Shown: positions 1-44,071 of the stretch, piece after piece | How positions within the stretch are numbered: the stretch's first letter is position 1 | How the letters are laid out: the number at the start of each line of letters is the position of its first letter | Assembly: GCF_008042075.1 (NCBI RefSeq) | Contig: NZ_RDBN01000037.1 | Span: 804,828-848,898 of the forward strand | Source: Streptomyces sp. UW30 | Lineage (GTDB): Bacteria; Actinomycetota; Actinomycetes; Streptomycetales; Streptomycetaceae | Reading direction: 5' to 3' | DNA: 44,071 nt | The notes under the pieces: model-generated | Told to the model about the DNA's origin: nothing | Databases searched by the model: none | The model's input: the letters and a program-made list of their open reading frames with translations, nothing else | Translations under genes and position numbers: made by a program

Positions 1-302
1 GGCCGGGGGAGTGACGTGGCCGCGGGTGAACCGGTGCCGGAGAAGATGACGCCGGGCTCCGCGGGGGTGTGGTTGAGGACCCACAGTCCGATCAGTGTGG
101 CCAGGGCGAACACGACCGCGACGAGGACGGCGAGGACCAGCCGGCGCCGGCGTTCGCGGCGCAGCCATGCGCCGCGCGCCGTGCGATAGGCGTCGGGTGC
201 GGCCTGTACCCCGTCGGCGAGCGCGGAGAGCGCCTGGCGCAGCTCCTGCTCGGTGCGGTCCTCCGTGGTGCCACGCGACGGAGTCGCATCTCGATGCGTC
301 AT
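1..302 (-). CDS. Small single-pass membrane protein, partial (3' end outside window)
   Basis: The reading frame starts ATG at 302 and runs off the left edge, so at least 100 codons are seen. About 50 charged cytoplasmic residues (Arg-rich just before the membrane) are followed by one hydrophobic segment at residues 54-76, then a Pro/Ser/Thr/Gly outside stretch. The ATG overlaps the stop of the SigE-family sigma gene in an ATGA, so translation is probably coupled. A membrane protein directly after an ECF sigma factor suggests a role in its control, but I see no zinc-binding anti-sigma motif, so anti-sigma function is only inferred from position. Confidence 0.75.
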   Translation of the reverse strand, partial: MTHRDATPSRGTTEDRTEQELRQALSALADGVQAAPDAYRTARGAWLRRERRRRLVLAVLVAVVFALATLIGLWVLNHTPAEPGVIFSGTGSPAATSLPR

Positions 303-862
303 CGCCGGGCCTCCATCGCCTGGGTCAGGGCGGCGAGGCCGCGTGCCGTATGGGTCTTGACGGATCCGCAGGAGATCCCCATGGCCGCGGCTATCTCGCT
401 CTCCTTCAGTCCGAGCCAGTGCCGCAGCACCAGCGCCTCGCGCTGCCGGGCGGGCAGCTGCTGGAGCGCGTCGATCAGGACGCGCTGGTCGTCGCGCAGC
501 AGCGCGGCACTCTCGGCGGAGGCGACGAGCTCGTCGGCCGGCTTCTCGACGTGCTTGCGCGCCACTTGGAGATGCCGTATCCGCATCCGCGTCAGATTGC
601 ACACGGTGGAGCGCAGATACGCCTCCGCCGCCTCGGCGTCCCGCAGGCGGCGCCACTTCCGGTAGATCTGGTAGTAGGCCTCCGCGACCACGTTCTCCGG
701 ATCGTCGGCGCCGAGCAGCACCGCGAGGCGCAGCATCGAGGAGTAGTGCAGCTCGAACAGGCGGGCAAGGCCGGCCTCGCGCTCCACGTCGGCCGGGTCG
801 CTCACCGTGGGGGTGAGGGGTACGGCCGGTACCGCACTGGCTTCGCGTCTGAGCTGTCTCAC
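299..862 (-). CDS. SigE-family ECF RNA polymerase sigma factor
   Basis: A 187-residue group 4 sigma factor that should direct RNA polymerase to a small regulon. Region 2 is seen as FELHYSSMLRLAVLL with the following acidic stretch and YQIYRKWRRL; region 4 as LPARQREALVLRHWLGLKE followed by a helix-turn-helix (EIAAAMGISCGSVKTHTARG). I chose the GTG at 862 because it overlaps the stop of the upstream symporter (GTGA); a longer frame upstream only shadows the symporter. It is sandwiched between the symporter and a membrane protein, all coupled by 4-base overlaps, so its synthesis is tied to that of the transporter. The inducing signal is unknown. Confidence 0.88.
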   Translation of the reverse strand: MRQLRREASAVPAVPLTPTVSDPADVEREAGLARLFELHYSSMLRLAVLLGADDPENVVAEAYYQIYRKWRRLRDAEAAEAYLRSTVCNLTRMRIRHLQVARKHVEKPADELVASAESAALLRDDQRVLIDALQQLPARQREALVLRHWLGLKESEIAAAMGISCGSVKTHTARGLAALTQAMEARR

Positions 863-2397
863 GGCTTGTTCGCTCCCGTCTCGGGGCGCCGCCTGACGCT
901 CAGGCGTGACGGCAGGTCGGTCAGATCGGCGCCGCGCGGCACGCCCAGGCGGCTCAGCACCGCGGTCGTGGCCACGGCGACGGTCAGATTGAGCAGCAGG
1001 GCGGCGAGCCCGGCGTAGATCTGCGGCCCGGAGCCCAGCGGCACGACCGACGAGAACCCCTCCCGGACGACCATGCAGGTGCCCGCCACCATCCCCACGG
1101 CCCATCCCGCGAACAGCGCCCGCGGATGCAGCCGCGCGGTGAACAGCCCGATCGCCACGGCCGGGAAGATCTGCAGGATCCAGACCCCGCCGAGGAGCTG
1201 GAGGTTGATGGCGTCCTGGTCGCGCAGCCCGAACACGAACGCCACCGCGCCCACCTTCGCGGTGAGCGACACCGCCTTGGCGATACGCACCTGCCGCTTG
1301 GGCGTGGCCGTCGGCTGGATGTACTCGACATACACGTTGCGTACGAAGCTCGTGGCGGCCGCGATCGACATCACCGCCGCCGGGACCATCGCCCCCACGG
1401 TGATCGCGCCGAACACCAGCCCGGCCAGCGGCGCCGGCATCAGCCGGTCGACCAGCATCGGTACGGCCGCCTCGGCTCCGCCCTCAGGGGCGCGCACGCC
1501 CGTCGCGAGGGCCGCGATGCCGAGGAAGCCGAAGAGGGCGAGCAGCCCGGTCCAGGCGGGCAGCGCCACGGAGACCTTGCGCAGCGTGCGCGGGCCGTCG
1601 GCGGCGAAACCGGCGGTGAGCACGTGCGGGTACATCAGCAGGGCGAGCGCCGAGCCGAGGGCGAGGGTGGCGTAGGCGGGCTGCTGCTCGGGCGTGAGGA
1701 GCAGGGCCGGGCCGCCCAGGCGCTCGGCGGCACCGTCGAAGACGGCACCCGGGCCGCCGAGCCGGTCGAGGACCAGCCAGGTCACCGCGGTCAGCGAGAC
1801 GAAGACCGCCACGGCCTTGAGCGCGGAGATCACGGTGGGCGCGCGCAGCCCGTGCCGGTAGGTGGCCACGGCCAGCCCCGCGAACAGCGCCACCATCACC
1901 AGATCACCGGCCGCACCCCGCGGATACACGCCCCCGGCCGCCAGCACCGCCCTTATCCCGAGCAGTTGCAGCGCCAGATACGGCATCGTCGCGAGGATCC
2001 CGGTCAGCGCGACCACCAGGGCCAGCGGCGCCGAACCGTAGCGGCCGCGCACGAAGTCCGCCGCCGTGACATAGCCGTGCCGACGGGCCACGCTCCACAG
2101 CCGGGTCAGCAGCACGAAGGCCAGCGGGCAGACGATCACCGTGTACGGCACGGCGAAGAAGGCGGGCGCGCCGTTGCCGTACGCCAGGCCCGGTATGGCG
2201 GCGAAGGTGTAGGCGGTGAAGATCGTGCCGCCGAGCAGGAGCCAGGTCCACAGCGGTCCGAGGCTGCGATCGGCCAGCGCCCAGCCCTCCAGGGACGGCA
2301 GCCGGTCGCTGGGCCGCAGGCGCCGCGCGGTGACGGCGAGCAGCGACGCCCCGCCGATCACGGCGAGGAACGTCGCGGTCATGGCGCCGTCGGCCAT
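859..2397 (-). CDS. Sodium:solute symporter, MctP-like
   Basis: A 512-residue integral membrane protein of the SSS family, built of about 13 hydrophobic segments with the typical N-terminal GWALADRSLGPLWTW and TIFTAYTFAAIPG stretches. Family members couple sodium entry to uptake of small solutes. The MctP group carries monocarboxylates and is normally encoded with a DUF3311 partner; here a DUF3311 gene lies next door but on the opposite strand, so the substrate assignment is an inference. The start ATG at 2397 has AAGGA about ten bases upstream. The stop overlaps the GTG of the sigma factor, making this the first gene of a three-gene coupled unit. Confidence 0.85.
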   Translation of the reverse strand: MADGAMTATFLAVIGGASLLAVTARRLRPSDRLPSLEGWALADRSLGPLWTWLLLGGTIFTAYTFAAIPGLAYGNGAPAFFAVPYTVIVCPLAFVLLTRLWSVARRHGYVTAADFVRGRYGSAPLALVVALTGILATMPYLALQLLGIRAVLAAGGVYPRGAAGDLVMVALFAGLAVATYRHGLRAPTVISALKAVAVFVSLTAVTWLVLDRLGGPGAVFDGAAERLGGPALLLTPEQQPAYATLALGSALALLMYPHVLTAGFAADGPRTLRKVSVALPAWTGLLALFGFLGIAALATGVRAPEGGAEAAVPMLVDRLMPAPLAGLVFGAITVGAMVPAAVMSIAAATSFVRNVYVEYIQPTATPKRQVRIAKAVSLTAKVGAVAFVFGLRDQDAINLQLLGGVWILQIFPAVAIGLFTARLHPRALFAGWAVGMVAGTCMVVREGFSSVVPLGSGPQIYAGLAALLLNLTVAVATTAVLSRLGVPRGADLTDLPSRLSVRRRPETGANKP

Positions 2398-2473
2398 GGG
2401 TCACCGTCCTTGGTGTGCCTGTGCCCTCGCGCGAGAGTTGCGCGAACAGCCGGAACGGAGGACAGGAAACCGG

Positions 2474-2487
2474 CGGGAAATTTCCCG
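2474..2487. promoter_or_regulatory. Perfect 14-bp palindrome in divergent promoter region
   Basis: CGGGAAATTTCCCG is a perfect palindrome with an AT-rich centre, unusual in this GC-rich DNA. It lies in the 168-bp gap between the divergent symporter and DUF3311/cstA genes. An additional 8-bp inverted pair, AGAGTTGC at 2434-2441 and GCAACTCT at 2520-2527, brackets it. Its position suggests an operator shared by both transporter units; the regulator is not identified. Confidence 0.5.
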
Positions 2488-2565
2488 GAATTTCGCTGTC
2501 AACCAGTTCCGGGGAGTGGGCAACTCTTGCACAGACCGACAGCGAGCGGGAGAGGAGCGCAGGTC

Positions 2566-2784
2566 ATGGCACGGACCGGTCATCACCGGCTACGGCGCGT
2601 CGCGATCGCAGTACTGCTTCTCGCGCCCGCGGCGGGGCTGCTGTGGGTCCCCTGGTACGCCGGCGCCGAGCCGCGGCTGGCGGGGACGCCGTTCTTCTAC
2701 TGGTACCAGCTCGCCTGGGTGCCGGGGTGCGGCCTCTGCCTGCTCGCCGCGTACGCGCTGACGGACCGACATCGAGAGCGCTGA
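2566..2784 (+). CDS. DUF3311 small membrane protein (transporter partner)
   Basis: A 72-residue protein with two hydrophobic segments (about residues 12-30 and 47-65). It carries the DUF3311 signature LLWVPWYAGAEPRLAGTPFF followed by YWYQLAW. Proteins of this family are encoded beside sodium:solute symporters and are thought to be accessory subunits. The start ATG has GAGAGGAG upstream at good spacing. Normally the family is cotranscribed with its symporter; here it points away from it and is 49 bp upstream of cstA, so it may be read with cstA instead. It could serve either transporter. Confidence 0.85.
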   Translation: MARTGHHRLRRVAIAVLLLAPAAGLLWVPWYAGAEPRLAGTPFFYWYQLAWVPGCGLCLLAAYALTDRHRER

Positions 2785-2833
2785 GCCGTACGTCCCTTTC
2801 GCGCACCCACTTTGCTTCAGGTCAGGAGCCGCC

Positions 2834-4987
2834 ATGCCCAACTCAGCCATGCCCGAATCCGGACGCGGAGCGCCGGAGAAATCACGAATGTCGCCCAAGT
2901 CGGTGGCGATCTGGAGTGCCGTGGCCGTCCTCGGCGCCCTCGGCTGGGCCGTGCTCGCCCTGTCCCGGGGTGAGGAGATCTCCGCCGTCTGGCTGGTCGT
3001 GGCCGCCCTCGGCTCGTATGCGATCGCCTTCCGCTTCTACTCGCGCTTCATCGCCCGGCGGGTCCTCCAGGTCGACGACACCCGCGCCACCCCGGCCGAA
3101 CGCCTGGAGGACGGGGTCGACTACCACCCCACCGACAAGCGGGTTCTCTTCGGCCACCACTTCGCCGCGATCGCCGGCGCCGGCCCGCTGGTCGGCCCGG
3201 TCCTGGCCGCGCAGATGGGCTATCTGCCGGGCACCGTCTGGATCATCGCGGGCGTGATCTTCGCCGGCGCCGTCCAGGACATGATCGTGCTGTTCCTGTC
3301 CATGCGCCGGGACGGCAAGAGCCTCGGCCAGATGGCCCGGGACGAGATCGGCAAGGTGGGCGGCGCCGCCGCGCTGATCGGCGTCTTCGCCATCATGATC
3401 ATCCTGCTGGCCGTGCTCGCGATGGTCGTCGTCAACGCCCTCGCCGAGTCCGCGTGGGGCACCTTCTCGGTCTCCATGACCATCCCGATCGCCCTGTTCA
3501 TGGGCTTCTACCTGCGCTGTCTGCGGCCCGGCCGGGTCGTGGAGACCAGCTTCATCGGCGTCGCGCTGCTGCTGCTCGCCATCCTCGGCGGCGGCTGGAT
3601 CCAGGACTCCTCACTCGCCGGGTACTTCGTCTGGAGCCCCGAGACCCTGGTCTTCTGCCTGGTCGGCTACGGCTTCGTAGCGTCCGTGCTGCCGGTCTGG
3701 ATGCTCCTTGCACCCCGCGACTACCTGTCGACCTTCATGAAGGTCGGCACCATCGCCCTGATGGCCGTCGGCGTGGTGATCGCCGCCCCGAACCTCAAGA
3801 CCGAGTCGGTGACGGAGTTCGCCTCGACCGGCGCGGGCCCGGTGTTCGCCGGTTCCCTCTTCCCCTTCCTCTTCATCACCATCGCCTGCGGCGCCCTGTC
3901 CGGCTTCCACGCCCTGGTCTCCTCCGGCACGACACCGAAGCTGATCCAGAAGGAGTCCCAGGTCCGGCTGATCGGCTACGGCTCCATGCTCACGGAGTCC
4001 TTCGTCGCGGTCATGGCCCTGATCGCCGCCTGTGTGCTCGAACCTGGCCTGTTCTACGCCATGAACTCCCCGGCGGCGCTGCTCGGCCCGACCGTGGACA
4101 GCGCCGCCGAAGCCGTGAAGAACCTCGGCTTCACCATCACTGCGGATCAACTCACCGCGGCGGCCAAGGCGGTCGAGGAGGAGACGCTGGTCGGCCGCTC
4201 CGGCGGGGCGCCCACCCTCGCCGTGGGCATGTCGGAGATTTTCGCCGGGGTGATCGGCGGTGCCGGGATGAAGGCCTTCTGGTACCACTTCGCGATCATG
4301 TTCGAGGCGCTGTTCATCCTGACCACGGTGGACGCCGGCACGCGCGTCGGCCGCTTCATGCTCCAGGACATGCTCGGCAACGTCTGGAAACCGATCGGCC
4401 GCGTCACCTGGAAGCCCGGCATCTGGATCACCAGCGCCCTGGTCGTCGGCGCGTGGGGCTACTTCCTCTACGCCGGTGTCACCGACCCGCTCGGCGGCAT
4501 CAAGCAGCTGTTCCCGCTGTTCGGCATCGCCAACCAGCTGCTGGCCGCCGTCGCCCTGGCCGTCACCACCACCGTGCTGATCAAGTCGGGCAAGCTCCGC
4601 TGGGCCTGGGTGACCGGCATCCCGCTGGCCTGGGACGTGGCCGTCACCTTCACCGCGGGCTGGCAGAAGATCTTCTCCGACAACCCGGCGATCGGCTTCT
4701 TCGCCCTGCGCGACAAGTACGCGCAGGCCATCGAGGACGGTCAGCTGCTGCCGGGCGCCACGGACATGGACGACATGCACACCATCGTGCTCAACAACAC
4801 CGTCGACGGCGTGCTCATGGCGATCTTCCTCCTGCTGGTCCTCACGGTCCTGGTCAACTGCGCGGTGGTGTGCGTCCGTGCGGTCCGAGCGGCGGGGCCA
4901 CTGCCGACGACCGAGGCACCGTACGTCGAGTCCCGCATCGACGTACCCGAGCCGCAGGGCGAGCCGCTGGTGGGGGTTCGCTCATGA
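2834..4987 (+). CDS. cstA: CstA/BtsT-family carbon starvation protein, pyruvate or peptide transporter
   Basis: A 717-residue polytopic membrane protein of the carbon starvation A family. The N-terminal CstA region includes the conserved stretches GVDYHPTDKRVLFGHHFAAI and AGAGPLVGPVLAAQMGYLPG, then the family segment HALVSSGTTPKL in the middle and TTVDAGTRVGRFMLQ near the C-terminal third. E. coli members take up pyruvate (CstA, BtsT), and CstA was earlier linked to peptide use under starvation. AGGAG stands before the ATG. The stop overlaps the ATG of a tiny YbdD-like gene, as is usual for the family. A transporter for pyruvate fits the neighbouring carboxylate permeases. Confidence 0.93.
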   Translation: MPNSAMPESGRGAPEKSRMSPKSVAIWSAVAVLGALGWAVLALSRGEEISAVWLVVAALGSYAIAFRFYSRFIARRVLQVDDTRATPAERLEDGVDYHPTDKRVLFGHHFAAIAGAGPLVGPVLAAQMGYLPGTVWIIAGVIFAGAVQDMIVLFLSMRRDGKSLGQMARDEIGKVGGAAALIGVFAIMIILLAVLAMVVVNALAESAWGTFSVSMTIPIALFMGFYLRCLRPGRVVETSFIGVALLLLAILGGGWIQDSSLAGYFVWSPETLVFCLVGYGFVASVLPVWMLLAPRDYLSTFMKVGTIALMAVGVVIAAPNLKTESVTEFASTGAGPVFAGSLFPFLFITIACGALSGFHALVSSGTTPKLIQKESQVRLIGYGSMLTESFVAVMALIAACVLEPGLFYAMNSPAALLGPTVDSAAEAVKNLGFTITADQLTAAAKAVEEETLVGRSGGAPTLAVGMSEIFAGVIGGAGMKAFWYHFAIMFEALFILTTVDAGTRVGRFMLQDMLGNVWKPIGRVTWKPGIWITSALVVGAWGYFLYAGVTDPLGGIKQLFPLFGIANQLLAAVALAVTTTVLIKSGKLRWAWVTGIPLAWDVAVTFTAGWQKIFSDNPAIGFFALRDKYAQAIEDGQLLPGATDMDDMHTIVLNNTVDGVLMAIFLLLVLTVLVNCAVVCVRAVRAAGPLPTTEAPYVESRIDVPEPQGEPLVGVRS

Positions 4988-5082
4988 GGGCGGCGCGATG
5001 GGTGCGCTGGTACGTACGTGAGCTGATGGACGTACTGAGCCTGCTGCACCGGGAGGACAACAGGCAGGGCCGCTGCTGCTGA
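4984..5082 (+). CDS. Very short YbdD/YjiX-like protein
   Basis: A 32-codon reading frame whose ATG overlaps the cstA stop (ATGA). It begins with an Arg/Trp-rich stretch (RWVRWYVRELMDVL) and ends in GRCC, like the C-terminal Arg-Cys-Cys of the YbdD/YjiX family that usually follows cstA. Family members are about 60-67 residues, so the middle third appears to be missing. Position, coupling and the two ends support the assignment; function is unproven, although YbdD-type proteins are thought to assist CstA-family transporters. Confidence 0.65.
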   Translation: MRAARWVRWYVRELMDVLSLLHREDNRQGRCC

Positions 5083-5106
5083 GGCCATGGGGCGGCTGCG
5101 GGCGTG

Positions 5107-5144
5107 GCCCTTTCAGGTACGTCCGCTGCACGCCCTGAAGGGGC
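5107..5144 (+). terminator. Hairpin after cstA unit
   Basis: GCCCTTTCAGG and CCTGAAGGGGC can pair over 11 positions (one G-U) around a 16-base loop. It follows the last gene of the cstA unit and has no T-run, which is common for Streptomyces terminators. Confidence 0.55.
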
Positions 5145-5168
5145 GCGGGGAACCGCGCGACCAGCCAC
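5137..5168 (+). repeat. Dispersed 30-bp intergenic repeat, copy 1
   Basis: Contains GGGGCGCGGGGAACCGCGCG then ACCAGCCAC. The same element recurs at 18442-18471 and 42331-42359 with few changes. This copy lies between the convergent cstA and SURF1 units. Confidence 0.8.
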
Positions 5169-5255
5169 CGACCACCCGCAGCGGCCCAAAACCGGAAACC
5201 CGCCGCGGTGTCCGCGCGACGGCCCGCAGACCGGCCCGACGACGGCGACGCCCTG

Positions 5256-6053
5256 CTAGACGGAGGCCGGCGCCGACTCCGTCTCCTCCGGTGCCGCTGC
5301 CGCTGCCGCCGCCCGCTCCCGCGCCTCCCGGCGGGCCAGGACCACCCACCCGATGGGAACGCCGGCCGCGAACAGCCACCACTGAAGGGCGTACGCATAA
5401 TTCAGCGGAGCGTTCTCGTTGCCGGGCTTGCCGATCAGTTCCGGTGTGTCGCCCTTGGGCTCGGGTGCCGTCTGGACGACGTAGCCGCCGAGTACGTCGG
5501 CGTCGAGGCGCCCGGCCTCCCGCTCGCTGTTGATCAGCATGACCTGCCGGTCGGGCAGGCCCTTGAGGTTCTTGATGCCGCTCGCCTCGGTCGTCTCGTC
5601 CGGCATCAGCCGCCCGGTGACCGTGACGGTGCCGCTCTGCGCGGCGGGGACCTTGGGGAAGGCCGTCTGGCTCGGACCGTCGGCGGGGATCCAGCCACGG
5701 TTGACCAGCAGCACCTTGCCGTCCGTCAGGACGAGGGGCGTCAGCACGTGGAAGCCGACCTCCTCGTCGGCGTTGACGCGCCGCCTGACCACGACCTCCC
5801 GGTCGGTGTCGAACCGGCCCTGCGCGGTCACGGTGCGGTACCGCTCCTTGGTGGTGACCGTGTGCCCGGGGGACGTCAGCTTCTCCACCGGTACCGGCTT
5901 CGCCTCCAGGGCGTCGGCGACCAGCTGATTGCGGGCGCTGCGCTCCTCGTAGCGGTGCATCTGCCAGAAGCCCAGCCGGATCATCGTGGGGATGAGGATC
6001 AGGGCGACCAGCGTGAGGATCACCCACTGCCGGGACAACAGGAAGCGGTACAC
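5256..6053 (-). CDS. SURF1-family cytochrome oxidase assembly protein
   Basis: A 265-residue protein with a membrane segment near residues 10-28 (WVILTLVALILIPTMI, then the family LGFWQMHRYEER), a large outside domain with the SURF1 stretch LVNRGWIPAD, and a second membrane segment near residues 210-230 (LQWWLFAAGVPIGWVVLARR). SURF1 proteins help insert haem a into aa3-type terminal oxidase. I start at GTG 6053, which gives MYRFLLSRQW as in other members; an in-frame TTG at 6068 is possible but lies in the loop of a hairpin. The C-terminus is Ala/Glu-rich. No oxidase genes are nearby. Confidence 0.88.
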   Translation of the reverse strand: MYRFLLSRQWVILTLVALILIPTMIRLGFWQMHRYEERSARNQLVADALEAKPVPVEKLTSPGHTVTTKERYRTVTAQGRFDTDREVVVRRRVNADEEVGFHVLTPLVLTDGKVLLVNRGWIPADGPSQTAFPKVPAAQSGTVTVTGRLMPDETTEASGIKNLKGLPDRQVMLINSEREAGRLDADVLGGYVVQTAPEPKGDTPELIGKPGNENAPLNYAYALQWWLFAAGVPIGWVVLARREARERAAAAAAAPEETESAPASV

Positions 6054-6081
6054 CCCACGACCGTACAACTCGGTCGTGGGG
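6053..6081. other. Perfect 11-bp stem hairpin at the SURF1 start
   Basis: CCCCACGACCG and CGGTCGTGGGG pair perfectly with a 7-base loop. On the minus strand the stem ends on the first base of the GTG start, so any ribosome site would be inside it. On the plus strand it is followed by GTTTTC, as in a weak terminator. It may be a terminator for the upstream zinc-ribbon gene, a start-masking structure, or both. Confidence 0.6.
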
Positions 6082-6102
6082 CGTTTTCAGGCGGGTACCG
6101 GG

Positions 6103-6336
6103 TCACACCTTGTCGACGATCCCCACCTTTCCCTCCGCGCGAGCGCAGTGGGCGCCGCAGAACCAGTGACCGTCGACCTCGACGCCCTGCCCGATGATCT
6201 GTACACGGCAGTGCTCGCAGATGGGTGCCATGCGGTGGATCGCACAGGAGAAGCAGTCGAAGACGTGCACCACGCCCTGCGCGTGCACCTCGAAGGTCAT
6301 GCCGTAGTCGTTGCCACAGACTTCACATGTCGCCAT
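6103..6336 (-). CDS. Small conserved zinc-ribbon protein (metallothionein-like annotation)
   Basis: A 77-residue cytoplasmic protein with paired cysteines: CEVC near the N-terminus, CFSC with a nearby His (CAIH), CEHC, and CGAHC near the C-terminus. This supports two zinc sites. Similar short Actinobacterial proteins are often labelled metallothionein-like, but a role is not established. It starts with ATG at 6336 and lies upstream of SURF1 on the same strand with a hairpin between, 79 bases before the SURF1 start. It may serve as a metal-binding or protein-interaction module. Confidence 0.75.
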   Translation of the reverse strand: MATCEVCGNDYGMTFEVHAQGVVHVFDCFSCAIHRMAPICEHCRVQIIGQGVEVDGHWFCGAHCARAEGKVGIVDKV

Positions 6337-6415
6337 GCGCCACAGGGTGAGCGGTCACCGGGGCGCGGGCGAGCGGGCTCCGGGCGAGTCGCCACGTAAT
6401 CACCCGTCCGTACGG

Positions 6416-7423
6416 TCACGGCTCCGACGCCGGTTCCACGTCCCGCAGGAGCTGCCCGAAGGCCGCCTCGTCCACCACCGGTGTGCCGAACTGTCGGGCC
6501 TTGACCACCTTCGAGGTGCTCGAGTCCGGGTCGTTCGTGACGAGCAGGCTGGTCAGCCGGGACAGGCTCGTCGACACATGCAGCCCGGCCTCGACCGCAC
6601 GGTCCTCCAACAGATCGCGCTCGACCGACGTGTCCCCGGAGAAAGCCACCCGCATGCCCTGCTTGAGCCTCTTGCCGTCTTCGTAGCGGCCTGGGTTGGG
6701 ATGGGGGCACATGGGTCTTTTGCGGGACGGGCGCCAACTCGTCGGCCGATACGAGCCGTAGCCGCCGGAGCCACCTGCCTGCTGCCCGATCCGGGGCGCG
6801 GCCGTGTCCCGCCACTCGGTCAGCGGCCGGCACTCCTGGAGCGGCAGCCGCACGCTGTCCGCCGCCGCGGCCCGCAGGCTCGGCCGGAACGCCTCCGCCA
6901 GCACGCGCGCGTCGTCCAGCGCGTGGTGCGCCCGCTGCTGGACGACACCGAAGTGCGCCGCCAGCGACTCCAGCTTGTGGTTGGGCAGCGGCAGCCCCAG
7001 CTCCTTCGACAGCGCGATGGTGCACAGCCGCTGCCGCACCGGGGCCTCGCGCTCCGCGCGCGCGTACTCCCGCGCGATCATCTGCCAGTCGAAGACCGCG
7101 TTGTGCGCCACGAGCACCCGGCCGTCGAGCCGGGCCGAGAACTCCTCGGCGATGTCCGGGAAAAGGGGCGCCGCTTCGAGCACGTCGCTCGTCAGGCCGT
7201 GGATCCAGACCGGGCCCGGGTCGCGCTCCGGGTTGACCAGCGTGTACCAGTGGTCCTCGACCTCGCCGCGCGCGTCCAGCCGGTACACGGCCGCGGAGAT
7301 TATCCGGTCGTCCCGGGCCAGGCCGGTGGTCTCCACGTCAACGACCGCGTACCCCTGGGGATACGCGGCCGGCCACGCTGTGGGGGAGGATGCTGCGGTC
7401 GTACGGTCTTCGAGCATGGTCAT
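6416..7423 (-). CDS. DEDDh-family 3'-5' exonuclease with C-terminal BRCT domain
   Basis: A 335-residue protein. The exonuclease half shows motif I VVDVETTGL (D29, E31), motif II in HNAVFDWQM, and motif III HHALDDARVLAEAF, which is the DnaQ/DEDDh set expected to bind two metal ions. After a Gly/Ser/Pro-rich linker (about 215-245), residues 255-330 resemble a BRCT domain (KQGMRVAFSGDTSVERDLLE ... LLVTNDPDSSTSKVVKARQF), which commonly binds DNA ends or phosphoproteins. The combination suggests a role in DNA repair or replication editing. ATG at 7423 or 7417 are both possible; neither has a strong ribosome site. Confidence 0.88.
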   Translation of the reverse strand: MTMLEDRTTAASSPTAWPAAYPQGYAVVDVETTGLARDDRIISAAVYRLDARGEVEDHWYTLVNPERDPGPVWIHGLTSDVLEAAPLFPDIAEEFSARLDGRVLVAHNAVFDWQMIAREYARAEREAPVRQRLCTIALSKELGLPLPNHKLESLAAHFGVVQQRAHHALDDARVLAEAFRPSLRAAAADSVRLPLQECRPLTEWRDTAAPRIGQQAGGSGGYGSYRPTSWRPSRKRPMCPHPNPGRYEDGKRLKQGMRVAFSGDTSVERDLLEDRAVEAGLHVSTSLSRLTSLLVTNDPDSSTSKVVKARQFGTPVVDEAAFGQLLRDVEPASEP

Positions 7424-7612
7424 TGAGGATACGGGCCGCCACTGACAGTCCTCACCGTCAGGTGCCTTGCCCCGCCTGCCTGTTCGAGCCCTGCGAACGC
7501 GAGAACGTCAACCCCGCGACGGGCACTTGGCGTTGCCGTACGTCGGTGAGCCCGCCGCCCGCATGGAGCGTCGGTACGTCCGTGATGCCCCGCGCGGTGC
7601 GATCCTCCGCAT

Positions 7613-8323
7613 ATGACCGAACCAACGCATGTCGAGGCTCACGGCGGCGCGCTGGGGGAGCGGCTGAACTGGCTGCGGGCGGCCGTCCTCGGGGCGAACG
7701 ACGGCATCGTGTCGACCGCGGGCCTCGTCGTCGGCGTGGCCGGCGCGACCGACGACCGCTCGGCCCTGCTCACGGCCGGGCTGGCGGGGCTGCTCGCCGG
7801 GTCGATGTCGATGGCGGCGGGGGAGTACGTCTCGGTGTCCACGCAGCGCGACTCGGAGAAGGCCGCGCTCGCCCAGGAGAAGCGGGAGTTGCGGGAGCAG
7901 CCGGAGGCGGAGCTGGAGGAGCTGGCGCAACTGCTGGAGCGACGGGGCCTGTCCCGGGAGGTGGCGGTGGAGGCCGCGGTCCAGCTGACGGAGCGTGACG
8001 CGCTCAAGGCGCACGCGCGCGTGGAGCTCGGAATCGACCCCGACCGGCTGACCAACCCGTGGCACGCGGCATGGGCGAGCTTCCTGGCGTTCACGGCCGG
8101 GGCGCTGCTGCCGCTGCTGGCCATGGTGCTGCCGCCGGCGCACTGGCGGCTGACGGTCACCGTCGTCTCCGTCCTGGCCGCGCTCACCCTGACCGGCTGG
8201 AGCAGCGCCCGCCTGGGCTCGGCGCCCTGGGCCCGGGCGATCCTGCGCAACGTGGCGGGCGGCGCGCTCGCCATGGGGGTCACCTACGCGGCCGGGTCGC
8301 TGCTGGACCTGGCGGGGGCGTAG
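7613..8323 (+). CDS. VIT1/CCC1-family metal transporter
   Basis: A 236-residue membrane protein with the family N-terminus LNWLRAAVLGANDGIVSTAG and the paired membrane stretches AGLAGLLAGSMSMAAGEYVS. A charged middle region (about residues 85-140, rich in Glu, Arg and Gln) matches the metal-binding insert of the family. Three further membrane segments follow. Eukaryotic homologues move iron(II) or manganese(II) into vacuoles; bacterial ones probably export or detoxify these ions. No clear ribosome site stands before the ATG. It is divergent from the exonuclease gene. Confidence 0.9.
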   Translation: MTEPTHVEAHGGALGERLNWLRAAVLGANDGIVSTAGLVVGVAGATDDRSALLTAGLAGLLAGSMSMAAGEYVSVSTQRDSEKAALAQEKRELREQPEAELEELAQLLERRGLSREVAVEAAVQLTERDALKAHARVELGIDPDRLTNPWHAAWASFLAFTAGALLPLLAMVLPPAHWRLTVTVVSVLAALTLTGWSSARLGSAPWARAILRNVAGGALAMGVTYAAGSLLDLAGA

Positions 8324-8485
8324 CGTCCCGGGCCCGCGTGCCGACTGCCACGGGACGGTTTGCGCAGCTCAGGAGCAATACCGGTACCTCGAAGCGCGCC
8401 GGGTCACGACCTCGACGTACGGTGAGATGCGCGCTCGACCACCCCCTGGGCGCACGTACGACGAAAGACGAGAAGGATCCTCGCC

Positions 8486-9529
8486 ATGCGCGCCACCACC
8501 ATTCACGCCCCCTTCGACATGCGCGTGCAGGACGTGCCCGACCCCGTGGTGCACCGGCCCACCGACGCCGTGGTCCGGGTGCTGCGGGCCTGCATCTGCG
8601 GCAGCGACCTGTGGGCGTACCGCGGCGAGGCGGCCCGGCAGCCGGGTCAGCGCATCGGCCACGAGTTCCTCGGCCTCGTCGAGGAGACCGGCTCCGAGGT
8701 CGCCGGGGTGAAGCGGGGCGACCTCGTCGTCGCGCCCTTCATGTGGTCCGACGGCGTCTGCGACTACTGCCGTGAGGGCCTCACCACCTCCTGCGAGCAC
8801 GGCGGCTTCTGGGGCTCCGTCGGCTCCGACGGCGGCCAGGGCGAGGCAGTGCGCGTCCCCTTCGCCGACGCGACCCTCGTCCAGCTCCCGAAGGACGCGG
8901 CCTCCGACGACCATCTGCTGTCCGCCCTGCTGACCCTGTCCGACGTCCTGGGCACCGGCCACCACGCCGCGCTCGGCGCCGGCGCCCGGCCGGGCGCCAC
9001 GGTCGCGGTCGTCGGGGACGGTGCCGTCGGGCTGTGCGCGGTGCTCGCCGCCAAGCGGCTCGGTGCCGAGCGGATCATCGCGCTCGGCCGCCACCAGGTC
9101 CGCACCGACATTGCGCTCCGCTTCGGCGCCACGGACGTCGTCGCCGAACGCGGGGACGCGGCCGTGGAGGCCGTACGCGAACTCACGCGCGGGCAGGGCG
9201 CGCACGCCGTCGTCGAGGCCGTCGGCACCGAACAGTCCATGCGGACGGCCGTCAACATCACCCGCGACGGCGGCGCCATCGGCTTCGTCGGAGTGCCGCA
9301 CGGCAGTGGCACCGGGCTCGACCTCGGCGTCATGTTCGACGGGAACATCGCGCTGCGCGGCGGTGTCGCGCCGGTGCGCACCTACATCCCCGAGCTGCTG
9401 CCCGACGTCCTGGACGGCACGATCGACCCCTCGCCGGTCTTCGACCTGACGGTCGGTCTGGAGGAGGTCCCCGCCGGCTACAAGGCGATGGACGAGCGGA
9501 CCGCGCTCAAGGTCCTGGTCGCCAACTGA
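8486..9529 (+). CDS. Zinc-dependent alcohol dehydrogenase (MDR family)
   Basis: A 347-residue medium-chain dehydrogenase. Catalytic zinc ligands are suggested by CICGSDLWAYRG and GHEFLG; a structural-zinc-like cluster is CDYCREGLTTSCEHGG; the nucleotide-binding fold begins at AVVGDGAVGLCAVLAAKRLGA. The family oxidises alcohols or reduces aldehydes with NAD(P). The substrate is not predictable from sequence. GAAGGA precedes the ATG. In the 162-bp upstream gap a TACCGGTA palindrome (about 8380-8387) may be part of an operator. The gene ends 4 bases from the convergent CopD-like gene. Confidence 0.9.
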   Translation: MRATTIHAPFDMRVQDVPDPVVHRPTDAVVRVLRACICGSDLWAYRGEAARQPGQRIGHEFLGLVEETGSEVAGVKRGDLVVAPFMWSDGVCDYCREGLTTSCEHGGFWGSVGSDGGQGEAVRVPFADATLVQLPKDAASDDHLLSALLTLSDVLGTGHHAALGAGARPGATVAVVGDGAVGLCAVLAAKRLGAERIIALGRHQVRTDIALRFGATDVVAERGDAAVEAVRELTRGQGAHAVVEAVGTEQSMRTAVNITRDGGAIGFVGVPHGSGTGLDLGVMFDGNIALRGGVAPVRTYIPELLPDVLDGTIDPSPVFDLTVGLEEVPAGYKAMDERTALKVLVAN

Positions 9530-9533
9530 CGGC

Positions 9534-10541
9534 TCACCAGCGGATCGGCACCGGCAGCGCCGTCAGCAGCCCCGACAGCGCGACCACCACCGCCAGGACG
9601 ACGACCTCGGCCCGTGCGGGGGAGCAGGCGGTCAGCGGGTCGGCCGCTCGGCGCAGCCGGATCCGCGCCCACAGAGCGAGCGCGGCCACGACCCCCACGA
9701 CCAGCACCTTGGCCAGCAGGGCACGCCCGTACGCGGTCCCCGTGAGCTGGTCCAGGATCGTGTCCGACGGCATCCGGCGCAGCGCACTCCACACCCCTGT
9801 CGCGGTGAGGGTGGCCAGCAGTACGGCCGCCACGCGCGCGTAGAGACCCAGCAGCGCCGCGCCCGCCTCCCCGGCGCCCCACCCGCGCAGGGCCCGCAGG
9901 GCGTGCAGCAGTCCGCCCACCCACAGCGACGCGCAGGCCAGATGCACCAGCGTCAGACCCGAGCCGAGCAGCGGGCTGTACTCGTTGGTGGGGTGCGCGC
10001 GCAGCGCCTCGGCGACCACCACCGCGGCCAGCGGCCAGAGTTGGGAGGCCGGCCGGCGCGAGAGGGCGCACAGGCCGGCCGCGGCGAAGGCGTTGACCTC
10101 CAGCAGCGCGAGCTTGCCGTCGCGCGAGGCGTACAGGCCGCCGATGTCGAGGTCGGCGAGGCTGTGCGGCACCAGGTTGCCGGTGGAGACGACGGAGGCC
10201 AGCCCCAGGGCGGCGACGAAGCCGACGGCGGCCGCGTACGGCGCCCAGCTGCGGGGCCGCTTCGCGGGCGCGCCGGGCACGGACCGGGCCAGCCGGTTCA
10301 CGAACAGTTCCCCCAACGGCACGCACAGCGCCGCGAACAGCACCGCCCGCAGCAGCGCGATGCCGCCCGTGCCGGGCGCGGCGGCCTCCCCGGTGCCGTG
10401 CAGCGCGGCCGACGGCCCGAGCAGCGGGATCAGCGCCGCCAGCGCCACGAGGGCGAGAACGGCGACGGCCCGCGCCATGCCCGGGCGCGGCCGCGGCGTG
10501 CTCCCGTCGGCCACGTCCGGGGAGGATCCTGTCAACGTCAC
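9534..10541 (-). CDS. CopD-domain membrane protein
   Basis: About 335 residues with eight or nine hydrophobic segments. The C-terminal half fits the CopD copper-resistance domain: LVHLACASLWVGGLLHALRA, then an Arg-rich loop, LLATLTATGVWSALRR, and YGRALLAKVLVV. CopD-type proteins sit in the membrane and are linked to copper import or handling, often with CopC; no CopC is present here. The start is uncertain: I use GTG 10541, but a TTG at 10577 or a later GTG would also work. Confidence 0.8.
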   Translation of the reverse strand: MTLTGSSPDVADGSTPRPRPGMARAVAVLALVALAALIPLLGPSAALHGTGEAAAPGTGGIALLRAVLFAALCVPLGELFVNRLARSVPGAPAKRPRSWAPYAAAVGFVAALGLASVVSTGNLVPHSLADLDIGGLYASRDGKLALLEVNAFAAAGLCALSRRPASQLWPLAAVVVAEALRAHPTNEYSPLLGSGLTLVHLACASLWVGGLLHALRALRGWGAGEAGAALLGLYARVAAVLLATLTATGVWSALRRMPSDTILDQLTGTAYGRALLAKVLVVGVVAALALWARIRLRRAADPLTACSPARAEVVVLAVVVALSGLLTALPVPIRW

Positions 10542-10641
10542 CTCAAGATCTTCACAAACCAGCACAGAGACGGGCAAGTGCCCGGATAGAAGTAGCGGTA
10601 CGGCATTCCGCCCTTGGGTACGGCTTCGGCGTCACCGCCGC

Positions 10642-12009
10642 TCAGCCCCACCGCGCCGGATCCGCGCCCCACACCCCGGGCGCTCGGGTCCAGTCGCCGG
10701 GACCGCCCTCGAACGACACCGGCGGCAGGGCGTATCGCAGCCGCCCGAGCGCGCTGTCCCGCTCGCCGAGCCAGCCATCGGGCGCCTCGTACGCCACGTC
10801 ACCCCGCGGGCCCGGCCGGATCCCCTCCGTCAGCCACAGCGCCGTGCGCGCCAGCGCCAGCCGTACGCACCGCCCGTGTCCCTCCTCCCGCTGCTCGGTC
10901 AGCGCCCGCAGCACGGCCGCCGCCAGCAGATACCCCGTCCCGTGGTCGAGGGCCTGCGCGGGCAGGGCGCCGGGGCGCTCGGCCGAACCCTCGGTGGCGG
11001 CGATCCCGGTGGCGACCTGCACAAGGCTGTCGAAGCCACGCCGCCCGCCCCACGGCCCGTACGCCCCCCAGGCCGACAACTGCGCCACGACCAGCCCCGG
11101 CCGACGCTCGGCCAGCGACTGGGGCGACAGTCCGAACCGGTCCAGGGCGCCCGGCCGGTACCCGGTGACGACGACGTCCGCCGTCGCGAGCAGTTCCTCG
11201 AAGGCGGCCCGGTCGGCCACCAGGTCCAGCGTCGCCGAGCGCTTCCCGAAACCCGTGTCGGCGTGCTGGTCCGCCAGTTCGGGCAGCTGCGGCGCGTCCA
11301 CCCGCAGCACGTCCGCGCCGAGCAGCGCGAGGGTGCGGGTGGCGACCGGTCCCGCGATGACCCGCGTCAGATCCAGCACGCGCACTCCGGCGGCGGGCAG
11401 CAGGGGGGTGCCGTCGAGCGGCGGGAGTGCACGCGCGCGTGCCGTGTCCAGCCGTTCCTGCTCGACGAGCGGCCGCCGGGCCACCGCTGCCGCCTGCTCG
11501 TGCGCTGCCCACTCCTTCGGCGTGCGCAGTGCCACGGCCAGCCCACCGGCCGCGTACACGGCCTGCTCCACCTCGTGCGAGGACCGCTCGGCGAGGGCCG
11601 CCCCGACGGCGTCGGGATCCTCCCGCCTCACCCCCAGCCCGGCCAGCAGCCCGGCCCGGTGATGCGGATAGTTCGCATGCGTGCGCACCCATCCGTCCGC
11701 CGTCCGCCAGAACTTGGACAGCGGCGCGAACCAGACCGGAGCGCGCCCGTCGACCAGCAGATGCCGCTCACTCACGAACGCCGTGGCGATCGCCCCGTCG
11801 TCCAGCCGCACCTCTGGCACCTCGGCGAGCCCTGCCCGCCGCGCCCCGAGCTCGGCGGCGGCCAGCGCGCACGCGCCCACACAGGCGCGCGCCAACTCCC
11901 GTACGGGAAGACGCGCAGAAAGCGCGCCCTCCCGCACCACGGTCGACACCCGCGGGAGCAGGACGGGGTCGCCGCCCACCGCGGACCAGGCAGTACCGAG
12001 TGCAGTCAT
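10642..12009 (-). CDS. CaiB/BaiF-type (family III) CoA-transferase with permuted domain order
   Basis: A 455-residue protein. The CoA-transferase core starts only near residue 208 (GVRVLDLTRVIAGPVATRTL, LLGADVLRVDAP, then GKRSATLDL, ADVVVTGYRPGALDRFGLSP and GFDSLVQVATGIAATEG) and includes the expected catalytic Asp at about residue 355 in ALDHGTGYLLAAAVL. The segment FWRTADGWVRTHANYPHHRA with the following helices (about 98-185) resembles the part normally found after the core. So the order looks circularly permuted. The family moves CoA between carboxylic acids; the substrate is unknown. ATG 12009 follows a TAGTGCATAGTGCA direct repeat and a GTG exists at 12024. It lies 23 bp after the protease gene. 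Confidence 0.82.
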   Translation of the reverse strand: MTALGTAWSAVGGDPVLLPRVSTVVREGALSARLPVRELARACVGACALAAAELGARRAGLAEVPEVRLDDGAIATAFVSERHLLVDGRAPVWFAPLSKFWRTADGWVRTHANYPHHRAGLLAGLGVRREDPDAVGAALAERSSHEVEQAVYAAGGLAVALRTPKEWAAHEQAAAVARRPLVEQERLDTARARALPPLDGTPLLPAAGVRVLDLTRVIAGPVATRTLALLGADVLRVDAPQLPELADQHADTGFGKRSATLDLVADRAAFEELLATADVVVTGYRPGALDRFGLSPQSLAERRPGLVVAQLSAWGAYGPWGGRRGFDSLVQVATGIAATEGSAERPGALPAQALDHGTGYLLAAAVLRALTEQREEGHGRCVRLALARTALWLTEGIRPGPRGDVAYEAPDGWLGERDSALGRLRYALPPVSFEGGPGDWTRAPGVWGADPARWG

Positions 12010-12032
12010 GGCTGCACTATGCACTACTTGCC

Positions 12033-13562
12033 TCAGTCAACGGCGTCCAGGGCGTTGACGATCCCGAACCCGTAGAAGCCGTTGACCCGCTTGCCGCCCA
12101 CGCACACCGCGTCCGGCGTGCCGTCGCCGTTCTGGTCGTACGACTCCGGGCAGCCCGGGTTGTCCGCCTGCGCCTTCAGCAGCGCCTTCAACTGGTCCGG
12201 AGTCGCGTACGGATAGCGGGACTTCAGCAGCGCGGCCACGCCCGCGGCGTGCGGGGAGGCCATCGACGTGCCCTGGAGGTAGCCGTACTGGCCGTTCGGG
12301 AGGGTGGCCAGGATGCGGCCGTTCTTCGACGGGGTGTCGGGGATCTGGTAGAGCCGGTCGCCGCCGGGAGCCGCGATGTCGACCACGCCGTAGCCGTACG
12401 AGGAGTAGTACGACTTGAGGTTCTTCACGCCCGTCGCGCTGACCGTGACGATGCCCGGCAGCTGGGTCGGCACGTCGAAGCACTTGTGCGGGTCGATGGT
12501 GCGCTCGACGGGGGTCGAGTCGTCGGGGCTGCTGTCGTCGACGAGCGCGTCGGAGTCCAGGTCGTGGTTGGAGTTGCCGGCCGAGGCGAGGTTGAGAGTG
12601 CCCTTGCGCTGGGCGTACAGCTGGGCCCGGTTGACGGCGTCGACGATCGCGCGCTGGTCCGGGTCGTCCACGCAGTTGTAGAGCCACGGGTCGACGTAGT
12701 AGCTGTTGTTCGTGATCTCCACCCCGTGGTCGGCGGCGAACACGAAGGCGCAGACGACGCTTTCGGGGTAGTAGAGGCCGTTGACGGGGTCGCTCACCTT
12801 GATGGCGGAGACCTTCACCCCCGGAGCGACGCCCGCGATGCCGATGCCGTTGCGGGGCGCGGCGATCTCGCCCGCGACGTGCGTGCCGTGGGCGTCGGTG
12901 CTCGTGTACGGCCGCCAGGCGCCCGCGCCGGTGTCCGCCTTGCCGCCGACACAGTTCGCGGACTGGGCGGCGGAGAAGTTCGGGGCGAGGTCGGGGTGGG
13001 TGTCGTCGACGCCGTTGTCGATGACGGCGACGGTCACCCTGGGGCTGCCCGGGTTGATCTTCGCGGCCTGGTCGGCGCCGATGGCGCGCAGGTTCCACTG
13101 GTCGGCCTCGAGCGGTTCGCTGTCGCCCGCCGCGTCCGACGCGCGGGCGGTCCTCGTGGCCTGCTGCTCCGTCAGGAGCTGGACGGGGCCCTCGTCCGTC
13201 GTCCCGGCGGCGGTCAGGGGCGTCGTACGCGTCACACCCGCCGACTGGACCCCGCGCACCCCGCGCATCACCTCGGCGAAGTCGGGGTGCGCCGAATGGA
13301 CGACGATCACGCCGATCCTGTCGTACGCGATCACGACGGTCCCCCCGGCCGCCTCGATCGCCTTCCGCACTGACCCGATCGTGCGGCGGTCCGGGCTGGT
13401 GTTGACGACATAGGCCAGCGTGGGCCCGTCCACGGCCTGCGCGACGGGCTCCGTGGGTGGTGCCGCCGAAGCCGCCGTCGGCAGGAAGCCGAGCGAGGCG
13501 GTCAGCGACAGAACGAGCGGGACAGCGAGGCCGAGTCGGCGTCTGGACCGCAGATGAGCCAT
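12033..13562 (-). CDS. Secreted S8 subtilisin-like serine protease
   Basis: A 509-residue protein with a Sec signal peptide (Arg-rich start, hydrophobic stretch at 11-28, Ala-rich cleavage region near AASAAP), an I9-like propeptide (about 48-115) and the S8 catalytic domain. The triad is D182 in VAVIDNGVDDTHP, H225 in DAHGTHVAGE and S433 in GTSMASPHAAG, with the oxyanion Asn in LASAGNSN. The protease should be exported, then self-processed. Six or more cysteines in the mature part could form disulfides. It starts ATG at 13562 and is the first of a likely two-gene unit with the CoA-transferase. Confidence 0.93.
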   Translation of the reverse strand: MAHLRSRRRLGLAVPLVLSLTASLGFLPTAASAAPPTEPVAQAVDGPTLAYVVNTSPDRRTIGSVRKAIEAAGGTVVIAYDRIGVIVVHSAHPDFAEVMRGVRGVQSAGVTRTTPLTAAGTTDEGPVQLLTEQQATRTARASDAAGDSEPLEADQWNLRAIGADQAAKINPGSPRVTVAVIDNGVDDTHPDLAPNFSAAQSANCVGGKADTGAGAWRPYTSTDAHGTHVAGEIAAPRNGIGIAGVAPGVKVSAIKVSDPVNGLYYPESVVCAFVFAADHGVEITNNSYYVDPWLYNCVDDPDQRAIVDAVNRAQLYAQRKGTLNLASAGNSNHDLDSDALVDDSSPDDSTPVERTIDPHKCFDVPTQLPGIVTVSATGVKNLKSYYSSYGYGVVDIAAPGGDRLYQIPDTPSKNGRILATLPNGQYGYLQGTSMASPHAAGVAALLKSRYPYATPDQLKALLKAQADNPGCPESYDQNGDGTPDAVCVGGKRVNGFYGFGIVNALDAVD

Positions 13563-13819
13563 GGGATCTCCACATCATCCGGAACAGGAACCGCCCGAGC
13601 CGCGGTATGGCCGCTCGGGCAGGTACATGACGAGTGGTGCTGGGGTGAAGCTATCCCTGAACCTCCTGGCCAGCAATCCGGCCCAGGCGACTTCGGAAAG
13701 AGGCCCGGGGAGTTGAACCGGTTCTCGCGTGGCGCCGTGACCTTGGACAGGAGGCGCGAGCACGATCGAGCCCCCTGTTGGATCACGCGCCGGGGCCCTA
13801 ACATCGCCAGCCGGTTCAA

Positions 13820-13833
13820 GTGATCCGCGTCAC
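13820..13833. promoter_or_regulatory. CRP-like palindrome upstream of DUF485-actP
   Basis: GTGATCCGCGTCAC has the GTGA-N6-TCAC form of CRP/GlxR-type sites. It lies 20 bases before the ATG of the DUF485 gene. A TAACAT at 13799-13804 could be the -10 box, which would place the site just downstream of the start point and favour repression. Confidence 0.5.
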
Positions 13834-13852
13834 TGCGAGGAACAGAGCCGCC

Positions 13853-14290
13853 ATGTCCGCACCTGAACCGTCCCCGACCGCCCAACCGTCCCCGTCCACC
13901 GTCGCAACAGCGCCCGCAACGCGAGGAGACTCCGTGGCAACCGACGCACCGCCCCCCTCGAAAGAGCAACACAAACTCCCCACCACCGAGGAGTTCGTCG
14001 AGGTGCACGAGAGCGCGGAGTTCGTTGAACTGCGCCGCTCCTACCGCTCCTTCGCCTTTCCGCTGACCGTCGCCTTCATCGCCTGGTACCTGCTGTACGT
14101 CCTGCTCTCCAACTACGCGGGCGACTTCATGGGCACCAAGCTGTTCGGCAACATCAACGTCGCGTTCGTCTTCGGTATCGCCCAGTTCGTCACCACGTTC
14201 CTCATCGCCTGGTGGTACTCGCGCCACGCCGGCGCGAAGCTCGACCCCAAGGCCGAGGCCATCAAGACCCGTATGGAGGGCGGCGCATGA
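13853..14290 (+). CDS. DUF485 (YjcH-like) small membrane protein, ActP partner
   Basis: Up to 145 residues. After a Pro/Ser/Thr-rich tail the DUF485 domain (about 55-130) has ELRRSYRSFAFPLTVAFIAW and two membrane helices, ending in VTTFLIAWWYSRHAGAKLDP. This family is encoded just ahead of the acetate permease ActP. ATG 13853 has GAGGAA upstream; a GTG at 13934 has the better GAGGAGACTCC ribosome site and would remove the disordered tail, so either start may be used. Its stop overlaps the ATG of actP. Confidence 0.9.
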   Translation: MSAPEPSPTAQPSPSTVATAPATRGDSVATDAPPPSKEQHKLPTTEEFVEVHESAEFVELRRSYRSFAFPLTVAFIAWYLLYVLLSNYAGDFMGTKLFGNINVAFVFGIAQFVTTFLIAWWYSRHAGAKLDPKAEAIKTRMEGGA

Positions 14291-15915
14291 GCCCCGCGAT
14301 GACCCATGTGCAGCTTGCCGCCAACGAGGCCAGCGAGCACCGGCCGCTGATCATCACCCTGTTCGCGTGCTTCGTGGTCGCGACCCTCTTCATCACCGTC
14401 TGGGCGGGCCGCCAGACCAAGGACGCCGCCGACTTCTACGCGGGCGGCCGCTCTTTCAGCGCCTTCCAGAACGGCCTCGCCGTCTCCGGCGACTACATGT
14501 CCGCCGCGTCCTTCCTCGGCATCGCGGGCGCCATCGCCCTCTTCGGCTACGACGGCTTCCTGTACTCCATCGGCTTCCTGGTCGCCTGGCTGGTCGCCCT
14601 GCTTCTGGTGGCCGAGCCGCTGCGGAACTCCGGCCGCTACACGATGGGTGACGTCCTCGCGTACCGCATGCGCCAGCGCCCCGTGCGCACGGCCGCCGGC
14701 ACCTCCACGATCGTCGTGTCGATCTTCTACCTGCTGGCCCAGATGGCCGGTGCGGGTGTCCTGGTCTCGCTGCTGCTCGGCATCACCACCGACGCCGGCA
14801 AGATCCTCATCGTCGCCCTCGTCGGCGTCCTGATGATCGTGTACGTCTCCATCGGCGGCATGAAGGGCACCACCTGGGTCCAGATGGTCAAGGCCGTGCT
14901 GCTCATCGGTGGCACGATCCTGATTACGTTCCTGGTGCTGCTGAAGTTCAACTTCAACATCTCCGACCTGCTCGGCAAGGCCGCCGAGAACAGCGGCAAG
15001 GGCGCCGCCTTCCTGGAGCCCGGCCTGCAGTACGGCGCCACCGGCACCTCCAAGCTGGACTTCATCTCCCTCGGCATCGCCCTGGTCCTGGGCACCGCCG
15101 GTCTGCCGCACATCCTGATCCGCTTCTACACGGTGCCCAACGCCAAGGCCGCCCGTAAGTCCGTGAACTGGGCGATCGGCATCATCGGCGGTTTCTACCT
15201 GATGACCATCGCCCTCGGCTTCGGCGCCGCCGCGCTGATCTCCCAGGACGAGATCATCGCCTCCAACCCGTCGGGCAACACGGCGGCACCGCTGCTCGCC
15301 CTGCATCTCGGCGGCGTCGACTCGGCATGGGGCGCGATCCTGCTCGCCACCATCTCGGCCGTCGCCTTCGCCACGATCCTCGCGGTCGTCGCCGGTCTGA
15401 CCCTGGCCTCGTCCTCGTCGTTCGCCCACGACATCTACGCGAACGTCATCAGGAAGGGAGAGGCCACCGAGAAGGAGGAGGTCCGGGCGGCCCGCCTCGC
15501 CACCATCGGCATCGGCGCCGTCTCCATCCTCCTCGGCGCCCTCGCCCGCGACCTGAACGTCGCCGGCCTGGTCGCCCTGGCTTTCGCGGTCGCGGCCTCC
15601 GCCAACCTGCCGACGATCCTGTACAGCCTGTTCTGGAAGCGGTTCACCACCCAGGGCGCGCTGTGGTCGATCTACGGCGGTCTGATCGTCGCCGTCGGCC
15701 TGGTGCTGTTCTCGCCGGTCGTCTCCGGTGACCCGAAGGCGATGTTCCCGGACGTCGACTTCGCCTGGTTCCCGCTGAAGAACCCGGGCATCATCTCGAT
15801 TCCGTTCGGCTTCTTCATGGGCTGGCTCGGCACGGTCCTGTCCAAGGAGGAGCCCGACGCCGGCAAGTACGCGGAGCTGGAGGTCCGGTCCCTGACCGGC
15901 ACCGGCGCCCACTAG
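14287..15915 (+). CDS. actP: Cation/acetate symporter
   Basis: A 542-residue SSS-family permease with about 13-14 membrane segments. The N-terminal half has the family stretches DFYAGGRSFSAFQNGLAVSG and DYMSAASFLGIAGAIALFGY, and the middle GTAGLPHILIRFYTVPNAKAA is typical of ActP. It should take up acetate and related short carboxylates with sodium or protons. The chosen ATG overlaps the DUF485 stop (ATGA). It pairs with the DUF485 protein in one transcription unit, closed by a strong hairpin. Confidence 0.93.
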   Translation: MSPAMTHVQLAANEASEHRPLIITLFACFVVATLFITVWAGRQTKDAADFYAGGRSFSAFQNGLAVSGDYMSAASFLGIAGAIALFGYDGFLYSIGFLVAWLVALLLVAEPLRNSGRYTMGDVLAYRMRQRPVRTAAGTSTIVVSIFYLLAQMAGAGVLVSLLLGITTDAGKILIVALVGVLMIVYVSIGGMKGTTWVQMVKAVLLIGGTILITFLVLLKFNFNISDLLGKAAENSGKGAAFLEPGLQYGATGTSKLDFISLGIALVLGTAGLPHILIRFYTVPNAKAARKSVNWAIGIIGGFYLMTIALGFGAAALISQDEIIASNPSGNTAAPLLALHLGGVDSAWGAILLATISAVAFATILAVVAGLTLASSSSFAHDIYANVIRKGEATEKEEVRAARLATIGIGAVSILLGALARDLNVAGLVALAFAVAASANLPTILYSLFWKRFTTQGALWSIYGGLIVAVGLVLFSPVVSGDPKAMFPDVDFAWFPLKNPGIISIPFGFFMGWLGTVLSKEEPDAGKYAELEVRSLTGTGAH

Positions 15916-15938
15916 TACGCCCACGGGGCACGCCCCGA

Positions 15939-15972
15939 GCGGCCGCGTCGTAGATCCCTACGACGCGGCCGC
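15939..15972 (+). terminator. 15-bp perfect hairpin after actP
   Basis: GCGGCCGCGTCGTAG and CTACGACGCGGCCGC pair fully around ATCC, starting 24 bases after the actP stop. There is no T-run. Both arms carry a GCGGCCGC (NotI) sequence. Confidence 0.8.
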
Positions 15973-16074
15973 GTCGTACGTCGTCGGATCGGGACGGTGT
16001 CGCTGTCAGTGCCGTCACGTAGGCTCGCGGGTAACGGAAGAGGACTCTGGTTCGCGACGAGGGAGGGGGCCCAC

Positions 16075-17064
16075 GTGCTCATCGACACCTACGGCCGAGT
16101 GGCCACCGACCTGAGAGTCTCACTGACCGACCGCTGCAATCTGCGGTGCACGTACTGCATGCCCGAAGAGGGCCTCCAGTGGTTGGCCAAGCCCGACCTG
16201 CTCACGGACGACGAGATCGTCCGCCTGATCGACATCGCCGTCACCTCCCTCGGTATCGAGGAGGTCCGCTTCACCGGCGGCGAGCCCCTGCTGCGGCCCG
16301 GCCTGGTCGGCATAGTCGAGAGGGTCGCCGCCCTCGCCCCGCGCCCCCAGATGTCCCTGACGACGAACGGCATCGGCCTCAGGCGCACGGCCGCCGCCCT
16401 GAAGACCGCGGGCCTGGACCGGGTCAATGTCTCCCTGGACACCCTGCGCCCCGATGTCTTCAAGACCCTCACCCGCCGCGACCGCCACAAGGACGTCATC
16501 GAGGGCCTGGACGCCGCCCGCGCCGCCGGCCTGACCCCGGTCAAGGTCAACTCGGTCCTGATGCCGGGTCTCAACGGGGACGAGGCCCCGGACCTGCTGG
16601 CCTGGGCCGTGGAGCACGACTACGAACTGCGCTTCATCGAGCAGATGCCCCTGGACGCCCAGCACGGCTGGAAGCGCGACGGCATGATCACCGCCGGGGA
16701 CATCCTGACCTCCCTGCGCACCCGCTTCGAGCTGACCCCCGAGGGCGCTCAGAAGCGCGGCTCGGCCCCGGCGGAGCGCTGGCTGGTCGACGGCGGACCG
16801 CATGTCGTCGGCGTCATCGCCTCCGTCACACGCCCCTTCTGCTCGGCCTGCGACCGCACCCGCCTGACGGCCGACGGTCAGGTACGCACATGCCTGTTCG
16901 CCAGGGAGGAGACGGACCTGCGAGCGGCGTTGCGCTCCGACGCCCCCGACGAGGAGATCGCCCGTATCTGGCGTCTGGCGATGTGGGGCAAGAAGGCGGG
17001 AGCGGGCTTGGACGACCCGAGTTTCGTACAGCCGGACAGGCCGATGTCAGCCATCGGTGGCTGA
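16075..17064 (+). CDS. moaA: GTP 3',8-cyclase, molybdenum cofactor biosynthesis
   Basis: A 329-residue radical SAM enzyme that turns GTP into 3',8-cyclo-GTP, the first step to molybdopterin. The SAM iron-sulphur cluster ligands are C21, C25 and C28 in CNLRCTYC; FTGGEPLLRPGL follows; the second, GTP-binding cluster is suggested by CSACDRTRLTADGQVRTC near the C-terminus. GTG 16075 is preceded by GAGGGAGGGG and gives the usual length; a TAGGCT at 16020-16025 is a plausible -10 box. It is alone: no other moa gene is in the window. Its last 18 bases overlap the convergent gene. Confidence 0.94.
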   Translation: MLIDTYGRVATDLRVSLTDRCNLRCTYCMPEEGLQWLAKPDLLTDDEIVRLIDIAVTSLGIEEVRFTGGEPLLRPGLVGIVERVAALAPRPQMSLTTNGIGLRRTAAALKTAGLDRVNVSLDTLRPDVFKTLTRRDRHKDVIEGLDAARAAGLTPVKVNSVLMPGLNGDEAPDLLAWAVEHDYELRFIEQMPLDAQHGWKRDGMITAGDILTSLRTRFELTPEGAQKRGSAPAERWLVDGGPHVVGVIASVTRPFCSACDRTRLTADGQVRTCLFAREETDLRAALRSDAPDEEIARIWRLAMWGKKAGAGLDDPSFVQPDRPMSAIGG

Positions 17065-17271
17065 AGGGGCCTCTTCCCACTCCGCCAGCAGGACAACGTC
17101 CTTCAAGAACCCCCGCACCCCGAGAAACTGCGACAGATGCTCGCGATGCTCCTCGCAGGCGAGCCACGTCTTACGCCGCTCCGGTGTGTGAATCTTCGGG
17201 TTGTTCCACGCCAGCACCCACACGGCGTCGGCACGACAACCCTTGGCAGAACAAACAGGCGTGTCACTCAC
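17047..17271 (-). CDS. Conserved small Cys/His protein
   Basis: 74 residues starting with GTG. CSAKGC near the N-terminus and CEEHREH in the middle could hold one zinc ion. A conserved stretch AVWVLAWNNPKIHTPERRKT stands between. Close relatives in Streptomyces are sometimes labelled acetone carboxylase, which the size and motifs do not support. Function unknown. The 3' end overlaps moaA by 18 bases on the opposite strand. Confidence 0.7.
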   Translation of the reverse strand: MSDTPVCSAKGCRADAVWVLAWNNPKIHTPERRKTWLACEEHREHLSQFLGVRGFLKDVVLLAEWEEAPSATDG

Positions 17272-17484
17272 AGATTCGTCTCACAAGTCGCGCACAAAAA
17301 GGCGACGCCGAGCAGCCACGGGGGGAGCTGCCCGGCGTCGGTCCGTCGCTCCGACGGGGGATGCGGAGCGCCTACGAAGTATGTCACGGGTAACCCGCCG
17401 CCCGGCACCGGAACAACACTATTGATCTGAGCTTTTCCTGAGCTTGGCTTGGAGTCGGCTTCCGGAGGGAAAGGGTCCGCGGGA

Positions 17485-17883
17485 TCACGCCCCGTCGTTC
17501 GGTTTCCTTTGTGCGCCCGGCGCGGAGTCGCCCGCGACATCTTCCGGGACTGATTCCGCGAAACCGTCATTCGTCCGCGGCGGCGTGATCATCGGCCGCA
17601 CATGTGCGGTCACGAACGTCGACGGCAAGGACGGCGCATTCTCCCGCCCCGCGTTGGCGATCACCACCGCGATGTACGGCAGGATCGCCCCGAGCACCAA
17701 CGCCACGATCGCGACGTGCCGTTCGACGTTCCACAGCGTGGCCGCGAGGATCACCGACACCGTCCGGACCGACATGGAGATGATGTACCGGCGCTGCCGG
17801 GCGCGCACGTCATCATGGAGACCCGCACGGGCCCCGGTGATCCGGAACACCTCGGTGTTGCCGCCCGCGTGCAGCTTCCGCAT
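17485..17883 (-). CDS. DUF3099 membrane protein
   Basis: 132 residues. An N-terminal cytoplasmic part (EVFRITGARAGLHDDVRARQ) leads to two closely spaced membrane helices at about 35-55 and 60-80, typical of DUF3099, followed by a Pro/Glu/Ser-rich tail. Function is unknown. I start at ATG 17883, where the conserved part begins and GGTGGAA stands upstream; the longer open frame is low-complexity. Confidence 0.8.
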   Translation of the reverse strand: MRKLHAGGNTEVFRITGARAGLHDDVRARQRRYIISMSVRTVSVILAATLWNVERHVAIVALVLGAILPYIAVVIANAGRENAPSLPSTFVTAHVRPMITPPRTNDGFAESVPEDVAGDSAPGAQRKPNDGA

Positions 17884-18128
17884 CACATTCCACCATCCGC
17901 CCGCATCGGACTCTCCCCCTGCCCGTACCCTTCCGCCCCCGGTCGGGGATCCGGGCCGGGACATCTCCCACGGTACGCCTCGACTCCGTCGCCTACGAGA
18001 CCGGGGCCCCTGCCACCTGGGGGAACGCCGTGAGCCGTAACGCGTACGGCCGTCCCCGGCATGCGGCGTACCAGGGCCGGACCAAGACTGGGCGTACTGC
18101 TCACCCCGAGCCGTACGAGGAGGCAGCC

Positions 18129-18410
18129 ATGGGCTGGTTGTGGGCGATCATCGTGGGATTCGTGCTGGGTCTGCTCGCGAAGCTGATCATCCCGGGCAAA
18201 CAGCACAGCCCCCTCTGGCTGATCACCATCTTCGGCATGCTCGGTGGGATCGTGGGCAACTCCATCGCCCGTGCGTTCGGCGTCGAGGCGACCCGGGGGA
18301 TCGACTGGAGCCGGCACATCTTCCAGATCGTCGCCGCGGTGATCATCGTGTACCTGGGCGACATGCTGTACATGGCGACGATCGGCAAGAAGAAACAGCA
18401 ACAGGCGTGA
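18129..18410 (+). CDS. GlsB/YeaQ/YmgE-family stress membrane protein
   Basis: 93 residues with three hydrophobic segments and the family motif GLLAKLIIPGKQHSPLWLIT followed by a Gly-rich helix (FGMLGGIVGNSIA). These transglycosylase-associated proteins respond to envelope and general stress; their biochemistry is not settled. GAGGAGG precedes the ATG. An in-frame GTG at 18030 with GGGGGA upstream would add 33 polar residues and cannot be excluded. Confidence 0.85.
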   Translation: MGWLWAIIVGFVLGLLAKLIIPGKQHSPLWLITIFGMLGGIVGNSIARAFGVEATRGIDWSRHIFQIVAAVIIVYLGDMLYMATIGKKKQQQA

Positions 18411-18441
18411 ATCAAACAACGCCCTCCAGCGGACGCACCTC

Positions 18442-18471
18442 AGGGGCGCGGGGAACTGCGCGACCAGCCAC
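18442..18471 (+). repeat. Dispersed 30-bp intergenic repeat, copy 2
   Basis: AGGGGCGCGGGGAACTGCGC then GACCAGCCAC, nearly the same as the copies at 5137-5168 and 42331-42359. It lies between the convergent GlsB-like gene and tyrS, with the same orientation as the others. Confidence 0.85.
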
Positions 18472-18540
18472 GACGAAGCCGCACCCCGCAGATCACCGCA
18501 CCCCTACGACGCACCCCGAACCGGCGCGCCCCGCGGAGCG

Positions 18541-19809
18541 CTACGCGCCGGTGAACTCCACCGCCGCGAGGTTCTTCTTCCCGCGCCGCAGCACCAGCCA
18601 CCGCCCGTGCAGCAGGTCCTCCTTCGCGGGCACCGCGTCCTCTCCGGCGACCTTCACGTTGTTCACGTAGGCCCCGCCCTCCTTCACGGTGCGCCGAGCA
18701 GCCGACTTGCTGGCCACCAGCCCGACCTCGGCGAACAGATCGACCACCGAGCCGAGCTCGGCGACCTGGACATGCGGCACCTCGGACAGCGCCGCCGCCA
18801 GCGTCCGGTCGTCCAGGTCCGTCAGCTCGCCCTGCCCGAAGAGCGCGCGGGACGCGGCGATCACGGCGGCCGTCTGGTCGGCGCCGTGCACCAGCGTCGT
18901 CAGCTCCTCGGCCAGCGCACGCTGCGCGGCCCGCGCCTGCGGACGCTCCTCGGTCTGCTTCTCCAGCTCCTCCAGCTCCGCACGGGACTTGAAGGACAGG
19001 ATGCGCATGTAGTTCGAGATGTCCCGGTCGTCCGCGTTCAGCCAGAACTGGTAGAACGCGTACGGCGTCGTCATCTCCGGGTCGAGCCAGATGGCACCGC
19101 CCTCGGTCTTGCCGAACTTGGTGCCGTCCGCCTTCGTCATCAGCGGCGTCGCCAGCGCGTGCACGCCCGCGTGCGGCTCCAGCCTGTGGATCAGGTCCAG
19201 GCCCGCCGTGAGGTTGCCCCACTGGTCGCTGCCGCCCTGCTGGAGCGTGCAGCCGTGCCGCCGGTACAGCTCCAGGAAGTCCATGCCCTGGAGCAGCTGG
19301 TAGCTGAACTCCGTGTAGCTGATGCCCTCTTCGGACTGGAGCCGACGCGCGACCGAGTCCTTGGTGAGCATCTTGTTGACGCGGAAGTGCTTGCCGATGT
19401 CCCGCAGGAACTCGATGGCGGACAGCCCGGCCGTCCAGTCCAGGTTGTTGACCATCACCGCGGCGTTGTCGCCCTCGAAGGACAGGAACGGCTCGATCTG
19501 CCCGCGCAGCCGGGTCACCCAGTTCGCGACCGTCTCCGGGTCGTTCAGCGTGCGCTCGGCCGTCGGGCGCGGGTCGCCGATCTGGCCCGTCGCGCCGCCG
19601 ACCAGCGCCAGCGGGCGCAGGCCCGCCTGCTGGAGGCGGCGCATCGTGAGGACCTGGACGAGGTGGCCGACGTGCAGGCTGGCCGCGGTCGGGTCGAAAC
19701 CGCAATAGAACGTGACGGGACCGTCCGCGAGCGCCTTGCGCAATGCGTCCTCGTCAGTGGACAGGGCGATCACGCCACGCCACTTCAGCTCGTCGACGAT
19801 GTCCGTCAC
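18541..19809 (-). CDS. tyrS: Tyrosyl-tRNA synthetase
   Basis: A 422-residue class I aminoacyl-tRNA synthetase that charges tRNA-Tyr. The HIGH motif is HVGHL at residues 46-50, following [12 protein letters not shown]; the KMSKS equivalent is KFGKT in the middle, as in the bacterial TyrRS family. A C-terminal S4-type RNA-binding domain (about 355-420) includes [17 protein letters not shown] 19809 gives the usual length. I see no T-box leader in the 55 bases separating it from tldE. It is downstream of the tldD-tldE pair on the same strand and may be cotranscribed. Confidence 0.97.
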
Positions 19810-19864
19810 GGTTCTCGTGTCTCCTTGATGATCTCGGGCAGCCGGGTGACAGCCGACTACGAGG

Positions 19865-21259
19865 TTATACGCCCTGACTGACAGAGCTCATGTTGAAATC
19901 GGGGACGCGCAGCGCCGGCATCGCGGCCCTGGTGAAGTAGTCGCCCCACTCCCTGGGCAGCGTCTTCTCCGTGCGCCCGGCCTCGCTCGCCCGCCCCAGC
20001 AGATCCACCGGCGACTCGTTGAACCGGAAGTTGTTGACCTCGCCGCTCACCTCGCCGTTCTCGACGAGGTACACCCCGTCCCGGGTCAGGCCGGTGAGCA
20101 GCAGCGTCGCCGGATCGACCTCGCGGATGTACCACAGGCAGGTCAGCAGCAGCCCGCGCTCGGTGTTCGCGACCATCTCCTCGATCGAGCGGTCCTCGCC
20201 GCCGTCCAGGATCAGGTTGTCGATGGCCGGAGCGAGCGGCAGGCCGGTCAGCCCCGCGCTGTGCCGGCTGGTCGTCAGGTGCCTCAGCTCGCCCTCGCGC
20301 ACCCACTCGGTGGCCGCGAGCGGCAGCCCGTTGTCGAACACCGACTGATCGCCCCCGGAGGAGTGCGCGATCACGAAGGGCGCGGACTCCAGGCCCGGCT
20401 CGTTCGGATCGCTGCGCAGCGTCAGCGGCAGTTCGCTCAGCTTCTCGCCGAGACGCGTCGCGCCGCCCGGCTTGGCGAACACGGTCCGGCCCTCGGCCGC
20501 GTCCCGCCCCGACGCCGACCAGAACTGGTAGATCAGCAGGTCGGCCACGGCGGTCGGCGGCAGCAGCGTCTCGTACCGGCCGGCTGGCAGCTCCAGGCGC
20601 CGCTCGGCCCAGCCGAGGCGTACGGCCAGCTCGGCGTCCAGCGCGGTCGGGTCCACGTCCTTGAAGTCCCGCGTCGAGCGGCCCGCCCACGCCGAGCGGG
20701 TGCGGTCCGGCGACTTGGCGTTCAGCTCCAGCGTCCCGTTGGGCTGGTCGTGCCGCAGTCGCAGCCCGGTGGACGTGCCCACATACGTCGACACCATCTC
20801 GTGGTTGGCGAAGCCGTACAGCTCCCGCTCGCCGGCACGCGCGCGTGCGAACGCCTCGCCGAGCGCCGGGGCGAAGTCGGCGAACACCGTGGACGACGTC
20901 TCGGCCGGGGCGTCCGTGAAGTCCTGGGATGCCGGTACGTCCGCCACCAGCGGCTGCGCGTCCTCGGCGGGCCCGGCGGCGCGCGCGGCGGCCTCGGCGG
21001 CCCGGACCAGCGGCTCCAGCTCGTCCACGGTCACGGCCGACCGGGACACGACACCGGAGGCCGTGCCCTCCTTGCCGTCGACGGTCGCGACGACCGTGAG
21101 CGTCCGCCCGCGGGTGACGCCGTTCGTGGTCAGCGCGTTGCCCGCCCAGCGCAGATTGGCGGTGGACTGCTCGTCGGCGATGACGACACACCCGTCGGCC
21201 CGCGACAGCTGAAGGGCCCGCTCGACGATCTCGTGCGGCTTGTTGGTACGGGCGCTCAT
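19865..21259 (-). CDS. tldE: TldE/PmbA-like subunit of a TldD/TldE metalloprotease
   Basis: A 464-residue TldD/PmbA-family protein lacking the HExxxH motif, so it should be the non-catalytic partner of the upstream TldD. The C-terminal half shows [20 protein letters not shown] and [13 protein letters not shown], typical of the family. In E. coli TldD/TldE form a heterodimer that cleaves unfolded peptides, including microcin precursors and CcdA antitoxin. ATG 21259 has AGGAGG seven bases upstream, but that site belongs to a tandemly repeated unit separating it from tldD. It ends in TAA. Confidence 0.9.
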
Positions 21260-21345
21260 CGACCGGCCTCCTGCGTGGTGTTGAGACTGTGCTTTCCCGG
21301 GGGGTAACCCCCGGACCCCCAGCAGATCGTGATGCTGGCGCTCAT
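21256..21345 (-). CDS. 29-codon mini-ORF B in the tldD-tldE tandem unit
   Basis: ATG 21345 overlaps the stop of mini-ORF A (ATGA) and its own stop overlaps the tldE start (ATGA). The peptide begins MSASITICWGSGGYPPGK and ends in LNTTQEAGR, the same end as TldD. It differs from mini-ORF A by one residue (Ile to Ser) and two silent changes. AGGAGG stands 7 bases upstream of the start. It may be translated only to pass ribosomes on to tldE; no function is known. Confidence 0.5.
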   Translation of the reverse strand: MSASITICWGSGGYPPGKHSLNTTQEAGR

Positions 21346-21431
21346 CGACCGGCCTCCTGCGTGGTGTTCAGAATGTGCTTTCCCGGGGGATAACCCCCGG
21401 ACCCCCAGCAGATCGTGATGCTGGCGCTCAT
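21342..21431 (-). CDS. 29-codon mini-ORF A in the tldD-tldE tandem unit
   Basis: ATG 21431 overlaps the tldD stop in an ATGA and has AGGAGG seven bases before it. The 29-codon frame begins MSASITICWGSGGYPPGK, ends with the tldD C-terminal codons ([10 protein letters not shown]), and stops at a TGA that overlaps the ATG of mini-ORF B. A Gly/Pro-rich hairpin-encoding stretch lies in the middle. It looks like a by-product of duplication that preserved translational coupling. Confidence 0.5.
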   Translation of the reverse strand: MSASITICWGSGGYPPGKHILNTTQEAGR

Positions 21432-22951
21432 CGACCGGCCTCCTGCGTGGTGTTCAGAATGTTGACGCCCTTGAAGAGGGCCGACGGGCAGCCGTGCGAG
21501 ACCGCCGCGACCTGCCCCGGCTGGGCCTTGCCGCAGTTGAAGGCGCCGCCGAGGACGTACGTCTGCGGACCGCCCACCGCCGCCATCGAGCCCCAGAAGT
21601 CGGTGGTCGTCGCCTGGTAGGCCACGTCCCGGAGCTGGCCGGTGATCCGCCCGTTCTCGATCTTGAAGAACCGCTGCCCGGTGAACTGGAAGTTGTAGCG
21701 CTGCATGTCGATCGACCAGGACCGGTCGCCGACGACGTAGATCCCGCGGTCCACGCTGCCGATCAGATCCTCGGTCGACATCCCGGCCGGATCCGGCTGG
21801 AGCGAGACGTTGGCCATCCGCTGCACCGGCACATGGCCGGGGGAGTCGGCGAACGCGCACCCGTTGGACCGCTCGAAGCCGGTCAGCTTCGCGATCCGCC
21901 GGTCCAGCTGGTAGCCGACCAGCGTGCCGTCCTTCACCAGGTCCCAGGACTGGCCCTCGACGCCCTCGTCGTCGTACCCGATCGTCGCGAGGCCGTGCTC
22001 GGCGGTGCGGTCACCGGTGACGTTCATCAGGTCCGAGCCGTACCGGAGCTTGCCGAGCTGGTCGAAGGTGGCGAAGGAGGTGCCGGCGTAGGCGGCCTCG
22101 TAGCCGAGGGCGCGGTCCAGTTCGGTGGCGTGGCCGATGGACTCGTGGATGGTCAGCCACAGGTTGGAGGGGTCGACGACGAGGTCGTACGGTCCCGCCT
22201 CCACGCTCGGCGCCCGCATCTTCTCGGCGAGCAGCCCGGGGATCTGCTCCAGCTCGCTCTCCCAGTCCCAGCCGGTCCCCGTGAGGTACTCCCAGCCGCG
22301 GCCGACCGGTGGGGCGATGGTGCGCATGGAGTCGAACTCGCCGCTCGACTCGTCGACCGACACGGCGGTGAGCTGTGGGTGCAGCCGCACCCGCTGCTGG
22401 GTGGTCACGGTCCCGGCGGTGTCGGCGTAGAACTTGTTCTCGTGGACGGTGAGCAGCGAGGCGTCCACATGGTTGACCCCGTCCGCCGCCAGCAGCCGCG
22501 CGCTCCAGTCCGCCAGCAGCCCCGACTTCTGCTCGTCGGGCACGGTGAACGGGTCGATCTCGTACGACGAGATCCACGTCCTGTCGGTGTGTACGGGCTC
22601 GTGGGCGAGCTCCACCCGCTCCTGCGACCCCGCCGCCTTGATCACCTGCGCGGACAGCTTCGCCATCGCCACCGCCTGCGAGGCGACCTTGGCGGCGGCG
22701 TCCAGCGTCAGATCCACCCCCGACGCGAAGCCCCAGGTCCCGCCGTGCACCACCCGCACCGCGTAACCGAGGTCGGTCGTGTCCGACGACCCCGCGAGCC
22801 TGGCGTCCCGCAGGCGCCAGGACGCGCTGCGCACCCGCTCCAAACGGAAGTCCGCGTGCTCGGCGCCGAGCGCACGCGCGCGTGCCAGCGCGGCGTCCGC
22901 CAGGGCGCGTAGCGGAAGCGCCGTGAAGGCTTCATCGATCGTATGAGGCAC
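21428..22951 (-). CDS. tldD: TldD-family metalloprotease subunit
   Basis: A 507-residue protein, the catalytic partner of TldE. The zinc motif is H269-E270-S-I-G-H274 within LTIHESIGHATELDRALGYE. The C-terminal half has GTLVGYQLDRR, SNGCAFADSPGHVPVQRM and MANVSLQPDPAGMS, characteristic of TldD. GTG 22951 is chosen because GGGAG stands upstream and the sequence MPHTIDEAF starts the conserved part; longer upstream reading is not supported. The stop overlaps the first mini-ORF start. It is divergent from fabG, with 239 bases between. Confidence 0.93.
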   Translation of the reverse strand: MPHTIDEAFTALPLRALADAALARARALGAEHADFRLERVRSASWRLRDARLAGSSDTTDLGYAVRVVHGGTWGFASGVDLTLDAAAKVASQAVAMAKLSAQVIKAAGSQERVELAHEPVHTDRTWISSYEIDPFTVPDEQKSGLLADWSARLLAADGVNHVDASLLTVHENKFYADTAGTVTTQQRVRLHPQLTAVSVDESSGEFDSMRTIAPPVGRGWEYLTGTGWDWESELEQIPGLLAEKMRAPSVEAGPYDLVVDPSNLWLTIHESIGHATELDRALGYEAAYAGTSFATFDQLGKLRYGSDLMNVTGDRTAEHGLATIGYDDEGVEGQSWDLVKDGTLVGYQLDRRIAKLTGFERSNGCAFADSPGHVPVQRMANVSLQPDPAGMSTEDLIGSVDRGIYVVGDRSWSIDMQRYNFQFTGQRFFKIENGRITGQLRDVAYQATTTDFWGSMAAVGGPQTYVLGGAFNCGKAQPGQVAAVSHGCPSALFKGVNILNTTQEAGR

Positions 22952-23097
22952 GGAGGTCTCCCTGCTGTCGTGGCCTGTCGGCCCGATCATTTCGCGTGGG
23001 CGGGCCGCTGGACCACACGTTTCCGGCTGGAGTCGGCATCTTTCTGTAGAGACCCGACAGTCACCGCCGTACGCCACTGTGGGTGCCCGAATGTCCC

Positions 23098-23121
23098 CGG
23101 TCGGGACGCGACCGATAGGTT
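23098..23121 (+). promoter_or_regulatory. Palindrome and -10 box upstream of fabG
   Basis: CGGTCG-N5-CGACCG at 23098-23114 is a perfect inverted repeat, immediately followed by TAGGTT (23116-23121), a plausible -10 box 69 bases before the fabG start. A protein bound here would cover the promoter. The regulator is not identified. Confidence 0.45.
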
Positions 23122-23190
23122 TTCGGTGAAGCCGCCTGTCATCCAGCTGTTCGGGCGGGTGCGTCAGACACCTATCGAAAGGGTGATCCG

Positions 23191-23895
23191 TTGAGCCGCT
23201 CGGTTCTCGTCACCGGAGGCAACCGGGGCATCGGCCTCGCCATCGCCCGCGCTTTCGCCGACTCCGGCGACAAGGTCGCGATCACATACCGCTCTGGAGA
23301 GCCGCCGGCCGGCTTCCTGGCCGTCAAGTGCGACATCACCGACACCGAGCAGGTGGAGCAGGCCTACAAGGAGATCGAGGCCGAGCACGGTCCGGTCGAG
23401 GTGCTGATCGCCAACGCCGGCATCACCAAGGACCAGCTCCTGATGCGCATGTCCGAGGAGGACTTCACCTCGGTCATCGACACCAACCTCACCGGCACCT
23501 TCCGCGTGGTCAAGCGCGCCAACCGCGGCATGCTGCGCGCCAAGAAGGGCCGCGTGGTGCTCATCTCGTCGGTCGTCGGGCTGTTCGGCGGCCCCGGCCA
23601 GGCCAACTACGCCGCCTCCAAGGCCGCCCTGGTCGGCTTCGCGCGCTCCCTCGCCCGAGAGCTGGGCTCGCGCAACATCACCTTCAACGTCGTCGCGCCC
23701 GGCTTCGTCGACACCGACATGACCAAGGTGCTCACCGACGAGCAGCGTGAGGGCATCGTGAAGCAGGTGCCGCTCGGTCGTTACGCGCAGCCGGAGGAGA
23801 TCGCCGCGACGGTGCGGTTCCTCGCCTCGGACGACGCCTCGTACATCACTGGAGCCGTCATCCCCGTTGACGGCGGACTGGGAATGGGTCACTGA
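23191..23895 (+). CDS. fabG: 3-oxoacyl-ACP reductase FabG (MabA-like)
   Basis: A 234-residue SDR enzyme that reduces 3-oxoacyl-ACP with NADPH in type II fatty acid synthesis. The cofactor motif is TGGNRGIG (8-15), NAG is present, and the triad is S127, Y140 and K144 in ISSVVGLFGGPGQANYAASK. The start is TTG at 23191, giving MSRSVLVTGG, with AAAGGG upstream. It is followed after 5 bases by fabI, the same order as mycobacterial mabA-inhA. Confidence 0.95.
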   Translation: MSRSVLVTGGNRGIGLAIARAFADSGDKVAITYRSGEPPAGFLAVKCDITDTEQVEQAYKEIEAEHGPVEVLIANAGITKDQLLMRMSEEDFTSVIDTNLTGTFRVVKRANRGMLRAKKGRVVLISSVVGLFGGPGQANYAASKAALVGFARSLARELGSRNITFNVVAPGFVDTDMTKVLTDEQREGIVKQVPLGRYAQPEEIAATVRFLASDDASYITGAVIPVDGGLGMGH

Positions 23896-23900
23896 TCACC

Positions 23901-24668
23901 ATGAGCGGAATTCTCGAGGGCAAGCGCGTCCTGATCACCGGTGTGCTGATGGAGTCCTCCATCGCCTTCCACACCGCCAAGCTGGCCCAGGAGCAGGGCG
24001 CCGAGATCATCCTGACCGCCTTCCCGCGGCCCACGCTGACCGAGCGCATCGCCAAGAAGCTCCCCAAGCCCACCAAGGTCATCGAGCTCGACGTCACCAA
24101 CGACGAGCACCTCGGCCGGCTGGCCGACATCGTCGGCGAGGAGCTCGGCGGCCTCGACGGCGTCGTGCACTCCATCGGCTTCGCGCCGCAGGACGCGCTC
24201 GGCGGCAACTTCCTCAACACGCCGTTCGAGTCGGTCGCCACGGCCATGCACGTCTCCGCGTACTCCCTGAAGTCGCTGACCATGGCCTGCCTGCCGCTGA
24301 TGCAGAACGGCGGCTCGGTCGTCGGCCTCACCTTCGACGCGCAGTACGCCTGGCCGCAGTACGACTGGATGGGCCCGGCCAAGGCCGCCCTGGAGGCCAC
24401 CAGCCGCTACATGGCGCGTGACCTGGGCAAGCAGAACATCCGCTGCAACCTCGTCTCCGCCGGCCCCATCGGCTCCATGGCCGCCAAGTCCATCCCGGGC
24501 TTCAGCGACCTGGCCGCCGTATGGGACGAGCGCTCTCCGCTGGAGTGGGACCTCAAGGACCCCGAGCCGGCCGGCAAGGGCGTCGTCGCCCTGCTGAGCG
24601 ACTGGTTCCCGAAGACCACCGGCGAGATCGTCCACGTGGACGGCGGCCTGCACGCCATCGGCGCCTGA
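23901..24668 (+). CDS. fabI: Enoyl-ACP reductase, InhA/FabI type
   Basis: A 255-residue NADH-dependent enoyl-ACP reductase that finishes each elongation cycle. The unusual cofactor loop ITGVLMESSIAFHTAK and the catalytic Y154-x6-K161 in QYDWMGPAKAALE match InhA more than E. coli FabI. HSIGFAP is the conserved nucleotide-side stretch. ATG 23901 lies 5 bases after the fabG stop, so the two are one operon, closed by the hairpin at 24687. Confidence 0.96.
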   Translation: MSGILEGKRVLITGVLMESSIAFHTAKLAQEQGAEIILTAFPRPTLTERIAKKLPKPTKVIELDVTNDEHLGRLADIVGEELGGLDGVVHSIGFAPQDALGGNFLNTPFESVATAMHVSAYSLKSLTMACLPLMQNGGSVVGLTFDAQYAWPQYDWMGPAKAALEATSRYMARDLGKQNIRCNLVSAGPIGSMAAKSIPGFSDLAAVWDERSPLEWDLKDPEPAGKGVVALLSDWFPKTTGEIVHVDGGLHAIGA

Positions 24669-24686
24669 TCCTCCGTACGCAGTCGA

Positions 24687-24722
24687 CGCCCCGTTTCCCG
24701 CCGCCGCGCGGGGAGCGGGGCG
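24687..24722 (+). terminator. Hairpin after fabG-fabI
   Basis: CGCCCCGTTTCCCGC pairs with GCGGGGAGCGGGGCG (with G-U pairs) around CGCCGC, 19 bases after the fabI stop. Confidence 0.75.
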
Positions 24723-24830
24723 TCACCCGTTCGGCCCATCCGGCGAGGCGGGTGAGGCCCACGACCACGCACTCTGAAGTACGCGTTCCCTACGCGAGCC
24801 CCTCACCCGTACGGCCGAGGAGGTCCCGTT

Positions 24831-25193
24831 GTGCGCTTGTCCCGACGCCTGGCCTCGACGACCGTCGCCGTCGCCCTCGTACTGCCCCTGTCGTACGAGG
24901 CGATGACGCACGCCCACGCGCGTGTGCACACCGCGACAGCGCAGGCGGAGCCACGGGAGCCGTTCGGCGCCGACTGCCGGATCGGTGTCACCGGCTCCCA
25001 TGTGACCGCCTACTGCCACAACCCGTATCCGCAGACCGACAGCGTGAGCCTGCACGTGGAGTGCGCCCGCTGGTGGGACCTCGACAGCGACGGCTCCGCG
25101 GTGGAGGCCGAGCCCGCGCAGACCGTGCGGCTGACCGCACGGTGCTGGAAGGAGGTCGGCTCGGTCTGGGTCAGCCACCAGAGGGAGGGCTGA
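24831..25193 (+). CDS. Secreted small four-cysteine protein, unknown
   Basis: 120 residues starting with GTG behind GAGGAGG. An Arg-rich N-terminus and hydrophobic stretch (RRLASTTVAVALVLPLSYEA) look like a Sec signal peptide. The mature part has four cysteines (C50, C63, C78, C104), enough for two disulfides, in a small domain with CRIGVTGSHVTAYCHNPYPQ. I do not recognise the family. The 3' end overlaps the convergent GntR gene by 23 bases. Confidence 0.7.
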   Translation: MRLSRRLASTTVAVALVLPLSYEAMTHAHARVHTATAQAEPREPFGADCRIGVTGSHVTAYCHNPYPQTDSVSLHVECARWWDLDSDGSAVEAEPAQTVRLTARCWKEVGSVWVSHQREG

Positions 25194-25863
25194 CCCGCCC
25201 CGGACGGCAGTGGAACGGATAGCCGGCCGCCTCGTCCGCTGCCGCCGACGCGTCACCCGCGCGGATCGCGTCGACCAACAGCGCGTGATCCAGGTACGAC
25301 TCCGGCGTCAGCTCCGTGCCGACGTCGTCGCGCAGCCAGTCCAGCAGGACCTCGCCCAGGTCCGCGTACATCGCGGTCATCACGTCGTTGTGGGAGGCCG
25401 CGACCACCGCCAGATGGAAGGTCGCGTCGGCCGCCACGAACGCCTCCGTGTCGCCCGACTCCCAGGCCTCCTCGCGCCGCGCAAGCAGCGCCTCCAGCTG
25501 CTTGAGGTCCTTCTCCGTGCGTCGCTCGGCGGCCAGCTTCGCGGCGCCCGACTCCAGCGTGGAGCGCAGCTCGGCGATGTGCCGCGGGTCGGTGTCGGTG
25601 AAGCGGCGGTGCATGACGCCGGCCAGCTCGCTGGTAGCCACCACATAGGTGCCGGAGCCCTGGCGGATGTCCAGCAGGCCGTTGTGCGCGAGCGCGCGGA
25701 CCGCCTCACGGACCGTGTTGCGGGCCACGCCGAGCTGATCGACCAGCTCGGGCTCGGTCGGGATGCGGGAGCCGACGGGCCATTCGCCCGAGGCGATCTG
25801 GTTCCGCAGGGCCGCGATGACCTGCTCGGACAGCGCCGAGCGGCGGGGGTGGCTCAGGGGCAT
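25171..25863 (-). CDS. GntR-family (FadR/FCD) transcriptional regulator
   Basis: A 230-residue regulator. An N-terminal winged helix (about 8-75) has SGEWPVGSRIPTEPELVDQL and GVARNTVREAVRALAHNGLL; the C-terminal FCD domain (about 95-215) has HIAELRSTLESGAAKLAA and an AADATFHLAVVAASHN stretch with metal/ligand-binding His and Asp positions typical of FCD. It likely senses a small carboxylate or similar solute. ATG 25863 has GAAGG upstream. It is divergent from the MFS gene, with an ATCAT/ATGAT operator between, so it probably controls that gene and itself. Confidence 0.9.
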   Translation of the reverse strand: MPLSHPRRSALSEQVIAALRNQIASGEWPVGSRIPTEPELVDQLGVARNTVREAVRALAHNGLLDIRQGSGTYVVATSELAGVMHRRFTDTDPRHIAELRSTLESGAAKLAAERRTEKDLKQLEALLARREEAWESGDTEAFVAADATFHLAVVAASHNDVMTAMYADLGEVLLDWLRDDVGTELTPESYLDHALLVDAIRAGDASAAADEAAGYPFHCRPGRVSPPSGG

Positions 25864-25907
25864 GGCACACCTTCGCACGTCAGGAAGAGGGCCGGGCGGC
25901 CCAGGGG

Positions 25908-25938
25908 TGGACAACCAATCATCCCATGATTCTATGAT
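25908..25938 (+). promoter_or_regulatory. Promoter and likely GntR operator of the MFS gene
   Basis: ATCAT (25918-25922), ATGAT (25926-25930) and ATGAT (25934-25938) are spaced by 3 bases each; the first two make a 13-bp palindrome. TATGAT at 25933-25938 is a good -10 box and TGGACA at 25908-25913 a weak -35 (19-base spacer). The start point should fall about 25945, next to ATG 25946, so the transcript may be leaderless. Confidence 0.55.
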
Positions 25939-25945
25939 GGGCCTC

Positions 25946-27226
25946 ATGGCAAGCGAGGAAACCCGGACGGTGACGTCCATGCCCATACGCACCCCTGAGC
26001 CAAGCACCATCTCGGAGCCGACCACGCGCGCGTGGACGATGCGGCTGCTCGTGGTCGGCATCGTGCTGACCGCAATGAACCTCCGCCCCGCCATCACCAG
26101 CCTCGGCGCCCTCCTCGAAGAGGTCCGGGACGGGCTCGGCATGAGCGGCAGCGTGGCCGGACTGCTCACCTCCGTGCCCCCGCTGTGCTTCGCCCTCTTC
26201 GGTGTCGCGGCCCCGCGCCTGGCCCGCCGCTTCGGCGCGGGCGCCGTGGTGTGCGCGGGCATGGTCGCCATCACCGCCGGCCTGCTCATACGCCCCTACG
26301 TGGGCAGCACGGCCGGCTTCCTGGCCGCCACCGCGCTCGCCCTCATGGGCATCGCGGTCAGCAACGTCCTGATGCCGGTCATCGTCAAGCGCTGGTTCCC
26401 CGACCGGGTCGGCTCCATGACCGGCCTGTACTCGATGGCCCTGGCCTTCGGTACCGCGTCCGCCGCGGCCGTGACGGTGCCCATGACCGAGGCACTGGGC
26501 GGAAACTGGCACAGCGGGCTCGTGGTCTGGGCGGGGCTCGCGGTGGCCGCCGTGGTGCCCTGGATCCCCTTCGTGCGGGACCGGGCGGGCACGCCCGGCA
26601 CGCCCGCCGAGGACAAGCACGGGCGCGTGGACGCGCCCCCGCTGCGGATCACCCGCAGCCGCACCGCCTGGGCCCTCGCCGTCTACTTCGGGCTCCAGGC
26701 CACCGGCGCCTACATCACGATGGGCTGGATGGCGCAGATCTTCCGGGACTCGGGAGTGCACGCCGGCACGGCAGGGCTGCTGCTCGCGGTCACGATGGTG
26801 ATGGGAGTGCCGCTGGCCTTCGTCATCCCGCGTCTCGCCATCAGGCTGCCCCACCAGGGGCCGATCGTGCTCGCGCTGGGTGCCTGCGGCCTCGTCGGCT
26901 ACGCCGGCATGTACCTCGCCCCGACCTCCGGCTCCTGGGCGTGGGCCGTGCTGCTGGGCGTCTCGAACTGCTCGTTCCCGCTGGCCCTCACGATGGTCGG
27001 CATGCGGGCCCGGACCAGCGCGGGCGTGGCCCAGCTGTCGGGCTTCGCGCAGAGCACCGGCTATCTGATCTCGATCCCCGGCCCGCTCCTGGTCGGCGTG
27101 CTCTACCAGCACAGCGGTGGCTGGGGGCTGCCGATCGCGCTCATGGCCGCGCTGATGATCCCGCAGATGGCGGTAGGTGTCCTGGCGGGACGCAACCGCA
27201 TCGTGGAGGACGAGGCGGCCCGCTGA
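25946..27226 (+). CDS. CynX/NimT-family MFS transporter
   Basis: A 426-residue permease with 12 membrane segments. The N-terminal NLRPAITSLGALLEEVRDGL and the later GVAAPRLARRFGAGA and VIVKRWFPDRVGSMTGLY match the CynX/NimT group, which moves cyanate or nitroimidazole-like small molecules; here the substrate is unknown. I choose ATG 25946 because it sits seven bases after the -10 box; ATG 25979 would also be possible. The divergent GntR regulator and the tiny protein at 27272 complete the locus. Confidence 0.88.
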   Translation: MASEETRTVTSMPIRTPEPSTISEPTTRAWTMRLLVVGIVLTAMNLRPAITSLGALLEEVRDGLGMSGSVAGLLTSVPPLCFALFGVAAPRLARRFGAGAVVCAGMVAITAGLLIRPYVGSTAGFLAATALALMGIAVSNVLMPVIVKRWFPDRVGSMTGLYSMALAFGTASAAAVTVPMTEALGGNWHSGLVVWAGLAVAAVVPWIPFVRDRAGTPGTPAEDKHGRVDAPPLRITRSRTAWALAVYFGLQATGAYITMGWMAQIFRDSGVHAGTAGLLLAVTMVMGVPLAFVIPRLAIRLPHQGPIVLALGACGLVGYAGMYLAPTSGSWAWAVLLGVSNCSFPLALTMVGMRARTSAGVAQLSGFAQSTGYLISIPGPLLVGVLYQHSGGWGLPIALMAALMIPQMAVGVLAGRNRIVEDEAAR

Positions 27227-27271
27227 CACCCCGGAGGACCGGGCGCGGTCTGCGGGTGGGAGACTTGCCGT

Positions 27272-27388
27272 ATGCCAGTGCTCGACCCGAACCCCCAGAA
27301 CGGCCAGAAGAAGCTGCTGCTCGTCTTCGGCGTGTTCTTCGCCATCTTCGTGATCATCGCCGTCGTCGCGACGATCGCCTCTCCCTGA
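27272..27388 (+). CDS. Tiny membrane protein, SGM_5486-type transporter-associated
   Basis: 38 residues: a polar start (PVLDPNPQNGQKK), one membrane helix (LLLVFGVFFAIFVIIAVVAT) and a short tail. It begins 45 bases after the MFS stop. From memory it corresponds to the small family called SGM_5486 transporter-associated protein, found next to CynX/NimT permeases. The position and helix support an accessory role; no activity is known. Confidence 0.7.
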   Translation: MPVLDPNPQNGQKKLLLVFGVFFAIFVIIAVVATIASP

Positions 27389-27449
27389 CGCGGGCGCCCC
27401 GATGGACGCCGGCCGACACATCCCGGCGGGCCGATGGTGGGGCTAGCAC

Positions 27450-27468
27450 CACCATCCCCTAGGGGGTG
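27450..27468. promoter_or_regulatory. Imperfect palindrome around CCCCTAGGGG
   Basis: CACCATCCCCTAGGGGGTG is symmetrical apart from two positions and is 116 bases ahead of the next start (27584). It may be an operator; the -35 and -10 boxes nearby are not clear. Confidence 0.3.
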
Positions 27469-27583
27469 AGTGTCAGGGTCAACTGGGTGGATCACCGGAT
27501 GGGTTGAGGACCGCTCAGTCCGTAACTTCGAAGTGTGACCGCGACAGGCGGACACCCACCACTCGAAGACCCGCGGAGGCATC

Positions 27584-27790
27584 ATGTCGGCCCGTACGCA
27601 CACCCCGCCCCAGCCGGCGTCCACGGGCCGTGCCGAGATCCGGCTGCCCTGGTGGGCCCTGGCCCTGCCGACGCTCGCATTCATCACGCTGCTGACACTG
27701 ATCCTCAACCCCGCGGACGCGCAGGCCGCAACCGCCGAGCCCGCGATCACCCAGCTCTTCGAGCGCATACAGCAGCTGATCATGCACTGA
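27584..27790 (+). CDS. Small single-pass membrane protein, unknown
   Basis: 68 residues. A polar N-terminus (Thr/Pro/Ser rich) leads to one hydrophobic helix (WWALALPTLAFITLLTLILN) and an Ala-rich stretch AQAAT that resembles a signal cleavage region, then an amphipathic end (AITQLFERIQQLIMH). GGAGG stands 5 bases before the ATG. It may be exported or remain anchored. No family is recognised. Confidence 0.65.
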   Translation: MSARTHTPPQPASTGRAEIRLPWWALALPTLAFITLLTLILNPADAQAATAEPAITQLFERIQQLIMH

Positions 27791-27855
27791 GCGCCCCCGG
27801 AGGCGCCCGTCAACTACCTGCGCCCCATGGCCTGTTTCGTGCGAAGCTGGATCTC

Positions 27856-28374
27856 ATGAGCGTCGCAGAATCCCGCAGGATTGTCCTCTTCCGGCATGCG
27901 AAAGCCGACTGGCCACAGGTGACCGACCACGAGCGGCCGCTCGCCGACCGGGGTCGAATGGACGCGGCAGAAGCCGGCCGCAGGCTGGCCGACACCGCCA
28001 TCCCCTTCGACCTGGCCCTGTGCTCGACCGCGATCCGGACCCGGGAGACCTGGAAGCTCGCCGTCCACGAGTTCCAGCACCGGCCGAAAACCGTCTACGA
28101 AGAGCGGGTCTACGAGGCCTCGCCCGGCGAGCTGATCGCCCTGCTCAACGAAACCCCCGACGACGCACAGAACGTCCTGCTGATCGGCCACAACCCCGGA
28201 GTGCAGGGCCTCGCCGACGTCCTGTCCGGCTCCGCCGACGGCGATGCGCAGGAGTGGATGAGCCGGCGCGGCTTCCCGGCCGCCGCCTTCGCCGTCCTGT
28301 CCTTCGGCGGCCCCTGGAAGACCCTGGAGCCCGGCACGGCCACGCTGCTCGACTACTGGGCCCCGTCCGAGTGA
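27856..28374 (+). CDS. SixA-like histidine phosphatase
   Basis: A 172-residue branch-1 histidine phosphatase. The RHG motif is FRHAKADW, with a second Arg in IRTRETW, the acidic residue in YEERVYEAS and the second His in LIGHNPG. SixA proteins dephosphorylate phosphohistidine or similar substrates; the target here is unknown. ATG 27856 has only a weak GAAGCTGGA upstream. A strong terminator follows. Confidence 0.9.
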   Translation: MSVAESRRIVLFRHAKADWPQVTDHERPLADRGRMDAAEAGRRLADTAIPFDLALCSTAIRTRETWKLAVHEFQHRPKTVYEERVYEASPGELIALLNETPDDAQNVLLIGHNPGVQGLADVLSGSADGDAQEWMSRRGFPAAAFAVLSFGGPWKTLEPGTATLLDYWAPSE

Positions 28375-28389
28375 CCGACCCCGCACGAA

Positions 28390-28418
28390 GGGCCCGGCAC
28401 CGTCGCGGTGCCGGGCCC
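28390..28418 (+). terminator. 13-bp perfect hairpin after the SixA-like gene
   Basis: GGGCCCGGCACCG and CGGTGCCGGGCCC pair fully around TCG, then CTTGC. It starts 16 bases after the stop. Confidence 0.85.
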
Positions 28419-28475
28419 CTTGCATGCGGAGCGGCTCGCCGCCCTCAGTCCGTCCGGTTCCGCGCAGGTCGTTCG

Positions 28476-28507
28476 GTCGTACGCAGGTCGTACGCAGGTC
28501 GTCCGTC
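28476..28507. repeat. 11-bp tandem repeat between convergent genes
   Basis: GTCGTACGCAG occurs twice in a row (28476-28497) followed by the partial GTCGTCCGTC. It lies between the SixA-like and serB genes. Confidence 0.6.
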
Positions 28508-28519
28508 CGGTGCGGAGCG

Positions 28520-29728
28520 TCAGTCCTCGTGGTGCATGTCCGCGGCTTCGACCTCTTCGCGGGTGACGCCGAGCAGATACAGGACCGTGTCCAGGAACGG
28601 CACGTTCACCGCCGTGTGCGCGGCCTCCCGCACCACCGGCTTGGCGTTGAACGCGACGCCGAGCCCGGCCGCGTTGAGCATGTCCAGGTCGTTGGCACCG
28701 TCACCGATCGCCACCGTCTGCGACAGCGGCACCCCCGCCTCGGCGGCGAACCGGCGCAGCAGCCGCGCCTTGCCCGCCCGGTCCACGATCTCGCCGGTCA
28801 CCTTCCCGGTGAGCTTGCCGTCGACGATCTCCAGCGTGTTGGCCTGAGCGAAGTCGAGCCCGAGCCGTTCCTTCAGATCATCCGTGACCTGCGTGAACCC
28901 ACCGGAGACGACCCCCACTTGATAGCCGAGCCGCTTCAGCGTACGGATCAGCGTGCGCGCGCCCGGCGTCAGCCGCACCTCGCTGCGCACCTTCTCCACC
29001 ACCGACGCGTCCAGCCCGGCCAGCAGCGCCACGCGCGCGTGCAGCGACTGCTCGAAGTCCAGCTCCCCGCGCATCGCGGCCGCCGTCACCTCGGCCACCT
29101 TGTCCTCGCAGCCGGCGTGCGCCGCGAAGAGCTCGATCACCTCGTCCTGGATGAGCGTGGAGTCCACGTCCATCACGACCAGACGCTGGGCGCGCCGGTG
29201 CAGTCCGGCCGCGACGACCGCGATGTCGACACCCAGTGCCGCGGCGTCCGTCACCAGGGCCGTGCGCAGCGGCGCGGTCTCCACGCCGGAGACCGCGAAC
29301 TCCACCGCGGTCACGGGGTACTTGGCGAGCCGGAAGATACGGTCGATGTTGCCGCCCGACTTGGTGATCCTGGCGGCGATGGCGGCCGTCGCCTCCGCGG
29401 TGAGCGGGTGCCCGAGGACGGTCACCAGGGAGCGTCCCGAGCCACGCGGGCGGTTGTCGCCGAGGCCGGAGATGATCTCCGCCTGCATCTTCATGGACTC
29501 CGCCCAGCTGTGGACGGTCGCCCGCAGATCCCCTTCCAGACCGGCCGGCGGCTCCGTCACGAGCGCGCACAGTGTGATCCGGCCCCGCGTGACGACCTGC
29601 TCGATGTCGACCACGTCGACCGAGTAGGCGGCCAGCGTGTCGAAGAGGCCGGCGGTGATGCCCGGCCTGTCCTTCCCGAAGATCTTGACGAGAAGTGTGG
29701 GGGTGTCAGAGGTCTGCGAAGCGCTCAT
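28520..29728 (-). CDS. serB: Phosphoserine phosphatase with N-terminal ACT domains
   Basis: A 402-residue HAD-family enzyme making L-serine from phosphoserine. Two ACT-like regions (about 10-85 and 100-175), starting VKIFGKDRPGITAGLFDTLA, may bind amino acids. The catalytic motif is VVMDVDSTLIQDE with D187 as nucleophile and D189 as acid/base; motif II is VVSGGFTQV and motif III IGDGANDLDML. ATG 29728 has GGAGG upstream. A 9-bp inverted repeat stands in its 5' region. The other serine pathway genes are not here. Confidence 0.96.
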   Translation of the reverse strand: MSASQTSDTPTLLVKIFGKDRPGITAGLFDTLAAYSVDVVDIEQVVTRGRITLCALVTEPPAGLEGDLRATVHSWAESMKMQAEIISGLGDNRPRGSGRSLVTVLGHPLTAEATAAIAARITKSGGNIDRIFRLAKYPVTAVEFAVSGVETAPLRTALVTDAAALGVDIAVVAAGLHRRAQRLVVMDVDSTLIQDEVIELFAAHAGCEDKVAEVTAAAMRGELDFEQSLHARVALLAGLDASVVEKVRSEVRLTPGARTLIRTLKRLGYQVGVVSGGFTQVTDDLKERLGLDFAQANTLEIVDGKLTGKVTGEIVDRAGKARLLRRFAAEAGVPLSQTVAIGDGANDLDMLNAAGLGVAFNAKPVVREAAHTAVNVPFLDTVLYLLGVTREEVEAADMHHED

Positions 29729-29748
29729 GGTGCCTCCACCGTATCCGG

Positions 29749-29802
29749 CACCCAGTGCCTGCCGCCCCCGAGGTCCGTCTAGCGGACACGGAACACTGGG
29801 TG
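29749..29802 (-). promoter_or_regulatory. 9-bp inverted repeat upstream of serB
   Basis: CACCCAGTG (29749-29757) and CACTGGGTG (29794-29802) are exact inverse copies, 36 bases apart, ending 21 bases from the serB start. GACAC-N10-GTGTC (29785-29804) overlaps the outer arm. It may be paired operator half sites or a leader stem. The 176 bases between serB and the pseudogene hold no gene. Confidence 0.4.
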
Positions 29803-29904
29803 TCGGCCGGGTGGCGAGGGCCTTACGTTCGGACCACCGCTGCACCAGTAACTGTGAACCGCCCCAGGATCACCTGCGGCCGACGCCGCACGGCCGCGCG
29901 CCGT

Positions 29905-30492
29905 TCACCGGCTGAACCCGTCACGGGCGCCCCTTCGGCTTCCCCGGCGGCGGCGGCGGTGGAGGAGGGCGGACTCGGCGAGCTCGCTCGGCCCGATGAC
30001 CGCGGCTGTGGTGGCCCTTGGGGCGGGTGGTTCCGTCACTCCGTCCGGGGATGTGTCCGCTTTCGGGTTGACCGGTGCACAGGCGGCGACCGCCATCGAG
30101 ATCACGCCACTCGGGGTGAGCCTGGTCGGCGCGGTGCTGTTGTCGTGGTTCTTCCTACGGTCCTTGCGGGGCGCGGGAGTTGTGATCGCGCCGACCAGGC
30201 TCACCCCGAGTGGCGTGATCTCGATGGCGGTCGCCGCCTGTGCACCGGTCAACCCGAAAGCGGACACATCCCCGGACGGAGTGACGGAACCACCCGCCCC
30301 AAGGGCCACCACAGCCGCGGTCATCGGGCCGAGCGAGCTCGCCGAGTCCGCCTCCAGCAGATGCAGTCCGAGCGCTGCGGTGCCCGCCATTCCGATCAAT
30401 GCCCAGCTCACGGCGGCGATGGCGGAGAGAAGGATGTCGCCCCAGGGCAGCCTGGCGCCTTTCGAGCTCTCGACGTACGTGGACGCGCTCAT
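29905..30492 (-). pseudogene. Truncated and rearranged membrane-protein gene (streptophobe-like)
   Basis: ATG 30492 opens a frame MSASTYVESSKGARLPWGDI with membrane segments ILLSAIAAVSWALIGMAGTA and MTAAVVALGAGGSVTPSG, matching the N-terminus of a large hydrophobic Streptomyces family (streptophobe, from memory, normally several hundred residues). After about residue 102 (GVSLVGA) the frame enters a spacer that reads as sense only on the other strand (VLLSWFFLRSLRGAGVV), then an antisense copy of residues 47-102, then an Arg-rich low-complexity end and a stop at 29905. The rest of the normal gene is absent. The N-terminal part is intact, so the damage looks recent, or it is an assembly error. 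Confidence 0.75.
29968..30352. repeat. Perfect 166-bp inverted repeat with 53-bp spacer
   Basis: Left arm 29968-30133 and right arm 30187-30352 are exact reverse complements by base-by-base reading; spacer 30134-30186. The arms meet the spacer at GGCGCG and CGCGCC. The arms encode residues 47-102 of the truncated membrane protein in sense on the minus strand (right arm) and on the plus strand (left arm). Confidence 0.95.
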
Positions 30493-30719
30493 GGCAGACC
30501 CCCCGATCCGCGGCGCGGCCGATCGCCGCGCATGTCCCCCTCGCGTGGATTACCACTCTCCGGGCTGGTTTCAACCCCGTCAACGGAACCATTCGAAGCG
30601 CGTGGGCGTGCTCCACACAAGGCCCGGCTTTCGGTCAGGGGGCGGAGCCTGAAATAGTTCCCGACGATGTTCGACATCCCTAGACTCCCTGTGTTGGGGG
30701 TAACTCGGGGGACTACTCA

Positions 30720-33263
30720 GTGGGGCATGGAGTGCCGGAACTCGTACTGGAATTGAATGGAAGGACCTGGACGCTCGACCCGTCCAGGCCCTACACCCTC
30801 GGACGCGATCCGCAGGGCGACATCGTGCTCGACGACGCCAGGGTGTCCTGGCGGCATGCCACGATCAGCTGGAGCGGCCACAGTTGGGTCATCGAGGACC
30901 AGGGCAGCACCAACGGCACGTTCGTGCAGGGCCAGCGGATCCATCACCTGGAGATCGGCCCGGGCTCGGCCGTGCACCTGGGCAATGCGACCGACGGACC
31001 GCGCCTGGACCTCAGCGGCACCGCGGCATCCGTCGCCTCGCCGCAGGCCCAGCCGCAGCAGCAGCCGTACGCCGCGCAGGGCGCCCAGGCGGGCTGGGCC
31101 CAGCAGGCACCTCAGCAGCAGCCCCAGCAGGCACCGCAGCAGCAGCCCCAGCAGGCCGGCTGGCAGCAGTCGCAGCAGGCGGCCCACATCCCGCAGCAGC
31201 AGGGTCCCGGTGGTGGCGCGGGGGCGCCGCCGGTCTACGGCGACCGCAGCCCCACCACGTTCCACCAGTTCTCCATCGGCCGCGTGATGCGCATCGGCCG
31301 TGCGCTGGAGAACGAGCTGGTCGTCTCCGACCTCCAGGTCTCCCGGCACCACGCCGAGTTCCACTCGACGCCCGACGGCCGCATGGAGATCCGCGACCTG
31401 GGCTCGCACAACGGCACGTACGTCAACGGCCAGCCGATCGCCAAGGGCGGCTCGCAGCTGCTGGGCCCGGCGGACATCGTCGGTGTCGGTCACTCGACGT
31501 TCCGGATCGTCGGCGACCGTCTCGAGGAGTTCGTCGACACCGGTGAGGTCTCCTTCTCGGCCCGGCATCTGACCGTCACGGTCGACGGCGGCAAGCAGAT
31601 CCTCAAGGACGTCTCCTTCGGCGTCCCGGAGAAGTCGCTCATCGCGGTCATCGGCCCGTCCGGCTCGGGCAAGTCGACCCTGCTCAAGGCACTCACCGGC
31701 TACCGCCCCGCCAACCAGGGCGACGTCCTCTACGACAACCGGAACCTCTACAAGCAGTTCGCCGAGCTGCGCCAGCGCATCGGTCTGGTCCCGCAGGACG
31801 ACATCCTGCACAAGGAGCTGACCGTCAAGAAGGCCCTCAAGTACGCGGCCAAGCTCCGCTTCCCCGCCGACACCACGGGCAAGGAGCGCGACGCCCGTAT
31901 CGACGAGGTGCTGCGCGAGCTGAAGCTGGACATCCACAAGGACAAGAAGGTCACCTCCCTGTCCGGCGGCCAGCGCAAGCGCGTCTCGGTCGCCCTGGAG
32001 CTGCTCACCAAGCCGTCGCTGATCTTCCTGGACGAGCCCACGTCGGGCCTCGACCCGGGCATGGACCGCGACGTCATGCAGCTGCTGCGCGGCCTCGCCG
32101 ACGACGGCCGTACGGTCCTCGTCGTCACCCACTCGGTGGCCGAGCTGGCGATCTGCGACAAGCTGCTGGTGATGGCCCCGGGCGGTTCGGTCGCCTACTT
32201 CGGTCCGCCGGAGGAGGCGCTGAACTTCTTCGGCTACGACACCTGGGCCGACGTCTTCTCCGCCTTCGAGAACTACCGCGACTACGACTGGGCCGGACGC
32301 TGGAAGGGCTCGCAGCACTACCAGATGTACGCCGCGGACATCGACGCGATTGCTCCGCAGTCCGTACAGGTGCCGCCGATGCAGGCGATGAAGCCGCCGA
32401 AGCCGCAGGGCTGGCTGTCGCAGTTCCTCACACTGGTGCGCCGCTATGTGTCGGTGATCGCGTCCGACAAGGGCTTCCTGGCCCTGATGGTGATCCTGCC
32501 GGGCGTGCTCGGCGCGGTGAGCCTGCTCATCGACTCGGGCAAGGGCCTGCTGCCCAACGCGCCCAGCCCGCAGACCGGCCGGATCATCCCGAACGGCACG
32601 GCCACCACCGTGCTGCTGATCCTCGCGGTCGGCGCCTGCTTCGCCGGCGCCGCGAACTCGGTGCGTGAGCTGATCAAGGAACGGGTCATCTACGAGCGGG
32701 AGCGCGCGACCGGCCTGTCGCGCTCGGCGTACCTGATGTCCAAGGTCTTCGTGCTCGGCTTCATCACCGTGCTCCAGGGCCTGATGGTCGGCGTCATCGG
32801 CTTCGCCAGCCGGGAGATCCCGGAGGAGGGCCTGGTCTTCGGCAAGCTGACGCTGCTGGAGCTGTCGGTGCCGATCATGGCGCTGGGCTTCACCTCGATG
32901 ATGTTCGGCCTGATCATCTCGGCCCTGGTGAAGACCGCCGAGAAGACCATGCCGCTGCTGGTCATGTTCGCGATCATCCAGGTCGTGTTCACGGGCTGTC
33001 TGTTCGCCCTGAACGGCTCGATCGGCGCCAACCAGATCTCGTATCTGATGCCGTCGCGTTGGGCCGTGGGCGCCGCGGGCGCCACGCTGGACTTCAACAA
33101 GATCAGCCCGCCCGGCCAGGGCGAGAGCAACGACCCGCTGTGGGAGCACACGGTCGGCGTCTGGGCCATGGACATGATCGCCCTGATCGTGCTCGGTGTG
33201 ATCTGCGGCATCTTCGTGGCCCGCTTCCTGCGCCGCCACGAGCCCGAGGTCATGCGCAAGTAG
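30720..33263 (+). CDS. ABC transporter with two N-terminal FHA domains (Rv1747-like)
   Basis: An 847-residue fusion. FHA1 (about 20-90) has YTLGRDPQGDIVLDDARVSW and GSTNGTFVQG; a Gln/Pro/Ala linker follows (about 100-180); FHA2 (about 195-265) has GRALENELVVSDLQVSRHHA and GSHNGTYVNG. The ABC domain shows Walker A GPSGSGKST (about 311-319), LSGGQRKR and LIFLDEPTSGLDPGM; about six C-terminal membrane helices follow, as in ABCG half-transporters. FHA domains bind phosphothreonine, so Ser/Thr kinases probably control it, as for Mycobacterium Rv1747. GTG 30720 is used; TAGACT at 30681-30686 may be its -10 box. Confidence 0.93.
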   Translation: MGHGVPELVLELNGRTWTLDPSRPYTLGRDPQGDIVLDDARVSWRHATISWSGHSWVIEDQGSTNGTFVQGQRIHHLEIGPGSAVHLGNATDGPRLDLSGTAASVASPQAQPQQQPYAAQGAQAGWAQQAPQQQPQQAPQQQPQQAGWQQSQQAAHIPQQQGPGGGAGAPPVYGDRSPTTFHQFSIGRVMRIGRALENELVVSDLQVSRHHAEFHSTPDGRMEIRDLGSHNGTYVNGQPIAKGGSQLLGPADIVGVGHSTFRIVGDRLEEFVDTGEVSFSARHLTVTVDGGKQILKDVSFGVPEKSLIAVIGPSGSGKSTLLKALTGYRPANQGDVLYDNRNLYKQFAELRQRIGLVPQDDILHKELTVKKALKYAAKLRFPADTTGKERDARIDEVLRELKLDIHKDKKVTSLSGGQRKRVSVALELLTKPSLIFLDEPTSGLDPGMDRDVMQLLRGLADDGRTVLVVTHSVAELAICDKLLVMAPGGSVAYFGPPEEALNFFGYDTWADVFSAFENYRDYDWAGRWKGSQHYQMYAADIDAIAPQSVQVPPMQAMKPPKPQGWLSQFLTLVRRYVSVIASDKGFLALMVILPGVLGAVSLLIDSGKGLLPNAPSPQTGRIIPNGTATTVLLILAVGACFAGAANSVRELIKERVIYERERATGLSRSAYLMSKVFVLGFITVLQGLMVGVIGFASREIPEEGLVFGKLTLLELSVPIMALGFTSMMFGLIISALVKTAEKTMPLLVMFAIIQVVFTGCLFALNGSIGANQISYLMPSRWAVGAAGATLDFNKISPPGQGESNDPLWEHTVGVWAMDMIALIVLGVICGIFVARFLRRHEPEVMRK
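31107..31154 (+). repeat. 24-bp in-frame tandem repeat coding APQQQPQQ
   Basis: Two copies, differing by one base, in the Gln-rich linker of the FHA-ABC protein. Such a repeat can change length by slippage without frameshift. Confidence 0.8.
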
Positions 33264-33280
33264 TCACCGCCGTACGACGC

Positions 33281-33320
33281 CCGAAGGGCGGCACCCCGTC
33301 AGGAGGGTGCCGCCCTTCGG
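33281..33320 (+). terminator. 16-bp perfect hairpin after the FHA-ABC gene
   Basis: CCGAAGGGCGGCACCC and GGGTGCCGCCCTTCGG pair fully around an 8-base loop, between the convergent FHA-ABC and transglycosylase genes; it could serve both. Confidence 0.88.
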
Positions 33321-33351
33321 CGTACGTGTCAGAGGCCCGCGCCTACCTCGG

Positions 33352-34125
33352 TCAGTACGCGCTGTTGACGTTGTCGATCGAGCCGTACCGGTCGGCCGCG
33401 TAGTTGGCGGCGGCGGTGAGGTTGGCGACCGGGTCGTACTGGCTCTTGGCCGTGCCCGGGACGTGGTACGCGTCGAAGGTCGGCTTGATGACCTGGAGCA
33501 GACCGATCGACGGGACGCCGTTCTGGGCGTTGATGTCCCAGTTGTTGATCGCGTTCGGGTTACCCGAGGACTCCCGCATGATGTTCTTGTGCAGGCCGTT
33601 GTAGGTGCCCGGGATGTCGTGCTTCTTCATGATGTCGAGCGCCTCGCGGATCCAGCCGTCGAGGTTGTTCGCGTAGGTCTTGGCGGCGACCTGCTTGACC
33701 GCGACGCGCTTGGCGGACCGGCTCGCGGCCTCCTCCGCCTTGCGCTCGGCAGCGGCCTTCTTCGCGGCGGCGGCCTTGGCGGCCCGCTGCTTGGCGGTGG
33801 CCTGGGCGGCCACGTGCTTGTCGTGGGCCACGGCGGCCCGGTGCTTGGCGGCGGCCACAGCGGCCTTGTGCTTGGCCACCATCGCCTCGGCCTTCACCTT
33901 GTCGCCGGCGAGCTGGTCGGTGACGCTGCCCTTGACGTCCTTGATCTGCTCGCTGCTGTAGGCCACCTTGCCCGCGGGGGCTTCGGCCGTGGTCGTCTGT
34001 GCGTTGCCGGGGACGGCGGACAGTGCCAGAGCGGCGGCGCCGAGCGTACCCACGCCGGCGATCGCGATCTTCTGGCGCTTGGTTATGGCACGACTGAGGG
34101 CACGGTTCTTGGTGTTCTTGAGCAT
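33352..34125 (-). CDS. Secreted lytic transglycosylase (SLT domain)
   Basis: 257 residues. A basic N-terminus (LKNTKNRALSRAITKRQK) and hydrophobic stretch (IAIAGVGTLGAAALALSA) form a signal peptide. A long Ala/Lys/His/Arg-rich helical region (about 70-150, with repeats like AKHKAAVAAAKHRAAVA) precedes the C-terminal SLT-like domain (about 165-257) with catalytic Glu in MRESSGNPNAINNWD and the family stretch GLLQVIKPTFDAYHVPG. It should cleave peptidoglycan, as for cell-wall remodelling during growth or germination. ATG 34125 has AGAGG upstream. A structured leader precedes it. Confidence 0.9.
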   Translation of the reverse strand: MLKNTKNRALSRAITKRQKIAIAGVGTLGAAALALSAVPGNAQTTTAEAPAGKVAYSSEQIKDVKGSVTDQLAGDKVKAEAMVAKHKAAVAAAKHRAAVAHDKHVAAQATAKQRAAKAAAAKKAAAERKAEEAASRSAKRVAVKQVAAKTYANNLDGWIREALDIMKKHDIPGTYNGLHKNIMRESSGNPNAINNWDINAQNGVPSIGLLQVIKPTFDAYHVPGTAKSQYDPVANLTAAANYAADRYGSIDNVNSAY

Positions 34126-34155
34126 GGCAGATGGACCTCTTCGAATAGCGCGGAG

Positions 34156-34260
34156 GTCGCTCGCTGTCCGGCGGGGGACACGGGTGCTTCCGGCACAAAC
34201 GCCGCGGGCTGAACCCACGGCGCTGAGCGACGAGAGCAATTCTTAGCGGCCGCAAAATGC
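34156..34260 (-). ncRNA. Structured 5' leader of transglycosylase gene, candidate c-di-AMP (ydaO/yuaA) riboswitch
   Basis: On the minus strand an outer stem GTCGCTC (34225-34231) / GAGCGAC (34156-34162) encloses at least three hairpins: CGCCGTGGG-loop-CCCGCGGCG, GTGC-CGGAA-GCAC and TGTCC-loop-GGACA. The 5' side contains CGCTAAG and the 3' side GGACAGCGAGCGACCTC, which resemble the ydaO 5' CGCTTAA and 3' GACAGCTNACCTCG consensus. c-di-AMP riboswitches control cell-wall hydrolases in Streptomyces. The structure is seen; the class is an inference. Confidence 0.5.
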
Positions 34261-34290
34261 GGTGGCAAAGGTGTGACCTACGATCCCCGG

Positions 34291-34359
34291 TAGTGGAGCC
34301 AGGAAGGGCAAAATAGGACAGACAGGACTGTCCGCGCCGCTCAAAAGGGACGGCTCCAC
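34291..34359. other. Nested inverted repeat between queA and the transglycosylase leader
   Basis: GTGGAGCC (34293-34300) pairs with GGCTCCAC (34352-34359), and inside it GGACAG-ACAGGA-CTGTCC forms a second hairpin. It lies 65 bases beyond the queA stop, so it may terminate queA or be a promoter-region element. The whole 34126-34424 gap holds no gene. Confidence 0.55.
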
Positions 34360-34424
34360 CTACTACGGACTTTCGTACGTGACCTGCACCCTATGCGCGG
34401 GCTCACATCAGCCATGCGACAGTC

Positions 34425-35579
34425 TCACCAGCAGTTGCTGGCGCAATGCTCTGCGTGAGGGTCCTCCGCCGGGAGGATGAGGTGCACGTCCCCGAACTCG
34501 TGCCACAGGTAGAGCCCGCGCAGCGCTTCCTCATAGCTGCGGTCGATCGCGGCTCGCCCGGCGACCGCCTCCAGCATCAGCAGATGCGAGGCCTCCGGCT
34601 CGTGCAGCCCGGTCAGCAGCCCGTCCACCACACGCACCCCGCGCTCCGGCGTGACGACCAGATCCGTCCACCCCTCACGCGCGCCCACGACCCCGTCGGC
34701 GTCCACCGCCGACTCCACCGCCCGCACGGCCGTCGTCCCGACGGCGACGATGCGGCCGCCCCCGGCCTTCGCGGCATTGATCAGCCGAGCCGAGGCCTCC
34801 GGCACCGCGAACCGCTCCGGATACGGCAGCTCGTGCGCCTCAGCCGACGCCACACCCGTGTGCAGCGTGATCGGCGCGAACTGCACACCCCGGCTCACCA
34901 GCTCCGTGACCAGCCCGACCGTGAAGGGCCGCGCCGCGCTCGGCATCTCCGCGCTTCCCGAGCCGTCGGCCGAGGGCAGCGCGAACACCGTCTGGTACAC
35001 GGACAACGGCTGGTCCCGCTCCGTATAGGAGTAGCGAATCGGCCGACCCTGCTCCCGCATCAGCCCGAGGACGGCATCAGCCGGGGCCCGTGCCCCGGTG
35101 GCCGCTTCGTCGACGCGACTGTCCGTGCCCTCCACCTCCACGGGCCCGGCGGCCACCCGCGCCCACCACATCCGCGCGCTCCCGACGCTCAGCGGCTCCT
35201 CCAACACCAGCCGCAGCCCGCCCGGCAGCCACACCTCAGTCCCCGCGGGTCCGCCCGCACGCGCGCGCGTAGTGCCCAGCTCGTCCGGATCCCGCAGCTC
35301 CACGGCCCACCGCCCGTCATCCCCGCGCGTGGAGAAATGCACCACCACGCGCGCGTGCCCGATCCGCCCGTCCACGGCGGCCGCCAGCGTCCGGGACGTG
35401 TTGACGACCAGCAGATCCCCGGCCCGCAGCAGCCGCGGCAGCTCACGAAAGGTGTGATGCGACACCTCGGTACCCCGCGACACCAGCAGCCGTACGGCAT
35501 CCCGGCCCAGCCCCGGCCCCCGCTGCTCGGCGGGAACCCGAGCCGACAGCTCCTCCGGCACGCTCACCGCCAGCGTCAT
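34425..35579 (-). CDS. queA: S-adenosylmethionine:tRNA ribosyltransferase-isomerase
   Basis: A 384-residue QueA-family enzyme, which transfers the ribosyl part of SAM to 7-aminomethyl-deazaguanine in tRNA to form epoxyqueuosine. Conserved stretches are LLRAGDLLVVNTSRTL, GRPIRYSYTER (Tyr/Arg of the active region) and GTTAVRAVESA. The ATG overlaps the stop of the SDR gene. Residues 1-40 are somewhat degenerate compared with E. coli QueA. No tgt, queC, D, E, F or G gene is in the window. Confidence 0.88.
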   Translation of the reverse strand: MTLAVSVPEELSARVPAEQRGPGLGRDAVRLLVSRGTEVSHHTFRELPRLLRAGDLLVVNTSRTLAAAVDGRIGHARVVVHFSTRGDDGRWAVELRDPDELGTTRARAGGPAGTEVWLPGGLRLVLEEPLSVGSARMWWARVAAGPVEVEGTDSRVDEAATGARAPADAVLGLMREQGRPIRYSYTERDQPLSVYQTVFALPSADGSGSAEMPSAARPFTVGLVTELVSRGVQFAPITLHTGVASAEAHELPYPERFAVPEASARLINAAKAGGGRIVAVGTTAVRAVESAVDADGVVGAREGWTDLVVTPERGVRVVDGLLTGLHEPEASHLLMLEAVAGRAAIDRSYEEALRGLYLWHEFGDVHLILPAEDPHAEHCASNCW

Positions 35580-36277
35580 CGCCGCTCCTCCAGCAGAGCC
35601 GGAGCCCCGTAGCGGCCGCTCGCCGGACGCTCGTCCAGCAGCCGCAGGAACGCCGGCACGACACTGGCCGGAGCGGGCCGCGGATCGTCGTCGTCCGGTA
35701 CGGCCGCCGCGTACAGGTCCGTAGCCATGTCCCCGGGGTCGACCGCCCACACGCGCAGTCCGGGCTCCTCCTCACCCAGCACGGCCGCGAGATGGTCCAG
35801 CGCGGCCTTCGACGCCCCGTACCCGCCCCAGGTCTCGTACGCCTCGGCGGCCGCGTCCGAGCTGACCGTGATCACGGCGCCCGTCCGGGCCGCCCGCAGC
35901 AGCGGCAGTGCCTCCTGTACAAGGGCCAGCGCGGCGACCACGTTCACCTCCAGCGCCCGCCGCAGCCCCTCCAGGGGCAGCGCGTCCAGCCGTACCAGCG
36001 GCTCGGCGCCCAGCGCGCTGGCGTTGCTCACCAGCAGATCCACGCCGCCCAGCTTCCAGGCGGCCGCCACCAGCTCGGCCCGATGACCGGCGTCCGTGAC
36101 GTCCCCCGGCACGGCCGTCACGCGCGTGCCGTGCAGTTCCCCGAGCCCGGACGCCGTCTCCTGGAGCGCCTCCGGCGTCCTGGCGTCGAGCACCAGATCC
36201 CAGCCGCGCGCGGCCAGCCCCTCGGCGAGCGCCCGCCCCAGCCCCTTCGAGGCCCCCGTGATGATCGCTACCGGCAT
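35576..36277 (-). CDS. Short-chain dehydrogenase/reductase
   Basis: 233 residues. The Rossmann motif is TGASKGLGRALAEGL, with NAS, and the active-site Tyr and Lys in YGASKAALDHLA; Ser in ITVSSDAAAE. Cofactor preference likely NADP (Ser-Lys after TGA). GAGGGGACGG stands before the ATG. Its stop overlaps the queA start in ATGA, suggesting one unit. The substrate is unknown; a role in the queA pathway is only a guess from coupling. Confidence 0.88.
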   Translation of the reverse strand: MPVAIITGASKGLGRALAEGLAARGWDLVLDARTPEALQETASGLGELHGTRVTAVPGDVTDAGHRAELVAAAWKLGGVDLLVSNASALGAEPLVRLDALPLEGLRRALEVNVVAALALVQEALPLLRAARTGAVITVSSDAAAEAYETWGGYGASKAALDHLAAVLGEEEPGLRVWAVDPGDMATDLYAAAVPDDDDPRPAPASVVPAFLRLLDERPASGRYGAPALLEERR

Positions 36278-36377
36278 GACAACCGTCCCCTCGTCCCGGC
36301 CCGCCTCGGATCGGCGGGTGCCCTCAACGTAGGAACGGGGCCGCCCGCCCCGCCTCGGACGCGGGCCGCAACATCGC

Positions 36378-36395
36378 GGGGCCCTTCGTCCTAAG
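36378..36395. promoter_or_regulatory. DevR/OsdR-like box
   Basis: GGGGCCCTTCGTCCTAAG resembles the GGGACY-type dormancy box bound by DevR-family regulators. It lies between the divergent SDR and kinase genes, about 150 bases before the kinase start. Only partial agreement with the consensus. Confidence 0.35.
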
Positions 36396-36431
36396 CCACG
36401 CACCTGGGCCGCCCGCCCTACGCCGCTGATC

Positions 36432-36473
36432 GGGGGACCGGAGAAGTAGGTGAGGGGGGACCGCAGAACTAGG
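36432..36473 (+). promoter_or_regulatory. Tandem direct repeat upstream of the two-component genes
   Basis: GGGGGACCGGAGAAGTAGG at 36432 and GGGGGACCGCAGAACTAGG at 36455 are 23 bases apart and differ at two of 19 positions. They stand 70-111 bases ahead of the kinase ATG, which is suited to binding by the response regulator. Confidence 0.45.
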
Positions 36474-36542
36474 ACCGAGGCCCCGGTCGGCCGCCGCCAG
36501 AGGTCCGATCCGGCTGTCACACCCCGCCGGTACCGTGAGGGC

Positions 36543-37688
36543 ATGAGTCAAGGCCCCAGGTCCGGCCTCGCCGCGGTGAGCTCCGCGTTGCTGGCCATGA
36601 GCAGGCATCTTGAGGTGCGCGACGTCCTCAAGACGATCGTCGCCTCCGCCCGCCAACTGCTCGACGCGCAGTACGCCGCGCTCGGCGTCCCGGACGACCA
36701 TGGGGGCTTCGCCCAGTTCGTGGTCGACGGAGTCAGCGACGAGCAGTGGAAGGCCATCGGCCCGCTCCCGCGCCAGCACGGAATCCTCGCCGCGATGCTC
36801 CAGGAGGCCGAGGTCGAGCGCCTCGCCGACGTCCGCAAGGACCCCCGCTTCGAGGGCTGGCCGTCGGCGCACCCCGACATGTCCGACTTCCTGGGCCTGC
36901 CGATCCGCGACGGCGACGAGGTCATCGGCGCCCTGTTCCTCGCGAACAAGAACTGCCCGAAACCGGAAGGGAGCTGCGGCTTCACGGAGGAGGACGAGGA
37001 GCTCCTCTCCATCCTCGCCCAGCACGCAGCGATCGCCCTGACCAACGCCCGCCTGTACGAGCGCAGCCGCGAACTGACGATCGCCGAGGAGCGCTCACGC
37101 CTGGCCCACGAACTGCACGACGCGGTCAGCCAGAAGCTGTTCTCCCTGCGCCTGACGGCCCAGGCCGCCACCGCCCTGGTCGACCGCGACCCGGCCCGCG
37201 CCAAGGGCGAGCTGCACCAGGTGGCCGCGCTCGCCGCCGAGGCCGCCGACGAACTGCGCGCCGCGGTCGTCGAGTTGCGCCCCGCGGCCCTCGACGAGGA
37301 CGGCCTCGTCGCCACCCTGCGCACCCAGATCCAGGTCCTCGACCGCGCCCACAGCGCCCGCGTCACCTTCGCAGGCCGCGGTGTGAAGGCCCTGCCCTCC
37401 GCCCAGGAGGAGGCCGTGCTGCGCGTCGCCCAGGAGGCCCTGCACAACGCCTTGCGGCACTCCGGAGCCGAGCACGTCGACGTGACGCTGGACCGCCGCG
37501 CCGGCGGAGCCGTCCTGCGGGTCACGGACGACGGCGGCGGCTTCGACCCGAAGGCGATACGCACCGCCGGACGCCACCTCGGCCTGGTCTCCATGCGGGA
37601 CCGGGCGAGCGGGGTCGGCGGCACGCTGACCGTGGAATCGGCGCCCGGCAAGGGCACCGTGATCGAGATGGAGGTCCCCGGTGGCTGA
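36543..37688 (+). CDS. GAF-domain sensor histidine kinase (DevS-like)
   Basis: A 381-residue soluble kinase. One GAF domain (about 25-170) resembles DevS/DosT GAF: GPLPRQHGILAAML, then H110 in AHPDM and FLGLPIRDGDEVIGALFLAN. H110 aligns with the haem-ligand His of DosS, though such a His is also common in non-haem relatives. A HisKA_3 dimerisation region (about 180-245) has the phosphoacceptor H192 in AHELHDAVSQ; the ATPase domain (about 280-380) has QEALHNALRHSG and DDGGGFDP. There is no membrane segment. ATG 36543. It overlaps the response regulator gene by 8 bases. Confidence 0.92.
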   Translation: MSQGPRSGLAAVSSALLAMSRHLEVRDVLKTIVASARQLLDAQYAALGVPDDHGGFAQFVVDGVSDEQWKAIGPLPRQHGILAAMLQEAEVERLADVRKDPRFEGWPSAHPDMSDFLGLPIRDGDEVIGALFLANKNCPKPEGSCGFTEEDEELLSILAQHAAIALTNARLYERSRELTIAEERSRLAHELHDAVSQKLFSLRLTAQAATALVDRDPARAKGELHQVAALAAEAADELRAAVVELRPAALDEDGLVATLRTQIQVLDRAHSARVTFAGRGVKALPSAQEEAVLRVAQEALHNALRHSGAEHVDVTLDRRAGGAVLRVTDDGGGFDPKAIRTAGRHLGLVSMRDRASGVGGTLTVESAPGKGTVIEMEVPGG

Positions 37689-38322
37689 CGCAATCAAGGT
37701 GCTGCTCGTCGACGACCACCAGGTGGTCCGCCGTGGCCTGCGCACCTTCCTCGAAGTGCAGGACGACATCGAGGTCGTCGGCGAGGCCGCCGACGGCGCC
37801 GAGGGAGTGGCCCGCGCCGAGGAACTGAAACCGGACGTCGTGCTGATGGACGTGAAGATGCCGGGCATGGACGGCGTCGAGGCCCTGCGCAAGCTGCGCG
37901 AACTGGACAACCCCGCGCGCGTGCTGATCGTCACCAGCTTCACCGAACAGCGCACGGTGATCCCGGCCCTGCGCGCGGGCGCCGCCGGTTACGTCTACAA
38001 GGACGTCGACCCGGACGCACTCGCCGGAGCCATCCGCTCGGTCCACGCCGGCCACATCCTGCTCCAGCCCGAGGTCGCGGGCGCCCTGCTGTCCCAGGAG
38101 GAGGCCAACTCGGGGCAGGGGAGAGCGGGCTCCCTGACGGAGCGGGAGCGCGAGGTGCTCAGCCTGATCGCGGACGGCCGCTCGAACCGGGAGATAGCCA
38201 GAGCTCTGGTTCTCTCGGAGAAGACCGTCAAGACGCACGTCTCGAACATCCTGATGAAACTCGACCTCGCGGACCGCACCCAGGCCGCCCTGTGGGCCGT
38301 ACGCCATGGCGTGACCGGCTGA
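37681..38322 (+). CDS. NarL/LuxR-type response regulator
   Basis: 213 residues. The receiver domain (1-120) has acidic pocket DDH (11-13), phosphoacceptor D57 in LMDVKMPGMDG, conserved Thr in TSFTEQ and Lys in YKDVDPD. A LuxR helix-turn-helix (about 150-210) has LTEREREVLSLIADGRSNRE and SEKTVKTHVSNILMKLDLAD. GTG 37681 lies within the end of the kinase gene, so the two are coupled. It probably binds DNA upstream of its own operon; the chpE gene lies 168 bp downstream but its link is not shown. Confidence 0.95.
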   Translation: MADAIKVLLVDDHQVVRRGLRTFLEVQDDIEVVGEAADGAEGVARAEELKPDVVLMDVKMPGMDGVEALRKLRELDNPARVLIVTSFTEQRTVIPALRAGAAGYVYKDVDPDALAGAIRSVHAGHILLQPEVAGALLSQEEANSGQGRAGSLTEREREVLSLIADGRSNREIARALVLSEKTVKTHVSNILMKLDLADRTQAALWAVRHGVTG

Positions 38323-38490
38323 AACGCTCTCCGCAGGGCGTGACGGACGGCAATACGGAGGGTTCCGCTCCGGACTGAGATTCATACCGTCGTGGGAATG
38401 TCCCCCGGATGGCGCATCCTTCGCGGATCTCCACCGTTCTCCAGTGCGTGCTGCGGCGACTGCCGCGGCAATCGCAAGGAGGGCTTAGAA

Positions 38491-38736
38491 GTGAAGAACC
38501 TGAAGAAGGCAGCGGCCGTGACGATGGTGGCCGGTGGCCTGCTGGCCGCCGGTGCCGGAATGGCCTCCGCCACCGACGGCGCGCACGCCGACGGCCAGGC
38601 CGTGGGCTCCCCGGGCATCGCCTCGGGCAACCTCGTCCAGGCCCCGGTCCACATCCCGGTCAACGTCTCGGGCAACAGCGTGAACGTCGTCGGCATCCTG
38701 AACCCCGCCTTCGGCAACCTGGCCGTCAACAAGTGA
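38491..38736 (+). CDS. chpE: Short chaplin ChpE
   Basis: 81 residues: a signal peptide (KNLKKAAAVTMVAGGLLAAG, cleavage near ASA-TDG) and a chaplin domain with GSPGIASGNLVQAPVHIPVN, VSGNSVNVVGILNPAFGN. Chaplins coat aerial hyphae with amyloid-like hydrophobic film. This one lacks both cysteines present in other short chaplins, as is known for ChpE. AAGGAGG precedes the GTG. A perfect GGATG-GCG-CATCC palindrome lies upstream near 38407. A strong terminator follows. Confidence 0.95.
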   Translation: MKNLKKAAAVTMVAGGLLAAGAGMASATDGAHADGQAVGSPGIASGNLVQAPVHIPVNVSGNSVNVVGILNPAFGNLAVNK

Positions 38737-38762
38737 CGACCCCCCAAAACAGGCAGTGACCT

Positions 38763-38792
38763 CCGGCCTCCCGGGTTTTCCCGGGGGGCCGG
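38763..38792 (+). terminator. Hairpin after chpE
   Basis: CCGGCCTCCCGGG and CCCGGGGGGCCGG pair over 13 positions (one G-U) around TTTT, 27 bases after the stop. Confidence 0.85.
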
Positions 38793-38861
38793 TCTGCTTC
38801 GACGGGGGCCAGGTCCCTCTCGACGGGGGGCCGGGTCCTTCTCAGCGCCGGTCAGGCACAC

Positions 38862-38933
38862 TCCAGCCCGTCCGGCGTTTGAGGACGAGGCCCCTTCAGG
38901 GCCGACACGGGGGTCTGGGGGCAGAGCCCCCGG
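38862..38933. repeat. Second dispersed Streptomyces intergenic repeat
   Basis: Begins TCCAGCCCGTCCGGCGTTTG followed by AGGACGAGG, with two hairpins, GGCCC-CTTCA-GGGCC and GGGGGC-AGA-GCCCCC. From memory this sequence is scattered in many Streptomyces genomes. It lies between convergent genes. Confidence 0.6.
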
Positions 38934-38972
38934 GCACGGTCACACCAACGCCGGCCACCAACCGACCGACGC

Positions 38973-39761
38973 TCACCGCACGCCCCGCTCCCGCTCCTCC
39001 ACAACGGAGTTGTACGCGGCGACCTGGGCCCGCCGAGCCACCCGCTCCACCGGCCGCAAGGCCTCCGCCCGAGCCCCCATCTCAGCGGAGCTCACCGCAC
39101 CCCCGTGCCCGTTCTCATACGCCAGCGACACCAGCAACCCCACCCGCTGAGCCAGCTCCAGCACCCGCACCGCCCGCGGCGGATACCCCGGCGCCAACAC
39201 CTCCCGCCCCCGCTCGGCCCGCGCCCGATAGGCATCGATCGCCGCCTCGGCCATCGGCCCCGATCCGGCCACATCCAGCCGCGACAGCACCGCGGTGGCA
39301 TCCCGCAGCGCCTCCGCCAGCTCCCGCTCGGCCTCACCCAGCGACGGCACATCCGCGGGCGGCGCCTCCCGCACCGGCAGCACACGCCAGACGACCTCGA
39401 CATGTACATCTCCGTCGGGCCCGGCCTCGTACACCTCCGGCACCAGCCCGAACGCGGAGCCGTGGCAGATCACGGCCTCCTCGGCGTCCATCGCCCGTGC
39501 GTTGAACTCCGGCGGCCCGCTCAGCCCCAGCGGATGCCCCGGCGCGGGCAGCGCGATCCGCAGCCCGCTCACCCCGAGCGTCCGCAGCCGCCCGAGCGCC
39601 AGCGTGAGCCCCACGGGCGCCGACTCGCCGGGCAGCCCTTCCACCCGGTGCACGGCATCGTCGCCGGCGATCTCGTGCACAGCGTCGTCCGGCGAGACGA
39701 GTCCGGCCAAAAGGGCATTTCCCCAAGCGGCGAGGCGTCCTGAACGTGGTTCCGAGAGCAT
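38973..39761 (-). CDS. Conserved protein of unknown function
   Basis: 262 residues, mostly soluble and alpha/beta in look, with no signal peptide or membrane helix. The first half has a repeated acidic pattern and GLPGESAPVGLTLALGRLRT, LRIALPAPGHPLGLSGPPEF; the second half is Arg/Ala-rich and helical. I do not recognise a family and see no catalytic motif. ATG 39761. Its promoter region faces the ABC ATPase gene. Confidence 0.7.
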   Translation of the reverse strand: MLSEPRSGRLAAWGNALLAGLVSPDDAVHEIAGDDAVHRVEGLPGESAPVGLTLALGRLRTLGVSGLRIALPAPGHPLGLSGPPEFNARAMDAEEAVICHGSAFGLVPEVYEAGPDGDVHVEVVWRVLPVREAPPADVPSLGEAERELAEALRDATAVLSRLDVAGSGPMAEAAIDAYRARAERGREVLAPGYPPRAVRVLELAQRVGLLVSLAYENGHGGAVSSAEMGARAEALRPVERVARRAQVAAYNSVVEERERGVR

Positions 39762-39899
39762 GCCCCCACCCTAAGGACCGGACCGATGGAATGAGGCGGC
39801 GGACCGGTGGCGTAGATTTCGTTGAGGGCTGCGCCCACAGGCGCACGCGACCACCGAGACGCCGAGACCGGTCACACTGCAAGGGGAGACAACGCGCTC

Positions 39900-40697
39900 A
39901 TGAGCGATGTTCTGGAGCTTCAGGACGTATCCGTGGTCCGGGAGGGCCGGGCTCTGGTGGACCAGGTGTCCTGGTCGGTCAAGGAGGGCGAGCGCTGGGT
40001 CATCCTCGGCCCGAACGGCGCCGGCAAGACCACCCTCCTCAACGTCGCGTCCAGCTACCTCTACCCCAGCAAGGGCACCGCCACCATCCTCGGCGAGACC
40101 CTCGGCACGCCCGGCACCGACGTCTTCGAGCTGCGCCCGCGCATCGGCATGGCCGGCATCGCCATGACCGAGAAGCTGCCCAAGCGCCAGACCGTCCTGC
40201 AGACCGTGCTGACCGCCGCGTACGGCATGACCGCCACCTGGAACGAGGACTACGAGGAGGTCGACGAGCAGCGCGCCCTCGCCTTCCTCGACCGCCTCGG
40301 CATGACCGAGTACGCCGACCGGAAGTTCGGCACCCTCTCCGAGGGCGAGCGCAAGCGCACCCTCATCGCCCGTGCCCTGATGGCCGACCCCGAGCTGCTC
40401 CTCCTCGACGAGCCCGCCGCCGGCCTCGACCTCGGTGGCCGCGAGGATCTCGTCCGCCGCCTCGGCCGCCTCGCCCGCGACCCGATCGCCCCCTCGATGC
40501 TCATGGTCACCCACCACGTCGAAGAGATCCCCCCGGGCTTCACGCACGTCCTGATGATCCGTCAGGGCAAGGTCCTCGCAGCCGGCCCGATGGAGCTCGA
40601 ACTCACCTCCCGCAATCTCTCCCTCTGCTTCGGCCTCCCCCTCGTCGTCGAACAGGTCGGTGACCGCTGGACGGCACAGGGCCTCCCGCTGTCCTGA
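39900..40697 (+). CDS. ABC transporter ATP-binding protein without a permease
   Basis: 265 residues. Walker A GPNGAGKTT (37-45), signature LSEGERKRT and Walker B LLLLDEPAAGLDLGG are intact, with a switch His in VTHHVEEIPPGF. Resembles ModF/YbbL-type ATPases. There is no membrane permease gene next to it, so it may work with a distant one or in a soluble role. AAGGGGAG precedes ATG 39900. Confidence 0.88.
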   Translation: MSDVLELQDVSVVREGRALVDQVSWSVKEGERWVILGPNGAGKTTLLNVASSYLYPSKGTATILGETLGTPGTDVFELRPRIGMAGIAMTEKLPKRQTVLQTVLTAAYGMTATWNEDYEEVDEQRALAFLDRLGMTEYADRKFGTLSEGERKRTLIARALMADPELLLLDEPAAGLDLGGREDLVRRLGRLARDPIAPSMLMVTHHVEEIPPGFTHVLMIRQGKVLAAGPMELELTSRNLSLCFGLPLVVEQVGDRWTAQGLPLS

Positions 40698-40772
40698 CCC
40701 GCTCCTTCAGAAGAGCCGTTCAAACGATCGGCGCCCTGTCGGCGACAGGGCCCGCGGTCCTACCATGACCAT

Positions 40773-41204
40773 GTGGAAATCGACGCGTGGGTTTGGTGGT
40801 TGATCGGAGCGGCAGCGCTCGGCATCGGGCTCGTGATCACCGCGATGCCCGAACTCGGCATGCTGGCCGTGGGCGCCGTCGCAGCCGCCGTGGCCGCCGG
40901 CATCTTCGGCGGTGACGCCGTCGTCCAGGTCGTGGCCTTCGTCGTCGTCTCGACCGCACTCATCGCCGTCGTACGGCCCATCGCCAACCGGCATCGCGCA
41001 CAGCGGCCCCAACTGGCCACCGGCATCGAGGCGTTGAAAGGCAAACAGGCCGTCGTACTGGAGCGCGTCGACGCATCCGGCGGCCGGATCAAGCTCGCCG
41101 GAGAGATCTGGTCGGCACGCTCTCTCGACACCGACCGCGCCTACGAAGTAGGCCAGGAAGTCGACGTCGTGGACATCGAGGGGGCCACGGCGATCGTCAT
41201 GTGA
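40773..41204 (+). CDS. NfeD-family membrane protein
   Basis: 143 residues with two to three hydrophobic segments (about 5-75) and a C-terminal OB-fold-like domain with GIEALKGKQAVVLERVDASG and GEIWSARSL. Short NfeD proteins are partners of SPFH/stomatin proteins in membrane microdomains. GTG 40773. The SPFH gene follows after 132 bases. Confidence 0.88.
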   Translation: MEIDAWVWWLIGAAALGIGLVITAMPELGMLAVGAVAAAVAAGIFGGDAVVQVVAFVVVSTALIAVVRPIANRHRAQRPQLATGIEALKGKQAVVLERVDASGGRIKLAGEIWSARSLDTDRAYEVGQEVDVVDIEGATAIVM

Positions 41205-41336
41205 CCTCGCACGACGTAAGTGGCGCGAACCAGCCACGAGGCACGCGACGGTCTGTCAGACTCACCAGCAAGATCTTCAACAACCATAAGATCTGCCGAA
41301 CATGCCGCAGCGGAGAAGGGGTACGGGGACACGACG

Positions 41337-42266
41337 ATGGAACCGGTCATCATCGTCCTGATCATTCTGGTGGTGTTGGTCTTCATCGCCCTGATCAAGA
41401 CGATCCAGGTCATCCCACAGGCGAGCGCGGCCATCGTCGAGCGCTTCGGCCGCTACACGCGGACACTCAACGCGGGCCTCAACATCGTGGTCCCGTTCAT
41501 CGACACCATCCGCAACCGCATCGACCTGCGCGAACAGGTCGTGCCGTTCCCGCCGCAGCCGGTGATCACCCAGGACAACCTGGTCGTGAACATCGACACC
41601 GTCATCTACTACCAGGTGACCGACGCCCGCGCCGCCACCTACGAAGTCGCCAGCTACATCCAGGCGATCGAGCAGCTCACGGTCACCACGCTCCGCAACA
41701 TCATCGGTGGCATGGACCTGGAGCGCACCCTGACCTCCCGCGAGGAGATCAACGCGGCCCTGCGCGGCGTCCTCGACGAGGCGACGGGCAAGTGGGGAAT
41801 CCGGGTCAACCGCGTCGAGTTGAAGGCGATCGAGCCGCCCACCTCCATCCAGGACTCGATGGAGAAGCAGATGCGCGCCGACCGCGACAAGCGCGCCGCG
41901 ATCCTCACGGCCGAAGGTACGCGCCAGGCCGCCATCCTCACCGCCGAGGGCGAGAAGCAGTCCCAGATCCTGCGCGCCGAGGGTGAGGCCAAGGCAGCGG
42001 CCCTGCGAGCCGAGGGCGAAGCCCAAGCGGTCCGCACGGTCTTCGAGGCGATCCACGCAGGCGACCCGGACCAGAAGCTCCTCAGCTACCAGTACCTCCA
42101 GATGCTCCCCAAGATCGCCGAGGGCGATGCCAACAAGCTTTGGATCGTCCCCAGCGAAATCGGCGACGCCCTCAAGGGCCTCTCCGGCGCGATGGGCAAC
42201 CTGGGCGGCCTGGGCGGCGGTTCGAGCGCAGCCACGGAACGCCGAGAGAAGCCGTCAATCGACTGA
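41337..42266 (+). CDS. SPFH/stomatin-like protein
   Basis: 309 residues. One N-terminal membrane helix (VIIVLIILVVLVFIALIKTI) then the SPFH domain with AIVERFGRYTRTLNAGLNIV and VYYQVTDARAATYEVASYI-type stretches, a coiled coil, and a tail of repeated AEGE-type units (LTAEGEKQSQILRAEGEAKA). It should form membrane-associated rings with NfeD; its substrate is unknown. The chosen ATG gives the usual length; the 39 codons before it lack conservation. It closes with a strong terminator. Confidence 0.92.
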   Translation: MEPVIIVLIILVVLVFIALIKTIQVIPQASAAIVERFGRYTRTLNAGLNIVVPFIDTIRNRIDLREQVVPFPPQPVITQDNLVVNIDTVIYYQVTDARAATYEVASYIQAIEQLTVTTLRNIIGGMDLERTLTSREEINAALRGVLDEATGKWGIRVNRVELKAIEPPTSIQDSMEKQMRADRDKRAAILTAEGTRQAAILTAEGEKQSQILRAEGEAKAAALRAEGEAQAVRTVFEAIHAGDPDQKLLSYQYLQMLPKIAEGDANKLWIVPSEIGDALKGLSGAMGNLGGLGGGSSAATERREKPSID

Positions 42267-42290
42267 CGCGCGGTCCGTCGTACGACAATG

Positions 42291-42320
42291 GGGCCCGCCT
42301 TCCGAGGAAGGCGGGCCCCA
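42291..42320 (+). terminator. 14-bp perfect hairpin after the SPFH gene
   Basis: GGGGCCCGCCTTCC and GGAAGGCGGGCCCC pair fully around GA, 24 bases after the stop. Confidence 0.88.
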
Positions 42321-42330
42321 AACGTCCTTA

Positions 42331-42359
42331 GAGGCGCGGGGAACTGCGCGACAGGCCAC
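42331..42359 (+). repeat. Dispersed 30-bp intergenic repeat, copy 3
   Basis: GAGGCGCGGGGAACTGCGCG then ACAGGCCAC, close to the copies at 5137 and 18442 and in the same orientation, between the convergent SPFH and HNH genes. Confidence 0.8.
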
Positions 42360-42405
42360 CCCCAGCCCGCAGCCGACAACTCTGTCGTGACCCCACCTCG
42401 AACAG

Positions 42406-42912
42406 TCAGGCAGCATCCATCGCAAGCCAATCCGGCAGCGCAGCAAACTCATCCGCACCCAGCGTCAGCAACATCGCATCGGCAGGCGTCGGCTCGAACG
42501 GCTCCCGAAGCAACGGCATACCCGCCTGCTCAGGCGTCCGGTCAGCCTTCCGATGATTGTCCTCCGCACACGAGGCGACCGTATTCAGCCATGTGTCCTG
42601 ACCACCGTGCGACCGCGGCACCACGTGGTCCACGGTCGTGGCCCGGCGCCCGCAGTACGCGCACCGGTGCCGGTCCCGCACCAGAACACCCCGCCTCGAC
42701 CACGGCGCTTGTCTTCGGAAGGGCACCCGTACATACCTGCACAGCCTGATCACGCGGGGCGCGGGTATGTCGACCTCGGCTCCGCGCATGCGCAGTTCGG
42801 GGTGGGCCTGCTCGACGACGGCCTTGTCCTGAAGCACCAGAACGACGGCTCGATTCAACGTCACCGTCGACAGCGGCTCGAAGCTCGCGTTCAGTACCAG
42901 CGTGTCCCGCAT
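42406..42912 (-). CDS. HNH endonuclease-like protein
   Basis: 168 residues. The HNH domain (about 75-130) has CAYCGRRATTVDHVVPRSHG, with paired CxxC for zinc and DHVVPRSHGG as the nuclease core, and a later NTVASCAEDNHRKADRT supplying the final His. The N-terminal half is a conserved actinobacterial stretch LVLNASFEPLSTVTLNRAVV. It probably cleaves DNA, possibly in repair; no partner defence gene is nearby. GGGAGG precedes ATG 42912. Confidence 0.88.
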   Translation of the reverse strand: MRDTLVLNASFEPLSTVTLNRAVVLVLQDKAVVEQAHPELRMRGAEVDIPAPRVIRLCRYVRVPFRRQAPWSRRGVLVRDRHRCAYCGRRATTVDHVVPRSHGGQDTWLNTVASCAEDNHRKADRTPEQAGMPLLREPFEPTPADAMLLTLGADEFAALPDWLAMDAA

Positions 42913-42993
42913 TGCAGCCCACCTCCCGTGCGCACCTGCCCACCCCCTGGCGGGCTGGGATCAACTCTGGCCGGGCACGCCGAGATGGACAAC

Positions 42994-43041
42994 GAAATAA
43001 AAAATGCCCGCCCCCGATCACTTCCATGACCTGGGGCGGGC
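42994..43041 (-). terminator. Rho-independent terminator with T-run
   Basis: On the minus strand GCCCGCCCC and GGGGCGGGC pair and are followed by ATTTTTTATTT, a strong U-tract that is rare in this window. It ends the YbhB-like gene. Confidence 0.9.
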
Positions 43042-43057
43042 AAACGTTCCATGAACG

Positions 43058-43597
43058 TCAGGCTTCGGCGGGCGCCTCGTACTCACCGATCACATGGGCA
43101 CGCGCGAGCGCGTGGAACCGCAGATTGAAGCCGACGACGGCCGGGCTGGCGTCCGCGTCAGGACCGAGCTTCTCCTGATCCACGGCGTACACCGTGAACA
43201 CGTAGCGGTGCGGCCCGTCGCCGGGCGGCGGCGCGGCACCACCGAAGTCCTTCGACCCGTAGTCGTTCCGCGCCTGTACGGCACCCTCCGGCAGCCCCTC
43301 GAACTTGCCGCTGCCCGCACCCGCCGGCAGCTCGGTCACGGAGGCCGGGATGTCGAAGAGGACCCAGTGCCAGAACCCGCTGCCCGTGGGGGCGTCCGGG
43401 TCGTAGCACGTCACGGCGAAGCTCTTGGTCTCGGCCGGGAAGCCCTCCCAGCGCAGCTGCGGCGAGGTATTGCCGGCCGCGTAGACCTGAGCGTCCTTGA
43501 GGGTCCCGCCGGACGCGACGTCCTCGCTCGTGACCGTGAAGGACGGCACGGGCGGATGGAAGTCGTGGGGCAGCGGGCGCCTCTTGAGCTCGGTCAC
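43058..43597 (-). CDS. YbhB/YbcL-family PEBP-like protein
   Basis: 179 residues of the phosphatidylethanolamine-binding (Raf kinase inhibitor-like) family. Motifs are [20 protein letters not shown] and [13 protein letters not shown], with [13 protein letters not shown] between. Bacterial members are small soluble proteins of unsettled role. GTG 43597 follows AGGAGG. It ends in a rho-independent terminator. Confidence 0.92.
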
Positions 43598-43640
43598 TTC
43601 GATACCTCCTGTTGGAACAGTGGAATCAGCAGTTCCGAGC

Positions 43641-44071
43641 CTAGAACCAGTTGCGCTTGCTGCCGACCTCGGACAGCCACTGGTTGAGATACGCCGCCCA
43701 GTCGGTCCCGTGGAAGTCGTTCAGACCCACCTGGAACGAACGGAACGTGTCACTGCCCTCGCTGAACAGCCCCGGCTTCTTGTCCATTTCGAGGACGACG
43801 TCCATCGCGTTGCCGTCCGCCACGAAGCTCAGCTCGACCTGGTTGATCCCGCGGTACTGCTGCGGCGGGAAGAACTCGATCTCCTGGTAGAACGGCAGCT
43901 TCTGCCGGGTACCGCGGATGTGGCCGCGCTCCATGTCCGCGTTCTTGAAGCGGAAGCCCAGCTGGATGAAGGCGTCGAGGATCGCCTTCTGAGCCGGCAG
44001 CGGGTGCACATTGATCGGGTCCAGGTCGGTGGAGTCCACGGCCCGGGCGATCGACAGCTCCGTCGTCACAC
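43641..44071 (-). CDS. Spo0M-like sporulation control protein, partial (5' end outside window)
   Basis: At least 143 codons reading in from the right edge, with stop at 43641. The sequence [38 protein letters not shown] and [16 protein letters not shown] matches the C-terminal half of SpoOM/arrestin-like proteins; the N-terminal half is missing off the edge. The first codons in the window are internal. Spo0M affects sporulation in Bacillus. Confidence 0.85.

Follow-up and report, generated by a model that had tools for sequence, protein, structure and literature searches.

How can a tandem repeat be accommodated between two genes that are joined by a stop–start overlap without severing the link between them? 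The question is posed by the tldD-tldE junction of Streptomyces sp. UW30, which lies within the 44,071-nucleotide stretch of DNA analysed here (the window) and belongs to a genome of 9.9 Mb in 190 contigs (G000). Between the two genes, on the minus strand, two complete 86-bp units are followed by a terminal piece of 35–39 bp, forming a tandem array at 21251-21462 (period 86, 2.5 copies, 97% matches) that scores 403, compared to 125 for the second-best array of the window; other tandem repeats are found at 31099-31180 and 33750-33876, with periods of 12/24 and 27/54. Each complete unit is read as a mini-ORF of 29 codons, and tldD, mini-ORF 1, mini-ORF 2 and tldE are connected by three ATGA overlaps, with the motif AGGAGG positioned 7 nt 5' of the ATG of mini-ORF 1, mini-ORF 2 and tldE alike. 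Both units carry the hairpin CCGGGGG-N4-CCCCCGG, and the two mini-ORFs differ at 3 bases, of which TAT/TAC and CTG/CTC are silent and ATT/AGT exchanges I for S. A sequence-only reading made beforehand had described this arrangement of two full units and a partial one, and every one of its sequence details checks out, the coordinates being right to within 1 base. Short-read assemblies can mishandle tandem repeats, and an assembly artefact might be suspected in a genome of 190 contigs; however, the two copies differ at the said 3 bases and two-unit arrays also occur on single long contigs of genomes G135 (locus L009) and G272 (L012), which leaves an artefact with a practically negligible probability.

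The reading that we favour, at a probability of roughly 80%, is that a small dispersed repeat, here termed E, inserted with duplication of its target, and that at coupled junctions such an insert would become a relay of mini-ORFs. Each unit contains E, a palindromic repeat of about 40 bp with a sequence of about CGGCYGGGGGTCCGGGGGNNNNCCCCCGGNNNNGCACAGC, and is flanked by copies of a segment termed J, which in its original copy J1 comprises the end of tldD with the Shine–Dalgarno sequence AGGAGG, the ATGA and the initial tldE codons (Table 1).

Table 1. Features of the tldD-tldE junction, in window coordinates.
Feature	Position	Strand	Basis or remark
tldD, 3' end carries J1; stop 21430-21428	21428..22957 (5' end approximate)	minus	PmbA_TldD Pfam domains
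J1, original copy of the duplicated segment	21423..21457	minus	direct repeat, period 86; in empty genomes tldD directly overlaps tldE
Mini-ORF 1, 29 codons, ATGA overlap at each end	21342..21431	minus	sequence
Filler 1, between J1 and E; missing from empty sites	21411..21422	minus
E copy 1, dispersed palindromic repeat, 3' end at GCACA	21374..21410	minus	family and boundary comparison
J2, second copy of the duplicated segment	21337..21371	minus	direct repeat
Mini-ORF 2, 29 codons, ATGA overlap at each end	21256..21345	minus	sequence
Filler 2	21325..21336	minus	sequence
E copy 2	21288..21324	minus	sequence coordinates
J3, third copy; source of the tldE Shine–Dalgarno sequence and start codon	21251..21285	minus	direct repeat
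tldE, ATG at 21259	19865..21259	minus	PmbA_TldD Pfam domains

The array had initially been taken for a local duplication, and plain slippage of the tldD end and tldE start, with the frame pattern described below as a product of chance or shared descent, fits the perfect period of 86 and the near-identical copies; many of the sequences compared are, moreover, related by ancestry. The duplication itself stands, but the 48 bases in the middle of the unit trace to an insertion with a dispersed repeat and a target duplication, not just to tandem duplication. A search for these middle bases elsewhere in the genome, as had been suggested, finds the E core pattern at further places (12 exact matches in the genome, compared to 0 for a reversed control). 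The 139 sampled copies of E group into 52 places, 20 of which have J, and there the part outside J recurs between other duplicated flanks at unrelated genes. Empty sites lack the part outside J, and the frame is held at all seven unit lengths seen at tldD-tldE. These findings argue against plain slippage, which is already contradicted by one E core lying between different duplications at unrelated genes, and we deem it very unlikely.

E is conserved over 51 aligned places, from six bases before GGGGTCC through the C of GCACAGC, the conservation of its central letters being built in by the search pattern itself, and comparison of places shows a fixed 3' end. A longer E pattern matches 35 places in 27 of 101 genomes of the genus. 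Scanning the genomes of 84,980 species yields at least 120 loci with the E core; among the 80 matches listed by title, 78 are Streptomyces, one is an 'Actinobacteria bacterium' and one a 'Streptosporangium'. E matches occur in 7 of 121 genomes sampled from the family (2 of these outside the genus) and in 2 of 118 sampled from the class, both within the genus, and the exact core is found in none of 110 sampled class genomes outside the genus. E thus occurs almost only in Streptomyces. Among the open-access papers listed by literature searches none appears to describe it, no plasmid copies were found, and Rfam covariance models gave no match up to an E-value of 1 at window positions 20900-21800.

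The insertion leaves a characteristic signature. Directly 3' of E, a copy of upstream sequence (J) is present for 58 of 101 distinct E copies, compared to 9, 3, 3 and 2 of 101 at offset controls of 100, 150, 200 and 300, and for 76 of 139 in an enlarged set. Clustering sorts these 76 into 21 groups, among them one array of adjacent E copies. The triplet preceding J is TTC in 12 of the 21 groups and TTT in one (background TTC 1.0%), and T occupies position -2 in 20 groups and position -3 in 17; at tldD-tldE it is ATC, ATT or ATA, not TTC. J begins on a codon boundary in all 11 groups that have a called gene, which is explained by the TTC-like target being mostly an in-frame Phe codon, as are 31 of the 34 TTC triplets in tldD and tldE. 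J measures approximately 22–106 nt and the filler between J1 and E 0–98 nt. For the remaining 63 of 139 copies there is no J within 450 nt, and a comparison over the whole locus (3 to 8 kb) revealed no convincing copies; the best J-like matches reach 20/24 (L103, downstream) and 19/24 (L127, upstream), those of 23–24/24 being E beside E.

Orthologous empty sites hold J a single time at the two junctions concerned, tldD-tldE and one between an ABC ATPase and its ABC-2 permease (domains assigned from a relative, L081). At the latter, E is found in G140 (3 units) and G274 (2 units), where the mini-ORFs end in the C-terminus of the ATPase itself; the two query halves match pieces that overlap by 21–64 nt in 47 of 61 genomes (a hand count that includes the UW30 genome, with an overlap of 32 nt). 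Among 33 parsed loci of this junction, three of which were chosen because they are occupied, 25 are empty and 8 have 1–3 units, and all 33 chains are intact. The longest array that we have seen also lies at the ABC ATPase-permease junction, in Streptomyces sp. A3M-1-3 (L159, 818-1311), with six exact copies of E at 92-bp spacing.

Among the J-bearing places are many gene ends without coupling, as well as tRNA genes and other sites. In the UW30 genome, E lies 3' of two tRNA-Lys genes and of a gene identified by eye as alpha/beta-hydrolase-like, the upstream sequence being repeated directly after E in each case, whereas no such repeat was found at three further E matches (L062, L063, L066). At the tRNA-Lys loci (L043 and L044; C141:592500-597500 and 613500-617800) the 3' half of the tRNA and a downstream stretch are duplicated around E, leaving partial tRNA copies, and L043 has two copies of E at 177-bp spacing. 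The youngest-looking insertion, L079, has a J identical at 84 of 84 positions and a filler of 85 nt. The filler might represent transduced donor DNA, an idea that we rejected: that of L079 has no other good copy in its own genome, and none of the matches listed from 60 others spans it. A second short repeat near this insertion (approximately 1700-1750 of L079) matches further places in many genomes and may constitute another dispersed family. Taken together, these features make E look like a mobile element that prefers certain sites and duplicates a long target of variable length. A HUH/Y1 transposase as its obligatory partner is not supported; PF01797 matches occur in 15 of 61 genomes, UW30 included, and in none of the E-bearing genomes G006, G014, G027 and G060.

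The E copies of the window lack stop codons in all three frames, and the reading frame of the units is therefore free to serve as a test. The duplication carries a Shine–Dalgarno sequence and a start codon at four coupled junctions (TldD/TldE, ABC ATPase/ABC-2 permease, two BPD permeases, and FecCD permease/ABC ATPase), and there the insert becomes a mini-ORF. Junctions were called coupled if they had ATGA or GTGA on both sides, a following ORF of 60 codons or more and distinct flanks. Of 94 records, 53 are coupled and 27 uncoupled; the 14 in neither count, all 2 mod 3 in length, are 12 first units of arrays, which have the next mini-ORF downstream, together with L115 and L222, and cases without a real downstream gene (L173, L115) were left out of the final count. 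A unit length of 2 mod 3 with an intact relay is found in 51 of 53 coupled records, and that length in 7 of 27 uncoupled ones; the row-level Fisher value of 4.6e-11 overstates the difference because the rows share descent. Collapsed to the four junctions and their unit lengths, 13 of 15 are 2 mod 3 (binomial p = 3.1e-5), compared to 7 of 20 distinct uncoupled lengths (Fisher p = 0.005). The two exceptional coupled records are L185, with a unit of 103 bp in which the relay is broken, and L142, the 99-bp unit of which reads in frame into the downstream gene instead. Only at coupled junctions does the unit contain a small ORF that shares 4 nt with each neighbour.

The tldD-tldE junctions of other Streptomyces, a comparison that the sequence-only reading had called for, were surveyed with a 231-bp query against 295 genomes, 276 of which matched. 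At least one unit is spanned in 45 of the 295, UW30 included (rows counted by hand), a minimum because diverged units could escape detection. A script parsed 44 of these 45, finding one unit in 38 and two units in 6, and L055 was inspected by eye; the chain from tldD through ATGA, mini-ORF(s) and ATGA to tldE is intact in all 45 detected occupied genomes, with GTGA in a few, and unit ORFs of 28, 29, 30, 31, 32, 37 or 39 codons keep the frame at all seven lengths. Together with the 2 mod 3 rule, which coupled junctions obey and uncoupled ones do not, this supports the earlier proposal that a mini-ORF relay would keep tldD coupled to tldE. In L055 (G079:C1:1369400-1372500) the tldD 5' of the relay is unusually diverged, with SHPCPSALL for the usual SHGCPSALF; it is possibly in decay, with the relay still whole. 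Of 103 tldD-tldE loci, 99 were parsed, the other four being L055, L253, L256 and L040. tldD directly overlaps tldE in 55 of the 99, which is not an occupancy rate because loci were hand-picked (60 were chosen from the match list, 4 occupied and 56 with a short match only); L253 and L256, in which the motif failed and tldE is present, are by eye empty as well. In L040 (G063:C1:2101500-2105000, approximately 1560-1640), E, J and tldE are present with an unrelated gene in place of the upstream tldD, as if a rearrangement had ended at or near E.

Do the mini-ORFs matter for what they encode? TldD and TldE are peptidases, and a function for the encoded peptides, perhaps as TldD/TldE protease substrates, would be in keeping with the conserved core GSGGxPPGxHS and C-terminus of the tldD-tldE set. 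The identical core, however, also appears at the unrelated transporter junctions, as follows from the E palindrome, and the mini-ORFs are absent from 55 of the 99 parsed genomes. In ten related mini-ORFs of one clade, pN/pS amounts to 1.39 in the N-terminal filler codons, 0.38 in E codons and 0.15 in J codons. On this codon pattern we reject a peptide function, and with it the earlier suggestion of two meaningful short peptides; its probability is minimal. As the frame is kept and the leader peptide is not conserved, the frame rather than the leader peptide appears to be under selection.

Alternatively, the insert could be retained as a regulatory device: acting as a hairpin attenuator or as a spacer, it would reduce TldE or adjust the TldD:TldE ratio. 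Its variable copy number would suit such a role, as would the stable hairpin, the 47-nt stretches of the two window units folding at -17.3 and -16.1 kcal/mol, though z-scores of about -1.8 and -1.6 put this folding not far from that of shuffled sequences. Against it, a scan for terminator-like and sigma-70-like promoter sites, the only promoter type that it covers, found none in the unit, E also sits at many unrelated genes, and occupancy is scattered: on a tree of the 99 tldD-tldE sequences, presence must have changed 19 times or more (16 are forced by starred branches, and shuffling gives a mean of 32.7), and units are missing from the five rows closest to the window genome, the first being L243 at 95% identity. 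We consider retention for regulation improbable. The scatter indicates that units come and go, on a tree that does not separate gain from loss. The prediction of variable copy number is upheld across species rather than strains, with 0, 1 or 2 units at tldD-tldE and six exact cores elsewhere.

Under the favoured reading of insertion and relay, E would insert and a segment starting upstream, usually just after a TTC-like triplet, would become copied behind it. At a coupled junction this segment comprises the last codons of the upstream gene, the Shine–Dalgarno sequence and the ATGA/GTGA stop/start; as it holds gene end, Shine–Dalgarno sequence and start, both neighbours remain intact and the insert becomes a mini-ORF that starts on the stop of the upstream gene and stops on the start of the downstream gene. 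We infer from these sequences a hand-over of ribosomes along the mini-ORFs, whereby those ending tldD would restart at mini-ORF 1, then at mini-ORF 2 and then at tldE, and passing ribosomes would open the GC hairpin. Inserts that break the relay would be selected against, with no visible selection on the peptide. Judging from the scattered occupancy, the flanking J repeats would permit units to be added or removed precisely, with the ATGA restored; in the window, the left edge of J2 (CATTCTG) is similar to that of J1, and this similarity needs gene conversion or a route other than simple unequal crossing-over.

More speculatively, E might belong to a novel class of minimal mobile elements in bacteria, 40 nt in length, with a fixed 3' end, a nick-like TTC target and long, variable duplications reminiscent of target-primed reverse transcription. 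Since TTC is nearly always read as Phe, E would land in the reading phase, and since the duplication rebuilds the gene ends, it could enter coupled operons at next to no cost and depart from them by exact recombination; we advance this as a tentative idea, possible but short of probable. The findings add to the small repeats of Streptomyces one with an unusual target duplication, and selection appears to act on translational coupling itself, the frame and the ATGA overlaps being kept while the leader peptide is free to change. The unit frame may serve as an in-genome assay for which gene pairs need coupling, and all four coupled junctions found encode partner subunits.

Several families of small bacterial repeats invite comparison. 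The target duplications of MITEs usually comprise a few bases, whereas those of E are variable and span approximately 22–106 nt, and E has only a 4–5 bp terminal inverted match (GGCTG/CAGCC, in the L079 fold). E units nevertheless resemble MITEs and the enterobacterial repeat units RU-1 to RU-3, described as non-autonomous small repeats with ORFs able to fuse in frame (PMC2759123), in being small repeats that carry ORFs. REP sequences and GTAG- and CGTC-tagged palindromes, which are linked to RAYTs and are described as small palindromic dispersed repeats of 20–40 bp (PMC3733652), are likewise small, palindromic and dispersed; a GTAG or CGTC tag at a fixed position was not present in an alignment of 51 independent places that extends from 25 nt 5' of E to 15 nt 3' of it, and, unlike REP sequences, E has long duplicated flanks. 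The genomes that carry E include several without Y1 transposase matches as well as UW30, which has such a match.

The closest known kind are the mycobacterial MIRUs, which are portrayed, for example at senX3-regX3, as short, dispersed and apparently mobile, with an internal ORF that overlaps its neighbour by 4 nt such that coupling survives insertion (PMC12548453). Their arrays vary in copy number at senX3-regX3 and rnc-fpg1 (PMC4213456, PMC2734929), and longer arrays are reported to accompany higher fpg1 expression (PMC2734929). E, a dispersed repeat of approximately 40–100 bp that also occurs in tandem, shares with them short, dispersed units in variable tandem number and an ORF overlapping its neighbour by 4 nt. 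It differs in its core, a 40-bp palindrome, and in its unit ends, which duplicate the end of the host gene itself and consequently differ at every place. Nor does E share the MIRU habit of insertion at the start codons of coupled genes; its insertions tend to come after a TTC-like triplet located 5' of the stop, and uncoupled junctions receive them too. Likened by description, E works like a MIRU without being filed as one.
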